Positions 1-64,000 of a stretch of DNA of 64,000 bases are shown one piece after another. Source of the stretch: Microvirga lenta. Its GTDB lineage: Bacteria > Pseudomonadota > Alphaproteobacteria > Rhizobiales > Beijerinckiaceae. The stretch is from assembly GCF_020532555.1 (NCBI RefSeq), contig NZ_JAJBBR010000002.1, positions 248,001 through 312,000 on the forward strand, given 5' to 3'. Positions within the stretch are counted from its first letter, which is position 1, and every line of letters starts with the position of its first letter. The position numbers were made by a program, and so were the translations under genes. The notes under the pieces were generated by a model. That model was not told where the DNA came from and searched no databases. It saw only the letters and a program-made list of their open reading frames with translations.

Positions 1-51
1 GCACTCCCCTGTCATTCCCGTCCGGAAGCGGCGGAGAGGGTATCCTCCACT

Positions 52-191
52 GTCATTCCGGGGCCGCAAAGCGGAGCCCGGAACCCATAGCCGCCGACGG
101 TGCAGGATGAGCCAGGAGGCTGATAGCTCTTCTTCTGAGATCTTGACGTTTACGGATTCCGGGCTCGGCCTTCGGGCCGCCCCGGAATGAC
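52..191. repeat. Palindromic dispersed repeat, copy 1
   Basis: A 140-bp element with exact 12-bp terminal inverted repeats, GTCATTCCGGGG at 52-63 and its complement at 180-191. The left part contains a GC-rich block reading GCGGAGCCCGGAACC and the right part contains its partner GGATTCCGGGCTC, so the element could fold end to end. A near-identical copy lies on the other side of the GIY-YIG gene. A half-site (GTCATTCCCG) at 11-20 suggests a third, degraded copy. Repeats of this kind are widely dispersed in Rhizobiales chromosomes. Confidence 0.8.
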
Positions 192-264
192 GGCAGGCGG
201 ATGTTGACGCTCGAACATGTATGAAACATCGTATCGTCTTCCGAGTTCTTACCGAACAGTCCCG

Positions 265-552
265 ATGCCCTACTCCGTGTACCTGTTGGCCAGCCGCCGC
301 CATGGCACGCTCTATCTCGGGGTCACCAACAATCTGGCGCGCCGTGTGAACGAACATAAAGCCAAGAGAATTCCCGGTTTTACAGCCAGCTACGACGTCA
401 CGCGTCTCGTCTGGTACGAAACCTACGAACGCATCGACGAGGCCATCGCGCGGGAGAAGAGCCTGAAGAAATGGCGGCGCGACTGGAAGATTCGATTGAT
501 CGAGGAGATGAACCCGGATTGGTCGGATCTTTACGCGTCGCTGGATATATGA
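265..552 (+). CDS. GIY-YIG nuclease family protein (small, UPF0213-like)
   Basis: A single GIY-YIG domain protein of about 95 residues. The N-terminal YSVYLLASRRHGTLYLGVT stretch carries the two short strands of the family (VYLL and LYLGVT in place of the classical GIY and YIG), followed by the arginine helix NLARRVNEHK, which is where the catalytic Arg normally sits. Downstream come TRLVWYET and EAIAREKSLKKW, typical of stand-alone family members. A start at 217 would add 16 residues (MYETSYRLPS...) that are not part of the domain, so 265 is preferred; neither has a good ribosome binding site. The gene lies exactly between two long palindromic repeats in direct orientation, with 73 bp on the left and 8 bp on the right. 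Stand-alone proteins of this family have no firmly established role; nuclease activity is inferred from the fold. Confidence 0.85.
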   Translation: MPYSVYLLASRRHGTLYLGVTNNLARRVNEHKAKRIPGFTASYDVTRLVWYETYERIDEAIAREKSLKKWRRDWKIRLIEEMNPDWSDLYASLDI

Positions 553-560
553 GGCTCCCC

Positions 561-698
561 GTCATTCCGGGGCCGCGCAGCGGAGCCCGGAACCTATAGC
601 CGCCAACATGTCAGGAAGAAGCGGGGAGCGCTCCGCCTCATTCCGCATCGTCAGCGGATATGGGTTCCGGGCTCTCGCTACGCTCGCCCCGGAATGAC
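561..698. repeat. Palindromic dispersed repeat, copy 2
   Basis: A 138-bp element with the same 12-bp terminal inverted repeats as the first copy (561-572 and 687-698) and the same orientation. The first ~45 bp are nearly identical to copy 1, while the centre is unrelated in sequence. Conserved ends with a free centre resemble paired REP/REPIN-type elements more than a simple duplication. Confidence 0.8.
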
Positions 699-709
699 GA
701 GGGATGCGC

Positions 710-1024
710 TCAGTCGAACTCCGCCACGCCCCCCACCAACTCACGCGGTGGATTGCGCCAATCGAGCGGCCTCGGCTCGTCTCCTTGGCGGATGACGTGC
801 CACTGGCCGGTTGCGTCCTGCACCACGCCGTAGACGAGGAGGCTCCAGGTCTCCGGGCGCGGACGCCGGATGGCCCGCACAATGTCGCGCAGGCCCCGCA
901 CCACCAGCCACGTGACCCCGAGCACCATTCCCGGAACAGCGACGAGCCAAAGGGCCTGGATGGCGTCCGACGAGGTGTGGAACTTGTTGAGCAGGTCGGC
1001 CCAGACGGAATAGGGCTGGTCCAT
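710..1024 (-). CDS. Hypothetical one-TM membrane protein
   Basis: 104 residues, not recognised. The start at 1024 (MDQPYSVWADLLNKFH) is chosen because a GGGGGAG ribosome binding site lies just upstream, whereas the longer open frame runs into a structured leader. One hydrophobic segment (about residues 20-45, ALWLVAVPGMVLGVTWLVV) is followed by a basic stretch (RAIRRPRPE), suggesting an N-out/C-in membrane anchor. The C-terminal half (residues 55-104) contains VYGVVQDATGQWHVIRQGD and looks like a small globular domain. It is the first gene after the structured RNA at 1073-1221 and a terminator-like hairpin, so it may be controlled by attenuation. Function unknown. Confidence 0.6.
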   Translation of the reverse strand: MDQPYSVWADLLNKFHTSSDAIQALWLVAVPGMVLGVTWLVVRGLRDIVRAIRRPRPETWSLLVYGVVQDATGQWHVIRQGDEPRPLDWRNPPRELVGGVAEFD

Positions 1025-1053
1025 GGCAAAACTCCCCCTTGAAACCAAAACGA

Positions 1054-1072
1054 CCACCAGGAGCCCTGGTGG
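1054..1072 (-). terminator. Terminator-like hairpin in the leader of the one-TM protein
   Basis: A perfect 8-bp stem (CCACCAGG / CCTGGTGG) with a 3-nt loop, followed on the minus strand by a T-rich run (GTTTTGGTTT). It sits between the structured RNA and the start codon at 1024, the usual position of an attenuator or of the 3' terminator of a small RNA. Confidence 0.55.
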
Positions 1073-1221
1073 CCGGGGAGCTAGAAAGCCGCCGCAAGAC
1101 GGCCGCATTGGCCTTTAGGCTTTCGCCCTGGACATGCGCCAACACCTCCCCGACCGTAAGGTGAGGGAGGCATCGTTGCGGTCGATGCCGACCGCTTGCG
1201 GACAGGGTTTCTAGGCCCCGG
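1073..1221 (-). ncRNA. Candidate structured leader RNA or small RNA
   Basis: Long-range complementarity closes this 149-nt segment: ccgggg (1073-1078) with ccccgg (1216-1221), and ctagaaa (1081-1087) with tttctag (1208-1214), separated by a small internal loop. Inside, ccctg (1126-1130) pairs with caggg (1203-1207), and cctccc (1145-1150) with gggagg (1165-1170). Two 7-bp hairpins, 1169-1175/1183-1189 and 1178-1184/1189-1195, overlap and exclude each other, a switch-like arrangement. A terminator-like hairpin follows on the minus strand. I cannot match it to a riboswitch or sRNA family by eye. Strand is inferred from the downstream gene and the terminator. Confidence 0.5.
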
Positions 1222-1309
1222 AGCCAGGTGCGCCCGGCTCTGCAGCGAGGCTTAGCATGGGGCGCAGGCGGGGCAAAGCAGGATCGGACTTCATGGGGAT
1301 GGATGCCCG

Positions 1310-2200
1310 TCAGGGCATGGTGATGACGTCGGTCATGTGTGGGGATTTCGGCTCCGCGTTCAGGCGCCGGCGCTTGGCGAGGATGATCGTGCCGTTGAGT
1401 TCGCCGCCGAACAGGAAGATCGCCCCGAGCGTGTAGAGGAAGATGAGCGCCACCATGGCGGTGGCAAGGCCGCCATAGGTCGAGGCATAGGCGCCGGGGA
1501 AGAATTCCAGGTACCAGCCGAAGACGAGGCCGCCGAGAAGCCAGAGCAGGAGCGTCACACCCACACCCGGCAGCACCGCGCGGAAGCTGCGCCGGCCGGC
1601 GGGGACGAATTTGTGCGCGATCAGGAGGCCGGCCACGATGACGATGGTCGCGACGCCGAGCCTGAGGAAGTTGATCACCTCCGAGAAGACGGAGAGCGCG
1701 GGCACCCAGTAGAGGATGCCGCGCCAGACGAAGGGCCCCAGCACGACCAGCAGCGCGAGCGCCAGCATCACGAAGGCGCCGCCGATGACGAAGGCGATGG
1801 ATTCCAGCCGCGTGAGCCACCATGCCCTTGTTTCGCGGACGCCATAGGCGCGGTTGAGGCCGACCCGCAGGCTCTCCACGCCGCTGGATGCGAAGTAGAG
1901 GGCGAGGACGAGGCCGATGGTCAGCACGTCGCTGCGCCGCCCGGTGAGGATCTGATGGACCTCGTTGGCGATCGGCTCCGCGATTTCCCGGGGCCAGGCC
2001 TCGAGGATGATGTCGGCCGCCTCGTCGGCAAGAGACCCGGAGCCGAAGAGACCAGCCAGCGCCGTCATCAGAATGAGGAACGGGAACATGGAGGTGAGAA
2101 CCGACAGGGCGATATGGCTCGCGATCGCCCACGCATCGTGGAGCACGAAGCGGTTGGCAGTGATCGAGAAAATCTCGAAATAGAGGCGCAGACGGTTCAA
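1310..2200 (-). CDS. YihY/virulence factor BrkB family membrane protein
   Basis: 296 residues with about six hydrophobic segments in the arrangement typical of the YihY/BrkB family (Pfam Virul_fac_BrkB), which was once misassigned as RNase BN. Family landmarks include the N-terminal amphipathic part (DAWAIASHIALSVLTSMFPF), the central GVESLRVGLNRAYGVRETR motif between TM2 and TM3, and the final segment ending FGGELNGTIILAKRRR. The length fits the family (270-300 aa). It acts in the inner membrane; the molecular function of the family is not established. The upstream 237 bp are shared with the divergent EamA transporter gene. Confidence 0.85.
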   Translation of the reverse strand: MNRLRLYFEIFSITANRFVLHDAWAIASHIALSVLTSMFPFLILMTALAGLFGSGSLADEAADIILEAWPREIAEPIANEVHQILTGRRSDVLTIGLVLALYFASSGVESLRVGLNRAYGVRETRAWWLTRLESIAFVIGGAFVMLALALLVVLGPFVWRGILYWVPALSVFSEVINFLRLGVATIVIVAGLLIAHKFVPAGRRSFRAVLPGVGVTLLLWLLGGLVFGWYLEFFPGAYASTYGGLATAMVALIFLYTLGAIFLFGGELNGTIILAKRRRLNAEPKSPHMTDVITMP

Positions 2201-2437
2201 CGGACATGTCTCCGGGCGACAGGAGTTGGAGCGATCCCGACGAGAGAAACGCCCCTGCCGCCCCTACAGGTTCTAAGACGCGCCCGGCGAAGCTCAAACC
2301 CTGGAGCGCCGTTTTCCCGCCCGCGGGACCGCCTCCGGGCGCATATCCCCTGCAGGGAACCCGCCGGACCGGCGCAGGATCCGATTGAACTTGCGCGACC
2401 CGTCCGCTACTCGCCTCAGGGACCGGGAAACTCATTC

Positions 2438-3307
2438 ATGTCCTCCGCGAACCTTCTCATCCGCCTGGCGCCGCCCCTTTTCGTCGTGATCTGGGCGACC
2501 GGGTTCATCGTCGCCCGGGTCGTAGCGCCCCACGCGGAGCCGCTGACCTTCCTTCTGGTGCGCTACCTGCTCGCCATCCTGGTCCTCGGCCTCATCGTGG
2601 CGGCCGCCCGGGCGTCCCTTCCGCGGACCTTCCGCGACTGGCGCAACAGCCTCATCGCCGGCACCCTGCTGCACGGCTTCTATCTCGGCGGAGTGTTCTG
2701 GGCCGTGAAGAACGGCCTTCCGGCAGGCATCTCGGCCCTCGTGGCGGGCCTGCAGCCTTTGGTCACCGGCATCCTGGCCGGGCCGCTCCTCGGCGAGACG
2801 GTGTCCCTGCGCCGCTGGACCGGGATCGGCATCGGCTTCGTCGGCGCCTCCCTCGTGGTGCTGCCCAAGCTGGGAGACGGCGGGGTGCCGCCCCTGGCGC
2901 TCCTGGTCTGCCTGGGAGGGATGCTGTCGATCACCCTGGGGACGATCTGGCAGAAGCGCACGGGCGGCACGATGGATCTGCGCGTCAATGCGGTCATCCA
3001 GTACATGGGCGCGGCCGCCGTCACGGCGCCGCTGGTGCTGCTGACGGAAGAAGGGCGGATGGATCCGACCCTGCCGCTCCTGGGCGCGCTCGCCTGGGCC
3101 GTGTTCGGCCTGTCCATCGGGGCGATCGGGCTGCTGCTCTACCTGATCCGCCAGGGGGCGGTGGTGGGCGTGGCGACGCTGCTCTACCTCGTGCCGCCGG
3201 TGGCGGCGCTCATGGCCTTCGTGCTGTTCGGCGAGACCCTGAACCTGATCCAGATGGTCGGGATGGCCCTGGCCGCGCTCGGCGTGGCGGTGGCGAGCCG
3301 GAGCTGA
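2438..3307 (+). CDS. EamA/DMT family transporter
   Basis: 289 residues, ten predicted hydrophobic helices in two homologous EamA halves, as in the drug/metabolite transporter superfamily. The first helix contains the family signature PPLFVVIWATGFIVAR; the second repeat ends in LVPPVAALMAFVLFGETL, a typical EamA motif. The open frame extends far upstream, but hydrophobic, family-like sequence only begins at the ATG at 2438 (MSSANLLIRLAPP). Substrate is not predictable; RhtA- and YdcZ-like relatives export amino acids or metabolites. It is divergent from yihY and convergent with the small protein gene at 3368. Confidence 0.85.
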   Translation: MSSANLLIRLAPPLFVVIWATGFIVARVVAPHAEPLTFLLVRYLLAILVLGLIVAAARASLPRTFRDWRNSLIAGTLLHGFYLGGVFWAVKNGLPAGISALVAGLQPLVTGILAGPLLGETVSLRRWTGIGIGFVGASLVVLPKLGDGGVPPLALLVCLGGMLSITLGTIWQKRTGGTMDLRVNAVIQYMGAAAVTAPLVLLTEEGRMDPTLPLLGALAWAVFGLSIGAIGLLLYLIRQGAVVGVATLLYLVPPVAALMAFVLFGETLNLIQMVGMALAALGVAVASRS

Positions 3308-3324
3308 CGGCCGAACGAACGAAA

Positions 3325-3347
3325 GCCCCGGGCCTGAGGCTCCGGGG
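3325..3347. terminator. Intergenic hairpin between convergent genes
   Basis: GCCCCGG and CCGGGGC form a 7-bp GC stem, with GCC/GGC able to extend it inward. On the minus strand it is followed by CTTTCG. It lies between the convergent EamA and 54-aa protein genes and could serve both directions. Confidence 0.5.
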
Positions 3348-3367
3348 CCCGGCCGAATGTCTCGATC

Positions 3368-3532
3368 TTACTTGGTGATCTTTACGGAAACCGGATCGCT
3401 GGCGGGGAAGGTCTCCTCCACGCCCTCGTCGAGCTTCTCGTCGAGGTGCTTCTTGGAGTTTTCCGGCAGCTTGTCGTCCTTCTTGCCGGTCTCGTTCTGC
3501 TGCGATTCCCGATCGCGCTGCTTGTCGTTCAT
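3368..3532 (-). CDS. Small acidic hypothetical protein
   Basis: 54 residues, highly charged: MNDKQRDRESQQNETGKK at the N-terminus and the C-terminal motif LDEGVEETFPASDPVSV. Short hydrophilic proteins ending in a D/E-rich ...ETFPASDP... motif are common in Alphaproteobacteria, often beside stress genes, but have no known function. An AGGAG ribosome binding site stands 7 nt before the ATG. The protein is predicted to be largely disordered. Followed by the 3325-3347 hairpin. Confidence 0.75.
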   Translation of the reverse strand: MNDKQRDRESQQNETGKKDDKLPENSKKHLDEKLDEGVEETFPASDPVSVKITK

Positions 3533-3613
3533 GCCGTTTCTCCTTGCAGGGCGGCGATGGCCCTCTCTCGGAAAGACAACGCGTCAGTTCCCACTCCGAT
3601 CCCGAAAAGCGAA

Positions 3614-3636
3614 GGGCGGCGCCCAGGCGCCGCCCC
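3614..3636 (-). terminator. Rho-independent terminator of the TRAP binding protein gene
   Basis: GGGCGGCGCC / GGCGCCGCCC hairpin just after the stop at 3645, followed on the minus strand by TTCGCTTTT. Confidence 0.75.
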
Positions 3637-3644
3637 TTTTCCGA

Positions 3645-4733
3645 TCAGCGCTGGATCGGCTGCGAATTGACGAAGTAGTCGAAGGGCAGCTCCGCGATGC
3701 GGAACCAGGTCAGCTCCTTCTCGCGGAAGGCGCTCCAGGAATCGTAGACCTTCTTGAACTTCGGGTTGGAGGCCGCGATCTCGTTGTAGAGCTTGAAGGC
3801 TTCCTTGTAGCTCTGCTCCATCACGTCCTTCGGGAAGGGCCGCAGCTGCACGCCCTGTCCGACGAGACGGCGGATCGCCTCCGCGTTCTGCGCGTCGTAC
3901 TTCGCCACGCACATGGCGTTGGCCTCCGCGCAGGCGGCTTCCAGAATGGCCTTGTAGTGCTCCGGAAGGGAGTTCCACTTGTCCATGTTCACGTAGAGCG
4001 AGGGCTGGGCGCCGCCTTCCCAGAAGCCAGGATAGTAGTAGTACTGCGCAACCTTCACGAAGCCGAGCTTCTCGTCGTCGTGCGGGCCGGAGAACTCGAC
4101 CGCATCGAGGGTGCCGCGCTCCAGCGCCGGGTAGATGTCGCCTGCGGCCAGCACCTGCGGCACCACGCCGAGCTTCGCCATGATCTGGCCGCCCATGCCG
4201 GCGATGCGCATCTTGAGGCCCTTGAGATCCTCGGCCGTCTTGATCTCCTTCCGGAACCAGCCGCCCATCTGGGCGCCGGTCTGACCGGCCGGAATCGGGA
4301 ATACGTTGTAATCCTTCATGAACTCGCGAACGAGGTCGAGGCCGCCGCCGTAGTACATCCAGGCATTGTGCTGGCGCACGTTCATGCCCCACGGCACGGA
4401 GGTGTCGAACATGAAGGTCGGGTCCTTGCCGATGAAGAAGCTCGACAGGGTGTAGGAGCACTCGACGGTGCCGTTCTGCGTGGCGTCGAGGGTCTGGAGC
4501 GCGCCGACGATCTCGCCCGCAGCAAAAGGCTGGATCTGGAACTTGTTGTCGGTGGCGGCCGCCACGCGCTTGGCGATCATCTCGCCGGCGCCGAAGAGGG
4601 TGTCGAGGCTCTTCGGATAGGCCGAGGCCATGCGCCAGCGGATCTCCGGCTGCGCCTGGGCGATCGCGGGCGAAGCCACGACTCCGGCGGCTGCGGCCAG
4701 TCCTGCACCCTTGAGAACTTTTCTTCTATCCAT
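3645..4733 (-). CDS. TRAP transporter substrate-binding protein (DctP/TakP-like)
   Basis: 362 residues. The N-terminus has a Tat-type signal (MDRRKVLKGAGLAAAAGVV, cleavage after AIAQA). The mature part is a DctP-family periplasmic binding protein: IRWRMASAYPKSLDTL at the start, LKGLKMRIAGMGGQ with the conserved arginine that binds the substrate carboxylate, GTLDAVEFSGPHDD, and a long C-terminal helix. The sequence style matches the TakP/mannitol-chloroaromatic branch that binds 2-oxo acids. No dctQ or dctM membrane genes adjoin it, so it must work with a TRAP permease encoded elsewhere or in another role. It is monocistronic with its own terminator at 3614-3636. Confidence 0.9.
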   Translation of the reverse strand: MDRRKVLKGAGLAAAAGVVASPAIAQAQPEIRWRMASAYPKSLDTLFGAGEMIAKRVAAATDNKFQIQPFAAGEIVGALQTLDATQNGTVECSYTLSSFFIGKDPTFMFDTSVPWGMNVRQHNAWMYYGGGLDLVREFMKDYNVFPIPAGQTGAQMGGWFRKEIKTAEDLKGLKMRIAGMGGQIMAKLGVVPQVLAAGDIYPALERGTLDAVEFSGPHDDEKLGFVKVAQYYYYPGFWEGGAQPSLYVNMDKWNSLPEHYKAILEAACAEANAMCVAKYDAQNAEAIRRLVGQGVQLRPFPKDVMEQSYKEAFKLYNEIAASNPKFKKVYDSWSAFREKELTWFRIAELPFDYFVNSQPIQR

Positions 4734-4870
4734 GGACGTTTCCTCACACCTTTTGTTGCGCCCGCTTCGGCGCGGCCGAACGATCCATAAAGGGAGAGGC
4801 GGTCCGGTGTCACCCGATCTTCAGCCGATATGTCTTCGACGATGGCCTCATATGCGTCAGGCGCATGAAA

Positions 4871-4898
4871 AAGGGGCGGGAGGCTTTCGCCTCCCGCC
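4871..4898 (-). terminator. Rho-independent terminator of the 205-aa disordered protein gene
   Basis: A perfect 12-bp stem (GGGGCGGGAGGC / GCCTCCCGCCCC) with a 4-nt loop, followed on the minus strand by TTTTT; it lies 27 bp after the stop at 4925. Confidence 0.9.
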
Positions 4899-4924
4899 CC
4901 GATTGGATGTGAGCGGGACGGGGA

Positions 4925-5542
4925 TCAGCGCTCTTCGCTGCCGCCCTTCGACAGGGGGCGCTGGCCTTGCGGCCCGCCGGCCCGGCCGGAGCGCTTCGGC
5001 GGCTTTTCGTCGCCTGTCGAGGACAGGGACTTGCTGCCCGACTGGCTCGCGGTCGGGTGGCCGCGCACGAGAGTGCCCTTGGGCACGTCCACCGCGTTGC
5101 CCGGGGCGGGCACGCGCTTGCGGTCCATCGCGTTGCCGCTCATGCCGTTGGGACCGGTGGGAGCATCCGTCCGCGCCGAACGCTGGGCCGGGCTCTTGAT
5201 GGCGGTGGTGTTAACGCCCTCGGCGATTTCCGCGTTCGACATCGTCATGCGGGCATCGTCGGCGCCTTCTTCCGGCGGCACCTCCTTGAACCCATGGATG
5301 CCGGCGGCCGATCCGCTCGTCACCCGGCCGTCATCGATATGATCGATGTCCAGATCGGGATCGAGCTTCTTCGAGGCGCCCATGATGCCGCTGGCTTTCG
5401 CCGCGGCGCGCTTGGTGTTGCCGATGTCGTTGCGGGCGGTCGGGCCGGCGACGAAATCGTCGCCCGTCTCGTTCCGGACCAGATCGTCCATGACCTCATC
5501 CACATCCGGTTCAGGGGGACGGCCCCGCTTGTCCTGCGCCAT
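4925..5542 (-). CDS. Hypothetical disordered protein, probable general-stress gene
   Basis: 205 residues, hydrophilic, rich in Gly, Ser, Asp and Lys, without signal peptide or membrane segment, and mostly low complexity. It begins MAQDKRGRPPEPDVDEVMDDL; recognisable short blocks are AAAKASGIMGASKKLDPDLD and EGVNTTAIKSPAQR. The start at 5542 has a GAGAGGAA ribosome binding site; an upstream in-frame ATG at 5584 has none. The promoter region contains GGAAC-N17-CGTT (5597-5622), matching the alphaproteobacterial sigma-EcfG consensus, so expression under general stress is likely. No family recognised. Confidence 0.7.
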   Translation of the reverse strand: MAQDKRGRPPEPDVDEVMDDLVRNETGDDFVAGPTARNDIGNTKRAAAKASGIMGASKKLDPDLDIDHIDDGRVTSGSAAGIHGFKEVPPEEGADDARMTMSNAEIAEGVNTTAIKSPAQRSARTDAPTGPNGMSGNAMDRKRVPAPGNAVDVPKGTLVRGHPTASQSGSKSLSSTGDEKPPKRSGRAGGPQGQRPLSKGGSEER

Positions 5543-5596
5543 GGGGATTCCTCTCTTCGTGTTGGGCGGGCCGGATGCCCGCATCTCGTGAAGGCC

Positions 5597-5622
5597 AACG
5601 TCCTTTCCGGAGAGGGGGTTCC
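5597..5622 (-). promoter_or_regulatory. Sigma-EcfG-type promoter
   Basis: On the minus strand, GGAAC at 5622-5618 and CGTT at 5600-5597 with a 17-nt spacer, the consensus for the general stress sigma factor EcfG (PhyR-NepR-EcfG cascade) in Alphaproteobacteria. It precedes the gene starting at 5542 by about 55 nt. Confidence 0.65.
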
Positions 5623-5660
5623 GGCGCCGCAGCGATCAACCGCAGCACCGGAAAAAGGTC

Positions 5661-6389
5661 TTACCGGCCAAGCTCGCCCTGGATGTTCTGCAGCAGCGCC
5701 AAATGCTCCTGGATCTGGTTGCGCGCGAGCTTCGCCACGTTGGCGAGTTCCCGGTTGCCCGGGTTGTTCTGCAGGTATTGCTCCTGGATCGAGAGCAGCT
5801 TCTGGTGACCGTCGATCTGCATCGCGACGAATGCGCGGTCGAAGGCGGGACCGGGCTGGGCCTGCGACATCCGCTGCATCGCAGCCTCGCTCTCCGGCGG
5901 CAGAACCGGCGCCGTGGAGGCGGCGGCCCGGGCGCCCTGCGTGGTGGAGGCCGTGGCGGCCGGATCGGCGAAGGAATGCATGATTTCGGTGAGCATCGTC
6001 TGCTCGGCCGCCTCGAATTCGGCAAACCGCTTCACGCGCGGGTGCTGGGCCTTGCTGAGGGCGAAATTGGCCTCCTGCAGCGAGACGGTGCTGGCGGCGA
6101 GAACCTGGCGCACATACTCGCGGTCGGCCTGCGATTGCTGCTGTCCCATGCTGGCCGGCGCGCTCGCGTCGCCCTGGCGCGTGGGCGTGCGGGTATCCTG
6201 CGGCGCACCGCCCTGCTGCGTGCGCTGCTCGCGCTGGCGCGCATTCTGTCCCAGCTCCGGGTTGAGCTGCTGCTCGGCCGGCACCGGATTCACGGAATAG
6301 GGGATCGCCTGGTTCTGCTGAACCTGCTGGGCGAGAGCCGGAAGGCTGAAGGCGGCGGCGAGGCCGACGATGGCGAGACGGCGCGACAT
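5661..6389 (-). CDS. DUF4142 domain-containing periplasmic protein
   Basis: 242 residues. A Sec signal peptide (MSRRLAIVGLAAAFSLPALA) is followed by a Gln-rich linker (residues 20-85) and a helical DUF4142 domain: REYVRQVLAASTVSLQEANF, then KHPRVKRFAEFEAAEQ-like spacing and a C-terminal GHQKLLSIQEQYLQ helix. DUF4142 proteins form ferritin-like helical bundles in the envelope; their function is unknown. The start at 6389 was chosen for the signal peptide. A weak sigma-EcfG-like site (TGAAC-N17-CGTT, 6423-6448) precedes it, and the next gene downstream has a better one. Confidence 0.85.
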   Translation of the reverse strand: MSRRLAIVGLAAAFSLPALAQQVQQNQAIPYSVNPVPAEQQLNPELGQNARQREQRTQQGGAPQDTRTPTRQGDASAPASMGQQQSQADREYVRQVLAASTVSLQEANFALSKAQHPRVKRFAEFEAAEQTMLTEIMHSFADPAATASTTQGARAAASTAPVLPPESEAAMQRMSQAQPGPAFDRAFVAMQIDGHQKLLSIQEQYLQNNPGNRELANVAKLARNQIQEHLALLQNIQGELGR

Positions 6390-6422
6390 CACGTTTCTCC
6401 TGCGAAGGTAAGGTGAAAGCCG

Positions 6423-6448
6423 AACGTTCGCAGGCGAGGTTTGGTTCA
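6423..6448 (-). promoter_or_regulatory. Possible sigma-EcfG-like promoter (one mismatch)
   Basis: TGAAC-N17-CGTT on the minus strand, one base off the GGAAC-N16/17-CGTT consensus, 34 nt before the DUF4142 start codon. Confidence 0.35.
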
Positions 6449-6475
6449 GCGTGCGCCGGGCCTCGTCGGGCGGCC

Positions 6476-7432
6476 TCAGCGCCGCTGCCCCAGGACCAGC
6501 AGCGCCCGCTTCAGGCCGTCGCCGTCGGCACGGACGATGAAGCCCGCATCCGTGAAGCGGGGGTCGAGAAGACGGTCGCGGTATTCGGGCTGGTCGAGCC
6601 ATTGATCGACGAAGGAGCGGATGTCGGCGGCGTTCGGCGCCGTGCCGCACCCGCCGCAGGACCCGACGATGACGCCGAGGCTGCTCCAGTCCGTGCGGGC
6701 GTCGTCCGGCAGGGCCTGCATCAGGTTGTCGAGGCGGCTGGACTCGAAGGAGGCCAGGTCCTGCTCCGGCAGAAGGTTGGCAGCCGCCTGGGCGAGGGCG
6801 GAGTCGGTCTCGAGGGCGGGCACGCCTTGCGCCTCCCGCGCCTTGTTGATCTCCTGCACGGCCAGGGCATTCTGCCGGTCGGGCGCGAGGGCGCTCATGT
6901 CTTCCTGCGGCTGCTGATCCCGCGACGTTCCCGCCCCGGCGAAGGTCTGGACCGCATAGAGGGTGCGGTCGTCGCCGACCACGATGCCGAAGCCGAACAT
7001 GTCGAGGCCGCGCCGGAGGATGTTCTCGCGATGCTCCGGGCTGTTCATCCAACCCTGGTGCAGTTCCTCCACCCGGCTGACCGTGGGCGGGGAATCGCAG
7101 CCCTGGCAGCGGGCGATGTTTTCCGCCGCGACCTTCCAGCGGCTGCCGCCCGCCGCCGTGTAGCGGTCGCGGACCGTGTCGCCTTCGGGCGAGACGTGGG
7201 AGTAGTAGTCCCGCGCGAGCATGTCCTCGGCGTGCTTCTGCGCCGCCTCGTTGAGGGAGGCGCCCAGGGTGAGGGTTTCGAGGCCCTGGTCGCGCCGCTC
7301 CTGGTTGACGAGCTCCAGCGCCCTCTGGCGCAGCCGCTCGAGGTCTCCCGTCTCTGCGCCGATCGCCGCGCCGGACATGCCGAACGCGGACAGCAGAAGA
7401 CAGAGGGCGAACGGCATCAACGGGCGAAGCAT
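6476..7432 (-). CDS. CAP domain-containing secreted protein
   Basis: 318 residues starting at 7432, where AAGGAAAGG provides a ribosome binding site and MLRPLMPFALCLLLSAFG forms a signal peptide. The N-terminal half is a CAP (SCP/PR1-like) domain: ALELVNQERRDQGLETL, LNEAAQKHAEDMLARDYYSH with the conserved His, and HQGWMNSPEHRENIL. The second half (about 190-318) repeats parts of the pattern (AVQEINKAREAQGVPAL, VDQWLDQPEYRDRLLDPRF) and looks like a diverged second CAP unit lacking the histidines. Two CxxC-type pairs (CQGC and CGGC) occur, one per half. CAP proteins bind lipids or peptides outside the cell; the role here is unknown. Confidence 0.8.
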   Translation of the reverse strand: MLRPLMPFALCLLLSAFGMSGAAIGAETGDLERLRQRALELVNQERRDQGLETLTLGASLNEAAQKHAEDMLARDYYSHVSPEGDTVRDRYTAAGGSRWKVAAENIARCQGCDSPPTVSRVEELHQGWMNSPEHRENILRRGLDMFGFGIVVGDDRTLYAVQTFAGAGTSRDQQPQEDMSALAPDRQNALAVQEINKAREAQGVPALETDSALAQAAANLLPEQDLASFESSRLDNLMQALPDDARTDWSSLGVIVGSCGGCGTAPNAADIRSFVDQWLDQPEYRDRLLDPRFTDAGFIVRADGDGLKRALLVLGQRR

Positions 7433-7501
7433 GGCGCGGCCTTTCCTTGACAGATGCGGGGCCAACTTCGCGTGTGGGACGATGTTCCGAAGGTTCTCCG
7501 C

Positions 7502-8395
7502 TCAGGCGGCGGCCTGGAGCCGCTCGCGCTCAGCGCCTTTCTGCGCATAGCCGATCTCGGAGCCGATATGGGCCGAGAGCGGCAGGCCCGTGCCGGCGCC
7601 GACGAAGCCCGGCGCGTCCTGTCCCACGGCCGCGCGCCAATAGGCGTTGTCGTAGAACACCGCCACGAGGGGCAGGTTGCGCGCCTCGTGCACGTACATG
7701 CGGCTGCCCGGCGCCATCCGGGGCCAGATCGCCTCGATGCAGGGCTTCACGGAATCGATCAGGTCCACGTCGAGAAAGGCAAGCGCCGTCGGACGGTCGA
7801 AGTCTTTCAACGATTCGTCGTAGAAGCCCACGACGAAGTCGCACACGTCGAGAGCGCCGTAGCGGCGCAGGTTGTCCTTCACCAGATCGAGGGAGGCGGC
7901 GAAGCGGCCCTCCCAGTACTCGTCCGTATGGCCCGTATGCACCGCATGGTGCGCCCGGTCGTAATCCTTCGGCGGCGGCAGCCCCTGGAAGGAATCGCAG
8001 ATGATCAGCCGACGGCCCACCAGCTTGCACGCGAGCGAGAGATTGACCGACATGCTGCCCACGTAGCAGCCGCATTCCACCACGTCCCCCGGCATGGTGC
8101 GCGGCAGCCGCAGGATCGCCGCCGCGAGCTCCAGATGCTCCGGCACGGTGCAGAGGTTCTCGACGGAACGGATGTTGCGCGCGAAGGCGAGGAGCAGCCG
8201 CAACTTCTCGCGCCGCCCGATCCCGTAGTCGCGGCCGATGGACGGATCGTTGATGAAGGCGAGCGCGCGCGGCAGCAGATGGATCCTTCCGGCCATGCCA
8301 CGCCACAGCTGCCTGAGGCGGCCCGGCACCCTGGCGCCGGCCGCGGAGGGGCCGAGATCAAGCTTCTGCGCATCGATGCCGGATGTCCTGGTCAT
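7502..8395 (-). CDS. TylF/MycF family class I SAM-dependent methyltransferase
   Basis: 297 residues. The SAM-binding motif I is PGDVVECGCYVGSMSVNLS; the downstream acidic residues (IICDSFQGLPPPKDYD) and LAFLDVDLIDSVKPC match the macrocin-O-methyltransferase (TylF/MycF) family, which methylates sugar or glycan hydroxyls with a metal-binding aspartate cluster. The start at 8395 is chosen because AGGGG precedes it closely and because the preceding residues are not family-like. No glycosyltransferase adjoins it, so the substrate cannot be inferred. The 351 bp upstream, shared with the end of the nucleotidase gene, hold only the terminator at 8710-8735 and no other recognisable feature. Confidence 0.8.
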   Translation of the reverse strand: MTRTSGIDAQKLDLGPSAAGARVPGRLRQLWRGMAGRIHLLPRALAFINDPSIGRDYGIGRREKLRLLLAFARNIRSVENLCTVPEHLELAAAILRLPRTMPGDVVECGCYVGSMSVNLSLACKLVGRRLIICDSFQGLPPPKDYDRAHHAVHTGHTDEYWEGRFAASLDLVKDNLRRYGALDVCDFVVGFYDESLKDFDRPTALAFLDVDLIDSVKPCIEAIWPRMAPGSRMYVHEARNLPLVAVFYDNAYWRAAVGQDAPGFVGAGTGLPLSAHIGSEIGYAQKGAERERLQAAA

Positions 8396-8709
8396 ATCCC
8401 CTGCCCTGGTTCTGTCATGGACGATGGGGCGGGAGCTTATGCCACTGGAACACATTCCCAGAATAGGTCTCTGGGGCTACTCTGACAGTGGTACCCACTC
8501 GACCTGCCTGCCGCCGGAAGAGACCTTCGGCGGGGAGCGGCAGATCCTCCGGTTCTCAGCGGACCGAGAGGTCCTGCCTCTCTTCTCTCCAGAGTGATCG
8601 ATGTGCAGGCAACGAGAGAGTTTTCGATCCCCGGCGTCGGATACAGGAGACGGCACCTCTGCATCCCCCTCGGGCGCGGTCAGATTCACGCTGCACCGCC
8701 CCTGACAGT

Positions 8710-8735
8710 CCGGCCTCCCCCATGGGAGAGGCCGG
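8710..8735 (-). terminator. Hairpin downstream of the nucleotidase gene
   Basis: CCGGCCT/AGGCCGG stem extended by CCC/GGG, 12 bp after the stop of the nucleotidase gene; there is no strong T-tract, so termination may be inefficient. Confidence 0.5.
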
Positions 8736-8746
8736 CGGCATCGGTA

Positions 8747-10690
8747 TCAGCTCACGATGCGGTACTTCACGAAGCCCTCGGGCGCGTCGCCCACCTTCTC
8801 CACCTTGATGCCGGCAGGCTGGTAGGCGGCGGCGTTGGGGCCGGTGGTGAAGGTCATGGTGACGTTGGCGGGCGTCACCAGCGACCAGGAGCCGTCGGCC
8901 TTCGGGGCCACTTCCTTGCGGTCGATGATGTAGCGCATGATCGCGTCGCGGGTGAGGTCCGGAGCGTCCAGCACGATGGTGCTGCCGTCGTTACCGGGGA
9001 AGTTGCCGCCGCCGCCCGCGCGGTAGTTGTTGGTGGCGACGATGAAGAGTTGGTCGTCCGTCACGGGCTTGCCGTTATAGGTCAGGTCCTTGATGCGGCG
9101 CGCATCCGGATTCACGAGCTTGCCGTCGTTGTCGTAGCGCGAGGCCTGCGTCGGGTCGATCCGGTACTGAACGCCCGCGATCACGTCGAAATTGTAGGCC
9201 GGGAACTTCGGATTGATCAGGTCCTGCTCGCCGCCCTTGGCCGGGTCGATTTGGTTGTAGATACCCGCCGAGCGCTCCAGCCACTCACGCACCTGGGCGC
9301 CGGTCACCTTCACCGCCCGGATGGTGTTCGGGTAGATGTAGATGTCCGCCATGTCCTTGATGGCGAGCGGGCCGGGCTTGATCTCGGTGAAGTAGTTCGG
9401 ACCGCCGCGGCCGCCGGCCTTGAAGGGCGCCGCCGCCGAGAGGAGCGGCAGGTCCTTGTATTCCGTGGTCTTGAGCAGGTCCGCCACGTACCAGGACTGG
9501 GCGTCCGCCACGAGCTTCACGGAAGCGTCGTCGGCCACCAGCGAATAATAGGAGTGGATCGGCACCGACGTGGAGCCCACCGGCTCGCGGACGTATTTGA
9601 GCGTCGCGTCGTGATCGGCCTGCACGGCCGCGATCACCGCCGCCTCGGACTCCACCTTCGGCACCACCTTGCGGTCGACGCGCTCGTAGATCGGCCGCGC
9701 CTCGGTGCGGAAGTTCGCGACCTTCCAGGCATTGCCTTCCCTGGTCAGTTCGAGATCGACCACGCCCAGGTGGCTGCCCCAGAAGCCGGCCATGACGGCG
9801 GGTTTGCCGTGGAGCGTGCCGGCCTTCGCGTCGACGCCCTCGATGTTGTTGAACTCCTTGCCGCCCGGGAACACGAAGTGCTGATGACCGGTGAGGATGA
9901 CGTCGATGCCGTCGACGCGCGCGAGATGCAGGGCCGCGTTCTCCTCGCCGCCCTTGCGCTCGCCGCCGGCGATGCCGGAATGGCAGAGCGCGACCACGAT
10001 GTCGGCCCCGGCCTTCTTGAGCTCGGGCACGTGCTTCTCGGCCGCGTCGACGATGTCGACCGTGGTGGCCTTGCCGTCCAGGTGGCCCTTGTCCCATTGC
10101 ACGATCTGCGGCGGCACGAAGCCGATGACGCCCACCTTCAGCTTCTGCTTGGCGCCGGCCTCATCGGTGACCTCGCGGTCGAGGATGAGCCAGGGCTTGA
10201 GCATGGTCTCGCCGTCGGCCTTGATCACGTTGGCGCAGACCAGCGGGAATTTCGCCGCGCCGAGCGAGTTCTGCAGGTATTCGAGGCCGTAATTGAACTC
10301 GTGGTTGCCAAGCGTGCCGCAATCGTAGTTCAGCACGTTCATGGCGGCGACCATCGGGTGCACGTCGCCCTTCTTCATGCCGCGCCGATAGGCGACGAAA
10401 TCGCCCAGCGGCGAGCCCTGGATCATGTCGCCGTTGTCGAAGAGCAGGCTGTTCTTCGCTTCCGCCCGCGCCGCCTTCACGATGGTGGCGGTACGCGCCA
10501 GACCGACGGCGTCGTCCTTCGCATCGCGGTAATAGTCGTAAGGCAGGATGTTCACATGGAGGTCGGTGGTCTCCATGATGCGCAGCTTCACGACCGGGCC
10601 AGCCGCCCATGCAAGCTGGGGCATTCCGGTGAGAGCGGCCGCCGCCACGCCGGTCTGCAGGATCCGGCGGCGGGTGAGGGTCGATGTCAT
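8747..10690 (-). CDS. cpdB: Periplasmic 2',3'-cyclic-nucleotide 2'-phosphodiesterase/3'-nucleotidase
   Basis: 647 residues, the normal length for CpdB. The N-terminus is a Tat signal (LTRRRILQTGVAAAALTG, cleavage after AWA). The metallophosphatase domain (about 35-340) contains the metal ligands in TTDLHVNILPYD, DNGDMIQGSPL, GTLGNHEFNYG, LCHSGIAGG and LTGHQHFVF. The C-terminal 5'-nucleotidase domain (about 360-640) contains the substrate-binding NNYRAGGGGNFPG. The enzyme hydrolyses 2',3'-cyclic nucleotides and 3'-nucleotides in the periplasm, salvaging phosphate and nucleosides. The leader between 10691 and 10859 contains a CACAA-N3-TTGTG palindrome near the likely promoter; I cannot assign a regulator. 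Confidence 0.93.
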   Translation of the reverse strand: MTSTLTRRRILQTGVAAAALTGMPQLAWAAGPVVKLRIMETTDLHVNILPYDYYRDAKDDAVGLARTATIVKAARAEAKNSLLFDNGDMIQGSPLGDFVAYRRGMKKGDVHPMVAAMNVLNYDCGTLGNHEFNYGLEYLQNSLGAAKFPLVCANVIKADGETMLKPWLILDREVTDEAGAKQKLKVGVIGFVPPQIVQWDKGHLDGKATTVDIVDAAEKHVPELKKAGADIVVALCHSGIAGGERKGGEENAALHLARVDGIDVILTGHQHFVFPGGKEFNNIEGVDAKAGTLHGKPAVMAGFWGSHLGVVDLELTREGNAWKVANFRTEARPIYERVDRKVVPKVESEAAVIAAVQADHDATLKYVREPVGSTSVPIHSYYSLVADDASVKLVADAQSWYVADLLKTTEYKDLPLLSAAAPFKAGGRGGPNYFTEIKPGPLAIKDMADIYIYPNTIRAVKVTGAQVREWLERSAGIYNQIDPAKGGEQDLINPKFPAYNFDVIAGVQYRIDPTQASRYDNDGKLVNPDARRIKDLTYNGKPVTDDQLFIVATNNYRAGGGGNFPGNDGSTIVLDAPDLTRDAIMRYIIDRKEVAPKADGSWSLVTPANVTMTFTTGPNAAAYQPAGIKVEKVGDAPEGFVKYRIVS

Positions 10691-10830
10691 GCTGACATTC
10701 CTTTGATGAAACAGCGTTCGCGTAGCAGAGAACAGCACAACTTTTGTGACAAGGGCAAGTGAGCCGGCCAGGGACGTTTCCATTTGCACGGAAACGCCTC
10801 TCTTCTTTGTTTTGCCGCGCTTTTTGACGG

Positions 10831-10862
10831 CGAACCGGATCCACCTCGCCGAGAGCGCTCTA
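10831..10862. repeat. Degenerate copy of the GGATCCAC/GCTCT repeat
   Basis: AACCGGATCCAC followed by GAGAGCGCTCTAA resembles the better-conserved repeats at 16070-16100 and 21178-21228, with changes in the middle. Confidence 0.4.
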
Positions 10863-12014
10863 AGCGGACCTCAGGGCCTCGTCGAGATCCTGGAACAGGT
10901 CGTTGACGTCCTCGATCCCCGTCGACAGGCGCAGGAGGTCCGGCGGGCACGGGGTGCCCGGTCCCTCGATGGAGGCGCGGTGCTCGATGAGGCTCTCCAC
11001 GCCGCCGAGCGAGGTGGCGCGCTTCCAGAGCCGGACCCGCGCCGCGGTGCGGATCGCGGCCGCCTCCCCTTCATTGAGCTGGACGGACAGCATGTAGCCG
11101 AACCCGTCCTCCATCTGCCGGGCGGCGATGTCGTGGCCCGGATGCTGCGGCAGGCCCGGATAGAGCACGCGGGCGATCTTCGGGTGGTCGGACAGGCGCT
11201 CGGCGAGCGCCATGGCGCTGCGGGACTGGGCGGCCGCGCGCAGGTGCAGCGTCCTCATGCCGCGCATGAGCAGGTAGGCCTCGAAGGGCCCGAGGATGGC
11301 GCCCTGCATCTTGCGGATCGAGGCCACCTTCTCCCAGAACGCATCCGCCTTGGCGCCCGCGAGCGCCCCGGCCACCACGTCGGAATGGCCGTTGAGCACC
11401 TTGGTCGCCGCATGCATCACGATGTCGGCGCCCAGGGTCAGCGGACGGGTGTGGATGGGCGAGGCGGTGGTGGAATCGACCGCGAGCCGGGCGCCCGCCG
11501 CATGGGCGATCTCCGCCGCGCCGGCGATATCGGTGATGGTCCAGAGCGGGTTGGAGGGCGTCTCGACCCAGACGAGCTTGGTGCGGCCGGGGACGACCGC
11601 CTTGCGCAGGGCGTCGAGATCGTCCGTCTCGACGAAGTCGACCGCCAGGCCCCAGCGCACGGCTTCCGTCATGAGCCAGCTGCGCAGGGCCCAGTACATC
11701 ACCTTCGACGCCACGATGTGGTCGCCCGGGTTGAGAGCCTGGAACACGGCGGTCGCCGCCGCCATGCCGGACGAGAACAGCAGCGCTCCGGCCTCGGCTT
11801 CCTCGAGCATGGCGAGCACGCCTTCCGCCTCGCGCACCGTGGCGTTGTCGGGCCGGCCGTAGACGAAGCCGGAGGAATAGGCGTTGTCCTCGTCGCGGAT
11901 ATAGGTGGTCGCCACATGGATCGGCGGCACCACTGCCTTCGTGATCGGATCCACGTGGCCCATCGCCTGTGCGGCGAGACTGCGTTTGGACCATTGCGGG
12001 CGCGAAGACGACAT
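10860..12014 (-). CDS. Trans-sulfuration enzyme family PLP-dependent protein (cystathionine gamma-synthase/beta-lyase-like)
   Basis: 384 residues, type-I fold of the Cys/Met metabolism PLP family. Visible landmarks: the YxxR-type VYGRPDNATVREAE segment, GALLFSSGMAAATAVFQAL that binds the phosphate, the ring-contacting Asp in LAVDSTTASPI (D180) and the Schiff-base lysine in MHAATKVLNGHSD (K205). The tail (SLGGVESLIEHRAS, RLSTGIEDVNDLF) is also classical. These residues do not tell cystathionine gamma-synthase, beta-lyase and O-acylhomoserine sulfhydrylase apart. The divergent neighbour is tspO. Located about 10 kb from metX in this window, so a methionine pathway role is plausible but inferred. 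Confidence 0.88.
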   Translation of the reverse strand: MSSSRPQWSKRSLAAQAMGHVDPITKAVVPPIHVATTYIRDEDNAYSSGFVYGRPDNATVREAEGVLAMLEEAEAGALLFSSGMAAATAVFQALNPGDHIVASKVMYWALRSWLMTEAVRWGLAVDFVETDDLDALRKAVVPGRTKLVWVETPSNPLWTITDIAGAAEIAHAAGARLAVDSTTASPIHTRPLTLGADIVMHAATKVLNGHSDVVAGALAGAKADAFWEKVASIRKMQGAILGPFEAYLLMRGMRTLHLRAAAQSRSAMALAERLSDHPKIARVLYPGLPQHPGHDIAARQMEDGFGYMLSVQLNEGEAAAIRTAARVRLWKRATSLGGVESLIEHRASIEGPGTPCPPDLLRLSTGIEDVNDLFQDLDEALRSA

Positions 12015-12086
12015 GGGAACCTCCGGGGGCAGGATGAGATTGGGCGAAAAGAACAGCGAAGCTCATCCCATAAAGGGAATTGCGAC

Positions 12087-12599
12087 ATGATGCATCCAGG
12101 CCAATCCACTTTGGCCGGCGGGCCGACGCCACCTGTCCAACGTTTTCTGATCGCGGTCCTGCCCGTGGTGATGGTCAGCGTGGCGGGAAGCCTCGTGACG
12201 ACACCCAGCATCCCGACCTGGTATGCGGCGCTCGAGAAGCCATGGTTCACGCCGCCGAACTGGCTCTTCGCCCCGGTCTGGACGACGCTCTACGGGATGA
12301 TGGCTTACGCGATCTGGCGCATCCTCTCGCTGCCGCGCGAGCAGCCGGGCCGCAGGGCGGCCGTCACGGCCTTCTTCGTGCAGCTCGCCCTGAACTCCCT
12401 GTGGTCCTTCGCCTTCTTCGGCGCGCGGAGCCCCGTGGCGGGCCTGATCGTCATCGCGGCCCTGATCGTGGCGATCCTGGCGACGATCCGCGCCTTCTGG
12501 CCGCTCGACCGGGTCGCGGCCTGGCTCCTCGTGCCCTATCTCGCCTGGGTGGCCTATGCGACCGCCCTGAACGGGGCGATCTGGTACCTCAACGGCTGA
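12087..12599 (+). CDS. tspO: TspO/MBR family protein
   Basis: 170 residues, five hydrophobic helices, the TspO fold. Signature elements are WYAALEKPWFTPPNWLFAPVW, the WPLDRVAAWLLVPYLAWVAYA segment and a final LNGAIWYLN. TspO proteins bind porphyrins and tetrapyrroles in the outer or inner membrane and in Rhodobacter repress pigment genes in response to oxygen. The start at 12087 has AAAGGGA 8 nt upstream; an ATG at 12090 is equally possible. The 3' end is convergent with hpt. Confidence 0.9.
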   Translation: MMHPGQSTLAGGPTPPVQRFLIAVLPVVMVSVAGSLVTTPSIPTWYAALEKPWFTPPNWLFAPVWTTLYGMMAYAIWRILSLPREQPGRRAAVTAFFVQLALNSLWSFAFFGARSPVAGLIVIAALIVAILATIRAFWPLDRVAAWLLVPYLAWVAYATALNGAIWYLNG

Positions 12600-12612
12600 G
12601 GCGGCTTACGGC

Positions 12613-13179
12613 TCAGGACTTGTCGAACAGGTCCGGTTCCTGGTTGGCGTGGTCGACCACGCCGACGAAGGGAAGCTGGCGGTAGGAATGGGCGACGTCC
12701 ATGCCGTAGCCGACCACGAACAGGTCGGGGCAGGTGAAGCCCACGTAATCGGCCTCGATGCTCACGGCGCGCTTGCCCGGCTTCTCCAGCAATACGGTGG
12801 TCGAAACCTTCTTCGCGCCCCGGGCCATGAGGAGGTCCTTGGCGAAGGTGACCGTGCGGCCGGATTCCAGGATGTCGTCCACGAGCAGCACGTCGCGCCC
12901 GCGCACGTCGCTCTCCACGTCGCGCAGGATGGTGACCTGACCGGAGGAGACCGTTCCGTCGAGATAGCTCGACAGGTGCACGAACTCGACCTGGGGCTCC
13001 AGGCCGACCCGGTGCAGGGCCCGGATCAGGTCGGCGGCGAACATGAAGCTGCCTTTGAGGACCGCCACCACGAGGAGGTTTTCCGGCTTGGAATCCGCGA
13101 TCTCCCGGGCCAGCTCCTCGATGCGCTGGGCGATTGTGTTTTCGTCGAAGAGAACCCGGATGCGGGGAGAGGCAGTCAT
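12613..13179 (-). CDS. hpt: Hypoxanthine phosphoribosyltransferase
   Basis: 188 residues, type I phosphoribosyltransferase. The PRPP-binding loop is VLLVDDILESGRT (about 97-109, catalytic acidic pair D101-D102). Upstream, LVVAVLKGSFMFAADL and the flexible loop HLSSYLDGTVSSGQV match bacterial HPRT, and the C-terminal YVGFTCPDLFVVGYGMD is the purine-binding segment. It converts hypoxanthine and guanine to IMP and GMP in the cytoplasm. The intergenic region up to ftsE (13180-13528, 349 bp) holds a nested hairpin (GGCGGG/CCCGCC with AAGTC/GACTT at 13256-13290) and no convincing gene. Confidence 0.95.
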   Translation of the reverse strand: MTASPRIRVLFDENTIAQRIEELAREIADSKPENLLVVAVLKGSFMFAADLIRALHRVGLEPQVEFVHLSSYLDGTVSSGQVTILRDVESDVRGRDVLLVDDILESGRTVTFAKDLLMARGAKKVSTTVLLEKPGKRAVSIEADYVGFTCPDLFVVGYGMDVAHSYRQLPFVGVVDHANQEPDLFDKS

Positions 13180-13528
13180 CGTCAGCTAATCCAGAATATA
13201 CGCGGCTTTGGGGTCGCGGGCATCGCGAAGAGATCCTCCTTCACGACCATGGCCCGGCGGGGAAGTCAAACGGACTTAACGTCTCCCGCCCCGAAGGTCG
13301 AGAAAAGAACCCGGGACAATTCACCTCCTGATAACCATTCCATAGGATCGTGGGCGCGTCCTGCCGTCGCGGATCGCTGCCGCGGATTTGTTGGCGCGCA
13401 AGGGATAGAGACGATAAGCATGGCGAATCGCATCGCGGCGGAAAGCGTCCGCCGTGGTTTCATCCACCCCATGAAGGACGGCTCGGGAGCGCGTGAAGGC
13501 GTTTTACGACAACGACGACGATGAGAGC

Positions 13529-14197
13529 ATGGCGCCGGCCGTGCATTTCGAGAACGTGGGCGTGCGCTACGGCATGGGCCCCGAGGTCCTGCGCGACCTG
13601 ACCTTCTCCATCGAGCCGCACTCCTTCCAGTTCCTCACCGGCCCGTCGGGTGCGGGCAAGACCACCCTGCTGCGGCTGATCCTGCTGTCGGTCAAGCCGA
13701 CCCGCGGGCTGATCTCCCTGTTCGGGGAGGACGTCTCCCGGATTTCCAAGGACGAGTTGACCGACCTGCGGCGGCGCATGGGCGTCGTCTTCCAGGACTT
13801 CCGGCTCCTCGACCACCTGACCACCTACGAGAACGTGGCGCTTCCCCTGCGCGTGCAGGGCAAGGAGGAGGCGAGCTACCGCAACGAGGTCGTGGAGCTC
13901 CTGCGCTGGGTGGGTCTCGGCGACCGCATGCACATGCTCCCGCCCGTGCTGTCCGGCGGCGAGAAGCAGCGCGCCGCCATCGCCCGCGCCCTCATCGTGC
14001 GCCCGGACCTTCTGCTCGCCGACGAGCCCACCGGCAACGTGGACCCCTCCCTCGCCCGGCGTCTCCTGCGCCTCTTCATCGAGCTGAACCGGCTCGGCAC
14101 CTCCGTGGTCATCGCCACCCACGATTTCAGCCTCATGGATCAGCTGAACGTGCGCCGCCTCGTGCTCGGGGACGGGCAGCTTCATATCGACGAGTGA
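13529..14197 (+). CDS. ftsE: Cell division ATP-binding protein FtsE
   Basis: 222 residues from the ATG at 13529 (MAPAVHFENVGVRYG); a GTG at 13493 would add 12 acidic residues absent from typical FtsE. ABC ATPase motifs: Walker A GPSGAGKTT, Q-loop VVFQDFRLL (the RLL is characteristic of FtsE), signature LSGGEKQRAAIARAL, Walker B LLLADEPTGNVD and the H-loop VIATHDFS. With FtsX it forms the membrane complex that activates periplasmic amidases at the septum. ftsX follows immediately, its likely GTG/ATG start overlapping or following the stop by a few nucleotides. Confidence 0.95.
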   Translation: MAPAVHFENVGVRYGMGPEVLRDLTFSIEPHSFQFLTGPSGAGKTTLLRLILLSVKPTRGLISLFGEDVSRISKDELTDLRRRMGVVFQDFRLLDHLTTYENVALPLRVQGKEEASYRNEVVELLRWVGLGDRMHMLPPVLSGGEKQRAAIARALIVRPDLLLADEPTGNVDPSLARRLLRLFIELNRLGTSVVIATHDFSLMDQLNVRRLVLGDGQLHIDE

Positions 14198-14202
14198 GCC
14201 CG

Positions 14203-15177
14203 ATGAGCGATCTTCCGCCTCCGCGCTCCTCGAAGCCTCCGCCACAGCAGCAGGGTCAGAGGCCGCTGCCGGCCTCGCTCCGGCGCAACGCCCCGCTCGT
14301 CCCGGTCGATTCGGCCGGAGGCCGCGCCCTGGCGGCCGTCATCGCCATCCTGACCTTTCTCGCCGCCCTGTGCGCCGGCGGAGCCGAACTCGTCGCCACC
14401 AGTTCCGAGCAGTGGCGGTCGGACATCGCCCGCGAGGTGACGATCCAGGTCCGGCCCAACGCCCAGCGCGCAATCCAGGCCGATGTGGACCGGGCGGTCG
14501 CCCTCGCCCGCCAGACCCCGGGGGTGCAGGACGTCCAGGCCTTCACCCGCGAGGAATCCGAGCGCCTGCTCGAGCCGTGGCTCGGCACCGGCCTCGATTT
14601 CGACGACCTGCCCGTGCCGCGCCTCATCGTGCTCAAGCTCGAAGCCCGTGCGAGGCCCGATTTCGGGCCGCTCCGGCAGGCCCTGAAGGAGCAGGTGCCC
14701 GGGGCGACCCTGGACGACCACGCCCTCTGGGTCTCGCGCCTGTCCACCATGGCGAACACCATCATCGGCATCGGCGCCGCCCTCGTGGTGCTGGTCCTGG
14801 TGGCGGCGGGCCTGGCCGTCACCTTCGCGACCCGGGGCGCCATGGCCGGAAACCGCGACGTGGTGGAGGTGCTCCATTTCGTGGGCGCCAGCGACGATTT
14901 CATCGCCCGGGAGTTCCAGCGGCGGTTCTTCAAGCTCGGCCTGCGCGGCAGCGCCGCCGGAGCCGGCGCGGCCCTGCTGCTCACCGTTCTCCTGGGCTTC
15001 GTCACCCGGTCCTGGCGCGCGAGCCCGGCCGGCGACCAGATCGAGGCCCTGTTCGGCACGTTCAGCATCGGCTGGCGCGGCTATGCCATCGTGGTCCTGA
15101 TCGCGCTGGCGGTGGCCGTCATCACCGGAATCGTCTCCCGCCTGACCGTGAGACGCTTTCTTAACGGAAATGGTTGA
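14203..15177 (+). CDS. ftsX: Cell division protein FtsX
   Basis: 324 residues. A proline-rich cytoplasmic N-terminus (PPPRSSKPPPQQQG), a first TM (ALAAVIAILTFLAALCAGG), a periplasmic domain (VTIQVRPNAQRAIQ, then TPGVQDVQAFTREES) and three more TMs near 190, 260 and 300 give the four-TM FtsX topology. The motif VVEVLHFVGASDDFIAREFQ is the conserved cytoplasmic loop that contacts FtsE. The start could also be the GTG at 14194, overlapping the ftsE stop by 4 nt. The partner is ftsE upstream. Confidence 0.93.
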   Translation: MSDLPPPRSSKPPPQQQGQRPLPASLRRNAPLVPVDSAGGRALAAVIAILTFLAALCAGGAELVATSSEQWRSDIAREVTIQVRPNAQRAIQADVDRAVALARQTPGVQDVQAFTREESERLLEPWLGTGLDFDDLPVPRLIVLKLEARARPDFGPLRQALKEQVPGATLDDHALWVSRLSTMANTIIGIGAALVVLVLVAAGLAVTFATRGAMAGNRDVVEVLHFVGASDDFIAREFQRRFFKLGLRGSAAGAGAALLLTVLLGFVTRSWRASPAGDQIEALFGTFSIGWRGYAIVVLIALAVAVITGIVSRLTVRRFLNGNG

Positions 15178-15247
15178 TGGTCATGGTTACCAGTGGATAA
15201 AACGGGTTGCCTCTCCCTTGCCGCATTCTGCATTATCCTCGGCTGAG

Positions 15248-16018
15248 ATGACCTCGCAAACGCAGAGCGTGGCGACTCTGAGCGCCAGAGACACCAGTGA
15301 AGCCTTGGGTTGGGGCTGGACCATGTCGGGATCGCCTTCGGTACCTGCCAGGCGGTCGCCGATCAGGCGGGCCATGAGGTGGGCCTTCTACACCGTGGCG
15401 GCCGGCCTGATCCTTGGATTCCTCGGCTTTCTCTGCTTCGTCTACTCCCTCGACCGTTTCGAGCAGAAGCCGGAGACCCGCGCGGACGGCATCGTCGCCC
15501 TGACCGGCGGCGCCCAGCGGATCGGCGACGCGATCGACCTTCTCGCCAAGGGCTATGCCAAGCGGCTCCTGATTTCGGGCGTCAACGAGAGGACCAGCCG
15601 CGAGGAGATCGCCCGCCTCAACCCGGGACAGCGCCGCCTCTTCGACTGCTGCGTGGACCTGGACTACCGGGCCCGCAACACCATCGGCAACGCCATCGAG
15701 ACCCGCCGCTGGGCGGAGCAGAACCAGTTCGACGCCCTGATCGTGGTCACCTCGAACTACCACATGCCGCGGACCCTCGTGGAACTCGACCACACCCTGC
15801 CGAACCTGCAGAAGATCCCCTATCCGGTCGCCGCGACCATCGATCCCCACGACTGGTGGCGCAACGCCTCGACCGCGCGGGTGCTCGTGTCCGAATACCT
15901 GAAGTTCCTGGCCGTCTGGGTGAGAACCCGCTTCGAGGACGATCCGGAGCATTCGCCGGTGGTCCAGATCATCAGCCGGCCGATCCAGCACGTGGCGGCC
16001 GAGCCGCAATGGCGCTGA
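15248..16018 (+). CDS. YdcF family (DUF218, ElyC/SanA-like) membrane protein
   Basis: About 256 residues. One N-terminal TM (about 42-65, AAGLILGFLGFLCFVYSL) is followed by a DUF218 domain: ADGIVALTGGAQRIGDAIDLL with the conserved TGG, LLISGVNERTSREEI, NTIGNAIETRRWAEQN and VVTSNYHMPRTLVEL. The family includes ElyC and SanA, which affect envelope integrity; enzymatic activity is not settled. Two starts are possible, ATG 15248 or ATG 15323 (MSGSPSVPARRS), neither with a strong ribosome binding site. It follows ftsX at 70 bp and precedes plsC, so the three may share a cell-envelope transcript. Confidence 0.85.
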   Translation: MTSQTQSVATLSARDTSEALGWGWTMSGSPSVPARRSPIRRAMRWAFYTVAAGLILGFLGFLCFVYSLDRFEQKPETRADGIVALTGGAQRIGDAIDLLAKGYAKRLLISGVNERTSREEIARLNPGQRRLFDCCVDLDYRARNTIGNAIETRRWAEQNQFDALIVVTSNYHMPRTLVELDHTLPNLQKIPYPVAATIDPHDWWRNASTARVLVSEYLKFLAVWVRTRFEDDPEHSPVVQIISRPIQHVAAEPQWR

Positions 16019-16069
16019 GGCGCCTGCGACCGGGCAAATCCGTGCTCGCCTCGCGCCGGAGCGCGTGCT

Positions 16070-16100
16070 AACCGGATCCACTTTTCCGCACGATGCTCTA
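16070..16100. repeat. Dispersed repeat (GGATCCACTTTT...GATGCTCT)
   Basis: AACCGGATCCACTTTTCC followed by GCACGATGCTCTA. The reverse complement recurs at 21178-21228, and a degenerate copy is at 10831-10862. The motif is widely scattered in Rhizobiales intergenic regions; function unknown. Confidence 0.65.
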
Positions 16101-16143
16101 AGGTGGGCGCTCGCGGAGCTCGAAGCTCCGCTTTTCATTTTCC

Positions 16144-16920
16144 ATGAAAGCCATGCTCGTTCTCCGCTCCCTGCTGTTCAACACCGCGTTCTATCTCAAC
16201 CTCGTGCTGTGGCTGATCCTGCTGCTCCCGTTCCTGCTGCTGCCGCGCCGGACCTTCATGAGCGCGGCCAAGCTCTGGGCGCACACGTCCCTGTGGCTGC
16301 TGCGGGTGATCGCCGGCACGAAGATCGAGGTCCGGGGGCGGGAGAAGATCCCTGCGGGAGGCATTCTCATCGCGTCCAAGCACCAGTCCCTGTGGGAGAC
16401 CTTCGCGCTCCTGCCCCTCTTCGAGGACCCGGCCTTCATCCTCAAGCGCGAGCTCATGTGGATTCCGTTCTTCGGCTGGTACACCTGGAAGGGCGGCTCG
16501 GTGCCGGTGAACCGCAAGGCGGGCTCGCAGGCCCTGATCCAGATGACGGCGCGCGCCCGCGAGGAGGCCCGTCACGGCCGTCAGATCCTGATCTTCCCCG
16601 AAGGGACCCGCCGGCCGGCCGGGGCCCCTCCCGCCTACAAGTTCGGCGTGGCCCATCTCTACCAGAACCTCGGCGTTCCCTGCCTGCCCGTCGCGCTGAA
16701 TTCCGGCCTCTACTGGCCGAGGCGCCGCTTCATCCGCCGCCCGGGCACCATCCGGGTCGAGATCCTCGATCCGCTTCCGCCGGGCATGCCCCGCGATGCC
16801 TTCTTCAAGGAGATGCAGGACCGGATCGAATCGGCCTCCGACCGGCTCCTGGCGGAGGGACGCAAGGAACTCGGCCTCGACCAGCCGGCCGGATCCGCCG
16901 CAAGCTTGTCCAAAGCCTGA
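16144..16920 (+). CDS. plsC: 1-acyl-sn-glycerol-3-phosphate acyltransferase
   Basis: 258 residues with an N-terminal membrane segment (LNLVLWLILLLPFLLL) and the PlsC motifs in order: I, KHQSLWETF (H-x4-E in place of the usual H-x4-D); II, GWYTWKGGSVPVNRK; III, LIFPEGTRRPAG; IV, VPCLPVALNSGLYWP. The enzyme acylates lysophosphatidic acid to phosphatidic acid at the inner membrane. It is distinct from the carotenoid-cluster acyltransferase at 49247. Confidence 0.92.
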   Translation: MKAMLVLRSLLFNTAFYLNLVLWLILLLPFLLLPRRTFMSAAKLWAHTSLWLLRVIAGTKIEVRGREKIPAGGILIASKHQSLWETFALLPLFEDPAFILKRELMWIPFFGWYTWKGGSVPVNRKAGSQALIQMTARAREEARHGRQILIFPEGTRRPAGAPPAYKFGVAHLYQNLGVPCLPVALNSGLYWPRRRFIRRPGTIRVEILDPLPPGMPRDAFFKEMQDRIESASDRLLAEGRKELGLDQPAGSAASLSKA

Positions 16921-16943
16921 CATCACAAGGGGTCGAGCGATCC

Positions 16944-16972
16944 TTGACGTTTTGCCCGAGAGTTCTTACATT
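16944..16972 (+). promoter_or_regulatory. Sigma-70-type promoter of the SOS gene
   Basis: TTGACG (16944-16949), 17-nt spacer, TACATT (16967-16972). The start of transcription should fall at about 16979, inside the LexA box that follows. Confidence 0.65.
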
Positions 16973-16989
16973 AAGAACAAATGGCGAAC
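16962..16989 (+). promoter_or_regulatory. LexA (SOS) box, GAAC-N7-GAAC
   Basis: GAAC at 16975-16978 and GAAC at 16986-16989 with a 7-nt spacer (AAATGGC), the direct-repeat LexA site of Alphaproteobacteria. It also overlaps an inverted repeat GTTCTT-ACATT-AAGAAC (16962-16978). The position over the -10 region and start of transcription fits repression. Confidence 0.7.
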
Positions 16990-17055
16990 AAGCGAACCAT
17001 ATCATGGTCGACGGCCATGCGGGATCTCCGTCAGGAACGGACGCGGAGGACTGAC

Positions 17056-17415
17056 GTGCGTGAGGAACGGTTGCGAGCGACGGCAGGCCTCCACTCGGCA
17101 CTCGCCCTGAGTTCATGGCGCGGACGTTCGGGCCGCCGCTACATCGTTGGGGTCCACCCTCTCAACGAGAGCGAGATCCTGAACGTGACGAACGCGGTCA
17201 TCCTGGCGGTGCGCCGGGACGAGACCGGCACGGCGCGGGTCATCGACGTGGCGACCGCCAGCTCCCACCCGAGCGAGCAGACGCGGACCCGCTGGGTCGG
17301 CCTGGTCCAGGCGCGCGGCGCGACGGAGATGCACGTTCATCGGCTCGCGGAAAGCGAGGCGCAGCGCCGGGCCATCCTCGAGGACCTGCGCGAGGACGAG
17401 AGCCAGGCCTCCTAG
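17056..17415 (+). CDS. Hypothetical protein, probable SOS regulon member
   Basis: 119 residues from the GTG at 17056, chosen because GGAGG stands 6 nt upstream; an ATG at 16981 lies inside the LexA box and is unlikely. The protein reads MREERLRATAGLHSALALSS, a strand-rich middle (RRYIVGVHPLNESEILNVT, ARVIDVATASSHPSEQ) and an acidic helical tail (LAESEAQRRAILEDLREDE). No family is recognised. The only clue is its promoter, with a textbook -35/-10 pair overlapped by a GAAC-N7-GAAC box. The 3' end overlaps the convergent cyclotransferase gene by 4 bp. Confidence 0.7.
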   Translation: MREERLRATAGLHSALALSSWRGRSGRRYIVGVHPLNESEILNVTNAVILAVRRDETGTARVIDVATASSHPSEQTRTRWVGLVQARGATEMHVHRLAESEAQRRAILEDLREDESQAS

Positions 17416-17969
17416 GCAAGTCCGTCGTCGTCTTCGGAATCCTGAGCAAGCGTCCGGGTGATCCGCTCGAGCAGCGGATCGACGATGCCCATTCCCAGAA
17501 GGTGCTCGTGGGTGGAGCGCACATAATCCGGATTGAGCCCCGAGACGCCCTTTCCCTGGCGTACCAGACCCAGGACATCGTCGAAGGACAGTTTGCCCGC
17601 ATATTGCCCATGCTTGCGATCCGCCACATAGCCCAGGGCCCTGACGCTCCGGCCGTCGTCGAGCCGCACGGGCAGGCGCCGTTCGAGATAGACGGCGGTC
17701 GCCTGCTCGCGCTCCCTCAGGTAGTGGATGGTGGCCTCGGCCTCTTCGGGAGCCACGCGGAACGCGACCCCGTGACACCGCCCGCCCCGGTCTAGGCCGA
17801 GCACGAGGCCCGGCTGGTCGGGCGTGCCGCGATGGACGTGCGAGAAGATGCAGAGCGACCGGTGATAGCCGTAGAGATGGGCGTGACGGCGTTCGATATA
17901 CGGGAAGCCGGGTCGCCACATGAGCGAACCGTAGCCGAAGACCCACAGATCGTCGGTGGTGTTGTCCAT
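17412..17969 (-). CDS. Gamma-glutamylcyclotransferase (ChaC-like)
   Basis: 185 residues. The substrate loop is LWVFGYGSLMWRPGF, the hallmark YGSLMW of ChaC/GGCT proteins. GLVLGLDRGGRCHGVAFRV and the catalytic glutamate region VAPEEAEATIHYLRERE follow, with LGYVADRKHGQYAGKLS toward the end. ChaC enzymes cleave glutathione to 5-oxoproline and Cys-Gly. The start at 17969 (MDNTTDDLWVFGYGS) fits the family; a longer frame to 18032 adds non-conserved residues. Confidence 0.9.
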   Translation of the reverse strand: MDNTTDDLWVFGYGSLMWRPGFPYIERRHAHLYGYHRSLCIFSHVHRGTPDQPGLVLGLDRGGRCHGVAFRVAPEEAEATIHYLREREQATAVYLERRLPVRLDDGRSVRALGYVADRKHGQYAGKLSFDDVLGLVRQGKGVSGLNPDYVRSTHEHLLGMGIVDPLLERITRTLAQDSEDDDGLA

Positions 17970-18046
17970 ATCCGCCAGCGTGCCCGAACCTTGCCTGCTT
18001 CCGGCGCTACCAGTTACCAAGAGGCGAGACAACAGGAGAAAAGTGA

Positions 18047-19096
18047 ATGGATGAAGCCGCTTCCGCCGGGAATGCTCGCCACAGTCGTTTCTGGCTCTAC
18101 ACGCCCTTCGTCCTGCTGCTCCTGCTGGCGGTGGCGTGGAGCGTCGGCTGGTTCGTGATCCGCAACCGGGCGGACGAGGCCCTCGACACCTGGCTCGCGG
18201 CCGAAGCCCGGGCCGGGCGTCAATGGACCTGCCAGGACCGGGCCATCGGCGGCTATCCTTTCCGGATCGAAGTGACCTGCGATGCCCTGACCCTGCAGCA
18301 GGGAGCCGTGACCGCCTCCTTCGGGCCGGTGGAGGCGGTGGCGCAGGTCTATCAGCCGCGCCGGGTGATCACCGAGATCCAAGGTCCCTTGCGGGTGACG
18401 GACGGAACCGTGACGGTGCAGGGCTCCTGGGATCTCCTGCAGACCAGCCTCAATCTCGCGCCGGGCGGCCTGCGGCGCCTCTCCCTGGTGGCCGAAGCAC
18501 CCAACGTCACGGTCACGGGCCTTCCTGCGGGCGAGATCGCGGCAGCCGGTCAGCACCTGGAACTCCATGCCAGGCCCAATCCCTCCCGGAGCGCCGAGAA
18601 CGCCTACGATGTGGCGCTCTCCGTCAGGCAGGCGCGCATTCCCCTGGCCGACGCCCTGGTGGGCGGCACGGAAGCCACCGATCTGGAATCCGACGTGACG
18701 GTCACGCAGGCCGAGGGCTTCCGCGGGCGTCCCCTGGCCGAGGAGCTCGAGCGCTGGCGCAGCGCCGGCGGCAAGCTCGACGTGCTGATGCTGTCCCTGG
18801 CCAAGGGCTCCCGCCGCCTGGAGGCGAAAGGCGAGCTGCGGCTCGACGAGGAACACCGCCCCGAGGGCCAGCTCGCCCTCTCGGCGGCCGGGCTGGACGG
18901 CCTCCTGGGCAACGTGATGGGCCGGCGCAACGGCGCGCTCCTCAGCGCGCTTCTGGGTCAGGGCGGGGGAGCCCCCGCGGGACAGGCGAATGGCCGCCCG
19001 GCGCTTTCGCCGCTTCCGCCCGTCCGCCTGGACAACGGGCGCCTCGCCTTCGGCCCCTTCGTCATCCCTAACGTCACGCTGCCGGCGATCTACTGA
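18047..19096 (+). CDS. DUF2125 domain-containing protein
   Basis: 349 residues, anchored by one N-terminal TM (about 15-38, WLYTPFVLLLLLAVAWSVGW). The rest is a periplasmic beta-rich DUF2125 domain: WTCQDRAIGGYPFRIEVTC carries the conserved cysteine pair and GYPFR motif of the family, and the remainder alternates strands. The function of DUF2125 is unknown; the overall shape recalls AsmA/TamB-like lipid-handling proteins, which is only a suggestion. In Rhizobiales this gene is commonly beside tyrA, as here, convergent with a 7-bp overlap. Confidence 0.85.
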   Translation: MDEAASAGNARHSRFWLYTPFVLLLLLAVAWSVGWFVIRNRADEALDTWLAAEARAGRQWTCQDRAIGGYPFRIEVTCDALTLQQGAVTASFGPVEAVAQVYQPRRVITEIQGPLRVTDGTVTVQGSWDLLQTSLNLAPGGLRRLSLVAEAPNVTVTGLPAGEIAAAGQHLELHARPNPSRSAENAYDVALSVRQARIPLADALVGGTEATDLESDVTVTQAEGFRGRPLAEELERWRSAGGKLDVLMLSLAKGSRRLEAKGELRLDEEHRPEGQLALSAAGLDGLLGNVMGRRNGALLSALLGQGGGAPAGQANGRPALSPLPPVRLDNGRLAFGPFVIPNVTLPAIY

Positions 19097-20037
19097 TCGC
19101 CGCGGCGGCGGCCGAAATCCGGCTCCGGCGTTTCCTGCCCTTCCGAGATGATCCCGCGGCGGATGGCCCGGGTGCGGGTGAAGAGGTCGAACAGCTTGTC
19201 GCCCTCGCCCCAGCGGATGGCGCGGGCCAGCAGCGCGATGTCCTCGTTGAGGCGGCCGAGCATTTCCAGCACGGCCTCCTTGTTGTGCAGGAACACGTCG
19301 CGCCACATGGTCGGATCGGAGGCGGCGATGCGGGTGAAGTCGCGAAAGCCGCCGGCCGAGAACTTGATCACCTCCGACTGGGTCACGGTCTCCAGATCCG
19401 CTGCCGTGCCGACGATGTTGTAGGCGATGAGATGCGGCACGTGGCTGGTGATGGCGAGCACGAGATCGTGGTGCTGCGCCGTCATGATCTCCACGTTCGA
19501 GCCCATGGCGGACCAGAACGCGCGCACCCGCTCCACCGCCGCTTCGTCGGCGCCTTCGGGGGGCGTCAGAATGCACCAGCGATTGAAGAACAGGGTCGAG
19601 AAGCCAGCATCGGGGCCGGAATGCTCCGTTCCCGCCACGGGATGGGCCGGAACGAAATGCACGCCCGCAGGCAGATGGGGCTCGACCTGGGCCATCACGG
19701 ATTTCTTCACCGAGCCCACGTCGGACACGATGCAGCCGGGCTTGAGCCCGTCCTTCATAGCGTCAGCGACGGCCCCGCACGCCCCCACCGGCACGCAGAG
19801 GATGACGAGATCGGCTCCGCGCACCCCGGCGGCGAAGTCGGACGTCGCCTCGTCGGCGATGCCGAGCTCGCGCACCCGCGCCAGCACCGCCTCGTTCCGG
19901 TCGACGGCGACGATCGTGCCGGCAAGGTTGAGATGCCTCGCCGCGCGGGCGATGGACGAGCCGATCAGCCCGAGGCCGATCAGCGCGACGCGTTCGAAGA
20001 GCGGCGTCGCGCGGGGAGGACCGAGACGCTCAGGCAT
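19090..20037 (-). CDS. tyrA: Prephenate/arogenate dehydrogenase
   Basis: 315 residues. The NAD(P)-binding motif is [17 protein letters not shown]; further family motifs are [39 protein letters not shown] (substrate-binding His) and [14 protein letters not shown]. It makes 4-hydroxyphenylpyruvate or tyrosine, depending on whether prephenate or arogenate is used, which cannot be told here. Its start overlaps the 3' end of hisC by 8 bp, so the pair is cotranscribed. HisC-type aminotransferases of Alphaproteobacteria often also transaminate aromatic keto acids, which suits this pairing. Confidence 0.93.
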
Positions 20038-21139
20038 CTTGCTTCCGGCCGCTCAGGAATTCGCGCAGGGTTTCGACCACGAGGCGGTTCGCCTCCTCGT
20101 CGCCGATGGTGAGCCGCAGGGCATGGGGCAGCCCATAGGCGTCGATCCGGCGCAGGATGAGGCCGCGGCTCGAAAGGAACGCGTCGGCCTCCTTCGCGGT
20201 CTTGCCGGCCTCCTGCGGGAAGTGGACCAGCAGGAAGTTGCCGACGCTGGGCGTGACCTTCAGGCCAAGCGCCTCGAGCTCCTTGGTGAGCCAGGCGAGC
20301 CACTGCTCGTTATGGGCGATGGCCTTGCCCACATGGAGGTCGTCCTGGATCGCCGCGATGCCGGCGGCCATGGCCGGGCCGTTGATATTGAACGGGCCGC
20401 GGATGCGGTTGACCGCGTCGACGATATGGGCGGGAGCCACCATCCAGCCGAGGCGCAGATTGGCCAGGCCGTAGATCTTCGAGAAGGTGCGCATCATCAC
20501 CACGTTCTCGGAGGTGGCGACGAGTTCGAGCCCCGACTCGTAGTCGTTGCGGCGCACATATTCCGCATAGGCCGCATCGAGCACGAGCACCACGTGGGGC
20601 GGCAGACCCGCGTGCAGGCGCTTGACCTCGCTGAAGGGAAGATAGGTTCCGGTCGGGTTGTTCGGGTTCGCCAGGAAGACGATCTTGGTCTTCGGCGTCA
20701 CCCGCGCCAGGATCGCGTCCACATCCGCATGGTAGTCCTTCTCCGGCGCGACCACGGGCGTGCCGCCCGCCGCCAGGATCGCGATGCGGTAGACCAGGAA
20801 GCCGTGCTCCGAGAACAGGCCCTCGTCGCCAGGCCCCACATAGGCGTTGGTGATCAGCGACAGGAGCTCGTCGGAGCCGGCGCCGCAGACGATCCGGTTC
20901 GGATCGAGGCCGTACTTCGCCGCGATCGCCTCGCGCAGCCTGGTGGCCGAGCCGTCCGGATAGAGCTCGAAATGATCGGCTCCCCTGATGGCCTCGACGG
21001 CCTTCGGCGAGGGGCCGAGAGGGGTCTCGTTGGAGGAGAGCTTGTGGATCTTCGCGACCCCGGCTCCGGCATTGCTCTTGCCGGGCACGTAGGCCTCGAT
21101 CTGCATCACGCCGGGACGGGGTTCAGGACGGGCGGCCAT
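20030..21139 (-). CDS. hisC: Histidinol-phosphate aminotransferase
   Basis: 369 residues. Class II aminotransferase landmarks: [16 protein letters not shown] at the N-terminus, [25 protein letters not shown] (N-N-P-T-G), LDAAYAEYV (PLP ring Asp) and [15 protein letters not shown] with the Schiff-base lysine. The arginine that binds the substrate carboxylate lies in [14 protein letters not shown]. The start at 21139 ([15 protein letters not shown]) excludes upstream codons that run through the repeats at 21178-21293. It is followed directly by tyrA. Confidence 0.93.
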
Positions 21140-21177
21140 GGATTCGGGTTCCTGCAATCGATCGGTTCGGAGTGGCT

Positions 21178-21228
21178 CTAGAGCATCGTGCGAAAAAGTG
21201 GATCCGGTTTTTCGACGAACGATGCTCT
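21178..21228. repeat. Dispersed palindromic repeat (GAGCATCGTGCG...)
   Basis: GAGCATCGTGCG, then AAAAAGTGGATCCGGTTTTT, then CGAACGATGCTC; the outer GAGCATCG/CGATGCTC arms form an imperfect palindrome. It lies between hisC and the chorismate mutase gene, next to a second palindrome family. Confidence 0.7.
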
Positions 21229-21241
21229 CATCCATAGAGAA

Positions 21242-21292
21242 AGCATCGGATTGAGCCCAAAAGTGCAAGTCCACTCTTGGGTCCGATGCTTT
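21242..21292. repeat. Second palindromic repeat (AGCATCGGA...TCCGATGCT)
   Basis: AGCATCGGATTGAGCCCAAA, AGTG, a short centre, then CACTCTTGGGTCCGATGCT. The arms AGCATCGGA/TCCGATGCT and CCCAA/TTGGG pair. A different sequence family from the neighbour at 21178, though similar in size. Confidence 0.65.
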
Positions 21293-21307
21293 AGCGCAGC
21301 TTGCGGT

Positions 21308-22141
21308 TCATTTCACGCGGAAACGTTCGGCATGGATGCCGACTTCGGCCAGTTGCGACAGGCTGGCGCCCGCTCCGGTCAGGGCGTCGTGCAGGCGCGC
21401 GGGCTCGACAGTGCCGGGCACGGCGATGAGCTCCGACAGGCCGTTGGCGTCGGCGGCGCTCGCCACCACCTCGCCCCCAAGCTCCGCCACCGCCTCGTTG
21501 GCGCCCCGGTGCCAGCGCTCGAACTGCGCCGCGTAGAGCACCACGTCGCGCAGGGACGTGTCCGCGAGCGGCTTCGAGATCACGAAGACCGGAGTGCCGG
21601 CCGGGTGGTCGGGCCGCTCGATGAAGGGAAGCCGGGCGATGATCTTGGGCCGGTCCCGGTCGGCGAGCGTCCGCCACCAGGCGCCGCTGGTCGCCCCCTG
21701 GTCCAGCCGGAAGATGCCGAGATCCCCGCGCGAGGCCGCCACCGCCTCGATCACCGCCGCCGCGCTCGGATGGGTGAGATAGGGCACCGTGAAGCCGAAA
21801 TGGAAGCGGGCGGAATCGCGCATGGGCGCGTCGCCCGCCGAGACGTCCGCATGGACGGAATAGGGCGCCTGGACATAGGTGAAGGTGGCGATGATGACCC
21901 GCCAGATGCCCTCCACCGTGTCGAGCGGCAGGAGGCCCTGGTGGCGCTCCGCCAGCGCCCGCATCATCGAGGCCTCGCGCCCGGGCCGGAAGGCGGAGCC
22001 GGATTCAGACGTCTTCTTCACGGCGATGAGGCGGTCGATGATGGTCCCGCGCTCCATCAGGAGCCGGTGCATGGTCTCGTCGATGCGGTCGATCTCCTGG
22101 CGCAGATCGGCAAGGGAGGGAGCGGGCTTCTCGGTGGACAT
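21308..22141 (-). CDS. Chorismate mutase (type II/AroQ)
   Basis: 277 residues. The N-terminal ~90 residues are an AroQ-type domain: LADLRQEIDRIDETMHRLLM, the catalytic lysine segment IIDRLIAVKKTSESGSAFRPG and REASMMRALAERHQG. The C-terminal ~180 residues contain VEGIWRVIIATFTYVQAPYS and a prephenate-dehydratase-like stretch (IEAVAASRGDLGIFRLDQ) that I do not recognise as catalytic. The start at 22141 (MSTEKPAPSLADLR) matches the family. It diverges from metX and is separated from hisC-tyrA by the repeats. Confidence 0.85.
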   Translation of the reverse strand: MSTEKPAPSLADLRQEIDRIDETMHRLLMERGTIIDRLIAVKKTSESGSAFRPGREASMMRALAERHQGLLPLDTVEGIWRVIIATFTYVQAPYSVHADVSAGDAPMRDSARFHFGFTVPYLTHPSAAAVIEAVAASRGDLGIFRLDQGATSGAWWRTLADRDRPKIIARLPFIERPDHPAGTPVFVISKPLADTSLRDVVLYAAQFERWHRGANEAVAELGGEVVASAADANGLSELIAVPGTVEPARLHDALTGAGASLSQLAEVGIHAERFRVK

Positions 22142-22296
22142 GAAAGACGATCCTGAACAGGGGCGTCCTTCTTTCGCAGTCCCGAACGCCGCTGCCAAGC
22201 CTCGGACGCATCTTGGGCGTGTCTTTATGTTCGTTGACGGCCCGGCCCGCCCGCACTACCGGTGTTCGGAAGATCGAACGCGTTTCTTCAAACATC

Positions 22297-23466
22297 ATGG
22301 TCCGTCTGTCTCCACCTCCCGAACCGCGCAGTCAGGTCGACGATCCGTCGAGCCTGGTCGCACGCTTTGGCGCGGACGAGCCGCTGATGATGGATGCGGG
22401 CGTGCCCCTCGCCCCCTGGCAGATCGGCTACCAGACCTACGGCCGGCTCAATGCGGACAGGTCCAACGCGGTCCTGATCTGCCATGCGCTGACCGGGGAT
22501 CAGCACGTGGCGAATGTGAGTCCGCTCACCGGCAAGCCAGGCTGGTGGAGCACCATGGTGGGTCCCGGAAAGCCCGTGGACACCGACCGCTTCTTCGTGA
22601 TCTGCGCCAACGTGATCGGCGGCTGCATGGGCACCACGGGTCCGGCCTCGACCAACCCCGTCACGGGCCAGCCCTACGCCCTCGACTTCCCCGTGGTCAC
22701 CATCCGCGACATGGTGCGTGCCCAGGCGGCGCTGATCGACCGGCTGGGGATCGAGAGCCTGTTCTGCGTCATCGGCGGCTCCATGGGCGGCATGCAGGTG
22801 CTGCAATGGGCGGCGAGCTACCCGGACCGGGTCTTCGCGGCCCTGCCGATCGCCACGGCCGCGCGCCATTCGGCCCAGAACATCGCCTTCCACGAGGTCG
22901 GCCGCCAGGCCGTCATGGCCGATCCGGACTGGCGCGGCGGACGCTACCTGACCGAAGGGACCCGGCCCTCGAAGGGCCTCGCGGTCGCCCGCATGGGCGC
23001 GCACATCACCTATCTCTCCGAGATGGCCCTGCACCGGAAGTTCGGACGCAACTATCAGGACCGGAACGCGCCGACCTTCTCGTTCGACGCGGATTTCCAG
23101 ATCGAGAGCTACCTGCGCTACCAGGGCCTGTCCTTCGTGGAGCGCTTCGACGCGAACTCCTATCTCTACGTCACGCGGGCGATGGACTATTTCGACCTCG
23201 CGGCCGAGCACGGCGGAAGCCTCGCCAAGGCGTTCAAGGGCTCGGCGACCCGCTTCTGCGTGATCTCGTTCACCTCCGACTGGCTGTTTCCTACCTCCGA
23301 TTCGCGCGCCATCGTCCACGCCCTCAACGCGGCCGCGGCCTCCGTGGGGTTCGTGGAGGTGGAAAGCGACAAGGGCCACGACGCCTTCCTTCTGGAGGAA
23401 CCTGAGATGTTCGCCGCCGCACAGGGCTTCATCGACGCCGCGGCGCGGGCGCGGGGGATCGCATGA
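22297..23466 (+). CDS. metX: Homoserine O-acyltransferase (MetX)
   Basis: 389 residues, alpha/beta hydrolase fold. The nucleophile elbow is [16 protein letters not shown] (S162); the later acid and base are in [16 protein letters not shown] and [19 protein letters not shown] and [16 protein letters not shown] are conserved MetX segments. It acylates homoserine in methionine synthesis; whether acetyl- or succinyl-CoA is used cannot be decided here. The ATG at 22297 starts the conserved sequence. I looked for a SAM-II riboswitch in the 155-bp leader and did not see its core. The 3' end overlaps metW by 4 bp. Confidence 0.93.
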
Positions 23467-24107
23467 CCTCCGCCACCTTCCTCACCCCGACCGAGGACAG
23501 GGCCGGGCATCGCCTCGACTTCCTCCTCGTCACCGACATGGTGGAGCCCGGCTCGAAGGTGCTCGACATCGGCTGCGGCGACGGCTCGCTCCTGGCGCTC
23601 CTGCGCGACCGCAAGGGCGTCGACGGGCGCGGGATCGAGATCTCCCGCGAGGGCGTGAACACCTGTCTCGCCAAGGGCCTGCCTGTGATCCAGGGCGACG
23701 CCGACACGGACCTGGCCGATTACCCGGACGACGCCTTCGACTACGTGATCCTGTCCCAGACCATCCAGGCGACGCGCCAGCCCAAGGTCGTGCTGGAACA
23801 TCTTCTGCGGATCGGGCGCCGGGCCATCGTGTCGTTCCCGAATTTCGGCCACTGGAGCGTGCGGTTCGACCTCTTCTTCCGGGGCCGGATGCCGGTGACC
23901 CGGAACATGCCCTATTCCTGGTACGACACGCCGAACATCCATTTCTGCACCATCCGCGACTTCGTGGAGCTGTGCCGGGAAGTCGGCGCGACCATGGAGA
24001 AGGCCGTCGCCCTCGACGCGGGCGGGCGCCCGATCCGCGTCACCCTGCCCTGGTGGGCCTGGAACCTGCTCGGCGAGCAGGGGGTGTTCCTGCTCAAGCG
24101 GCGCTGA
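23463..24107 (+). CDS. metW: Methionine biosynthesis protein MetW
   Basis: 214 residues, methyltransferase-like fold with a SAM-type motif [15 protein letters not shown] and [20 protein letters not shown]. MetW partners MetX and is needed for the acyltransferase step in several bacteria. Family segments: [36 protein letters not shown]. The ATGA overlap with metX shows translational coupling. Confidence 0.93.
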
Positions 24108-24116
24108 AGCCCGGCC

Positions 24117-25049
24117 TCACCCCTCCCCCGACGACAGGGGATGAAGATCCCGCACCATGCTCTTCAGGCGCTCGTCCAGGACGTGGGTGTAGATCTGCGT
24201 CGTCGAGATGTCGGAATGGCCGAGGAGTTCCTGGACCACCCGCAGGTCGGCGCCGTTCTGGAGCAGATGGCTCGCGAAGGCATGGCGCAGGACGTGGGGG
24301 CTGACCTTGTCGGACCGGAGCCCGGCGGCGGCGGCCACCGCCTTCAGGTCGCGGGCGAAGGCCTGCCGGGTGAGATGGCCGCTCTCGCTGTCGGCCGGGA
24401 ACAGCCAGGGGCCCACCGCCTTGCCTTGCTGCTCCAGCGCGGCGAGGTAGGAGCGCGCCGCCTCCCGGGCCGCCTCCGTCAAGGGCACGAGACGCTCCTT
24501 CGCGCCCTTGCCGCGCACGACCAGGAATCGCTCCCGGGTCTTGGCGGCGCTGCGGGGGAGCGCGATCAGTTCGGAGACGCGCAGGCCCGTGGCATAGAGA
24601 AGCTCGAGCAGGCAGGCCATGCGCAGGGCCCGGATCCGCTCCGGCGGACTCGCGTCGGGATTGGCGGCCCCCTCGTGGGCCACCTGCAGCAGCCGGTCGA
24701 CCTGATCGACGGACAGCACCTTCGGCAGGACCCGCCCGCGCTTGGGCGCGGAGACGGCTGCGGTCGGATCGGCCGGCGCGTAGCCTTCCACGTAAAGAAA
24801 CTTGTGGAACTGCCGCACGGCGGAGAGCCGGCGGGCGGCGGAGGTGGCCTTGAGGCCGCGCTCCTCGAGGCTGGCCATGAAGCCCCGGATCGTCGTGGAA
24901 CTCGCGCTGTCCGGCGCCGTGCCGGCCTCGGTCAGGTAAGCCAGGTAATCGTCGAGGTCGCGCCGATAGGCATCGAGCGTGTTCTTGGAAGCGCCACGCT
25001 CGGCCGCGAGCATGTCCAGAAAGAGATTGGCGTGGCGGACGCCGCTCAT
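24117..25049 (-). CDS. xerD: Tyrosine recombinase XerD
   Basis: 310 residues. SAM-like N-terminal domain (FLDMLAAERGASKNTLDAY) and C-terminal catalytic domain with R157 (LYATGLRVSELIAL), the K of VVRGKGAKERLVPL, H252/R255 (SPHVLRHAFASHLL), H278 (LLGHSDISTTQ) and the nucleophile Y287 (QIYTHV). XerC/XerD resolve chromosome dimers at dif with FtsK. XerD rather than XerC is inferred from length and the DIRVVQELLGH-like region. Its start overlaps the upstream 57-aa gene by 4 bp. Confidence 0.9.
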   Translation of the reverse strand: MSGVRHANLFLDMLAAERGASKNTLDAYRRDLDDYLAYLTEAGTAPDSASSTTIRGFMASLEERGLKATSAARRLSAVRQFHKFLYVEGYAPADPTAAVSAPKRGRVLPKVLSVDQVDRLLQVAHEGAANPDASPPERIRALRMACLLELLYATGLRVSELIALPRSAAKTRERFLVVRGKGAKERLVPLTEAAREAARSYLAALEQQGKAVGPWLFPADSESGHLTRQAFARDLKAVAAAAGLRSDKVSPHVLRHAFASHLLQNGADLRVVQELLGHSDISTTQIYTHVLDERLKSMVRDLHPLSSGEG

Positions 25050-25219
25050 GAGGACGGAGGCAGGCGGCTGCTCGGAATGGGAACCGTGATCTCACGCGGC
25101 TCCGGCTCGACGAGGGTTGCGAGCGCGAAGACGGCCGCAAAGCCCAGACCTGCCAGAATGGCAACGACGATGAGAAAACGGAATAAAGTCGGCACGGGAA
25201 CGGAAGCCTCCAGTTGCAT
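25046..25219 (-). CDS. Small one-TM hypothetical protein
   Basis: 57 residues: MQLEASVPVPTL, one TM helix (FRFLIVVAILAGLGFAAVFALATL) and a short proline-rich tail ending RLPPSS. Its stop overlaps the xerD start (ATGA), so the two are translationally coupled. A longer start at 25252 is possible. No family recognised; it may be a small membrane protein with no link to recombination. Confidence 0.65.
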   Translation of the reverse strand: MQLEASVPVPTLFRFLIVVAILAGLGFAAVFALATLVEPEPREITVPIPSSRLPPSS

Positions 25220-25334
25220 CCCGCTACAACCACGCATGGGCCGGGAAGGCAAGTCCTTACCCTACGCAAGTTCTAGGCCGGCCCGGCGATAACGCCCTTG
25301 TGACAGAGCCTCGGGCCCATGCTAGGACTGAGCC

Positions 25335-25961
25335 ATGAACAAGATCAGCCGCTTCAATTCGCTCGATGAAGGCGGCGGGCAGGACACCGGGAGCCGGGGC
25401 GGTCACCCGATCAGCCGCCAGCTCGGCGCGCGATCCATCGTGCTCGTCGGTCTCATGGGCGCCGGAAAGAGTACCGTCGGACGACGCCTCGCCCAGAAAC
25501 TCGGCCTGCCCTTCCGGGACGCCGACAACGAGATCGAGTCCGCCGCGGGAATGTCGATCCCCGACATCTTCTCCATTCACGGAGAGGAGTATTTCCGGGA
25601 CGGGGAGCGGCGCGTGATCGCCCGTCTGCTCCAGGAGGGCCCGATGGTGCTCGCCACCGGCGGCGGGGCCTTCATGAACGAGGAAACCCGGGCCGGGATC
25701 GCCGAGAACGGCATCTCCATCTGGCTGCGGGCCGATCTCGACGTGCTCATGCGCCGTGTCCGCAAGCGCGCCACCCGCCCCCTGCTCCAGAATCCCGACC
25801 CGGAGGGCACCATGCGCCTGCTCATGGAAAAGCGTCACCCCATCTATGCCCTGGCCGATCTGACCGTGGAATCCCACGAGGCGCCCCACGACCGGGTCGT
25901 GGCCGAGATCATCGACGCCCTGACGGAGTGGCTGGAGAAGAGCGGGAGGGCTCCCCATTGA
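25335..25961 (+). CDS. aroK: Shikimate kinase
   Basis: 208 residues. P-loop GLMGAGKSTVGRRLA (about 39-53), the shikimate-binding DADNEIESAAGMSI and GEEYFRDGERRVIARLL, then ATGGGAFMNEETR (GGG motif) and the lid arginine in RPLLQNPDPEGTM. It phosphorylates shikimate at O3. The first ~30 residues are a non-conserved extension. aroB follows with a start/stop overlap. Confidence 0.95.
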   Translation: MNKISRFNSLDEGGGQDTGSRGGHPISRQLGARSIVLVGLMGAGKSTVGRRLAQKLGLPFRDADNEIESAAGMSIPDIFSIHGEEYFRDGERRVIARLLQEGPMVLATGGGAFMNEETRAGIAENGISIWLRADLDVLMRRVRKRATRPLLQNPDPEGTMRLLMEKRHPIYALADLTVESHEAPHDRVVAEIIDALTEWLEKSGRAPH

Positions 25962-27103
25962 GCGGCGCGGCGGCGCGGATGCCCGACGCATCCATCACGG
26001 TCCCCGTTCCCCTCGGGGACCGGGCCTACGACATCCTCGTGGGGCGAGGCCTCGTCGGCGAGGCCGGGCGGCGGATCGCAGCCCTCGGCGCCCGGGCGGC
26101 CGCCATCGTGACCGATGAGAATGTCGGCCGCCTCTATGCCGAGGCTCTCGAAGCGTCCCTGAGGCAGCACGGCCTGCGCACCGCCATCGTCACCGTGGCT
26201 CCCGGCGAGGCCACAAAGTCCTACGCCTCGCTGGAACAGGTCTGCGATGCGGTTCTGGCGGCGAAGATCGAGCGGGGCGACCTGGTGGTCGCCCTGGGCG
26301 GTGGCGTCGTGGGCGACCTCGCCGGCTTCGCGGCCGCGGTGGTCCGCCGGGGCGTCCGGTTCGTCCAGGTGCCGACCACCCTCCTGTCCCAGGTCGATTC
26401 CTCCGTCGGCGGCAAGACCGGCATCAATTCGCGCCACGGCAAGAACCTCGTCGGCGCCTTCCATCAGCCGAGCCTCGTCCTGGCCGATACCGCCCTGCTC
26501 GACACCCTGCCCTTGCGGGAAATGCGGGCAGGCTATGCGGAGGTGGTGAAATACGGCCTCATCGACGATGCCGCCTTCTTCGCCTGGTGCGAGGCCAACT
26601 GGCAGGGCGTGTTCGCAGGCGGACCCGAGCGCGACGAGGCCGTGGCGCAGAGCTGCCGGGCCAAGGCCGCCGTGGTGGTTCGCGACGAGAGGGAGGACGG
26701 CGACCGGGCGCTCCTCAATCTCGGCCACACCTTCGGCCATGCCATGGAGCGGATCACCCGCTACGATTCCGGGCGTCTGGTCCATGGCGAGGGTGTCGCC
26801 ATCGGCCTGGCCCAGGCCTTCCGCTTCTCCGCCGCCCTCGGCCTCTGCCCGGTGGCGGACGCGGAAAGGGTCGAGGCGCATCTCGCCGCCGCTGGACTTC
26901 CCACGCGCCTGAACCAGGTTCCCGGCGGATACGGCACGGTCGACGATCTTCTCGACGCCATGGCGCAGGACAAGAAGGTGAAGGGCGGCGCCCTGACCTT
27001 CATCCTTGCCCGGGGCATCGGGCAGAGCTTCATCGCCCCCGGCATCGGGATCGACAAGGTCCGGGCCTTCCTGACGAGTGAAAGCAGCGCAGCACGATCA
27101 TGA
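25958..27103 (+). CDS. aroB: 3-dehydroquinate synthase
   Basis: About 381 residues. NAD-binding and active-site segments: VALGGGVVGDLAGFAAA, QVPTTLLSQVDSSVGGKTGI, NLVGAFHQPSLVLAD, MRAGYAEVVKYGLI, and the zinc ligands in LLNLGHTFGHAMER and LVHGEGVAIGLA. Start: a TTG at 25958 overlaps the aroK stop (TTGA) and has GGGAGGG 7 nt before it; the ATG at 25979 has no ribosome binding site. I prefer the TTG but the ATG is possible. aroK-aroB-corC form one transcript. Confidence 0.93.
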   Translation: MSGAAARMPDASITVPVPLGDRAYDILVGRGLVGEAGRRIAALGARAAAIVTDENVGRLYAEALEASLRQHGLRTAIVTVAPGEATKSYASLEQVCDAVLAAKIERGDLVVALGGGVVGDLAGFAAAVVRRGVRFVQVPTTLLSQVDSSVGGKTGINSRHGKNLVGAFHQPSLVLADTALLDTLPLREMRAGYAEVVKYGLIDDAAFFAWCEANWQGVFAGGPERDEAVAQSCRAKAAVVVRDEREDGDRALLNLGHTFGHAMERITRYDSGRLVHGEGVAIGLAQAFRFSAALGLCPVADAERVEAHLAAAGLPTRLNQVPGGYGTVDDLLDAMAQDKKVKGGALTFILARGIGQSFIAPGIGIDKVRAFLTSESSAARS

Positions 27104-28360
27104 TCGAAGAATCTTCCGGCGATCTCTGGCTGGCCGCCCTGGTCGTCGTCGTCTGTCTTCTTCTCTCGGCGTTCTTTTCGGCGAGCGAGACCGCGTTCAC
27201 GGGCGCATCCCGCTCCCGCATGCTGGTTCTGGAAAAAGGCGGCGACAAGCGCGCCAAGCTGGTGAACCGCCTGCTCGAAATGCGCGAGCGCTTCATCGGC
27301 ACCGTGCTGATCGGCAACAACATCGTCAATATCGGCGTCTCCGCCTTCGCGACCAGCGTCCTGGTCGCGCTCTTCGGCGACGAGGGTGCGCTCTACGCCA
27401 CCATCATCATGTCGGCGCTGGTGATCGTGTTCGCCGAGGTGCTGCCGAAGACCATCGCCATCTCGTCTCCCGACACGGTCTCGCTCTTCATGTCGCGGCC
27501 GATGTCGTGGGTGGTGGCGATGCTGGGGCCCCTCGCCATCGCCATCGAACGGATGGTGCGGCTCATGCTGCGGCCCTTCGGCATCCGGATCGGCGAGAAC
27601 ACGCCGATCCTCTCCGCCAGCGAGGAGATCCGCGGCCAGGTCGCCCTCCTGCACAAGGAGGGCGGCGTCGCCAAGGTGGAGCGCGACATGCTGGGCGGCC
27701 TCCTCGACCTGGAGGATCTGACCGTCTCGGAGGTGATGGTCCACCGCACGAAGATGCGCACCATCAACGCCGACCTGTCCTCGGAGGAGATCGTGCGCGA
27801 GGTCCTGTCCTCGCCCTATACCCGCATGCCGCTCTGGCGCGGCAGCCAGGAGAACATCGTCGGCTTGCTGCACGCCAAGGACCTGCTCCGGGCGCTCGAT
27901 GCGGTCGGCGGCGATGCGAGCAAGCTCAAGGTGGAGGCCATCGCGCTCGAAACCTGGTTCGTGCCCGACACGACATCCCTGCGCGACCAGCTCAAGGCCT
28001 TCCTCGCCAAGAAGACCCACTTCGCCCTCGTGGTGGACGAATACGGGGAGGTGATGGGCCTCGTGACCCTGGAGGACATCCTCGAGGAGATCGTAGGCGA
28101 CATCAAGGACGAGCACGACCTGTCGGTGCAGGGCGTGCGTCCGCAGCCCAACGGCTCGGTGAACGTGGACGGCTCCGTGCCGGTGCGCGACCTCAACAGG
28201 GCCATGGACTGGAACCTGCCGGACGAGGAGGCCACCACCATCGCGGGCCTCGTCATTCACGAGGCGCAGGCGATCCCGGACGCGGGCCAGATCTTCACCT
28301 TCCACGGCTTCCGCTTCCAGGTGCTGCGCAAGTCCCGCAACCGGATCACGGCGCTCAGGA

Positions 28361-29290
<930 letters not shown>

Positions 29291-29324
29291 GGGACATCCC
29301 CTCCTGTGAAGGACCGAAAGCTTC

Positions 29325-31133
29325 TCACCCTTCGGTCACGGAAGCCAGTCTCGGCTTCCTCTTTCGCGCGGGCCCCTCCTCGGAGGCCATGAACTGGGCC
29401 CTGGCGAGTTCCGCGAACCGGCCGCCCTTCGCCACGAGTTCGTCGAAGGTGCCGCTTTCGATGACGCGCCCCTGATCGAAGACGAGGATGCGGTCGGCGT
29501 TGCGGATGGTGGCGAGGCGGTGGGCGATGACGAAGGTGGTGCGTCCCTTCATGACCTCGTCCAGGGCCTTCTGCAGCTTCTGCTCCGTGGCGGCGTCGAG
29601 GGCGCTCGTCGCCTCGTCCAGGATCAGGATCGGCGGGTTCTTGAGCAGGGCGCGGGCGATGGACAGGCGCTGGCGCTCGCCGCCGGAGAGGGAGCGGCCC
29701 CGCTCACCGATGACGGTGTCGAGACCATCCGCCTGACGGGAGATGAACTCGATGGCCTGGGCCCGCTCCAGCGCCTCGATCATCTCCTCGTCCGTGGCGT
29801 CCGGCTTGCCGACCTGCAGGTTCTCGCGAATGGTGCGGGCGAACAGCATCGGTTCCTGGAACACGACGCCGATGTTGCGGCGAAGGGACGAGAGCGTGAT
29901 GTCGCGGATGTCGTCGCCGTCGATGCGGATGCAGCCCGATTGCGGATCGAAGGCACGGTGCAGGAGCCCGAGCGTCGTCGACTTTCCCGAGCCCGTGGAG
30001 CCCACCAGCGCCACGTTCTCGCCGGGCGCGATGGCGAAGGTCACGTCCTGCACGGCGGAGCGCTTGCCGTCATAGGAAAAGCTCACGTTCTCGAAGGCGA
30101 CGGCGCCTCCGAAGCGCTCCACGTTCTTGGCGTTCGGGCGGTCGTGGACGGCGGGGGCGGTGTCCAGGATCTCGAAGAACTCCGCCATCTTCGGCGCCTG
30201 CATGAAGAGCTGGTTGACGAAGCTCACCGCCTGTTCCAGCCGCCCGATCAGCATGGTGGCGAGGCTCATGAACATCACCACCTCGCCGATGGTGGCAAGG
30301 CCGTTGAGGTGGAGCCACGTGCCGACCAGGAAGATCGCCGTGACCGTGATGGTCGCCGCCGCCCGGGACGCCACGGATGCGATGGCCCACCAGGACAGGA
30401 CCGGGTTCTGGGCCTGGAGCAGCTGCTGTATGATGGTCCGCAGCGAGCGGGTCTCCGCCTCGACCCGGGTGAAGGACTGGATCACCGGCACGTTGCCCAG
30501 CGCGTCCGAGGCGTGCTCCGCCAGGCTCGAATGGTAGCGCTCCACGGAGCCCTGCAGGCTCTCGGTCTTGCGCACCACGATCGCGGTGAGAATCGTGAAG
30601 ACGACGACGAGGCCCACGAGGAGCAGGCCGAGGCGCCAGTTGAGGAAGACCGTCAGGGGAAGCAGGACGCCGAGGGCGACGAGGGCCGAGAGGTGCTCGC
30701 GGAAGAAGCCCAGCCAGAGCCAGGCCATGCCGTTCGACCCCTCCAGCATGACCTTGAGGACGCGGCCGGAATGGGTCGAGGTGTGGAACGCCAGGGGCAG
30801 TTCCAGGACGTGCTCGAAATAGTTCGCCACCACCGCGAGGCGGCGGCGGTGGGACAGCCGGTCGGCATGGAGCGCGACGAGAACCCCTGCCCCGATCGTG
30901 AAGAAACCGAAGGCGATCCAGGCCAGGATCAGGGGCATCAGGACCGACAGGGTGATCGGCGGACGGCCGGGGATCTGGGCCCCGGTCAGGACGTCGATGA
31001 TGCGCCCGAACAGGATCGGCTCGGCAAAGGCCGAGATGGCGAGCGCCACATTGGCGAGCGCCAGGAGGGCTCCGAGGCGCAGATCGGAGCCGAGCTGGCC
31101 GAGAACACGGGAGTAGAGTCGCACCAACCACAT
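29325..31133 (-). CDS. Glucan ABC transporter ATP-binding/permease (ChvA/NdvA-like)
   Basis: 602 residues, a half-transporter: six-TM exporter domain (1-330) and nucleotide-binding domain (340-602). NBD motifs: Walker [16 protein letters not shown]-loop [13 protein letters not shown], signature [12 protein letters not shown], Walker [13 protein letters not shown] and H-loop [10 protein letters not shown]. The TM domain (FYLE-like [36 protein letters not shown]) closely follows the ChvA/NdvA cyclic beta-1,2-glucan exporters. The start at 31133 ([15 protein letters not shown]) is where the family begins. No glucan synthase (ChvB) is nearby in the window. Confidence 0.85.
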
Positions 31134-31186
31134 GACTGGACTACCTGAAGACCATGTTTGGGATAATTCCCCGGCCAAGCCTTTGT

Positions 31187-31816
31187 TCAGACATGGCCGA
31201 TCCCCCGCGCCCGGTCCATGAGGTCGGCCACCGCCGTCGCGGCGGGATCGTTCTGCGCCCGCAATCCGGCGACGGCTCCCTCATGATCGTCCCTGCCCTT
31301 GTGCTGCCCGAGCTTCCAGTTGCCCTGGACATCCTCCACCTCGACGGTGATCCCGACAATCGCATTCATCATGGCGGCGAGCCGCTGCCGGTCCACGGCC
31401 CCCGATGTCCACGGCTTCTTGGGATACCAGGCCTCGAATTTCGCGGACAGGCGCTCCAGGTGCCCGGGCAGCCAGTCCTTGTCCATGAGCTGGGCCCGCC
31501 CCACCGCATGGACGGCGACGTAGTTCCAGGTCGGGACCTGGTTCGCCGAGCCGTACCAGTCGGGCGAAACATAGGCGTCGGGGCCTGTGCAGGCGACGAG
31601 AACGCGCGGATTCGCGGCAACGGTCTCATGGATGGAATTGGCGCGGGCCACATGCAGCTCGATCACTCCACCCGTCCCGGACGGGGCGAACAGGAACGGC
31701 ACATGGACCGCGACGGGAAATCCGTCCCCGGCGGCGACAAGGGTGCCGAAGCCGCGCTCGGCGAGGAAGGCGGCGCTGGCGTCGGGATCGGCTTTGAAGG
31801 CGGGATGGACGTACAT
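31187..31816 (-). CDS. paiB: FMN-binding negative transcriptional regulator (PaiB family)
   Basis: 209 residues. Family motifs: [18 protein letters not shown] at the N-terminus, [51 protein letters not shown] and, near the end, [19 protein letters not shown]. The fold binds FMN. In Bacillus PaiB represses sporulation and protease genes; in proteobacteria the function is uncertain. Transcription probably starts at 31987, leaving a ~170-nt leader with a 23-codon ORF. A GGAGACCTCCC ribosome binding site precedes the ATG. Confidence 0.88.
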
Positions 31817-31915
31817 GGGAGGTCTCCGGAAGGAAGGGGGGGCCGGAGGCTCGGGCCGACAGGGACCAACCGCTCCAGCGGCCGGTTTCGGTATGTCGAC
31901 GAGGGAGGTTGCCCT

Positions 31916-31987
31916 TTAAGCGCGCGTCACCGAACCGGCCTTGAAGAAGGCGCGGCGTCGCGACGAATGCTGGCGGGTCATGACCAT
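31916..31987 (-). CDS. Putative 23-aa leaderless upstream ORF before paiB
   Basis: ATG GTC ATG ACC ... TAA encodes a basic peptide of 23 residues (starts MVMTRQHSSRRRAFF). The ATG lies 6 nt after the -10 hexamer of a good promoter, so the message would begin at or within a base of the start codon. No ribosome binding site is possible there. It may be a leader peptide, a small basic protein, or a chance open frame. Confidence 0.35.
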   Translation of the reverse strand: MVMTRQHSSRRRAFFKAGSVTRA

Positions 31988-31993
31988 GGCGCG

Positions 31994-32022
31994 GCTATAG
32001 CGTTGCGCGGACGCAGCGTCAA
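31994..32022 (-). promoter_or_regulatory. Sigma-70-type promoter reading into paiB
   Basis: On the minus strand, TTGACG (32022-32017), a 17-nt spacer and TATAGC (31999-31994). Confidence 0.65.
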
Positions 32023-32048
32023 CGGCCAAGCCTGAACGCGGGAGCGTT

Positions 32049-32543
32049 TCAGGAATCCGCCGCGACGGCCAGCACCCAGTACACCTTGTATTTCGAGTTC
32101 GGCCGGTAGGCCGTCGCGATGCCGATCCGGGTCGCGCGCGGGTCGAGCAGCACCCTGTTGTGCTGGGGGCTTTCCCGCCAGCCCGAGAAGGCTTCCGCCA
32201 CCGTGTGGTAGCCGGCCGAGAGATTGGCCGCCGGAGCCTTGAAGCCCGACGCGGCGAGGCGGGCCTTCAGGGCGTCGGCGGAGCTCGGCTTGTCGGCCCC
32301 TGCCATGGCGTTCGCCTCCGCTTCCGCCGCCGCCTGCAGGCCGGGGTCGATGGTCAGGGGCCCGAGGCCGTTGTTCCGGCGGTAGGCGCTGATCATGTCC
32401 CGCGCCGCCGCCGCATCCACCACCGCGTCGGCCTTGGCCATCGAGAGATAGAAGCTGGGCGTCCGGTTGGCGACGGGGCGCGGCTGGCTCTGGCAGGCCG
32501 CAAGACCGAGCACGGCGAGTCCGGTGAGGGCGAGGTGTTTCAT
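32049..32543 (-). CDS. CAP domain-containing lipoprotein
   Basis: 164 residues. Lipoprotein signal MKHLALTGLAVLGLAAC with lipobox LAAC (Cys 17). The mature part is a single CAP domain: DMISAYRRNNGLGPLTIDPG, LQAAAEAEANAMAG, then AGYHTVAEAFSGWRESPQHN. Unlike the 318-aa paralogue at 6476, it is single-domain. Its start overlaps the upstream mscS-like gene stop by 4 bp, so the two are cotranscribed. Confidence 0.85.
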   Translation of the reverse strand: MKHLALTGLAVLGLAACQSQPRPVANRTPSFYLSMAKADAVVDAAAARDMISAYRRNNGLGPLTIDPGLQAAAEAEANAMAGADKPSSADALKARLAASGFKAPAANLSAGYHTVAEAFSGWRESPQHNRVLLDPRATRIGIATAYRPNSKYKVYWVLAVAADS

Positions 32544-35086
32544 ACGGAAGACTTATCCTTGAGAAGGGTTAAGGCTTCATCCTCGTAATCCCTGCTCTTG
32601 GGCTCCTTGCCGGCATCGCCCTGCTCCTCCGGCGGAGCAGCGGACGGCGCCGGCGGAGCGCCGATCCTCCTCAGTTCGCGGAAGATGTCGAAGTAGAGGT
32701 CGCTCGACACCCGCCCGGTGGCGTCGATGTCGTCGACGAAGCAGATCAGGTCGAAGTCGATCGTGTTCTCGGTCGCCTTCTTGAAGAACACCCGCGGCGG
32801 CGGCTCGCTCATGACCTCGCGATGGGCGAGCGCGGCACGGCGCATGATCTCCGCCACCTGGTCTGGGTCCGAGGTGGCGCGTGGGACCGGAACCGACACC
32901 AGCACGCGCCCTACCCGGTCGTTGCGGACCCGGTTGCGGACGATGCCGGAGATGAGGTTCGAGTTCGGCACGATCAGGGTCGAGCGGTCTCCGGTCTGGA
33001 TCTCCGTCGAGCGGACGTTGATCCGGCGCACATAGCCCTCCCCGTCGCCCACCACCACGAGATCGCCCACGCGGATCGGCCGCTCCCAGAGCAGGATCAG
33101 GCCCGAGATGAAGTTGTTGACGATGGATTGAAGACCGAAACCGATACCGACCGAGAGGGCGCCTGCGACGATGGTCAGCCGCTCGAGACTGAGGCCCAGA
33201 TAGGTGAAGGACACCACCGTGGCCGCGATGAAGCCCACATAGCCTGCCGCCGTGCGGATCGAGTTGCGCAGGCCCGCATCGAGATCGGTGGCCGGCAGGA
33301 AGGTATTGTCGAGCCAGCGCTGGATCAGCCGCGTGATGATGACGCCGACCGTGAAGAGCAGGGCCGCGATCAGGATCGCCGACAGGGAGATGGTCACGTC
33401 GCCGACACTGAACCCGAAGAACACGGCTCTCAGGGACCCGACCAGATCGGTGGATTCGATGCCCCAGGGCGCCAGCACCAGCAGACCCGCCATGATGATG
33501 AGGCACAGACGGGCGACACCGCTGCCCAGAACGCCGATCTGTTCGAGGGAGCGGCGGCGCAGACCCGTATTCGCCTGAAGCGTCGTGGCGATGCGGCTCT
33601 CCCCCCTCAGGGATCCGGCGATGAACTCGTCGGCCAGGGCGATGGCGAGGATCAGAAGGGCCAGGATGATCGAGATCCAGACCACCTGATCGACCAGGAA
33701 GGAGGCCAGCGCCACATAGCCGCCGAGCACGCTGCCGACGATGAGCGCGACGACGAACCAGCCCAATGTCCGGATCGGCCCGCCGACATCCACCTCCTGC
33801 GGCACGTAGGGTCCGAGGCAGGCCTCCTCGCGGCTCGCTCTCGCGGCGAACCGGCGCAGCAGCTCGGCGAAGATCAGGGCCGAGGCGAGCGCGAAGACCG
33901 CGCGGGTGATGACCGTGATCGGCAGGGCCGCCGCGATGGCCTGGTTGAAGGAGTCGAACACCTTGCCGACGACCATGACCGTCGCGAGCGTCACGGAGAA
34001 GCTCATGATCCGCGCCGCGGAGGCGTCCGTAACCGGAATGAGCCGCCAGGACGGCCGCTCCGGCGCGAGAACCGCGTCGATCAGCGCGCGGACGAAGGCG
34101 ATGAAGGCGATGCCGCGCAGGAGCGTCCCGACCACCTGCTCCAGGCGAGGCGGAAAGATGTCGGCGGAATTGAAAGCCACCCAGACGATCCAGCTTCCGG
34201 CAATCGCCGGGATCGCCCCGAGCAGCAGGACGCCGAGAGCCGCCAGCAGGCGACGGCGGCGGGTCGGCTCGGTGATCGACGGATCCCGCCTCACCACCCG
34301 GGGGGCGAGGGATCGCCGTCCCGCATAGAGAGCGATGCCGACGCCGACCGCGAGGCCGAGGATCAGGAGAACGCCGAGGGTGGTGTTGCGCTGGAGCTGA
34401 CCGAGAGTGTCGGAGAAGGTGATCCGCTGCGCCCGCAGCTCGCGCGGGATGGCGTGGATTGCGTCCATCCACAGATCCGGGCTGAGGAGCCCCTCGCTCT
34501 GCGCGAAGAGCGCACGGGTGAAACCGGCCCTGCGCTGATCGCTGATCTTCGTGATGAGCTGCTCGGCCTGGACGAGGCGGGCGCGTCCGAGCCGCTGGGT
34601 CTCGTCAAGTTCGGCCACGGCGGCCTCGCGCTCGCTCCTGTCCCGGGCCACGTCGGCGCTTTCCTCGGGCTCGCCCTCCTTCGGCTTCGGCCCGAGCTGG
34701 GCCAGCCGCGCCCGGCTGGTCTCGAGCCTCGGGGCCTGCTCGTCGATCACCGCCCGGATGTCGGCGATCATGGGCTCGATCTGCTGGCGGAGGTTCTGGA
34801 GGTCCGCGTCCGACAGGACACGGCCTTCGAGGGCGAGCTCCTTCTGGTCGAGATCGGCCTTGTACCCGTCGAGCCGGGCGCGGGCCTGCCGCGTGTCGGC
34901 GGAGAGCGCCGGAGCCTCCGCGGCGGGAGCCGGCGGGGTTGCTGCGGGCGGCGTCTGAGGCTGGGTCTGCGCGGGCGGAGGCGCTACGGGAGCGGGAGCC
35001 TGCTGCGCAGCGGCGAAGCCGCCTGCCGCGAGGCCCAACGTGACCAAGGCGGCCCCGAGGAGCCGCCGCATTCCGGAAGTCGTCAT
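32540..35086 (-). CDS. Mechanosensitive channel protein, MscS family with DUF3772
   Basis: 848 residues. A signal peptide (ends AAGGFAAA), a Pro/Ala-rich linker, a periplasmic coiled-coil region of DUF3772 type (about 60-200; ARARLDGYKADLDQKELALEG, IADIRAVIDEQAPRLE), about ten TM helices (215-620) and a C-terminal MscS domain (620-800: VSFTYLGLSLERLTIVAGAL, GIGFGLQSIVNNFISGLILL, RVGDLVVVGDGEGYVRRI). Large MscS proteins of this type release solutes upon osmotic downshock. The 4-bp overlap links it to the CAP lipoprotein. Confidence 0.9.
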   Translation of the reverse strand: MTTSGMRRLLGAALVTLGLAAGGFAAAQQAPAPVAPPPAQTQPQTPPAATPPAPAAEAPALSADTRQARARLDGYKADLDQKELALEGRVLSDADLQNLRQQIEPMIADIRAVIDEQAPRLETSRARLAQLGPKPKEGEPEESADVARDRSEREAAVAELDETQRLGRARLVQAEQLITKISDQRRAGFTRALFAQSEGLLSPDLWMDAIHAIPRELRAQRITFSDTLGQLQRNTTLGVLLILGLAVGVGIALYAGRRSLAPRVVRRDPSITEPTRRRRLLAALGVLLLGAIPAIAGSWIVWVAFNSADIFPPRLEQVVGTLLRGIAFIAFVRALIDAVLAPERPSWRLIPVTDASAARIMSFSVTLATVMVVGKVFDSFNQAIAAALPITVITRAVFALASALIFAELLRRFAARASREEACLGPYVPQEVDVGGPIRTLGWFVVALIVGSVLGGYVALASFLVDQVVWISIILALLILAIALADEFIAGSLRGESRIATTLQANTGLRRRSLEQIGVLGSGVARLCLIIMAGLLVLAPWGIESTDLVGSLRAVFFGFSVGDVTISLSAILIAALLFTVGVIITRLIQRWLDNTFLPATDLDAGLRNSIRTAAGYVGFIAATVVSFTYLGLSLERLTIVAGALSVGIGFGLQSIVNNFISGLILLWERPIRVGDLVVVGDGEGYVRRINVRSTEIQTGDRSTLIVPNSNLISGIVRNRVRNDRVGRVLVSVPVPRATSDPDQVAEIMRRAALAHREVMSEPPPRVFFKKATENTIDFDLICFVDDIDATGRVSSDLYFDIFRELRRIGAPPAPSAAPPEEQGDAGKEPKSRDYEDEALTLLKDKSSV

Positions 35087-35176
35087 TCAGTCCGCCTCGT
35101 CGCAAACCCTTGCGGGCCGGTTATGCGAATCATTGAGGCGAAAACTCGCCGCCCGTCAGGCGCAAGGCAAGAAAAA

Positions 35177-35207
35177 GCCGGGAGCGATGAACAACATCGT
35201 TCCCGGC
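35177..35207 (-). terminator. Rho-independent terminator
   Basis: A 13-bp stem (GCCGGGAGCGATG with one G-U pair) and 5-nt loop, followed on the minus strand by TTTTTC, 24 bp after the stop of the 94-aa gene. Confidence 0.88.
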
Positions 35208-35230
35208 CGCTTCCGCAAGGGAAAGCTATC

Positions 35231-35515
35231 TTACTGGTTGGTCGCGCCCGTCGCCGAAGGCTCCGCCGGCACCGGATAGGCCGGGTTGGCCGGAGAGATC
35301 CGATCCGTCGGGTTGGCTCCCGCGCCGGACGGGGAGCCGGTCACCGCCTCGCGGGATGCCTCCTGGCTCGGATTGTCGGGAGAGGTCGCGCCGACCCAGA
35401 TCATGTATCCGGCGCCGATCACGGCGAGGAGGGCCAGAGCGCCGATCAGAACGCCCAGGACCGGGCGGCCGGACGCCCCTTGCCGGGAACGATCATCAGG
35501 AACGATTTTGCGCAT
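35231..35515 (-). CDS. Hypothetical one-TM protein
   Basis: 94 residues. A basic N-terminus (MRKIVPDDRSRQGASGRP), one TM (VLGVLIGALALLAVIGAGYMIWV) and a Pro/Ser/Thr-rich tail (ATSPDNPSQEASREAV) resembling a flexible periplasmic linker. No family recognised. It is monocistronic with its own terminator at 35177-35207. Confidence 0.65.
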   Translation of the reverse strand: MRKIVPDDRSRQGASGRPVLGVLIGALALLAVIGAGYMIWVGATSPDNPSQEASREAVTGSPSGAGANPTDRISPANPAYPVPAEPSATGATNQ

Positions 35516-35713
35516 ATGAGCCTCATTGAAAAAGCAGGGTGGGGCGAGCCGGGAGGCTCGGCTGTGTGAGGGGAACGCCAGATCGGAAAGGGGGTTCCTG
35601 ACCCGCCCCGATCTTCAGCGGGTTTTCCGCTTCAGGAAATCGTCCGCCATCGCCCCGGTCGGCTGGATCCAAGATCGTTCCTGGCCGTTGTTCCGGAACG
35701 GGCTACATAAACT

Positions 35714-35854
35714 ATGTTCAGGGACGAGGGGCCTATGGTTGGACCGACCGAAGAGGAGCAGACGCGGCGCGATGATGCAGGCCGCGCGCCGCTGCGCGAT
35801 CTTCGCCCCTCAGCCATGTTTTCGCCGTTTTGGACGCCCTTGGGTAATCCCTGA
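35714..35854 (+). CDS. Possible 46-aa small protein upstream of the GH2 gene
   Basis: ATG at 35714 (MFRDEGPMVGPTEEEQTRRD...) to a TGA 14 bp before the GH2 start. A second ATG at 35735 would give 39 residues. No ribosome binding site or family. The rest of the 353-bp stretch 35516-35868 shows a GGAAC-N15-TGTT sequence (35696-35718) that only partly matches sigma-EcfG; I see nothing else. The ORF may be real or chance. Confidence 0.25.
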   Translation: MFRDEGPMVGPTEEEQTRRDDAGRAPLRDLRPSAMFSPFWTPLGNP

Positions 35855-35868
35855 TTCAAGGAGTTGTC

Positions 35869-38619
35869 ATGCACGACAATCGCATCAGCCTGGATGGAAC
35901 CTGGGAATTTTTGCACGTGGCGGATGACCGGCTGTCAGGCCCGGCCGAAGTTCGCCAAATCGTCGTGCCAAGTCCCTGGCAGGCTCAGTTTTCAGACCTT
36001 CGCATGCGTGCCGGCATCGGCATCTACCGCCGGACGATCGAGATCGCGGAAGAGTGGCTGCACGACACTATATGGCTGCGCTTCGGCGCGGTGTTCCACA
36101 ACTCGCGGGTCTTCATCAACGGCGAGCAGGTCGGCACGAATGAAGGCGGCTTCCTGCCCTTCTCCTTCGACGTGACGAGCTTCCTCAAGCCCGGTCCCAA
36201 CGAGATCAAGGTGCGCGTCGACTCGCCGACCGACAACCCGGCCGAGTTCCCGGATTCGCCCTTCGCTGAAATCCCGTTCGGCAAGCAGAGCTGGTACGGC
36301 CCCCTGTCGGGCATCTGGCAGTCCGTCTACCTCGAGCGGCGCATCACCGACCACATGAGCCGGGTTCGCCTGGTCCCCAACCGGGAGACGGGCCGGGTGA
36401 CGTCGGGGGTGTTCTTCGCCCGGCCGCTCACCAGCGCGACGCAGATCCGCATCGAGGTTCGCGGCCCGTCCGGCGAGGTCGTTCTCGACGAGATGCACGA
36501 GACGCAGGTCGGCGTGACCAGCATGCCGTTCGAATTCACGGTCGCCGACGTCAAGTCCTGGTCGCCGGACGAGCCGAACCTGTACGAGGTTCGCCTGGAG
36601 CTCATCCGGGACGACGAGGTGAAGGACGAGATCACGGACCGGTTCGGCTTCCGCACCATCGAAACCCGCAACGGCAAGTTCTACCTCAACGGCGAGCCGC
36701 TCTATCTGCGCGCCGCGCTCGATCAGGACTACTACCCGGACACGATCTGCACCGTACCCTCGGTGGAGTTTCTGGAGGACCAGTTCCGCAAGGCGAAGGA
36801 ACTCGGCCTCAACTGCCTGCGCTGCCACATCAAGGCGGCCGACCCGCGTTATTACGACGTCGCCGACCGCATGGGCATGCTCATCTGGACGGAGCTTCCC
36901 AACGGCGGCATGGCGACGGACCGCTCCCGTGGACGCAAGGAAAAGCTCCTGAAGGGCATCGTCGACCGCGACGTGAACCACCCGTCCATCATCATCTGGA
37001 CGATCATCAACGAGAACTGGGGCGTCGACCTCGTCAACGACGCGGATCACCGCGACTGGCTGAAGCGCACCTTCGCCTGGCTCAAGGCCTACGATCCGAT
37101 GCGCCTCGTGGTCGACAACTCGCCGCTCGCGCCGAGCTTCCACGTGGAATCCGACATCGCGGACTATCACTTCTACGCTGCCTATCCCGACCACCGGGAC
37201 CAGTGGGACCAGTTCGTGGACGAACTGTCGAACCGCGCCTCCTGGCTCTACTCGCCGCATGGAGATGCGGTGATCACGGGGCGCGAGCCGCTCATGTGCT
37301 CAGAGTTCGGCAACTGGGGCCTGCCCTATCCGAAGGACCTGCGCGACGCGAAGGGCGAGGAGCCGTGGTGGTTCGAGACCGGCCACGACTGGGGCGAGGG
37401 CGTGATGTACGCCCACGGGGTCGAGAACCGCTTCTCCGACTGGAGTCTGGACCGCGTCTTCGGCGACCTCCGCCGCTTCGTCATCGCCGCGCAGTGGCAG
37501 CAGTTCCGCGCGCTGAAATACGAGATCGAGGCGATGCGCCGGAAGCCGAACCTGGCGGGCTACGTCATCACCGAGCTGCACGACTGCCACTGGGAGTCGA
37601 ACGGGCTTCTCGACATGCGCCGCAACACCCGCGTGTTCCACGAGCTCTTCCACATCGTCAACTCGGACACGGTGATCGTGCCCAAATGGGAGCGTGCCTC
37701 CTACTGGTCCGGCGAGAAGGCGGGCCTTCACCTTTCCATCGCCCACGGCGCCGGTCCGGTCCTGGAGGATTGCCAGCTCGAGATCAGCATCTGCGGCGAG
37801 ACGCAGCGCCTGCCCCTTCCGCGCATCGAGGCTCCCCACGTGCTCGATCTCGGCCGGGTGGAGGTGCCGCTGCCGGAGATGAGCGAGCCGGATCTCCGCC
37901 GCATCAGCTTCGACATCCGCTCGTCCGACGGGCGCCTGATCTCGCACAACCACTTCGACCTGGCGATCCACCCGAAGCGCGGCCGGCCGGTCTACTCGCG
38001 CGAGCTGGTCTGGGCGCCGGACGAGGACATCCGCGAGCGGTTCCGGGCCCTGGGCTACACCCCGGCCCGTGCGCTCGAGGAATCGACGATGATCGTCTCG
38101 CGCACCCACAACAAGGCGATCGTGGACCACGTGCGCCAGGGCGCGAAGCTCCTGCTCCTGCCTGAGGAGGACATGAGCCTTTATCCGTTCTTCCCGCACT
38201 GGCAGGCCGTGAAGGTGCAGGCCCGCGCCGGCACCCTCTGGTCGGGCGACTGGGCCTCCTCCTTCGGCTGGCTGAGGCGCTCGGGCCATTTCGCCCGCTT
38301 CCCCTCCGGACCGCTCCTCGACGAGACCATGGACCGGGTGCTGCCCGACCACGTGATTTCGGGCTGCAACCTGCTCGACTTCCAGGCCCGTGTCTTCGCA
38401 GGCCTCGTGGTCGGCTGGATCCACAAGCCGGTGGCCCTGGGCGTGGAACGCTCCTACGGACGCGGACGCCTCGTCGCCTCCACGCTGCGCCTGCTTCGGG
38501 ACGAGCCGATGGCCGATCCCACCGCGACGACGCTGCTGGATGCCCTGACGGAGCTCGCCGTGGAATCGCGGTCGCCCCGTCTCGAAGAGGCCGTGCGGGC
38601 AGCCGAAGCGGCGGCCTGA
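35869..38619 (+). CDS. Glycoside hydrolase family 2 protein (beta-galactosidase/glucuronidase-like)
   Basis: 916 residues, no signal peptide. N-terminal sugar-binding jelly roll (about 1-160; ISLDGTWEFLHV, GGFLPFSFDVTSFLKPG, SWYGPLSGIWQSVYLE), an Ig-like domain (160-260), then the TIM barrel (265-560) with acid/base E382 in WTIINENWGV and nucleophile E479 in LMCSEFGNWG. The C-terminal ~350 residues have no domain I can name. AAGGAG lies 7 nt before the ATG. Substrate unknown. It converges with the GH1-RmlD gene and has its own terminator. Cytoplasmic location suggests turnover of a glycoside made or imported by the neighbouring locus. Confidence 0.88.
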   Translation: MHDNRISLDGTWEFLHVADDRLSGPAEVRQIVVPSPWQAQFSDLRMRAGIGIYRRTIEIAEEWLHDTIWLRFGAVFHNSRVFINGEQVGTNEGGFLPFSFDVTSFLKPGPNEIKVRVDSPTDNPAEFPDSPFAEIPFGKQSWYGPLSGIWQSVYLERRITDHMSRVRLVPNRETGRVTSGVFFARPLTSATQIRIEVRGPSGEVVLDEMHETQVGVTSMPFEFTVADVKSWSPDEPNLYEVRLELIRDDEVKDEITDRFGFRTIETRNGKFYLNGEPLYLRAALDQDYYPDTICTVPSVEFLEDQFRKAKELGLNCLRCHIKAADPRYYDVADRMGMLIWTELPNGGMATDRSRGRKEKLLKGIVDRDVNHPSIIIWTIINENWGVDLVNDADHRDWLKRTFAWLKAYDPMRLVVDNSPLAPSFHVESDIADYHFYAAYPDHRDQWDQFVDELSNRASWLYSPHGDAVITGREPLMCSEFGNWGLPYPKDLRDAKGEEPWWFETGHDWGEGVMYAHGVENRFSDWSLDRVFGDLRRFVIAAQWQQFRALKYEIEAMRRKPNLAGYVITELHDCHWESNGLLDMRRNTRVFHELFHIVNSDTVIVPKWERASYWSGEKAGLHLSIAHGAGPVLEDCQLEISICGETQRLPLPRIEAPHVLDLGRVEVPLPEMSEPDLRRISFDIRSSDGRLISHNHFDLAIHPKRGRPVYSRELVWAPDEDIRERFRALGYTPARALEESTMIVSRTHNKAIVDHVRQGAKLLLLPEEDMSLYPFFPHWQAVKVQARAGTLWSGDWASSFGWLRRSGHFARFPSGPLLDETMDRVLPDHVISGCNLLDFQARVFAGLVVGWIHKPVALGVERSYGRGRLVASTLRLLRDEPMADPTATTLLDALTELAVESRSPRLEEAVRAAEAAA

Positions 38620-38645
38620 GGCTCCCTTCGTTGTTTCCAAACGCG

Positions 38646-38679
38646 AGCGGCGCAGGGAGAACCCTGCGCCGCTTTTTTT
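38646..38679 (+). terminator. Rho-independent terminator of the GH2 gene
   Basis: AGCGGCGCAGGG / CCCTGCGCCGCT, a 12-bp stem with a 4-nt loop, then seven T's, 26 bp after the GH2 stop. Confidence 0.93.
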
Positions 38680-38692
38680 ACGCGCAAGAAAA

Positions 38693-38714
38693 ATGGCCGG
38701 CGGAGACCGGCCAT
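38693..38714 (-). terminator. Rho-independent terminator of the GH1-RmlD gene
   Basis: ATGGCCGG / CCGGCCAT stem, followed on the minus strand by TTTTTC, 35 bp after the stop at 38749. Confidence 0.85.
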
Positions 38715-38748
38715 CGCTTTTCCTGCCGAAGCGGGTTCGGGTGCGGGA

Positions 38749-40923
38749 TTACTCGGCCGCGAGCTTCATGGCATCTGCCGACCAATCGACCTCGTTCTCG
38801 GCGAAGAACCGATCGAGGGCGCTCTCCAGGCTCGGCATGAGGATGCCGCGTTCGGTGGAGAGGGCCGTGCTGAAGGTGGGCCTGTCTTCCGCCGCCGCCA
38901 CGAGGGCCGGATCGAACCCCGCCCGCTCGGCCGCCATGGCGGCCAGGTCGCGCCAGGAGGTTTCCCCGAGATTGGCCATGTGCCAGAGGCCGGTGCCGCC
39001 GTCGATCAGCAGGTCGAGGGACGTATTCACGAGATCCGGCACGTAAGTGGGAGAGACGCTGTCTGCGCTGGCCTCCACCGCCTCGCCGCGGCTCAGGGTG
39101 TTCAGGATCGACCAGACGAAGTTGTAGCGGTCCCAGGGGCCGAAGAAGGCGCTCGTGCGAATGACCAGGGCCTTGTCGTGGGCCGACAGGACGAGGCGCT
39201 CCGCCTCGGCCTTGCTGGCCCCATAGACGGTCGTGGGATTGACCTCGTCGCTTTCCACATAGGCGCGGTCCAGCGAACCGTCGAAGACGAGGTCGGAGGA
39301 GAAGGTCACGAGGGGAATGCCGAGATCGGCGCAGGCCTGCGCCAGGACATGGGCGCCGACCGCATTCTCGCGAAAGCAGCGTTCGGGCTCGTCCTCGGCC
39401 TGTGCGACCCGCACGTAGCCGGCCGTATTGATGACCGCCCAGGGCCTGTGGCAGGCGAGAGCGGCCTTCACGCTTGCCGGATCCGCGATGTTCATGTCGT
39501 TGCGGGAGAGCAGGGTGTGGTCGAGGCCGCGGAAATCGCAGAGGCGGGAGAAGGCGCGCCCGAGGGTTCCGGTGGCGCCCGTGATCAGGAGCTGGCGCGG
39601 CGCGCCGACGAGGCGGCAGGCATTCGATTTCCGTGCCGGCGGACGATAGAAGCGGATGTCGCGCTTCCACCAGCCGGCACGGTCGAGAACCGGGTGATCG
39701 AACGAGCCCGTCTTGGCGAGCGCCTCGGCCGCATGAGCCAGAGCCGTGCGCCGGGGCTCGGGAGCCCGCACGTCGAAAGGTCCCGGCTCGTAGAAGCCGT
39801 TGCGCCTGGTCAGCAGGCTGTTCCAGTCGACGGCGCCGAAGAGCGACCAGACCGTCACGGCGCGGATGTCGGCCCCCTCGTCGCGCAGGGTCTCGACACC
39901 TTTCCACACCTCCACGAGCCAGCGGAGCTGGTCGTCGCGAGTGCTGCCGTGATGGGCCTCGGTGACGGCCATGGGCCGCCGGTAGCGTTCCCAGACCTCG
40001 CGCAGCCGGGCGGCAGGGCCGAGATCCTCGGGCGGCAAGGGCATGCGGACAGCCTCGGCATCCGCATATCGGTGCCTGCCGTTGCCGCCCCAATGGTGCT
40101 CGGGATAGCGGGCCATGCGCTCGTCCAGATACCGCTCGCTGGTGAGGTAATGGTTGATGCCGATGATGTCCGGCGCGGCATCGCCCTCCAGCAGAAGCTC
40201 GAGATCAGCCTGATCCACGCCGTTCCTAAGGAGGACCGGCCACCAGGGATGGTCGCGGTCGACCATGCCGCAGAGCAGGTCGAAACTGAGGAAGCGGCGC
40301 TGGTTCTCGTGCTCGGCCTGGTAGGCGAGCGTGGGGGTGGAGAAGGTCTTGCCCATGTCGTCCGTCTGGACGAGCTGGGCATCGGGCCGGAACTTGCGGA
40401 TGGCGCGCATGGACAGAAGCGTCGCCTTGCATTCGTTCACCAGGATCTTGAGAAACGTCTCGTCGCTCGTGCCGTGCGGATACCAATGGCCGTAGAGCCC
40501 CGAGAACCGGGCCGTGGTCAGGGGTTCGTTGACGGGCGTGTAGAGATCGAGGTGCGGATAGCGCTCCGCCACGTTGGCCGCGTGACGGGCCAGCAGCTCC
40601 GGCCAGGCCGGATCGAGCATGTCGGTATAGCTCGGCCCGCTGCCGTGGTGGCAAAGGCCGGCAATCGCCCGGATGCCGAGTTCCTGCAGCCGGGCGATGC
40701 GCGTGTCGTGCCAGGAGAAATCCGCCTCGTCCGGAGAGGAGGGTGAGATGGCCTCCCAGAGCACCGGATACCGAACTGTCCGTATACCGAGGGCTGCGAT
40801 CCGGTCGAGATCCTCGATCCGGTCGCGATGTCCCGTCTCGAGGCTTTGGTCGCGGAAGTCATCGCCTATTCTTGCGATAGTACATTCGATTCCGCCCCAA
40901 AGCTCCAACGGTTCTCTCATCAT
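38749..40923 (-). CDS. GH1-like glycosidase fused to an RmlD/dTDP-4-dehydrorhamnose reductase-like domain
   Basis: 724 residues in two parts. Residues 1 to ~425 form a GH1-type barrel with acid/base E133 in TPVNEPLTTA and a second glutamate E322 in AVTEAHHG, where the family normally has TENG. Residues ~440-724 are an NAD(P)-dependent epimerase/RmlD domain: LLITGATGTLGRAFSRLC (~445), NTAGYVRVAQAEDEPERCF, FSSDLVFDG and VYGASKAEAER (Y-x3-K). Both halves keep their catalytic residues, so the fusion could cut a glycoside and reduce or epimerise a sugar nucleotide. Downstream of the glycosyltransferase and glf genes on the same strand, with a 69-bp gap to glf. Confidence 0.85.
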   Translation of the reverse strand: MMREPLELWGGIECTIARIGDDFRDQSLETGHRDRIEDLDRIAALGIRTVRYPVLWEAISPSSPDEADFSWHDTRIARLQELGIRAIAGLCHHGSGPSYTDMLDPAWPELLARHAANVAERYPHLDLYTPVNEPLTTARFSGLYGHWYPHGTSDETFLKILVNECKATLLSMRAIRKFRPDAQLVQTDDMGKTFSTPTLAYQAEHENQRRFLSFDLLCGMVDRDHPWWPVLLRNGVDQADLELLLEGDAAPDIIGINHYLTSERYLDERMARYPEHHWGGNGRHRYADAEAVRMPLPPEDLGPAARLREVWERYRRPMAVTEAHHGSTRDDQLRWLVEVWKGVETLRDEGADIRAVTVWSLFGAVDWNSLLTRRNGFYEPGPFDVRAPEPRRTALAHAAEALAKTGSFDHPVLDRAGWWKRDIRFYRPPARKSNACRLVGAPRQLLITGATGTLGRAFSRLCDFRGLDHTLLSRNDMNIADPASVKAALACHRPWAVINTAGYVRVAQAEDEPERCFRENAVGAHVLAQACADLGIPLVTFSSDLVFDGSLDRAYVESDEVNPTTVYGASKAEAERLVLSAHDKALVIRTSAFFGPWDRYNFVWSILNTLSRGEAVEASADSVSPTYVPDLVNTSLDLLIDGGTGLWHMANLGETSWRDLAAMAAERAGFDPALVAAAEDRPTFSTALSTERGILMPSLESALDRFFAENEVDWSADAMKLAAE

Positions 40924-40992
40924 CCATCTCCGAGCTATTACAAAGTGCGACTTACAACATACTTAGCGCGGATTTGTTCGATGACGTTTCGA

Positions 40993-42147
40993 CTATGACG
41001 CCAGCGCCGCCGAAGCGGTCATGACTTTGACATCAGCCGTATCGGCGCTGACTGGAAGAGCCTCGTTGATGCGCCGGAACGTGGCGAGGGCCTGCCCGAC
41101 GATCTGGTCCATGTTGTAGTAGCGATAGGTCGCGAGACGGCCGACGAACCACACGTCCGGCGTTGCCAGGGCGAGGCGCTCGTATTTCTTGAAGAGCTCC
41201 TGGTTTTCCGGCTTCGGAATCGGGTAGTAGGGGTCGCCTTCGGCGGAAGGGTATTCGTAGGTCAGGGCGGTCTTCGTGTGCTCCTGGCCCGTCAGGTGCT
41301 TGTACTCCGTGATCCGGGTGTAATCGTTCGTCTGCGGATAGTTCACCACGCCCACGGGCTGGTGCCATGCCTTGTCGAGCGTCACGTGCTCGAAGCGCAG
41401 CGAGCGATAAGGCAGCTTCCCGAACCGGAAATCGAAGTACTCGTCGATCGGGCCCGTATAGATGACGCGGCGATGCGGAACGACGTTCTTCACGTCCTCG
41501 TAGTCCGTCTGCGTCATCACGTTGATGTTCGGATGACTCACCATCTTCTCGAACATGCGCGTGTAGCCGTGCTTCGGCATGAACTGGAACTCGTCGCCGA
41601 AATAGCGATCGTCCCTGTTGGTGCGGGTCGGAACGCGGGACGTCACCGACTTGTCGAGCTCCGACGGATCGAGGCCCCACTGCTTGCGGGTATAGCCGCG
41701 GAAGAACTTCTCGTACAATTCGCGGCCGACCGTGGAGACCACCACGTCCTCGGACGTCCTGATCTCGTCCACCTTCTCGGCCCGCTGGGCGAACCAGTCC
41801 TGCAACTGCTCAGAGGTCAGGTTGAGGTTGTAGAGCTTGTTGACCGTGTCGAGGTTGATCGGAATCGGCACGAGCATTCCGTCCACCTCCGCCAGCACCC
41901 GGTGCTCGTAGAAGCGCCATTCGGTGAAGCGGGACAGGTAATCGAAGATCTGCTTCGAATTGGTGTGGAAGATGTGCGGACCATAACGATGGATCAGAAG
42001 CCCGTCATCGTCGTAGCAATCGTAGGCATTGCCGCCGATATGGGGGCGCCTGTCGATCAGGAGAACGCGCTCGTTGCGCTCGTTCGCAAGGCGTTCGGCA
42101 AGAACGCTGCCCGCGAAGCCGGCACCGACAATCAGCCAATCGTACAT
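40993..42147 (-). CDS. glf: UDP-galactopyranose mutase
   Basis: 384 residues. FAD motif MYDWLIVGAGFAGSVLAERL, GGNAYDCYDDDGLLIHRYGPH (catalytic-site GxNA region), FHTNSKQIFDYL, QWGLDPSELDKSV, RDDRYFGDEFQFMPKHGY and the C-terminal FVGRLATYRYYNMDQIVGQAL with the tyrosine and arginine that bind UDP. It converts UDP-Galp to UDP-Galf for a galactofuranose glycan. The start at 42147 is the first family-conserved methionine. It follows the glycosyltransferase gene with a 4-nt gap. Confidence 0.96.
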   Translation of the reverse strand: MYDWLIVGAGFAGSVLAERLANERNERVLLIDRRPHIGGNAYDCYDDDGLLIHRYGPHIFHTNSKQIFDYLSRFTEWRFYEHRVLAEVDGMLVPIPINLDTVNKLYNLNLTSEQLQDWFAQRAEKVDEIRTSEDVVVSTVGRELYEKFFRGYTRKQWGLDPSELDKSVTSRVPTRTNRDDRYFGDEFQFMPKHGYTRMFEKMVSHPNINVMTQTDYEDVKNVVPHRRVIYTGPIDEYFDFRFGKLPYRSLRFEHVTLDKAWHQPVGVVNYPQTNDYTRITEYKHLTGQEHTKTALTYEYPSAEGDPYYPIPKPENQELFKKYERLALATPDVWFVGRLATYRYYNMDQIVGQALATFRRINEALPVSADTADVKVMTASAALAS

Positions 42148-42151
42148 TCGC

Positions 42152-43369
42152 TTACTCCGCAGGCGTGGTGGCATAAATCGGAAGCGAGGAAGCGGGGCGA
42201 TCCGTGATCGCATCGCCGGTCACGTCCAGCATCAGCTTGTGCATGGAAGCCCAGGTCTTGTCCCAGGAGCCGGACGCGAGATGGCGGTCGACCTTGGCGA
42301 GCCACGCCTCCTTCGGCCGGTTCAGGATCGTCTCGACCTTCTCCACGGCCTCCTGAGCGCTCCTGGCGATCTCGACGAGACCCTTCTCGCCGTAAGGCCG
42401 CACCACGTCCGTGATCGCGGTCGAGACGACGGGCACGCCGGCGGCCAGGAATTCAGGCGTCTTCGTCGGGCTGATGAACTTCGTCGCCTCGTTGAGGGCG
42501 AACGGCATGAAGCCGATGCTCCAGCCGGACAGGTACTGCGGCAGCTCGTTGTAGGACTTGCCGCCGAGCCAGTGAATATTGGGCCGTTTGGGCAGAGTGG
42601 CGGGATCGATCTTCACCACCGGGCCGATCATCACGAACTGCCAATCGGGGCGCAGGGCGGCGACCTGATCCACGAGATCGATGTCCATGCGCTCGTCGAT
42701 GACGCCGAAGAAGCCGAGGCGCGGATAGGGAATATGCGCCTGATCGCTTGGATCCTGCTTGACGCCGCGCGCCTTGGAGAAATGATTGAAGTCGATGGAG
42801 GACGGAAAGGCGTGGACGCTGCGGTGCCGGTTGCGCTTGGCCTCGTACAGGCTCATGCCGCCGGTGAACACGAGATCGGCGCGGGTGAACAGGTCGTTCT
42901 CCAGATCGAGGAGTTCCTGCGAAGCGCCGCGGAACAGCGAAAGCTCGTCCATGTTGTCGTAGATGCACAGGTCGCATTCGAGGTCGCTCGTGAATGCGAT
43001 CGCCATGGGCGTATAGTACCAGAACACGCGCAGAGCGCTGGATTCGCGCCCGATCAGGGCTTCGATCAGATCGTGCTGTTCGGCGATCACATCCTCGGGG
43101 GACAGCCCTTCAGGCAGCATCGGCACGGCGACGGTCACGCCCTGCGGCCGGTCGCTGATGTCCATGTGGGAGGTGATCCCGGGCTTGAAGACTGGCTCCT
43201 CGATGATGAGGACGTCGTAGTGATTTGCTGCACGGCTGAGGAGATGTTGCGGGCGTTGCCAGACGAAATCCCAGCGAAGGTGAGAGAAGCAAACGAGGAG
43301 AGGCTTTTTTGACTCGGCCTTAAAAGGCGAACGAAGGGCATGCGACTGCGTTATCAAACGCTCATGCAT
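42152..43369 (-). CDS. Glycosyltransferase (GT4-type, Galf-associated)
   Basis: 405 residues with a GT-B fold: N-terminal KPLLVCFSHLRWDFVWQRPQ and DVLIIEEPVF, then the GT4-like C-terminal domain YPRLGFFGVIDERMDIDLVD, NIHWLGGKSYNELPQYLSG and the E-x7-E-type segment TKFISPTKTPEFLAAGVPVV. Start at 43369. Next to glf, so UDP-Galf is an attractive donor, though this is inferred. No signal peptide; acts at the cytoplasmic face. The upstream 190 bp (43370-43561) show no recognisable feature. Confidence 0.85.
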   Translation of the reverse strand: MHERLITQSHALRSPFKAESKKPLLVCFSHLRWDFVWQRPQHLLSRAANHYDVLIIEEPVFKPGITSHMDISDRPQGVTVAVPMLPEGLSPEDVIAEQHDLIEALIGRESSALRVFWYYTPMAIAFTSDLECDLCIYDNMDELSLFRGASQELLDLENDLFTRADLVFTGGMSLYEAKRNRHRSVHAFPSSIDFNHFSKARGVKQDPSDQAHIPYPRLGFFGVIDERMDIDLVDQVAALRPDWQFVMIGPVVKIDPATLPKRPNIHWLGGKSYNELPQYLSGWSIGFMPFALNEATKFISPTKTPEFLAAGVPVVSTAITDVVRPYGEKGLVEIARSAQEAVEKVETILNRPKEAWLAKVDRHLASGSWDKTWASMHKLMLDVTGDAITDRPASSLPIYATTPAE

Positions 43370-43561
43370 AGCGCGATCCTCAGGTACAGATGTGTTGTCA
43401 CGATCGGACAGAAAATACGGTCCGCGGCGATGAATGTGGCTAGTTTTGTGAATCGGACCGGCGAAGGGTCGCGGTCGCAATCGACTATCTAACGCAGAGG
43501 ATGCAATTTGGTTCCATCTGCGCGCGGTCTTGTGAGCATCTGTTCACAAGAACAGAGTCGA

Positions 43562-43873
43562 TCACTTCTTTTCCAGCATCAACGTGCCTTGTTTCTGGAT
43601 GAAGTTCTTCGCTTTTTCAGCAACCATAGCCAAAAGCCACGGCAATTGGACTTCAACCTTCACCTGTTCTTCGAAAACCTGAAGATGACCATTGATCGAC
43701 TGCCCCATGGCGCCGACGCGAAAGTCCATGCGGTCCCCGCTCCACGTTTCCTCCACGGAGGCGACCTTGTCCCCGAACTGCGACTTGAGGCGCGTCAGGC
43801 CTCCCTGCAGGCGTCGCATGGCTTCCGCTTTGCCGAGATTGTGGGGAATGGACACGACGAGAGGTTTCGACAT
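43562..43873 (-). CDS. Polyhydroxyalkanoic acid system family protein
   Basis: 103 residues: MSKPLVVSIPHNLGKAEAMR, LKSQFGDKVASVEETWSGD, MGQSINGHLQVFEEQVKVEV and a C-terminal amphipathic helix AEKAKNFIQKQGTL. These match the small PHA_gran_rgn family often found with polyhydroxyalkanoate or envelope genes. The start at 43873 fits the family. A GGAAC-N16-CGCT sequence upstream is one base off sigma-EcfG. Confidence 0.85.
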   Translation of the reverse strand: MSKPLVVSIPHNLGKAEAMRRLQGGLTRLKSQFGDKVASVEETWSGDRMDFRVGAMGQSINGHLQVFEEQVKVEVQLPWLLAMVAEKAKNFIQKQGTLMLEKK

Positions 43874-43927
43874 CAGGCTTCTCCGTTCTTGCGATGACAA
43901 GCGAAGCGATGCCGTCCCGGTTCCTCG

Positions 43928-44233
43928 CTAGAGCATCTCGACCTTGAGGGCCCGTACGACGATGGTTTCCTGGTCGAACCGCCGCTCGAGCTCGGCCCTG
44001 TAGTCCTCCCACCAGGAATGATCGAGCTCGCGCGCCATGACCTCGAAAACGACGATATCGTCGTGGGACGTGTGGCCGCCCTCCTTCCAGACGCCTTCCG
44101 CCGGCGCCCGGGTGAAGCTCGTGATGCCGCCGAACCGCTCCGCCAGCTCGGCGCGCACGCGCCCATAGGCGGCGCCGTCGAAGCGGCGGCCGTCGTTGTC
44201 CGCGAGGGGCAGGAGGAGTTGAACCAGATGCAT
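43928..44233 (-). CDS. Conserved hypothetical protein
   Basis: 101 residues: MHLVQLLLPLADNDGRRF, YGRVRAELAERFGGITSFT, TSHDDIVVFEVMARELDHSW and a terminal basic strand. The pattern is typical of a small alpha/beta protein of unknown function widespread in Proteobacteria. Its 3' end is 54 bp upstream of the PHA-system gene. Confidence 0.75.
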   Translation of the reverse strand: MHLVQLLLPLADNDGRRFDGAAYGRVRAELAERFGGITSFTRAPAEGVWKEGGHTSHDDIVVFEVMARELDHSWWEDYRAELERRFDQETIVVRALKVEML

Positions 44234-44248
44234 CGCCGGGACCCTGAG

Positions 44249-44281
44249 CTTCGCCTGCCGAACACGAACCGGCAGGCGAAG
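44249..44281. other. 12-bp perfect intergenic hairpin
   Basis: CTTCGCCTGCCG / CGGCAGGCGAAG with a 9-nt loop, without a T-tract on either strand. It lies between the 101-aa and 118-aa genes, both on the minus strand; possibly an mRNA-stability or processing element. Confidence 0.55.
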
Positions 44282-44317
44282 GATGTTCTAGGGCCGATTG
44301 CGGCGAAGGCGAGGGTC

Positions 44318-44674
44318 TCAGGCCTGCTGGGCGGCGAAGAGGTCCCGGTCGGACGCCGGGAGGCTGTCGTCCACCATGTAGCGGCTGGTGAGCTTGGAAA
44401 TGCGCCAGGGGCGCTCCGTCGAGGCGTGGATGGCCTCCGACGGACGGAGTCGCCGGGTGGTGCCGTCGGCCTGGACCTCGTCGATGACTACGAATCCGAA
44501 GATCGTCAGCCGGGTCGCCATGACCTTGGTGGCACGGTCGTCCGCCGCGATGGGCAGGGATCCGGCGGTGTAGACCGCATCCATGAGACTTCTCTGATCG
44601 CGGCGCGGCGAAGCCGACGAACGCGCTCCCGGAAAGCGAACGACATTCGTCGCTTCAGACGATCTCGATTCCAT
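44318..44674 (-). CDS. Hypothetical protein
   Basis: 118 residues from ATG 44674, or 88 from ATG 44584 (MDAVYTAGSLPIAADDRATK). The first 30 residues (NVVRFPGARSSASPRR) are disordered. The rest contains KVMATRLTIFGFVVIDEVQA and RPWRISKLTSRYMVDDSLPA, a possible small beta-rich domain. Not recognised. Confidence 0.6.
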   Translation of the reverse strand: MESRSSEATNVVRFPGARSSASPRRDQRSLMDAVYTAGSLPIAADDRATKVMATRLTIFGFVVIDEVQADGTTRRLRPSEAIHASTERPWRISKLTSRYMVDDSLPASDRDLFAAQQA

Positions 44675-44739
44675 AATACGCAACCCCTGGTCCCGAATCA
44701 GGCCAAGGATCGCCGCAAGGGATTAAGAACCGCCTAACC

Positions 44740-45150
44740 CTAGTCGAGCCTGTGCAGGGAGACGTATCCGGTGCCCGCCGCCGTCAGGCCGAGCGCCTGG
44801 GCGGGGCCTTTCGCGAGGTCGATGATGCGCCGCCCCGCGAAGGGTCCCCGGTCGTTGATCCTGACGACCACGGAGCGGCCGTTCTTCTCGTTGACGACGC
44901 GGAGCCTGGTCCCGAAAGGCAGCGACCGGTGCGCTGCCGTCATGGCGGCGGAATTGAAGCGCTCGCCGCTCGCCGTGCGTCGGCCGTGAAAGCCTGGGCC
45001 GTACCACGAGGCGACGCCGCGCTGGAGTTGCCTTCCTGTCTCGAATTTGTCCTGTGAGATCGACCCGGTTGCCATGGGGTCCGTTGTGTTGCAGGCCGCC
45101 ATGAAAAGAATAGGCATCACGCAGGATGCACGGGTGAGGATCTTCTTCAA
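44740..45150 (-). CDS. rlpA: Septal ring lytic transglycosylase RlpA family protein
   Basis: 136 residues. Lipoprotein signal with lipobox MAAC (Cys 20). The double-psi beta-barrel domain has GVASWYGPGFHGRRTASGERF (catalytic-site segment), MTAAHRSLPFGTRLRVVNEKN, VVRINDRGPFAGRRIIDLAK and a final LGLTAAGTGYVSL. RlpA cleaves denuded glycan strands at the septum. It lacks the SPOR domain of longer RlpA proteins. Confidence 0.9.
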   Translation of the reverse strand: MKKILTRASCVMPILFMAACNTTDPMATGSISQDKFETGRQLQRGVASWYGPGFHGRRTASGERFNSAAMTAAHRSLPFGTRLRVVNEKNGRSVVVRINDRGPFAGRRIIDLAKGPAQALGLTAAGTGYVSLHRLD

Positions 45151-45246
45151 GGATAGTCTCCCCTTGTATTGTGCTTGTCAGTCAAGCTGACGCATAACAA
45201 GGCAAGAATATGGCGCGGCGTTTTTCCCTTTGTATTCTATACTTTT

Positions 45247-45274
45247 TTGCCAACCGGATAATCTTACATATAGC
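45247..45274 (+). promoter_or_regulatory. Candidate promoter of the carotenoid operon
   Basis: TTGCCA (45247-45252), 16-nt spacer, TATAGC (45269-45274) in the AT-rich 299-bp region 45151-45449 between rlpA and the first desaturase gene. Transcription would start about 170 nt upstream of the ATG at 45450. Nothing else is recognisable in this stretch. Confidence 0.4.
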
Positions 45275-45449
45275 CTTATTAGCTGCCAAGCTTGATTCTC
45301 AATAGCCTCGCGGGCGTTTTGTTCCATGCCGAGGGATTTTTTCCCGCCTGCTCCTGCAGCAGGAGGATCTGGTCGTCCGAAGAAGCTGATCTAATTGTGG
45401 TCAGACGGCCGGGCCCAGGAGCCACGCGCCGCATGAGGGCCGTCGCTTC

Positions 45450-47000
45450 ATGTCCAATCCATCCGCATCGTCGCGCGTCGCCGTCGTCGGCGCAGGGCCA
45501 GGTGGTCTTGCGGCCGCCATGCTCCTCGCCAAGGAAGGCATCCCGGTCACGATCTTCGAGCGGGAGGCCGCCGTAGGAGGCCGCACCCGCACGATCACGG
45601 CGCCCGGCGGGTACAAATTCGATATCGGCCCGACCTTCTTCCTCTATCCGCGCATCCTCAAGGACATCTTCGAGGCCTGCGGCGAGCGGCTCGAGGATCA
45701 TGTCGCGATGCAGCGCCTCGATCCTCAGTACCACCTGGTCTTCGAGGGCGGCGGCGAGATCCGCGCCACGGCCGATCTGACCCGCCTCGAACAGGAAATC
45801 GCCCGCCTCGCCCCGCAGGATGCAAGGAACGTCCGCCGGTTCCTGGAGGATAACCGGGGCAAGCTGGAAGCCTTCCGCCCGGTGCTGGAGCAGGCCTTTT
45901 CGAGCCCCGCCGACCTCGTTTCCCCGGCGATGATCGCCGCTCTGCCGAAGCTCCGTCCCTTCTCCAGCGTGGACAAGGACCTCCGGCGCTACTTTTCGGA
46001 CCCGCGCGTCCGGCTCGCCTTCTCGTTCCAGACCAAATACCTGGGCATGTCGCCGTTCCAGTGCCCGAGCCTGTTCACGATCCTGTCGTTCCTGGAATAC
46101 GAGCACGGGGTCTATCACCCTATCGGCGGGTGCGGCGCGGTGTCGGAGGGCATGGCGGCGGTCGCCCGCAAGATGGGCGTCGACATTCGCCTGAACACGC
46201 CGGTCGACCGCATCCTCTACGAGAACGGGGAGGCGGTCGGGATCGAGGCGGGAGGCGAGCGTGTCCCGGCGGGCTCCATCGTGGTGAACGGCGATTTCGG
46301 GCACGCCATGCGCCGCCTCGTGCCGGAAGCGATGCGCCCGCGCTGGCGCGACAGGAAGCTCGACCGTGCGAAGCTCTCGTGCTCGACCTTCATGCTCTAT
46401 CTCGGCATCGAGGGCGGCGTCGGCGATCTGGCCCACCACACGATCCTGCTTTCGCGCGACTACGAGCGCAACATCCGCGAGATCACCGAGGGCACCCTGT
46501 CCGAGGAGCCCTCGGTCTATGTGCAGCATGGCGGCGCGACCGATCCGTCGCTCGCCCCCGAGGGGCACACCAGCCTCTACGTGCTGGTGCCCGTGCCCAA
46601 CCTGCGCTGCAGCATCGATTGGGCTCGCGAGGCGCCGCGTTACCGGCGGATCGTGCTGGAGCGACTGAAACGCCTCGGGCTCGGCGACATCGAAAGCCGC
46701 ATCCGCTTCGAGCGCATGGTGACCCCGACCCACTGGCAGGACGAGTTCGCCGTGTTCGAGGGCGCCACCTTCAATCTGGCGCACAACCTGACGCAGATGC
46801 TCTACTTCCGCCCGAACAACCGCTTCGGGCGCAATGTCTATCTGGTCGGAGGCGGCACCCACCCGGGCAGCGGCCTGCCGGTGATCTACGAGGGCGCCCG
46901 GATCACCACGCGACTGCTGCTGGAGGACCGGGAGCGCCGCCGCGCCGGCGACACCGGCCAGGAGCCCCTGCTCGCCCCTGTCGGCGAAGCCACCCTGTGA
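45450..47000 (+). CDS. CrtI-family phytoene/diapophytoene desaturase-like protein, first copy
   Basis: 516 residues. Rossmann FAD motif VAVVGAGPGGLAAAMLLAKE, GYKFDIGPTFFLYPRIL, YLGMSPFQCPSLFTIL, then the C-terminal CrtI signature in RNVYLVGGGTHPGSGLPVI. Architecture and length match bacterial carotenoid desaturases/oxygenases. The cluster context (hpnCDE-type squalene synthesis, a second CrtI gene, a glycosyltransferase and an acyltransferase) argues for a C30 substrate. Whether it desaturates squalene/dehydrosqualene or oxidises the terminal methyl (CrtP-like) cannot be assigned from sequence alone. A DUF2141 gene follows 10 bp downstream. Confidence 0.88.
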   Translation: MSNPSASSRVAVVGAGPGGLAAAMLLAKEGIPVTIFEREAAVGGRTRTITAPGGYKFDIGPTFFLYPRILKDIFEACGERLEDHVAMQRLDPQYHLVFEGGGEIRATADLTRLEQEIARLAPQDARNVRRFLEDNRGKLEAFRPVLEQAFSSPADLVSPAMIAALPKLRPFSSVDKDLRRYFSDPRVRLAFSFQTKYLGMSPFQCPSLFTILSFLEYEHGVYHPIGGCGAVSEGMAAVARKMGVDIRLNTPVDRILYENGEAVGIEAGGERVPAGSIVVNGDFGHAMRRLVPEAMRPRWRDRKLDRAKLSCSTFMLYLGIEGGVGDLAHHTILLSRDYERNIREITEGTLSEEPSVYVQHGGATDPSLAPEGHTSLYVLVPVPNLRCSIDWAREAPRYRRIVLERLKRLGLGDIESRIRFERMVTPTHWQDEFAVFEGATFNLAHNLTQMLYFRPNNRFGRNVYLVGGGTHPGSGLPVIYEGARITTRLLLEDRERRRAGDTGQEPLLAPVGEATL

Positions 47001-47010
47001 GGATGCGGCC

Positions 47011-47414
47011 ATGCGGTCCCTCGGCCTTGCAGGACTTCTCGTGTTGGCCGGCACCGCCGCGCAGGCGGCGACCCTCGTGATCCGTGCGGAGGGCGTCACG
47101 CCGGACGGCAACAGGATCTATGCCGGCATCTGCGACAGGAGTTTCGAGGAGGCGACCTGTCCCTACAGGGCCAGCAGCCCCGCCTCGGCGGGGCGGGTCG
47201 AGCTGCGGGTGAGGAACGTGAAGCCCGGCTCCTATGCCATCGCGGTTTTCCATGACCGCAACGGCAATGCGAAGCTGGACCGCAGCTTCATCGGCCTGCC
47301 GGCGAGCCCTACGGCTTCTCGAACGACGCAGGCCGGCGCGGGCGCCCCGATTTCGAGGCGGCCCGCATCGTCGTGCGGGAGCCCGCGACAACCGTGGTCG
47401 TTCCCGTTCGCTAG
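47011..47414 (+). pseudogene. DUF2141 domain protein gene with an apparent 1-nt frameshift
   Basis: Residues 1 to ~98 read normally: signal peptide MRSLGLAGLLVLAGTAAQA, then GNRIYAGICDRSFEEATC and YAIAVFHDRNGNAKLDRSF, which is the DUF2141 core. After IGLP the frame turns to low-quality sequence. One base off, the other frame continues with EPYGFSNDAGRRGRPDFEAA and ends VVVPVR, exactly the expected DUF2141 C-terminus, with a TAG at 47412-47414. The shift point is near 47301-47305 (ccggcgagccc; one G seems missing). Could be a sequencing error, an assembly error or a true mutation. Family role in carotenoid loci is unknown. Confidence 0.8.
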
Positions 47415-47648
47415 AGGCGCCATGCAGGACCACGCTTCCGCTCCTCCGTCGCATTCCCGGGTCGATCCGGCCCCCATGGGAGCGGGCTTTTCCTGCGGCG
47501 CTCCCGCGGCGCCCATCAATGACCCGTGCCTCGCCTTGAAGTGGGCCATGCCCTTCCTAGAACCAGAAGTCAGGAGCATGCCCCCATTCTCCGGGACCGA
47601 TCGAACGAGCGGGCACGGCCGGACCAACGCCTTCCTTGGAGGACATTC

Positions 47649-49184
47649 GTGAGCAGTCAGGGGACTTCGGTAGCCGTCATCGGCGGCGGTTTGGGGGGAT
47701 TGGCGGCAGCCTGCGTGGCGGCCGCGCGCGGACACCGGGTCACCCTCTATGACAAGAATCCCTGGCTTGGCGGCAAGGCGGCGGTGCTGCACGAAGGCGG
47801 TTTCCGCTTCGATATGGGTCCGACCATCCTCACCGTTCCGCGCGTCCTGGAGCGCATCTTCGCCGAGGCCGGACGCAATCTCTCCGATTATCTCGACCTC
47901 GTGCGCCTGGACCCGCAATGGCGCTGCTTCTTCGACGACGGCTCGCGCATCGACCTGCTGGAGAACGTCGACGCCATGGCCGAGGCCATGGACCGTTTCG
48001 CGCCCGGCAAGAAGGCGGGCGACGGCTACCGGAGGTTCCAGGAGCTGTCCGAGAACCTCCATCACATCTCCAACCGCTTCTTCTTCTGGAAGCCGGTGGA
48101 GGACCTGTTCGACACGATCAACATCCGCGCCAACATGAATCCCGCGACCCTGCGGGACGTCCTGTCCCTGCGCATGGGGTCCTCCGTCGCCGGCACGATC
48201 CGCTCCAAGGTGAAGGACGACCGTCTCGCGCAGATGCTCGACCATTTCACGCAATATGTGGGCTCGTCTCCCTACGGATCGCCCGCGGTTCTGTGCGCCA
48301 TCGCCCATATGCAGGCGGCCGAGGGCGTCTGGTATCCCATGGGCGGCACCCGCGCCGTGGCCGAGGCCCTGACGAAGCTCGCCGCCGAACTGGGTGCGAC
48401 CTTCCGGCCCGACACGGATGTGCAATCCCTCCAGATCGAGAACGGCGCGGTGACGGGCCTCGTGACCGCGAACGGGGACGCGGTGGCCTATGACAGGGTC
48501 ATCTCCAACATGGACTCGATCCGCACCTATCAGGAGCTCGTGGGCGGCGAGGTCGGCGTCCACTACGCCAAGAAGGACTTCGAGCCCGCCTGCTCCGGCG
48601 TCGTGCTCTATCTCGGCCTCGACCGGCGCTACGACCATCTGCTCCATCACGATTTCGTCTTCTCCCGCGATCCGGAGGAGGAATTCGACTTCATCTATCG
48701 CAAGGGCGAGCCCGCGCCCGATCCAACGTGCTACATCGCGGCCCCCTCGGGCACGGACCCGAGCGTCGCGCCCGAGGGTGGCGAGGCGCTCTACGTGCTC
48801 GTTCACACCCCGTACCTGCGCCCCCATCACGACTGGTCGCAGATGTTCCCCGCCTACCGGCAGGTCATTCTCGACAAGCTGAAACGCGCCGCCGGCATGG
48901 AGGACATCGAGAGCCGCATCGTCGTCGAGCGCCACCTGACGCCGCAGGACATCCACGACCGCTACAAGGTGCTGAACGGTGCGATCTACGGCCTGGCGAG
49001 CCACGGCAAGTTCATGGGCGCGTTCAAGCCCGGCAACAGAAGCCGGCAGGTGAGCGGGCTCTACCTCGCGGGCGGCGCCGCCCATCCGGGCCCCGGCATG
49101 CCCATGGTGATGATGTCCGGCTGGATCGCCGCCGACGCGCTCGATGCGGATGTGAAAGGCGAGAACGTACGGAAAGTGTCTTGA
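47649..49184 (+). CDS. CrtI-family desaturase-like protein, second copy
   Basis: 511 residues from the GTG at 47649, chosen for GGAGG 6 nt upstream and for a start at SSQGTSVAVIGGGLGGLAAA. The FAD motif is VAVIGGGLGGLAAACVAA; FRFDMGPTILTVPRVLERIF, YVGSSPYGSPAVLCAIAHMQ and SGLYLAGGAAHPGPGMPMV are diagnostic of the CrtI/CrtN/CrtP group. It is similar in length to the first copy but clearly a separate subfamily. Two CrtI-type enzymes in one operon fit a two-stage C30 pathway (desaturation, then oxidation or further desaturation). Confidence 0.9.
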   Translation: MSSQGTSVAVIGGGLGGLAAACVAAARGHRVTLYDKNPWLGGKAAVLHEGGFRFDMGPTILTVPRVLERIFAEAGRNLSDYLDLVRLDPQWRCFFDDGSRIDLLENVDAMAEAMDRFAPGKKAGDGYRRFQELSENLHHISNRFFFWKPVEDLFDTINIRANMNPATLRDVLSLRMGSSVAGTIRSKVKDDRLAQMLDHFTQYVGSSPYGSPAVLCAIAHMQAAEGVWYPMGGTRAVAEALTKLAAELGATFRPDTDVQSLQIENGAVTGLVTANGDAVAYDRVISNMDSIRTYQELVGGEVGVHYAKKDFEPACSGVVLYLGLDRRYDHLLHHDFVFSRDPEEEFDFIYRKGEPAPDPTCYIAAPSGTDPSVAPEGGEALYVLVHTPYLRPHHDWSQMFPAYRQVILDKLKRAAGMEDIESRIVVERHLTPQDIHDRYKVLNGAIYGLASHGKFMGAFKPGNRSRQVSGLYLAGGAAHPGPGMPMVMMSGWIAADALDADVKGENVRKVS

Positions 49185-49246
49185 GACAGGAAGCGGACCC
49201 AGCAGCCGGAAGACGAAGCCGGAACCGGCCCGCGGAGGCCTCTCCG

Positions 49247-50020
49247 GTGGCGCGCCGCTCCGCCGTCGTCCATCGCTTCATGCTCTCCTATTTCCGCCGC
49301 TATTTCACGCAGCACATGAACGCGCTGCGGATCGCCTCGTGGGGCAGTCCTGCGATGCCGCAGCAGGGCCCGGTCGTCGTCTATTCCAACCACCCGGCCT
49401 GGTGGGACGCGGCGGTTTACATCCTGGCCGCGGACCGTTTCCTCCCCGACTACGAGAGCTACGCGCCCATCGATGCCGCCATGCTGCAGCAATACGGCGT
49501 CTTCAGCCGCATCGGAGCCTTCGGCGTGGACCTCGACACGCCGCGAGGCGCGGCGGCCTTTCTCAAGGCGAGCAAGGACATCCTCTCTTCCCATCGACGC
49601 GCGCTCTGGATCACTGCGCAGGGCCGCTTCAGCGACGTGCGGGAGCGCCCGCTCGGCCTCAGGCCCGGCGTGGCGCGCCTCGTCGAACTCGCCCCTGACT
49701 GCACCATCGTGCCGCTCGCCATCGAATACGCCTTCTGGGCGGAACGCGGCGCCGAGGCCTTCATCGCTTTCGGGCCGCCGATGCAGGGACGCGATCTCGT
49801 CGGTCAGCCCCGCACCGCCCGCCTGGAACGTCTCGAGAGCACGCTTGCGGAAACGCTCGACCGTCTGAGCGCCGATGTCGAAAGCCGCGATCCGGACAGA
49901 TTCCGGATCGTCCTCGAAGGCCGTTCCGGCATCGGCGGCATCTATGACGGCTGGCGTCGCGTGGCGGCGGCCCTGACCGGACGCAGATTCGATCCATCGC
50001 ACGAGGGGCACCGTCCATGA
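49247..50020 (+). CDS. Acyltransferase (PlsC-like), carotenoid cluster
   Basis: 257 residues from the GTG at 49247 (GGAGG 8 nt upstream). PlsC-like motifs: YSNHPAWWDAAVY (H-x4-D), FGVDLDTPRGAAAFL, and the TIVPLAIEYAFWAERGAEAF block; motif III is degenerate (WITAQGRFSDVRERPLG where FPEGTRS is usual), as in carotenoid-associated acyltransferases. Alternative starts are TTG 49181 and ATG 49280. Its position between the desaturase and a GT2 glycosyltransferase suggests acylation of a carotenoid glycoside. The stop overlaps the next gene's ATG by 4 bp. Confidence 0.82.
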   Translation: MARRSAVVHRFMLSYFRRYFTQHMNALRIASWGSPAMPQQGPVVVYSNHPAWWDAAVYILAADRFLPDYESYAPIDAAMLQQYGVFSRIGAFGVDLDTPRGAAAFLKASKDILSSHRRALWITAQGRFSDVRERPLGLRPGVARLVELAPDCTIVPLAIEYAFWAERGAEAFIAFGPPMQGRDLVGQPRTARLERLESTLAETLDRLSADVESRDPDRFRIVLEGRSGIGGIYDGWRRVAAALTGRRFDPSHEGHRP

Positions 50021-51123
50021 TGATTGCGCTCGGGCTCGTCCTGCTGGTGCTGGCCGCTTTCCCCGCCGTACTGGCGTTCATGAACCTCGCCGTTCTGCAG
50101 GGCACCCCGAGGCATCGTCCGCAGGCGGATACCCTGGTCTCGATCATCGTTCCGGCGCGCAACGAGGCGACGAACATTGCGCCGGCCTTGGATTGCGCCC
50201 TGGCGAGCGTCGGAGTGCCGGTCGAAGTCCTCGTGATCGACGACGGCTCCACCGATGCCACCGCCGAGATCGTGCGCGCCTATGCGGCGCGCGACGGGCG
50301 CGTGCGGCTCCTCACGGCTCCTCCCCTGGAGGACGGCTGGACCGGAAAGGTCCATGCCTGCCATCACGCTGCGCTGGCCGCGCGCGGCACGCATTTCCTG
50401 TTCGCGGATGCGGATGTGCGCCTTGCGCCCAACGCGGCCGCGATCCTTGCCGGTCACGCCCAGGCCACCGATGCGAAGCTGGTGAGCGCCGTGCCGCGCC
50501 AAGTCATGAAGTCGCTCGGCGAATGGCTGATCGTGCCGACGATCAACTTCCTGATGCTCGGCTATCTTCCCATGGGATTCATGCGCCTCTCGCGGGATCC
50601 CGGCCTCGGCGCGGCCTGCGGCCAGCTCGTTCTCGTCGAGGCGCAGGCTTACCGCGCCGCGGGCGGGCACGAAGCGATCCGCTCCCTCATCCATGACGGC
50701 ATCCAGCTCGCCCGCCTCTTCCGCCGGAAGGGCTACATGACCGATCTCCTGCCCGGCGACCGCCTCGCCTCCTGCCGGATGTATAAGAGCTTCCGCGAGG
50801 CCTGGGCGGGCTTCGCCAAGAATGCCCATGAGGGAATGGCGACACCCGTGGCCCTGCCGGTCTGGACCGTTCTTCTCTTCGGCGGCCATGTCCTGCCGTT
50901 CGTGCTTCTCGCCGTCGCCCCTTCAGTTCCCATCGCGCTGGCGGCCTTCCTGTCCTTGGGCACTCGCGCCATCGTGACCGTGGCGACGCGCGAGAACCCA
51001 TTGTCCATTCCCCTGCATCCTTTCACCATCCTGGTGGGTCTGGCGATCCAATGGAGCGTGCTCCTGCGGATCGGATCGGCACGCCGCGCCGGGTGGAAGG
51101 GCAGGCTCTATCCCGTAGGGTAA
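50017..51123 (+). CDS. GT2 glycosyltransferase (CrtQ-like)
   Basis: 368 residues. N-terminal TM (ALGLVLLVLAAFPAVLAFMN), GT-A catalytic domain with VSIIVPARNEATNIAPAL, VEVLVIDDGSTDATAEIV, the D-x-D-like FLFADADVRLAPNA and the acceptor-binding IRSLIHDGIQLARLFRRKGY. C-terminal hydrophobic segments (VALPVWTVLLFGGHVLPF and others) anchor it in the membrane. This architecture matches CrtQ of the staphyloxanthin pathway and its relatives. The proposed role is glycosylation of the C30 carotenoid carboxylate, inferred from context. Confidence 0.85.
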   Translation: MMIALGLVLLVLAAFPAVLAFMNLAVLQGTPRHRPQADTLVSIIVPARNEATNIAPALDCALASVGVPVEVLVIDDGSTDATAEIVRAYAARDGRVRLLTAPPLEDGWTGKVHACHHAALAARGTHFLFADADVRLAPNAAAILAGHAQATDAKLVSAVPRQVMKSLGEWLIVPTINFLMLGYLPMGFMRLSRDPGLGAACGQLVLVEAQAYRAAGGHEAIRSLIHDGIQLARLFRRKGYMTDLLPGDRLASCRMYKSFREAWAGFAKNAHEGMATPVALPVWTVLLFGGHVLPFVLLAVAPSVPIALAAFLSLGTRAIVTVATRENPLSIPLHPFTILVGLAIQWSVLLRIGSARRAGWKGRLYPVG

Positions 51124-51128
51124 CGCAT

Positions 51129-52787
51129 ATGGAGATGGCTCCCTTGCAAGCCACGAAGCGCCCGCAGGACGAGAACTTCCCGGTCGCCTCCCTCTTGCTC
51201 TCGCGCGAGCATCGCGGCGCGGTGCTGGCCTTCTACCGTTTCGCGCGCATGGCCGACGACATCGCCGATGCTCCAGACTTGTCCGCGCCCGAGAAGCTGA
51301 TCCGGCTCGAGACTCTCGAACAGGCCCTGGTCTCGGGCGATGCCGCCTGTCCCGAAGCGGCGCGCCTGCACGCGGTGGACGGGCGCTACGGCACCGGCAT
51401 CGCGGAGGCGCGCAGCCTTCTTCGCGCCTTCCGCCAGGACGTGGTCAAGGCGCGCTATCTCGACTGGTCGGAGCTCACATCCTACTGCACCTTGTCGGCC
51501 GAGCCCGTCGGGCGCTTCCTCCTGCGGCTGCACCGGGAATGCGAGGCGGCTCAAGGACCCGCAGACGCCCTCTGCACCGCGCTGCAGATCCTCAACCACC
51601 TTCAGGATTGCCGTGCCGACCGGGAGACCCTCAACCGCATCTATGTCCCGCTCGCGTGGCTCGACCGGGCGGGCGGCGAGACCGCCTTCTTCGAACCCTC
51701 GCGCGCATCCCGGCGCAGGGACGTTCTCGACGCCATGCTCGACCGGGTCGACGATCTGATCGACCGCGCGCGCGCCCTGCCCGAGCGGCTGCAGAACCGG
51801 CGCCTGCGCGCCCAGAGCATCGCGACGATCATTCTCGCGGAGCGCCTGAGCCGGCGGCTGCGCCAGCACGACCCCGTTCTCACCCGGGTCCGGATCGGCC
51901 GCATCGACGCCGCCCGGGCCTTCCTCGGCGGGTTCGGTGGGACGGGCGCTCGCCTCGCCAATTCGGATCCCCGCGTGACGGCGGCAGCCGTGATGCGTTC
52001 GGGCTCCTCCTTCCGGCTCGGCATGCAGAGCCTGTCGCCGGAGCGCCGCCGCGCCATCCATGCGGTCTACGCCTTCTGCCGCGCCGTCGACGACATTGCG
52101 GACGGCATCGCGCCGGCTTCGGAGAAGCGCCGCTTCCTGGCCGAGTGGCGCCGGGAGATCGACCGTCTCCACCGCGCGCCGCAGACGCCGATCGGACGGG
52201 AGCTGGCGCGGGCGTCGAGCCTCTACAAGCTGCCGGTGGAGGAATGCCATGCGCTCATCGACGGCATGGAGACCGATTGCGCCGACCGGGTCCGCCTTGC
52301 CGACGACCGCGCCCTGGACCAGTACGCGCGCCGCGTCGCCGGTTCGGTCGGGGCCCTGTCGATTCGCATCTTCGGCGCGCCGCGGGCGCACGACTTCGCC
52401 GTACAGCTCGGGCGTACGCTGCAGCTCGTGAACATCCTGCGCGACGTGGACGAGGATGCGGCGCGCGAGCGCGTCTACATTCCCCTCTCGCGCCTCGCCC
52501 AGCTGGGCATGACCGATGCGCCGGCTGCCGTGCTCGTGGCGGATCCGCGTTTCGCCCGCGTCTGCGAGACTCTTGCCGCCGATGCGCGAGCGGCCTTCGC
52601 GGCAGCGGACGAGGCCCTCACACGGCTCGACCGCTCCAGCCTCAAGCCGGCGATCCTGATGATGGAAAGCTATCGGCGCATCCTGGACCGTCTCGAGGTC
52701 CGCGGCTGGGGCACGCGGACCGGCAAGCTTCAGCTGACGGCCACGGACAGACTGCAGCTCTTCACCCGAGCCATGAGGGCCGCATGA
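51129..52787 (+). CDS. Fused HpnC-HpnD: presqualene diphosphate synthase and hydroxysqualene synthase in one polypeptide
   Basis: 552 residues containing two trans-prenyltransferase domains. Residues ~1-275 are HpnC-like: AFYRFARMADDIADAP (first Asp-rich motif), LQDCRADRETLNRIYVPLAW (second). Residues ~285-552 are HpnD-like: IHAVYAFCRAVDDIADG (first), QLVNILRDVDEDAARERVY (second). Both domains keep the DxxxD-type motifs. HpnD condenses two farnesyl diphosphates to presqualene diphosphate and HpnC converts it to hydroxysqualene; these are normally separate proteins. There is no stop or frameshift between them in the given sequence. Ends with an ATGA overlap to hpnE. Confidence 0.9.
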   Translation: MEMAPLQATKRPQDENFPVASLLLSREHRGAVLAFYRFARMADDIADAPDLSAPEKLIRLETLEQALVSGDAACPEAARLHAVDGRYGTGIAEARSLLRAFRQDVVKARYLDWSELTSYCTLSAEPVGRFLLRLHRECEAAQGPADALCTALQILNHLQDCRADRETLNRIYVPLAWLDRAGGETAFFEPSRASRRRDVLDAMLDRVDDLIDRARALPERLQNRRLRAQSIATIILAERLSRRLRQHDPVLTRVRIGRIDAARAFLGGFGGTGARLANSDPRVTAAAVMRSGSSFRLGMQSLSPERRRAIHAVYAFCRAVDDIADGIAPASEKRRFLAEWRREIDRLHRAPQTPIGRELARASSLYKLPVEECHALIDGMETDCADRVRLADDRALDQYARRVAGSVGALSIRIFGAPRAHDFAVQLGRTLQLVNILRDVDEDAARERVYIPLSRLAQLGMTDAPAAVLVADPRFARVCETLAADARAAFAAADEALTRLDRSSLKPAILMMESYRRILDRLEVRGWGTRTGKLQLTATDRLQLFTRAMRAA

Positions 52788-54070
52788 TGGCGAGGCGCAC
52801 GCATATCGTCGGCGCGGGACTGGCGGGCCTGAGCGCGGCCCTCGCGGTGACGGCGGAAGGCGGAGAAGCCTTTCTGTACGAGGCCGCGCCCCAGGCGGGC
52901 GGGCGCTGCAGGACGATCCAGCCCGGGGCCGGATTCTGCCACGACAACGGCACCCATGTTCTCTTCGCGGCCAACCGGCGCGCCCTCGCCTTCCTGGACG
53001 CCGTCAAGGCCAGGCATCGCTGGATCGAGCCCGAGCCCGGGGGCCTTCCGATCCACAGCGCGAGAAGCGGGCGGACGCGGCGCATCGGCCTTTCTCCCTG
53101 GTCGTGGCTGAACCCGGCGCGTCGGCCCGAGGGCCTCGGGCTTTTCGACCTCGGATGCCTCCTTCGCCTCGCCTTCTCGTCGGCGGACAGGCCCGTGGCC
53201 GACCTGATCGGGGAACGGCCGATCCTCGAGAACCTGATCGAGCCCCTCACGGTCGCTGTGCTCAACACACCGGCGGCGGATGCCTCCTCCCAGCGTCTCG
53301 GCTGCGCCATCCGGCGCCTGCTTCGTCCGGGGTCGGGCAGGCTCCTCGTCGCGCGCCATGGACTGAACGAAGACCTCGTCGAGCCCGCCCTTCGCACCCT
53401 GACGAAGCGTGGCGTGCCTCTCCTCACGGGGCAGCGCCTGCGGGCGGTCCTGACCAACAACAACCGCGCCATCGGTCTGGCCCTGAGCGACCGGACCGTC
53501 GCCCTGGGGCCGGAAGACCAGGTGATCCTGGCGCTGCCGCCATGGGAGATCGCACGGCTCATGCCCGAGCTCCCCGTTCCCGACCGGTTCGAGCCGATCC
53601 TCAACATTCACTACCGCCTGTGCGGCCTCGACCGGCCGCGCTTCATCGGCTTCACCGGCACGCTGGCCCAATGGGTGCTGGTGCGGGACGACCATGTGAG
53701 CGTCACGGTCTCGGCGGCGGCCTCCGTGATCGACCGGGACGGCCAGGAGGTCGCGGCCCTCATCTGGCGGGAGATCGCCCCGACCCTGCGCGTGTTCGGT
53801 CTCGAGGCGGATGCGGACCGCCAGCCGGAGGCGCGGGTCGTGAAGGAGAAGCGCGCCACGATCCGGCAGGCGGCGAGCCCCCTTCCCCAGCCGCCCCTGC
53901 TCCCGCTTTCGAACGTCGCCCTGGCGGGCGACTGGATCGGCTCCCTGCCGGCCACCATCGAGAGCGCCGTCACGGCCGGCGAGCAGGCGGTGGCCGCGCT
54001 CGGCCATGCCCGGAGAACGCGCCTGCCGGCGTCGCTTCCCCATTCGCTCAAGGTGGAGGACGCCGCATGA
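52784..54070 (+). CDS. hpnE: Hydroxysqualene dehydroxylase HpnE
   Basis: 428 residues, FAD amine-oxidase fold: HIVGAGLAGLSAALAVT, EAAPQAGGRCRTI, FCHDNGTHVLFAANRR, and C-terminal NVALAGDWIGSLPATIESAV with the FAD-binding GDW. Matches the HpnE/squalene-associated FAD desaturase family. It converts hydroxysqualene to squalene, completing the HpnCDE route. The start at 52784 overlaps the upstream stop by 4 bp; a second ATG is at 52787. Confidence 0.93.
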   Translation: MMARRTHIVGAGLAGLSAALAVTAEGGEAFLYEAAPQAGGRCRTIQPGAGFCHDNGTHVLFAANRRALAFLDAVKARHRWIEPEPGGLPIHSARSGRTRRIGLSPWSWLNPARRPEGLGLFDLGCLLRLAFSSADRPVADLIGERPILENLIEPLTVAVLNTPAADASSQRLGCAIRRLLRPGSGRLLVARHGLNEDLVEPALRTLTKRGVPLLTGQRLRAVLTNNNRAIGLALSDRTVALGPEDQVILALPPWEIARLMPELPVPDRFEPILNIHYRLCGLDRPRFIGFTGTLAQWVLVRDDHVSVTVSAAASVIDRDGQEVAALIWREIAPTLRVFGLEADADRQPEARVVKEKRATIRQAASPLPQPPLLPLSNVALAGDWIGSLPATIESAVTAGEQAVAALGHARRTRLPASLPHSLKVEDAA

Positions 54071-55035
54071 CCGGCGATCACGCGCCCCTGACCGTCCTGC
54101 TGCCGACGCCGCGCGGGTTCTGCGCCGGCGTCGAACGGGCGATCCAGAGTGTCGAGGATGCGCTCGCCCGAACGGGCAAGCCCGTCTATGTCCGGCACGA
54201 GATCGTCCATAACGGACGCGTGGTGGACGATCTCAGGAAAAAGGGCGCCGTCTTCGTCGACGACCTGTCCGACATCCCCGACGGCGCCGTCGCGATCTTC
54301 AGCGCCCACGGGGTCCCGGAGGCGGTGGAGCGCGAGGCGGCACGGCGGAATCTCTCGGTGCTCGACGCCACATGTCCGCTCGTCCGTCGCGTCCATCTGG
54401 AAGGGCAGCGTCATGCGCGGGCCGGGCGCGAGGTGATCGTCATCGGCCATCGCCAGCATGTGGAGGTCGAGGGCACGCTCGGCCGCATCGACGGCACGGT
54501 CCACGTGGTGGCCACGGTGGCGGAAGCGTTGACGGTGCAGGTCGCCGACGCGGAGCGTGTCGCCTACATCACCCAGACCACTCTGTCCGTGGACGATACG
54601 CGCGAGATCATCGCGGCCCTCAAGACCCGCTTCCCCGCCATCCAGGGGCCCGACACCAAGACGATCTGCTACGCGACGCAGAACCGGCAGATGGCCGTGC
54701 GGGTCATCGCCAAGCGGGCGGAGCGCGTCATCGTCTGCGGCGCGCGCAACTCGTCGAACAGCAACCGCCTGTGCGAGGTTGCGGAGAGCGAGGGCCGGCC
54801 TGCCCTCCTCCTTCAGGATCCGCGCGACCTGACGCTGTCCTTCATCGACGGGGTGGCGGTGATCGGTCTCACCGCAGGTGCTTCGGCACCCGAGGAGCTG
54901 GTGCAGGAAGCCCTGGCTCAGCTCACCCGCTGGCGGCGCGTCATCGTGGAGGAGGTGCGCGTGACGGAGGAAGGAACGCGCTTCGCCCCGGTCGATCTCT
55001 CGCAGATCGTGCCGTGGCTCGCGAACGCATCCTGA
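54067..55035 (+). CDS. ispH: 4-hydroxy-3-methylbut-2-enyl diphosphate reductase
   Basis: 322 residues. The [4Fe-4S] ligands are C19 (TPRGFCAGV), C103 (DATCPLV) and C201 (TKTICYATQNRQ). Further conserved segments: HEIVHNGRVVDDL, SAHGVPEAV, and YITQTTLSVDDT. It makes IPP and DMAPP from HMBPP in the MEP pathway. An ATGA overlap with hpnE puts it in the same transcript, an unusual location that would raise isoprenoid supply for the pigment. It could be the only ispH or a second, pathway-dedicated copy. Confidence 0.95.
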   Translation: MTGDHAPLTVLLPTPRGFCAGVERAIQSVEDALARTGKPVYVRHEIVHNGRVVDDLRKKGAVFVDDLSDIPDGAVAIFSAHGVPEAVEREAARRNLSVLDATCPLVRRVHLEGQRHARAGREVIVIGHRQHVEVEGTLGRIDGTVHVVATVAEALTVQVADAERVAYITQTTLSVDDTREIIAALKTRFPAIQGPDTKTICYATQNRQMAVRVIAKRAERVIVCGARNSSNSNRLCEVAESEGRPALLLQDPRDLTLSFIDGVAVIGLTAGASAPEELVQEALAQLTRWRRVIVEEVRVTEEGTRFAPVDLSQIVPWLANAS

Positions 55036-55109
55036 TCCGGCGCCTGCGGCACTATCGAGGTTGAACAGGAGGAGCCTCCGCGAGTTGTCCCGTGCAACGC
55101 GGAGAGACC

Positions 55110-58100
55110 ATGGCGCCCCGGACCCTGAAACAAGCGAGCCGCTCGTCGGCGCCGACCTTCCGGACGATCGAAACCGCAGGACGACTGGGCGAGAGCGCCC
55201 TCGCGATCCTGCGGCAGGCCCGGACCAGCCCATCGGGAATGCTGATCGTCGCCGCAAGCGAACGCAGGGCCGCGGATCTCGTCAGAGTTCTCGCCGTCCT
55301 CGCGCCCGATCTGCCCACGATGTTCTTTCCGCGCTGGGACTGCCTTCCCTACGACCGCGCCCCGCCATCCCGGCGCGTGATGGGCCGCCGCCTCGCCATC
55401 CTCAAGGCGCTCGCGGAGGATCGGAAGACCGCGCCCATTCTCGTCACCACGCCGCTTGGCGTGCTCCAGCGCGTCCCTCCCCGAACCGAGCTTGCCCGGG
55501 CAGAGCTCGTCCTGAGACCGGGCGATGACCTGTCGCACGAGCGCATCGAGGAAGGGCTCCGGCGCCTCGGCTACATCCTCGACGAGCGCGTGGACGAGCC
55601 TGGGGAAGCGGCCCTGCGCGGACAGGTTCTCGATATCTACCCGGCCGGCACGGAAACCCCGGTCCGGGTGGAGCACGACGAGGGCCGCATCGTCGCCCTG
55701 CGCCCGTTCGATGCCGCGAGCCAGCTCGCCGAGGGCGAGATGCCGGAGCTGCGGCTGCTTCCTGCCTCCGAGCACTTCGCGACGGGAGCGGGAGAAGCAG
55801 ACTTTCCCGCCCCTGGCTCGGAGCACCGGCTTGCGGAGTTCTTCGAGCGCCTCGACGATCTGCCGACGCTTCTTCCAGATGCGTCGGTGTTCCTCGACGC
55901 GGGAGCCGAGGCACGCATCGCCGCCGCATGGGAACAGATCCGGGACGCCCATGAGAGCCGCACGAAGCTGCGGCCCGAACGGGCGGAAGGCGGGAGATCC
56001 CTCGCCCCCGACCGCCTGTACCTGACCGAACAGGAATGGGCGGCGTATCTCGACGCCGCTTCCGTGACGCGGCTGTCCGAAAATCCCGACGATCCGGACC
56101 TCGCGCCGCCCCCGGTCTTCGCCACCCACGCGCGACCGTTCCGCCGCTTCGCCGATTTCGTGCTGGACGAGCTCGATCAGGACCGCAGGGTCGTTCTGGC
56201 GGGCGCGGGCGAAGCGGATCTGCGCCCGCTTCTGAGGGCGCTCGCGGACGACGCCGATACGCCGGTCGAGACCGTGAAGGACTGGTCGGCCGTGGAGGCG
56301 GCGCCCGGACGCGTTCTGGCGCTGGCGCTCCCCCTCGACCAAGGCTTCCGGGACAGGGAGAGCGGAACCGTCGCGATCGCCGCGGCCGACGTGATCGGCA
56401 GCCGCGCCCGTGCCGCTATCGAACAGGTCATCCGCCCCACCGACATCGCCGGCACCGAGCTCGAATTCCGCCTCGGCGACGTGGTCGTTCACCGGGATCA
56501 CGGGCTCGGCGTCCTCACCGGCCTCGAAAGCGTCCTGGCCGACGGCACGGCGGCCGACCTCCTGCGCCTGTCCTACGCCGACGAGGCGACCCTGATGGTG
56601 CCGGTCGACGAGATGGACCGGGTCTGGCGCTACGGCGCCTCGGCCGAGGCCGTCACTCTCGACCGGATCGACGGGGATGCCTGGGCCAAGAGGCGGGCGA
56701 AGGTGGAGGCGGAAATCGCCGAGAGCGCGGCCCGGCTCATCGCGGCGGTCCAGGCGCGCAACGAGGCGGAGGCGCCGAAACTCGTGCCGCCGCGAGCCTC
56801 CTACGAACGCTTCGCGGCCCGTTTCCCGTTCTCGGAAACGCCGGACCAGACCACCGCGATTGCCGCCATCCTGACGGATCTCGCCTCGGGATGCCCCATG
56901 AACCGGCTCGTCTGCGGCGATGTCGGCTTCGGCAAGACCGAGGTCGCCCTGCGCGCCGCCGCCGCCGCGGCGCTGGCCGGCAAGCAGGTCGCCGTCGTCG
57001 CTCCCACCACGGTGCTGGTGCGCCAGCACGTGAAGACCTTCGAGCGGCGCTTCGAGGGCCTCGGCATCAAGGTCGGCCACCTGTCGCGCCTCGTCAGCCC
57101 TGGGGACGCGAAAGCCGTGAAGGTAGGGATCGCCGACGGGACGATCCGCATCGTGGTCGGCACCCATGCGCTTTCGGGCAGAGGCGTCCGCTTCGCCGAT
57201 CTCGGGCTCGTGGTGATCGACGAGGAGCAGCGTTTCGGCGCCGCCCAGAAGACGAAGCTTCGGAACCTCGCGCAGGACATCCATCTCCTCACCCTCACCG
57301 CCACGCCGATCCCGCGCACCCTGCAGGCGGCCCTCGTCGGGTTGCAGGACCTCAGCGTCATCGCGACGCCGCCCTCGCAGCGCCAGCCGATCCGCACCTT
57401 CCTCATTCCGTTCGACGAGACGACGGTGCGGGAGGCTCTGCTCCGGGAGCAGCGCCGGGGCGGACAGAGCTTCTTCGTGTGCCCGCGCATCGAGGACATC
57501 GAACCTCTCTCGCGACGGCTGGCGGAGATCGTTCCGGAGCTCGAAACCGTCGTCATTCACGGCGGGATGCCGCCTGCGGAGATCGACGACGCCATGGTCC
57601 GCTTCGCAGACGGAGGGGGGGACGTCCTGCTGGCGACCAACATCATCGAAAGCGGGCTCGACGTGCCCTGCGCGAACACGATGCTGATCTGGCACCCGGA
57701 CCGGTTCGGGCTGGCCCAGCTTCACCAGCTTAGGGGCCGGGTCGGCCGCAGCCGCGTGCGGGGCATCGCCTATCTTCTGACCGATCCGGCCCGTCCCCTC
57801 GCACGCTCCACGCGCAAGCGGTTGGAGACGCTCGAAAGCCTCGACCGTCTGGGCGCGGGCTTCGCGATCAGCGCCCGCGATCTCGACCAGCGCGGGGCCG
57901 GCGACCTCTTCGGGGAGGATCAGGCAGGGCACATGAAGCTGATCGGCGTGTCGCTCTATCAGCATCTCCTGTCCAAGGCCCTGGCCGGAGCCCGCGGCGA
58001 AAACGGCGCGGACGAGGCTCCGCCGGAACTGAACATCGACGCCCCGGGCCATGTCCCCGAAGATTACGTCCCCGAGGTCGAGGTTCGCATCAACCTCTAT

Positions 58101-58460
58101 GCACGCCTGGCGCGGCTGGAGGACGAGGACGAGGTCGACGCTCTCGAGGACGAGATCCGGAACCGGTTCGGCCCGCCGCCGGCGGCGGTCGAGCGGCTCG
58201 TCGCACTGGCCCGTCTGCGGGAGCAGTGCCGCGACCGTGCGGTGGCGCGGATCGATGCCGGACCCCAGGCGATTGCCCTGACCTTCGGCGACAAGGCGGA
58301 CCGGAACACGATCGATCGCGCCATCGCCAAGTCGAACGGCGCGCTGGAATGGCGCAACGACCGTCTCGTCTGGACCCGTTCCGCCGACTCGCCGGAGGAG
58401 CGGCTCGTCCAGGCCACGAAGCTGCTGCGCTTCCTCGCGAGGGCCGAACGCCCGCGCTGA
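55110..58460 (+). CDS. Mfd-like transcription-repair coupling factor / DEAD-box translocase
   Basis: 1116 residues. N-terminal UvrB-homology region (about 1-340), RNA-polymerase-interaction domain (about 440-500; VVVHRDHGLGVLTGLES), SF2 translocase (about 590-980) with Walker A CGDVGFGKTEVALRAAA, Walker B VVIDEEQRFGAAQK, motif III LTLTATPIPRTLQA and motif VI QLRGRVGRSRVRGIAYLL, then a C-terminal TRCF domain (YVPEVEVRINLYARLAR). Mfd removes stalled RNA polymerase and recruits UvrA. Slightly shorter than the usual ~1150-1180 aa; it may be the second Mfd-like paralogue carried by some Alphaproteobacteria. Start at ATG 55110 with GGAGAG upstream. It converges with the MATE gene. Confidence 0.85.
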   Translation: MAPRTLKQASRSSAPTFRTIETAGRLGESALAILRQARTSPSGMLIVAASERRAADLVRVLAVLAPDLPTMFFPRWDCLPYDRAPPSRRVMGRRLAILKALAEDRKTAPILVTTPLGVLQRVPPRTELARAELVLRPGDDLSHERIEEGLRRLGYILDERVDEPGEAALRGQVLDIYPAGTETPVRVEHDEGRIVALRPFDAASQLAEGEMPELRLLPASEHFATGAGEADFPAPGSEHRLAEFFERLDDLPTLLPDASVFLDAGAEARIAAAWEQIRDAHESRTKLRPERAEGGRSLAPDRLYLTEQEWAAYLDAASVTRLSENPDDPDLAPPPVFATHARPFRRFADFVLDELDQDRRVVLAGAGEADLRPLLRALADDADTPVETVKDWSAVEAAPGRVLALALPLDQGFRDRESGTVAIAAADVIGSRARAAIEQVIRPTDIAGTELEFRLGDVVVHRDHGLGVLTGLESVLADGTAADLLRLSYADEATLMVPVDEMDRVWRYGASAEAVTLDRIDGDAWAKRRAKVEAEIAESAARLIAAVQARNEAEAPKLVPPRASYERFAARFPFSETPDQTTAIAAILTDLASGCPMNRLVCGDVGFGKTEVALRAAAAAALAGKQVAVVAPTTVLVRQHVKTFERRFEGLGIKVGHLSRLVSPGDAKAVKVGIADGTIRIVVGTHALSGRGVRFADLGLVVIDEEQRFGAAQKTKLRNLAQDIHLLTLTATPIPRTLQAALVGLQDLSVIATPPSQRQPIRTFLIPFDETTVREALLREQRRGGQSFFVCPRIEDIEPLSRRLAEIVPELETVVIHGGMPPAEIDDAMVRFADGGGDVLLATNIIESGLDVPCANTMLIWHPDRFGLAQLHQLRGRVGRSRVRGIAYLLTDPARPLARSTRKRLETLESLDRLGAGFAISARDLDQRGAGDLFGEDQAGHMKLIGVSLYQHLLSKALAGARGENGADEAPPELNIDAPGHVPEDYVPEVEVRINLYARLARLEDEDEVDALEDEIRNRFGPPPAAVERLVALARLREQCRDRAVARIDAGPQAIALTFGDKADRNTIDRAIAKSNGALEWRNDRLVWTRSADSPEERLVQATKLLRFLARAERPR

Positions 58461-58467
58461 CGGAGGT

Positions 58468-59880
58468 TCAGGCCGGCACCGGGACCACGTCCGGCGCCGT
58501 GACCAGGCCGAGCCGGTCCCGGCGAAGCCAGCGCCAGAGCATCAGCGCGGCGACCACCGTCAGGCCGGTGGCTAGGCCGATCCAGATGCCGATACCGCGC
58601 AGCTCCGTTCCGAAGGCCAGCGCCGCGCCGAGCGGAAGGCCGATGCCCCAATAGCCGAAGGCGGCATAGATCATGGGCACGCGCGTATCCTGCAGGCCGC
58701 GCAACATGCCCGACCCCACCGCCTGCGCGCCGTCCGCCAATTGGAAGATGGCGGCGAATACCAGGAAGGTCAGCGCGTATCCGATCACCGGCGCGTTCGC
58801 CGGATCGTCCAGATCGAGGAAGGGGCCGATCAGGAGACGCGGCGCGAAGAGCATGAGCATCGCCGTGAAGCCCATGAAGCCGACGCCGAGGGCGAAGGCC
58901 GTCCAGCCCGCCCGGGTGACGCCCTGCGCGTCCTGTGCGCCGAAGGCGCGTCCGACGCGCACCGTCACGGCCTGGCCGAAGCCGAAGGGCACCATGAAGC
59001 AGAAGGATGCGATCTGCAGGACGATGGCGTGGGCGGCGAGTTCGTTCGCGCCGATCCGCCCCATCAGGAGCGCGGCCGCGTTGAAGATGGTCACCTCGAA
59101 GGCAAGGGTGAGCCCGATGGGAACGCCGATGCGCCACAGGGTGCGGAAGCGCGGCCAGTCCGTCCGCCAGAAGCGGCCGAAGAGGAAATAGCGCCTGAGC
59201 TGGCGGTCGTAGCTGATCACCACGGCGAGGGCCACGAACATGAAGGCGCTCGAGATCACCGTGCCGTAGCCGGCGCCGACGAGGCCGAGAGCCGGCAGGC
59301 CGAAGGTGCCGAACATCAGGCAATAGGCCGCCGCGAGATTCACCGGCACCGCGAGGAGGCCGATGACGAGGGCCCAGCCCGGGCGCTCCAGGGCGGACAG
59401 GAAGGAGCGCAGGACCAGGTAGAACAGGAACGGCAGCAGGCTCCATTGCAGGGCCCGCATGTATTCGCCCGCCTCCCGGGCCAGGACGGGCTCCTGCCCC
59501 ATGGCGAGCAGGATCGCCCCGCCGTTCCAGGAGACGATCCAGATCGGCACCGCCACGGCGGCGGCGGCCCAGAAGCCCTGGCGCACGGTGCGGCGCACCT
59601 CGCGCACGGAATGGCGCCTGCGGCCGAGCTCCTCCGCGATCAGCGGCGAGGTCGCGCTGACGAGGCCGATCCCGAAGATGAGGAAGGCGAAGTAGAGATT
59701 CGTGCCGAGCGCCCCCGCCGCCAGCGCCCCCGAGCCGAGCCGGCCCATGAGGATGACGTCGGACGTCATCAGGGCGTTCTGGGCCACGTTGGTCAGGATC
59801 AGGGGCCAGCCCAGGGCCAGGGTGGCGCGCAGCTCGGCTGCCCAGGCTGCCCGCTCCTTCGGTGCGATTCGCGCAATCAT
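58468..59880 (-). CDS. MATE family efflux transporter
   Basis: 470 residues with twelve predicted TM helices. MATE landmarks: LGWPLILTNVAQNALMTSDV in TM1, IFGIGLVSATSPLIAEELG, MGQEPVLAREAGEYMRAL after TM4, and in the second half VRVGRAFGAQDAQGV and DGAQAVGSGMLRGLQDTR. The start at 59880 (MIARIAPKERAAWAAE). Na+- or H+-coupled multidrug export; substrate unknown. Divergent from the amidoligase gene. Confidence 0.93.
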   Translation of the reverse strand: MIARIAPKERAAWAAELRATLALGWPLILTNVAQNALMTSDVILMGRLGSGALAAGALGTNLYFAFLIFGIGLVSATSPLIAEELGRRRHSVREVRRTVRQGFWAAAAVAVPIWIVSWNGGAILLAMGQEPVLAREAGEYMRALQWSLLPFLFYLVLRSFLSALERPGWALVIGLLAVPVNLAAAYCLMFGTFGLPALGLVGAGYGTVISSAFMFVALAVVISYDRQLRRYFLFGRFWRTDWPRFRTLWRIGVPIGLTLAFEVTIFNAAALLMGRIGANELAAHAIVLQIASFCFMVPFGFGQAVTVRVGRAFGAQDAQGVTRAGWTAFALGVGFMGFTAMLMLFAPRLLIGPFLDLDDPANAPVIGYALTFLVFAAIFQLADGAQAVGSGMLRGLQDTRVPMIYAAFGYWGIGLPLGAALAFGTELRGIGIWIGLATGLTVVAALMLWRWLRRDRLGLVTAPDVVPVPA

Positions 59881-59956
59881 GATGGCAGGCTTTTGCCTCA
59901 AGCGCGTCCGAAAGACCACACCTCCCGCCGCGGATGCGGGCGAAACGGAGGGAAGC

Positions 59957-59981
59957 GGAACCTGACCACAGCGGTTCCGTT
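59957..59981 (+). promoter_or_regulatory. Sigma-EcfG promoter upstream of the amidoligase gene
   Basis: GGAAC (59957-59961), 16-nt spacer, CGTT (59978-59981): an exact match to the alphaproteobacterial general-stress consensus. Transcription should start near 59988, 24 nt before the ATG. The region also contains an inverted repeat CGGAACC/GGTTCCG (59956-59962, 59973-59979). The opposite strand reads GGAAC-N16-CGCT toward the MATE gene. Confidence 0.72.
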
Positions 59982-60011
59982 CATCTGAGCACTGCTGTTT
60001 CGGAGATTACG

Positions 60012-60989
60012 ATGGCGCAATCCGCGCTTCCCACCTCAATCGACTTCGCGATGCCCCCGATCCTGCACAACGAGCAAGGGCATGTGCGAACCGTCGGGGT
60101 GGAGGTGGAGTTCGTCGGCCCGTCCGCGGAAAGGACGGTCCGCGCGCTTCAGGGCGCCCTCGGCGGCGAGGTCCTGGAGGAGGACCCCCACGCCTTCGCG
60201 CTCAGGGGCTCCTCCATCGGCGACATGACGGTCGAGCTCGACAGCCGCATCCTGCATCCCGCCAAGCGGAAGAAGGTGCAGGGCCGGGTCCTGCCCCGCA
60301 TCGCCGCCTGGTTCGGCTTCGCGGCCAGCTATCTCGTCCCGTGCGAGCTCGTCTCGGCGCCGGTTCCGATCGACCGCCTGCGGGAGCTGGACCGGGTTCT
60401 CGACATCCTGCGGGAGACCGGCGCGAAGGGGACGCAGGACGGTCCCTTCTATGCCTTCGGCCTGCACTTCAACCCGGAAATTCCGCGGCAGGACGCGGCG
60501 ACGGTCGCCGCCTTCATGAAGAGCTTCGCGCTGCTCAACCCGTGGCTTCGGCGCGAGGTCGCGCCGGACCCGACCCGCGACCTCCTCGGCTTCGCGGATC
60601 CCTTCCCCGTCGAGTACATCCGCCGGATCGCCGCTCCCGATTACTGGCCCGACATCCCGCGTTTCATCGACGACTACCTCGAAGCCAATCCGACCCGGAA
60701 CCGGGACCTCGACCTCCTGCCCCTCCTGCATCATCTCGACGCCGCACGGGTGCGGGCGGTGCTGCCCAACGAGAAGATCAACGGCCGGCCGACCTTTCAC
60801 TACCGGCTGCCCGACGCCCGCGTGAGCGATCCGGGATGGAGCATCGCGCCCGACTGGAACCGCTGGGTGGCCGTGGAGCGGCTGGCGGCCGACCGGGACA
60901 GGCTGGATTCGGTCGGCGCCGCCTACCTGTCCTTCGAGGGCGAGGACAAGAGCTGGGCCAACGTCGTCGAGCAGGTCGTCCTGTCATGA
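60012..60989 (+). CDS. Amidoligase family protein
   Basis: 325 residues in the glutamine-synthetase-like carboxylate-amine ligase fold of the amidoligase superfamily: HVRTVGVEVEFVG (first metal/ATP glutamates), ALRGSSIGDMTVELDSRIL and DGPFYAFGLHFNPEI (histidine and further ligands), followed by WLRREVAPDPTRDLL. These proteins are predicted to form amide bonds on peptides or small carboxylates. The ATG at 60012 follows the sigma-EcfG promoter directly; longer frames upstream would run through the promoter. Its stop overlaps the class I amidotransferase start by 4 bp, so the two act together. Confidence 0.85.
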   Translation: MAQSALPTSIDFAMPPILHNEQGHVRTVGVEVEFVGPSAERTVRALQGALGGEVLEEDPHAFALRGSSIGDMTVELDSRILHPAKRKKVQGRVLPRIAAWFGFAASYLVPCELVSAPVPIDRLRELDRVLDILRETGAKGTQDGPFYAFGLHFNPEIPRQDAATVAAFMKSFALLNPWLRREVAPDPTRDLLGFADPFPVEYIRRIAAPDYWPDIPRFIDDYLEANPTRNRDLDLLPLLHHLDAARVRAVLPNEKINGRPTFHYRLPDARVSDPGWSIAPDWNRWVAVERLAADRDRLDSVGAAYLSFEGEDKSWANVVEQVVLS

Positions 60990-61681
60990 AGCCGCCTCTC
61001 ATCGGTGTCACCACGTCGAGGCGGGGCGGATGGCGCAGCTATCTCATGCACCGCCTCGCCCTGTGGCGGGTCGGCGCCCGCAGCGTGCGGCTGACCCCCG
61101 GCGACGCCCTGCCCAAGGAGCCCCTGCAGGGGCTGGTCATCGGCGGCGGCGACGATATCGGCGCCGAGATCTACGGCGGCCAGGTGTTGCCGGACGTGCG
61201 CATCGATCCCGACCGGGACGCGCTGGAGCTCGGCCTCCTGAGAGCCGCCCTGCCCCTGCAGCTGCCGGTTCTCGGGATCTGCCGCGGCTCGCAGATGATC
61301 AACGTGGCGCTCGGAGGCACGCTCCATACGGATATCTACGAGGTCTATGTCCAGGCGCCCAAGATGCGCACCGTCCTGCCGCGCAAGCAGGTGGCGATCG
61401 TCCACGATTCCAAGCTCGACCGGATCCTGCGCTGCAACCCCTGCCAGGTGAACGCCCTGCACCATCAATCCGTGGACAAGCTCGGAGACGGGCTGAGAGT
61501 CGCCGCCCAGGACGAAAGCGGCATCGTGCAGGCGGTCGAGAGCGAGAGCGCCCCCTTCCTCCTCGGCGTGCAGTGGCACCCGGAACTGCTCGTCTGGAAG
61601 AAACCGCAGCAACGCCTGTTCGCCGCCCTGACCGAAGCGTCCAAGAACGCGCGGGCGCCCCTGGAAGCCGCCCTGGCCTGA
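60986..61681 (+). CDS. Class I glutamine amidotransferase / gamma-glutamyl-GABA hydrolase family (peptidase C26)
   Basis: 231 residues. Nucleophile C99 in VLGICRGSQMINVALGG, with His/Glu partners H198 and E200 in LLGVQWHPELL. The N-terminal GLVIGGGDDIGAEIYGG matches PuuD-type enzymes that hydrolyse gamma-glutamyl amides. Paired with an amidoligase in one transcript, it likely removes or exchanges the gamma-glutamyl amide that the ligase makes. Start ATG at 60986 overlaps the ligase stop (ATGA). Confidence 0.88.
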   Translation: MKPPLIGVTTSRRGGWRSYLMHRLALWRVGARSVRLTPGDALPKEPLQGLVIGGGDDIGAEIYGGQVLPDVRIDPDRDALELGLLRAALPLQLPVLGICRGSQMINVALGGTLHTDIYEVYVQAPKMRTVLPRKQVAIVHDSKLDRILRCNPCQVNALHHQSVDKLGDGLRVAAQDESGIVQAVESESAPFLLGVQWHPELLVWKKPQQRLFAALTEASKNARAPLEAALA

Positions 61682-61712
61682 AGCCGACGAAGACGATCTC
61701 TCACACAGCTCG

Positions 61713-63200
61713 CTAGGAGCCCTGCCGAGACGCCCGGGGGAACAGCGGCACGACCTTGTTCTCCTCCGGCGGCTTCAGATGCCGCTGGATCGCCGCATGA
61801 AGGTCGCGGCTGACGATGGGCTTCTGAAGAAGCGGATAATCGCCCTCCCCCTCGACGGCGGGGTTGCCGGTGATCAGAAGGATCGGCAGCGCCGGAAAGG
61901 CCTGACGGATCTCCCGGGCGAGCACGATGCCGTTCATGGTTCCCGGCATGGAGACATCGGTGAGCACGAGGTCCGGCGTGCGGACCTGGAGGCCCTTCAT
62001 CACCTGGCCGGCATTGGTGGCGACCCGGGTCACATAGCCGGATTCCTCCAGCATGGATTGCAGGGCCAGCGCCACCTCGACCTCGTCGTCGACCACGAGG
62101 ATCTCGGTATCGCGGCGCACGGCTCCGCTCTCTGCCGCCTCCTCGTGGGGCAGCCGGGACCCGAGGGAGGTCACGGCCTTCGCCCGGGGCAGATACAGGA
62201 TGATGGCCGTTCCGGTGTCGGTGTTGCGAACCTCCGCGGCGCCGCCGAGCGGCTTGAGGAAGTGCAGGCTCCGGCTCAGCCGGAGCCAGGCGGACAGGTC
62301 GATGTCGCGCAGGGTGAAAGCCCGTTCCTGTCCGCTCTCGCCCCCCGAAATCGCCTCTTCGCCTCCGGTGCCGCCGATGACGAGCTGGACGAAGTCGCCC
62401 CCGAGGGTGAGATCCGTCAGTGATCCCCGCTCGACCTGGACGTTGCGTGCCTCGAGGGTGATGGCCCCGCCCTGCGTCAGGGCATCGCGCGCATAGGCGC
62501 TGAGGCTGACGATGGCCGTTTCCAGATCGTCCTGGTCCACCTCGACGGGCCAGAGCCCGTCCTCGACGCTCAGGCGCAGTTCGACCGTGTCCCGGAGGAG
62601 GGAGCGGCTCATGAGCGCGGCGACGGACCCGATCCGGTCCGCAAGATCGATGTGCCTGACCTGCGCCTGCGGCTGACGGGCGAAGGTGGCCGCCCGGGCG
62701 ATGAGGCCCGCCGCCTGGTCGGAGGCGACAAGCGCCGACAGGAGCTTGCGCTGCAGGGCGGGCTGATCCTTCAGGTGCCGCGCCACGGAATCGATGTTCG
62801 CGCTGATCACCATCAGCTTGTTGTTGAGGTCGTGGACGATGCCGTCGCGCAGGTGCTCGAAGGCCTCCAGCTTCTGCAGGCGGCGGAGATCCGGCTCGTC
62901 GTCGGACGGATCCGATACGGCCGGGGCAGGCGACGCGGAAGCATCCTGCTTCGGCCTGGATCGCGGCGTCTCCACCGCCAGAACACGGTAGGGCTTCTTC
63001 GTCTCCCGCAGCAGTTTAGCCACCTGCTGCCCCACCAGCACGGCGGAGGCGGCCGCGACGATGGTGAAGACGGCTGCCGAGAGCAGGATCAGATCGGTCT
63101 GCCGGCTGAAGGCGGCGCCGGCCAGGCCCGCAGCCGACAGGAGCAGGAGGAGGGCGGAGGCCGCCAGCGCGAACGTTACGGTGAAGGGCAGGCGATGCAT
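61713..63200 (-). CDS. Hybrid histidine kinase/response regulator with degenerate ATPase domain
   Basis: 495 residues. Two N-terminal TMs (about 8-30 and 36-56) and a linker; dimerisation/phosphoacceptor helix with H123 in LRDGIVHDLNNKLMVISAN; a HATPase-like region (about 205-340); and a receiver domain (about 365-475) with D369/D370-D371-type acidic pocket EILVVDDEVEV, phosphoacceptor D415 in LVLTDVSMPG and K460 in LLQKPI. In the HATPase part the N box is SLSAYARDA (the usual NARDA Asn is replaced by Tyr), the G1 box reads VIGGTGG instead of DTGxG, and the G2 box reads WLRLSRSL instead of GLGLS. Catalysis is therefore doubtful. Start at 63200 with AAGGATGAG. Confidence 0.85.
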   Translation of the reverse strand: MHRLPFTVTFALAASALLLLLSAAGLAGAAFSRQTDLILLSAAVFTIVAAASAVLVGQQVAKLLRETKKPYRVLAVETPRSRPKQDASASPAPAVSDPSDDEPDLRRLQKLEAFEHLRDGIVHDLNNKLMVISANIDSVARHLKDQPALQRKLLSALVASDQAAGLIARAATFARQPQAQVRHIDLADRIGSVAALMSRSLLRDTVELRLSVEDGLWPVEVDQDDLETAIVSLSAYARDALTQGGAITLEARNVQVERGSLTDLTLGGDFVQLVIGGTGGEEAISGGESGQERAFTLRDIDLSAWLRLSRSLHFLKPLGGAAEVRNTDTGTAIILYLPRAKAVTSLGSRLPHEEAAESGAVRRDTEILVVDDEVEVALALQSMLEESGYVTRVATNAGQVMKGLQVRTPDLVLTDVSMPGTMNGIVLAREIRQAFPALPILLITGNPAVEGEGDYPLLQKPIVSRDLHAAIQRHLKPPEENKVVPLFPRASRQGS

Positions 63201-63320
63201 CTCATCCTTCGAACAATTGAATTGACCTGGGGCCGTCGAGACGCCACTTCCCACGCTCGTCCTTGTAGCACGAACGAAAATGGAGCGAGATCCTCTCGCG
63301 ATAAAGTTTTCGTGCCTCTT

Positions 63321-64000
63321 ATGGAGATGACGGTGCGGTTCTTTTGTCTCTCGGCCCTAGCGCGGGCTGCCCTTGCCTGCGGTCTGTTCTTCGGCGCTGC
63401 CATGGGAGCGGGCGCGCAGGACGAGATCGAGCGCCGGGTCGAGAACCTGCTCGGGCAGATGACCCTCGAGGAAAAGATCGGCCAGCTCAACCTGATCTCC
63501 CATGGTCCGCCCCTGCGCTGGGAGGACATCGCGACGGGGCGCACCGGAGCCCTGCTCAACTTCAACAACGCCGAGGACGTTGCCCGGGCCCAGGCGCTCG
63601 CACGCCAGTCCCGGCTCAAGATCCCGCCGATCTTCGGCCTCGACGTCCTCCACGGCTTCCGCACCCAATTCCCCCTGCCCCTCGGCGAGGCGGCGGCCTT
63701 CAGTCCGCGCCTGTCGCGGCTTGCCTCCGAATGGGCCGCGAAGGAGGCCTCCCATGTGGGCGTGCAATGGACCTTCGCGCCCATGGCCGACCTGTCGCGG
63801 GACAGCCGCTGGGGCCGGATCGTCGAGGGGTTCGGAGAGGACCCGCATCTCGGATCGGTGCTCACCGCCGCGCGGGTGGAGGGCTTCCGCAAGGGCGGTC
63901 TCGCCACCTCGACGAAGCACTTCGCGGGTTACGGCGCACCGCAAGGTGGACGCGACTACGACACCACCTACATTCCGCCCGCGGAGATGTACGACATCTA
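63321..64000 (+). CDS. Glycoside hydrolase family 3 protein, 5' part (runs off the window)
   Basis: First 226 residues. A hydrophobic signal peptide (MEMTVRFFCLSALARAALAC, cleavage after GAGAQ) is followed by the GH3 N-terminal barrel: VENLLGQMTLEEKIGQLNLI, IPPIFGLDVLHGFRTQFPLP, WTFAPMADLSRDSRWGRIVE, GFGEDPHLGSVLTAARVEGF and ATSTKHFAGYGAPQGGRDYD. This matches periplasmic BglX-type beta-glucosidases (KHFAGYG motif). The catalytic Asp lies beyond the window. M3 at 63327 is an alternative start. Confidence 0.88.
   Translation, partial: MEMTVRFFCLSALARAALACGLFFGAAMGAGAQDEIERRVENLLGQMTLEEKIGQLNLISHGPPLRWEDIATGRTGALLNFNNAEDVARAQALARQSRLKIPPIFGLDVLHGFRTQFPLPLGEAAAFSPRLSRLASEWAAKEASHVGVQWTFAPMADLSRDSRWGRIVEGFGEDPHLGSVLTAARVEGFRKGGLATSTKHFAGYGAPQGGRDYDTTYIPPAEMYDI

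Follow-up and report, generated by a model that had tools for sequence, protein, structure and literature searches.

A leader RNA with conserved alternative pairings and C4-like anatomy upstream of diverse genes in Microvirga and other Proteobacteria

INTRODUCTION

In Microvirga lenta, a near-palindromic stretch of DNA lies directly upstream of a gene for a small protein, and it raises the question of what an RNA with so many competing pairings does at that place. The stretch is found at positions 1054 to 1221 of the window, which is the whole 64,000-nt piece of DNA that was analyzed (contig NZ_JAJBBR010000002.1, positions 248,001 to 312,000); all coordinates below refer to the window. A first-pass annotation made from the letters alone had described a highly structured leader RNA with the layout of a riboswitch or an attenuator. 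Our analysis suggests a different answer, namely that the element is probably a 5' leader that silences its own gene in the manner of a C4 antisense RNA.

C4 RNAs consist of three stem-loops, and RNase P frees them from a larger transcript by cutting at the 5' base of the outer stem; in the pairing with the target, strand b' partly covers the ribosome site and strand a' confers specificity (PMC5320573). C4 and a relative named c4-a1b1 are both listed by Weinberg 2010 (PMC2864571).

RESULTS

The element is a structured leader read from the minus strand

All of the elements named in the first-pass annotation, including the inner stems, were present in the sequence. The closing stem consisted of CCGGGGAGCTAGAAA (1073 to 1087) and TTTCTAGGCCCCGG (1208 to 1221), which formed 13 pairs around 149 nt. 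Two overlapping 7-bp hairpins (GGCATCG/CGATGCC at 1169 to 1189 and GCGGTCG/CGACCGC at 1178 to 1195) were both found, and the mutual exclusion proposed for them was one option, with a pseudoknot being the other. The hairpin CCACCAGGAGCCCTGGTGG (1054 to 1072) did separate the structure from the start codon at 1024, but the terminator role given to it was doubtful here because only CGTTTTGG followed it. The closing strand also had a third partner that had been missed, in a pairing that we named helix S (1146 to 1155 with 1071 to 1080).

On each strand, none of 200 dinucleotide shuffles folded as well as the region itself (plus strand, z = -6.3; minus strand, z = -6.2). Because a near-palindrome folds well on both strands, the strand was not assignable from folding alone; covariation and position indicated that the working RNA is the minus strand. 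On that strand, positions from about 1262 to 1025 formed the structured leader of the gene for a 104-aa small protein (1024 to 710). The parts of the leader and gene were as follows, with the alignment of 47 full copies from the genus being described below.

1251 to 1280, minus: promoter-like stretch 5' of the RNA, kept in the 47-copy alignment just before the 5' hairpin
1221 to 1240, minus: 5' hairpin GAGCCGGGCGCACCTGGCTC, from the alignment of copies
1206 to 1221, minus: decoy b1, the P1 5' strand CCGGGGCCTAGAAACC, partner of b'; compensatory changes in P1
1195 to 1201, minus: decoy a1, the P2 5' strand CCGCAAG, partner of a'; 7-bp P2 with two-sided changes in 7 of 7 pairs (diverse set)
1169 to 1195, minus: two overlapping 7-bp hairpins (1178 to 1195 and 1169 to 1189), alternatives or an H-type pseudoknot, from covariation counts
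1145 to 1171, minus: P4 hairpin with a UUAC loop, its 3' strand being the 5' strand of helix S, from covariation
1071 to 1155, minus: putative C4-like or sRNA-Xcc1-like antisense unit, helix S (1146 to 1155 with 1071 to 1080) around P5, the a' hairpin, and b'; from a sub-threshold RF02221 match, the isolated fold, and covariation
1105 to 1145, minus: P5 hairpin with the conserved core AUGUCCAGGGC-GAAA-GCCUAAAGG, from the alignments
1086 to 1104, minus: a' hairpin with antisense strand a' CUUGCGG at 1092 to 1098, from the predicted fold of the isolated unit
1075 to 1087, minus: antisense strand b' UUUCUAGCUCCCC, complementary to the Shine-Dalgarno (SD) region; 8-nt run with the window's own leader, G-U allowed
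1054 to 1072, minus: 3' hairpin H6 CCACCAGGGCTCCTGGTGG, with only CGUUUUGG after it here and a U-tract in many AT-rich relatives, from the alignment and T-run counts
1032 to 1040, minus: SD region AAGGGGGAG, putative target of b', from duplex tests
710 to 1024, minus: 104-aa protein MDQPYSVWADLLNKFHTSSDAIQALWLVAVP..., a membrane protein by eye, without a family match

In the promoter-like stretch, most genus copies approximated CATTGACCCCGCACCCCTGTTGCGTGTTA, and the window copy carried the variant GCTTTGCC...CATGCTAAG. The P5 core occurred in two sequence types in the family, AUGUCCARGSC..GSCUAAAGG and AAUACAA..GAA.

The RNA recurs in the genus and across the phylum

The genome of M. lenta held eight copies of the element DNA, a repetition that the first-pass annotation had missed. 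By DNA comparison, the element was present in 16 of the 61 genomes searched and in 15 of the 37 genomes of the genus, with the M. lenta genome included in both counts. A covariance model built from 47 genus copies (R1) matched in 47 of 385 class genomes. A second model built from 57 diverse copies (R2) matched in 40 of 249 order genomes and in 51 of 398 phylum genomes, 28 of which were outside the class; the class, order, and phylum samples included the M. lenta genome and partially overlapped. Several copies lay at or near contig ends (G002:C13, G002:C15, G022:C63, and G015:C165), so counts from draft assemblies give minimum numbers of copies.

Positions relative to genes were strongly constrained. 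Reading the minus strand, 44 of the 47 full copies had an ATG at the identical alignment column downstream of the RNA. When the flanks of 28 genus copies were compared, few were shared (6 pairs upstream and 3 downstream). The DNA of the RNA had no match in phage records. At one locus (L092), two copies formed a divergent pair, at 1187 to 1366 (minus) and 1501 to 1666 (plus), with 134 nt between them. A partial DNA match covering 35% of the query was seen on the Shinella plasmid pShin-06 (L293, 4001 to 4095) before a small hypothetical gene, and that gene adjoined a recombinase and a Tn3-family transposase.

For more distant relatives, 95 distal copies were examined, of which the class search had supplied 69 and the phylum search 25, the last being locus L023. 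An SD followed by an ATG that opened a frame of at least 60 aa was found 15 to 65 nt downstream, on the same strand, in 76 of the 95 distal copies; the mirror position gave 6 such cases, and random placement would give 7.7. The excess over the mirror position identified the element as a leader RNA. The proposal of a highly structured leader with mutually exclusive pairings directly upstream of a small-protein gene was supported.

Main and alternative stems covary

The first-pass annotation had suggested a check for covariation among relatives with R-scape. We ran this check with pair counting in place of R-scape, and strong conservation and covariation were observed. RNAalifold predicted 49 pairs from the 47 full genus copies, 19 of them with two-sided changes, and the 7-bp stem P2 showed several base combinations at most of its pairs. 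In the 57 diverse copies, two-sided changes were seen in 45 of the 49 pairs, 95.7% of cells were paired, and the covariation score was 0.719 compared to at most 0.102 for slid controls, which matter here because the 57-copy alignment had been fitted to the tested structure.

The alignment had not been fitted to helix S, which joins the 3' strand of P4 to the 3' strand of P1. In the diverse copies, this alternative pairing was also conserved: 94.7% of cells were paired, 6 of its 10 pairs changed on both sides, and the score was 0.273 compared to at most 0.089 for slid controls. Within the genus, the score of helix S was not above shuffles (255/500) because the helix was nearly invariant there; six genus copies carried matching one-base deletions on its two sides. 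Folding of the isolated window unit predicted an outer stem and two inner hairpins, with b' free, and the outer helix had at least 8 unbroken pairs in 35 of the 47 genus copies.

In the case of the overlapping hairpins, the one at 1169 to 1189 was paired in 93.0% of cells in the genus, and the one at 1178 to 1195 was paired in 90.8% of cells in the genus and 76.9% in the diverse set. For the latter hairpin, the paired percentage and the score were above shuffles, and the number of pairs with two-sided changes was not (190/500 and 289/500). The two hairpins may be mutually exclusive or may form a pseudoknot.

We also counted T-runs of at least 4 nt after the 3' hairpin. Such runs were present there in 33 of the 69 distal class copies, compared to 6.4% of background places, in 2 of 26 copies of the phylum set, and in 2 of 47 genus copies, with the window copy (CGTTTTGG) being one of the two. 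Premature termination is thus probably a component of the mechanism in certain lineages and is weak or lacking in this genus.

Antisense strands match the start region of the downstream gene

The duplex energy of a' or b' with the downstream leader of its own copy was compared to the energies obtained with leaders shuffled among copies. In the 71 class rows, both strands paired better with their own leaders (a', z = -3.2, 2/2000; b', z = -5.1, 0/2000), although the shuffles ignore the kinship of copies, and relatedness inflates this and the following z values somewhat. In a set of 26 copies, which comprised L023 and 25 copies supplied by the phylum search (13 of the 25 being outside the class), a' had a z value of -8.0 (0/2000); b' had a z value of 0 (983/2000) against the 60 nt after the hairpin and of -2.6 (7/2000) when the hairpin was included in the target. 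In 58 sRNA-Xcc1-type copies, which are described below, a' matched its own leader strongly (z = -11.7, 0/2000), and b' was not significant (z = -1.8, 81/2000).

In the 47 genus copies, the matching strand was b' (z = -3.0, 8/2000). A second version of the test gave a z value of -2.85 (19/5000), with the TTG inside GGGAGTTG possibly being taken as the start in some copies, which would have shortened the target. Many genus copies had b' pairing with GGGAGUUG, the runs being 8 or 9 long in 25 of the 47, and the 8-nt run in the window copy involved its own SD, with G-U pairs allowed. The a' strand was at chance level against the downstream leaders of the genus (z = -1.1, 256/2000; second version, z = -0.7), and no target for it was found within 200 nt downstream (z = +0.3). 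Since a' did no better than chance against these leaders, it may be drifting in this genus or may have another target.

The positive control, a' against its own decoy a1 in the genus, gave a z value of -17.7. Together with the covariation of P1 and P2, this value pointed to pairing of the decoys a1 and b1 with a' and b'. The upstream decoys may correspond to the "a1b1" of c4-a1b1, in which upstream a1 and b1 sequences would pair with a' and b'.

Outside the class, the P2 5' decoy recurred at the gene start, as with CCGAAGG, which had CGG after it in P2 and AGC after it at the SD (L164); other loci repeated ACGTATGG (L168), CGATAGG (L161), and further sequences in the same way. In such loci, the P1 5' strand recurred, by eye, in the loop of the 3' hairpin. 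The strand that covered the SD varied, being b' in the class and genus and a' in loci outside the class. The duplex energies against shuffled leaders indicate that, across the family, the RNA is antisense to the start region of its own gene, with the working strand differing by lineage. The predicted accessibility of the SD shifted modestly, from 0.17 in the full leader to 0.06 in the cut leader.

The unit resembles C4 and sRNA-Xcc1 RNAs below the Rfam thresholds

The first-pass annotation had not assigned the RNA to a class. In a scan of the window with Rfam, nothing reached its gathering score. At an E value of up to 10, the sole family found in window 800 to 1500 was sRNA-Xcc1 (RF02221), which matched minus 1154 to 1064 at 29.6 bits compared to a gathering score of 53; the best score among the 61 genomes was 43.7 bits, also under that score. 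The C4 model (RF01695, gathering score of 45 bits) did not match the RNA in window 800 to 1500 (E value up to 10), in 17 loci (E value up to 1), or in 20 loci (E value up to 5). A genuine C4 RNA (RF01695, 54.2 bits) was found at L163, 2062 to 2133 (minus), with a copy of the family RNA about 1.4 kb away.

The predicted anatomy was nevertheless that of the C4 RNAs of phages P1 and P7, with an outer stem, two inner hairpins, and the strands a' and b'. Specifically, helix S would correspond to the outer stem, P5 to the tetraloop hairpin, a' to the 3' strand of P2, and b' to the inner 3' strand of P1. The three-stem arrangement was seen in the predicted fold of the isolated unit and in the way helix S and P5 covaried among the diverse copies. 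As with C4, the unit was just upstream of the start region of the putative target gene, and antirepressor genes followed some relatives. Complementarity to the downstream ribosome-binding site was found for the family, rarely with both strands in one set and with b' only in the genus. At the site 5' of the outer stem, which is GGW in C4 and is used by RNase P, GGC was present in 27 of the 47 copies and GGU in 20, including the window copy.

The family also differed from C4. P5 was longer and had a conserved internal loop, P4 and the overlapping 5' hairpins were additional, and the RNA was frequent in Alphaproteobacteria, with eight copies here. Control of an antirepressor was not apparent for the window copy, which preceded the 104-aa protein; antirepressor-type genes were found only behind some distal copies, and most of the 93 downstream proteins surveyed were not antirepressors. 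In C4, it is b' that covers the SD, in contrast to a' in the loci of this family outside the class (PMC5320573). The same study describes C4-like Group 1 sRNAs of Acinetobacter baumannii that resemble the present family in being multicopy, with a variable a' and apparent processing before the outer stem; unlike the family described here, those sRNAs were recognized by Rfam as C4 (PMC5320573). No paper pairing "C4 antisense RNA" with "Alphaproteobacteria" was found in the literature searched.

The relationship to sRNA-Xcc1 was supported by model matches in both directions, although those of RF02221 to the family were only below threshold. RF02221 covered the antisense unit, with sub-threshold matches in the window and in relatives, and the start of the unit was within 1 nt of the start of the model. 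The conserved sRNA-Xcc1 core, used as a pattern, matched at least 120 public genome stretches, and 80 loci, mostly Proteobacteria by title, were taken. R2, which had been built without any of these loci, matched 58 of the 80 at full length (E value up to 0.01), which indicates that sRNA-Xcc1-type loci usually carry the upstream decoy half as well. All 8 pattern loci that were scanned with Rfam scored above the RF02221 gathering score. The P5 core of sRNA-Xcc1 was AUACAAnACCCGnAAGGGGAA instead of AUGUCCAGGGCGAAAGCCUAAAGG.

SymE-like proteins (PF08845) were encoded behind the Xanthomonas arboricola copy L211 (92 bits) and the Lysobacter copy L219, and a' of L211 was complementary to UCUCGAAGGA at the start site. 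In the papers examined, sRNA-Xcc1 is treated as a trans-acting sRNA and not as a leader that silences its neighbor: an 88-nt sRNA was mapped and its targets were predicted by software (PMC2996969), and sRNA-Xcc1 was noted upstream of symE in integron cassettes, with no such mechanism proposed (PMC12444791). A report on Xylella places IsrK (RF01394) near C4 and sRNA-Xcc1 in one genome and gives sRNA-Xcc1, isrK, and C4, which are at most 400 bases apart in one strain, as separate families (PMC12189769).

Genes behind the RNA are diverse

The usual gene behind the RNA in the genus encoded a protein of about 90 to 140 aa with a hydrophobic segment (MDQPYSVWADWLSKFHTWPEFIQALWLVAVP...), and in some genus copies, an 82-aa protein was found instead. 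The latter protein, M[IVF]FRRKPKPPL...RMERRFHGEPE, was behind the RNA at L042, L015, L066, L067, and L070 and was without family matches; in L050, which is one of the eight copies of the M. lenta genome, the start resembled that of the 82-aa protein. At L017 (RNA at 1509 to 1679, plus) and L054, the gene next after the RNA encoded, by eye, an XRE-type regulator, and at L017, a membrane-protein frame came after the regulator.

The 104-aa and 82-aa proteins were below the curated cutoffs in Pfam and NCBIfam, and no PHROG matched at an E value of up to 1. Across the 249 order genomes, the 104-aa protein had 10 occurrences in 3 genomes, including 7 in M. lenta itself, and each of the 10 was directly behind a match to the RNA model. 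In-frame stops interrupted the match at 3 of the 7 M. lenta places, so not every copy need be active. A plasmid origin of the protein was considered and rejected, since it had no match in 72,556 plasmid records. A phage origin was likewise set aside, as a 116-aa relative had no match in 50,697 phage records and no relative of this 116-aa protein was found in viral contigs.

For the distal copies, 93 downstream proteins chosen by a script were surveyed, with the Pfam counts covering the first 25 of 43 families. Among the matches listed were HTH_3 regulators (7), Rha (6), outer membrane protein (OMP) barrels (5), Bro-N (3), P22_AR_N (2), DUF4268 (2; PDC-S11 in PADLOC), ECF-type sigma factors (2), and DprA-like proteins (2), together with single matches to a DNA methylase, a PD-(D/E)XK nuclease, and ORF6N. 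PADLOC found a type IIG restriction enzyme once, and PHROGs identified several of the downstream proteins as phage antirepressors, in agreement with Pfam. No common pathway was found among the 93 proteins surveyed.

DISCUSSION

On the basis of sequence comparison, the element is a family of RNAs with conserved stems and conserved alternative stems, placed before genes and carrying strands that match the start of the gene behind them. As the best explanation, we propose that the family is a new and widespread form of C4-type antisense control, below the Rfam thresholds for C4 and sRNA-Xcc1 but like both in predicted anatomy.

The transcription, processing, repression, and trans effect that we infer would run as follows. 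Transcription would proceed on the minus strand from a point immediately ahead of the 5' hairpin, and the nascent RNA would present the decoys b1 and a1 first, then the antisense unit (1155 to 1071), and then the targets at the ribosome-binding site of the gene. The unit would have the shape of phage C4, with helix S around the P5 hairpin, a hairpin bearing a', and a single-stranded b'. The strands a' and b' could choose either the upstream decoys a1 and b1, forming the stems P2 and P1 (P1 being the closing stem seen in the first-pass annotation), or the downstream target, which in the genus would be the SD GGGAGUU(G) bound by b'. As long as the decoys held the antisense strands, the SD would be readable. 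Once the unit was folded as helix S or was freed, by analogy with C4 through an RNase P cut before helix S at GGU or GGC, its own SD would be blocked, as would, in trans, the SDs of mRNAs from matching copies.

Several other readings of the locus need to be weighed against this one. A riboswitch, in which the P1 to P5 domain would bind a small molecule and the alternative stems would switch a terminator or the SD, could draw on the conserved and partly unpaired P5 core, on the alternative stems, and on the terminator-like end of 33 of the 69 class copies. We consider it very unlikely, and the earlier suggestion of a riboswitch layout was not upheld: no Rfam riboswitch matched in the window, the 93 downstream proteins lacked a common pathway or a consistent metabolic association, and a riboswitch would not predict that a' and b' are complementary to the start region of each copy. 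It is this complementarity of partner-switching strands to the start region of their own gene, copy by copy, that argues for antisense logic rather than ligand sensing. The attenuator half of the earlier suggestion fared somewhat better and is still unlikely. Helix S, which uses the GRCC base of the 3' hairpin, would then be an antiterminator, the 3' hairpin would terminate, and any antisense activity would be secondary or absent. The shared bases and the U-tracts in the class copies, well above the 6.4% background, fit this arrangement, but T-runs of at least 4 nt are present in only 2 of the 47 genus copies and 2 of the 26 phylum-set copies, and the complementarity to the SD is left unexplained.

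That the sequence is a small mobile palindromic DNA repeat with no RNA function is scarcely credible. Eight copies in one genome and the few flanks shared among 28 genus copies are what such a repeat would give, but it would not account for the compensatory changes, the promoter-like start, the fixed orientation and spacing to genes, or the co-occurrence of RNA and gene at all 10 protein places. A mere dispersed repeat had been dropped for a similar reason, as the copies are fixed in orientation before a start codon. A type I toxin-antitoxin pair, with the small membrane protein as the toxin and the RNA unit as the antitoxin, overlaps the C4-type reading, since it would put a C4-like mechanism to that use; we regard it as possible and, on balance, rather unlikely. 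The RNA and protein do occur together at all 10 places, and SymE, a type I toxin family, is behind two sRNA-Xcc1-type copies (L211 and L219), but other members precede nucleases, regulators, and porins and not only toxins.

The C4-type reading links three topics that have been kept apart in the papers examined: the C4 phage-immunity RNAs, the orphan virulence-associated sRNA-Xcc1, and a large set of Alphaproteobacterial leader RNAs that Rfam does not match. It also suggests that horizontally moving genes commonly control their own expression through self-silencing antisense leaders. A broader proposal, which we offer tentatively and which may well prove too general, is that mobile genes of Proteobacteria (antirepressors, SymE-type toxins, restriction and defense nucleases, and small membrane proteins) carry a silencing cassette made of a promoter, a decoy, a C4-like antisense RNA, and a matching start site. 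Such a gene would be active on arrival in a cell without the antisense RNA, and both it and incoming cognate copies would be shut off once the RNA accumulated, a form of RNA-based immunity or zygotic induction generalized from phage P1, with sRNA-Xcc1 and the eight copies of the window's genome as members. A covariance model for Rfam could be built directly from the copies found.

Two further observations concern the window. The conservation of the P5 core is not explained by antisense pairing, and a protein or RNase site is possible there. Beyond the gene, inverted repeats of the type GTCATTCCGGGGC...GCCCCGGAATGAC at 45 to 200 and 560 to 710 surround a small open reading frame (217 to 552, plus) whose product resembles, by eye, a GIY-YIG nuclease.

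In the case of sRNA-Xcc1, the family relationship provides a likely target in cis, namely, the start site of the gene that follows, such as symE. The Xylella report describes five sRNA-Xcc1 copies about 380 bp apart in Xylella fastidiosa Temecula1, at 1313466 to 1315082 (PMC12189769), and this spacing is as expected of repeated modules of an RNA plus a small gene.
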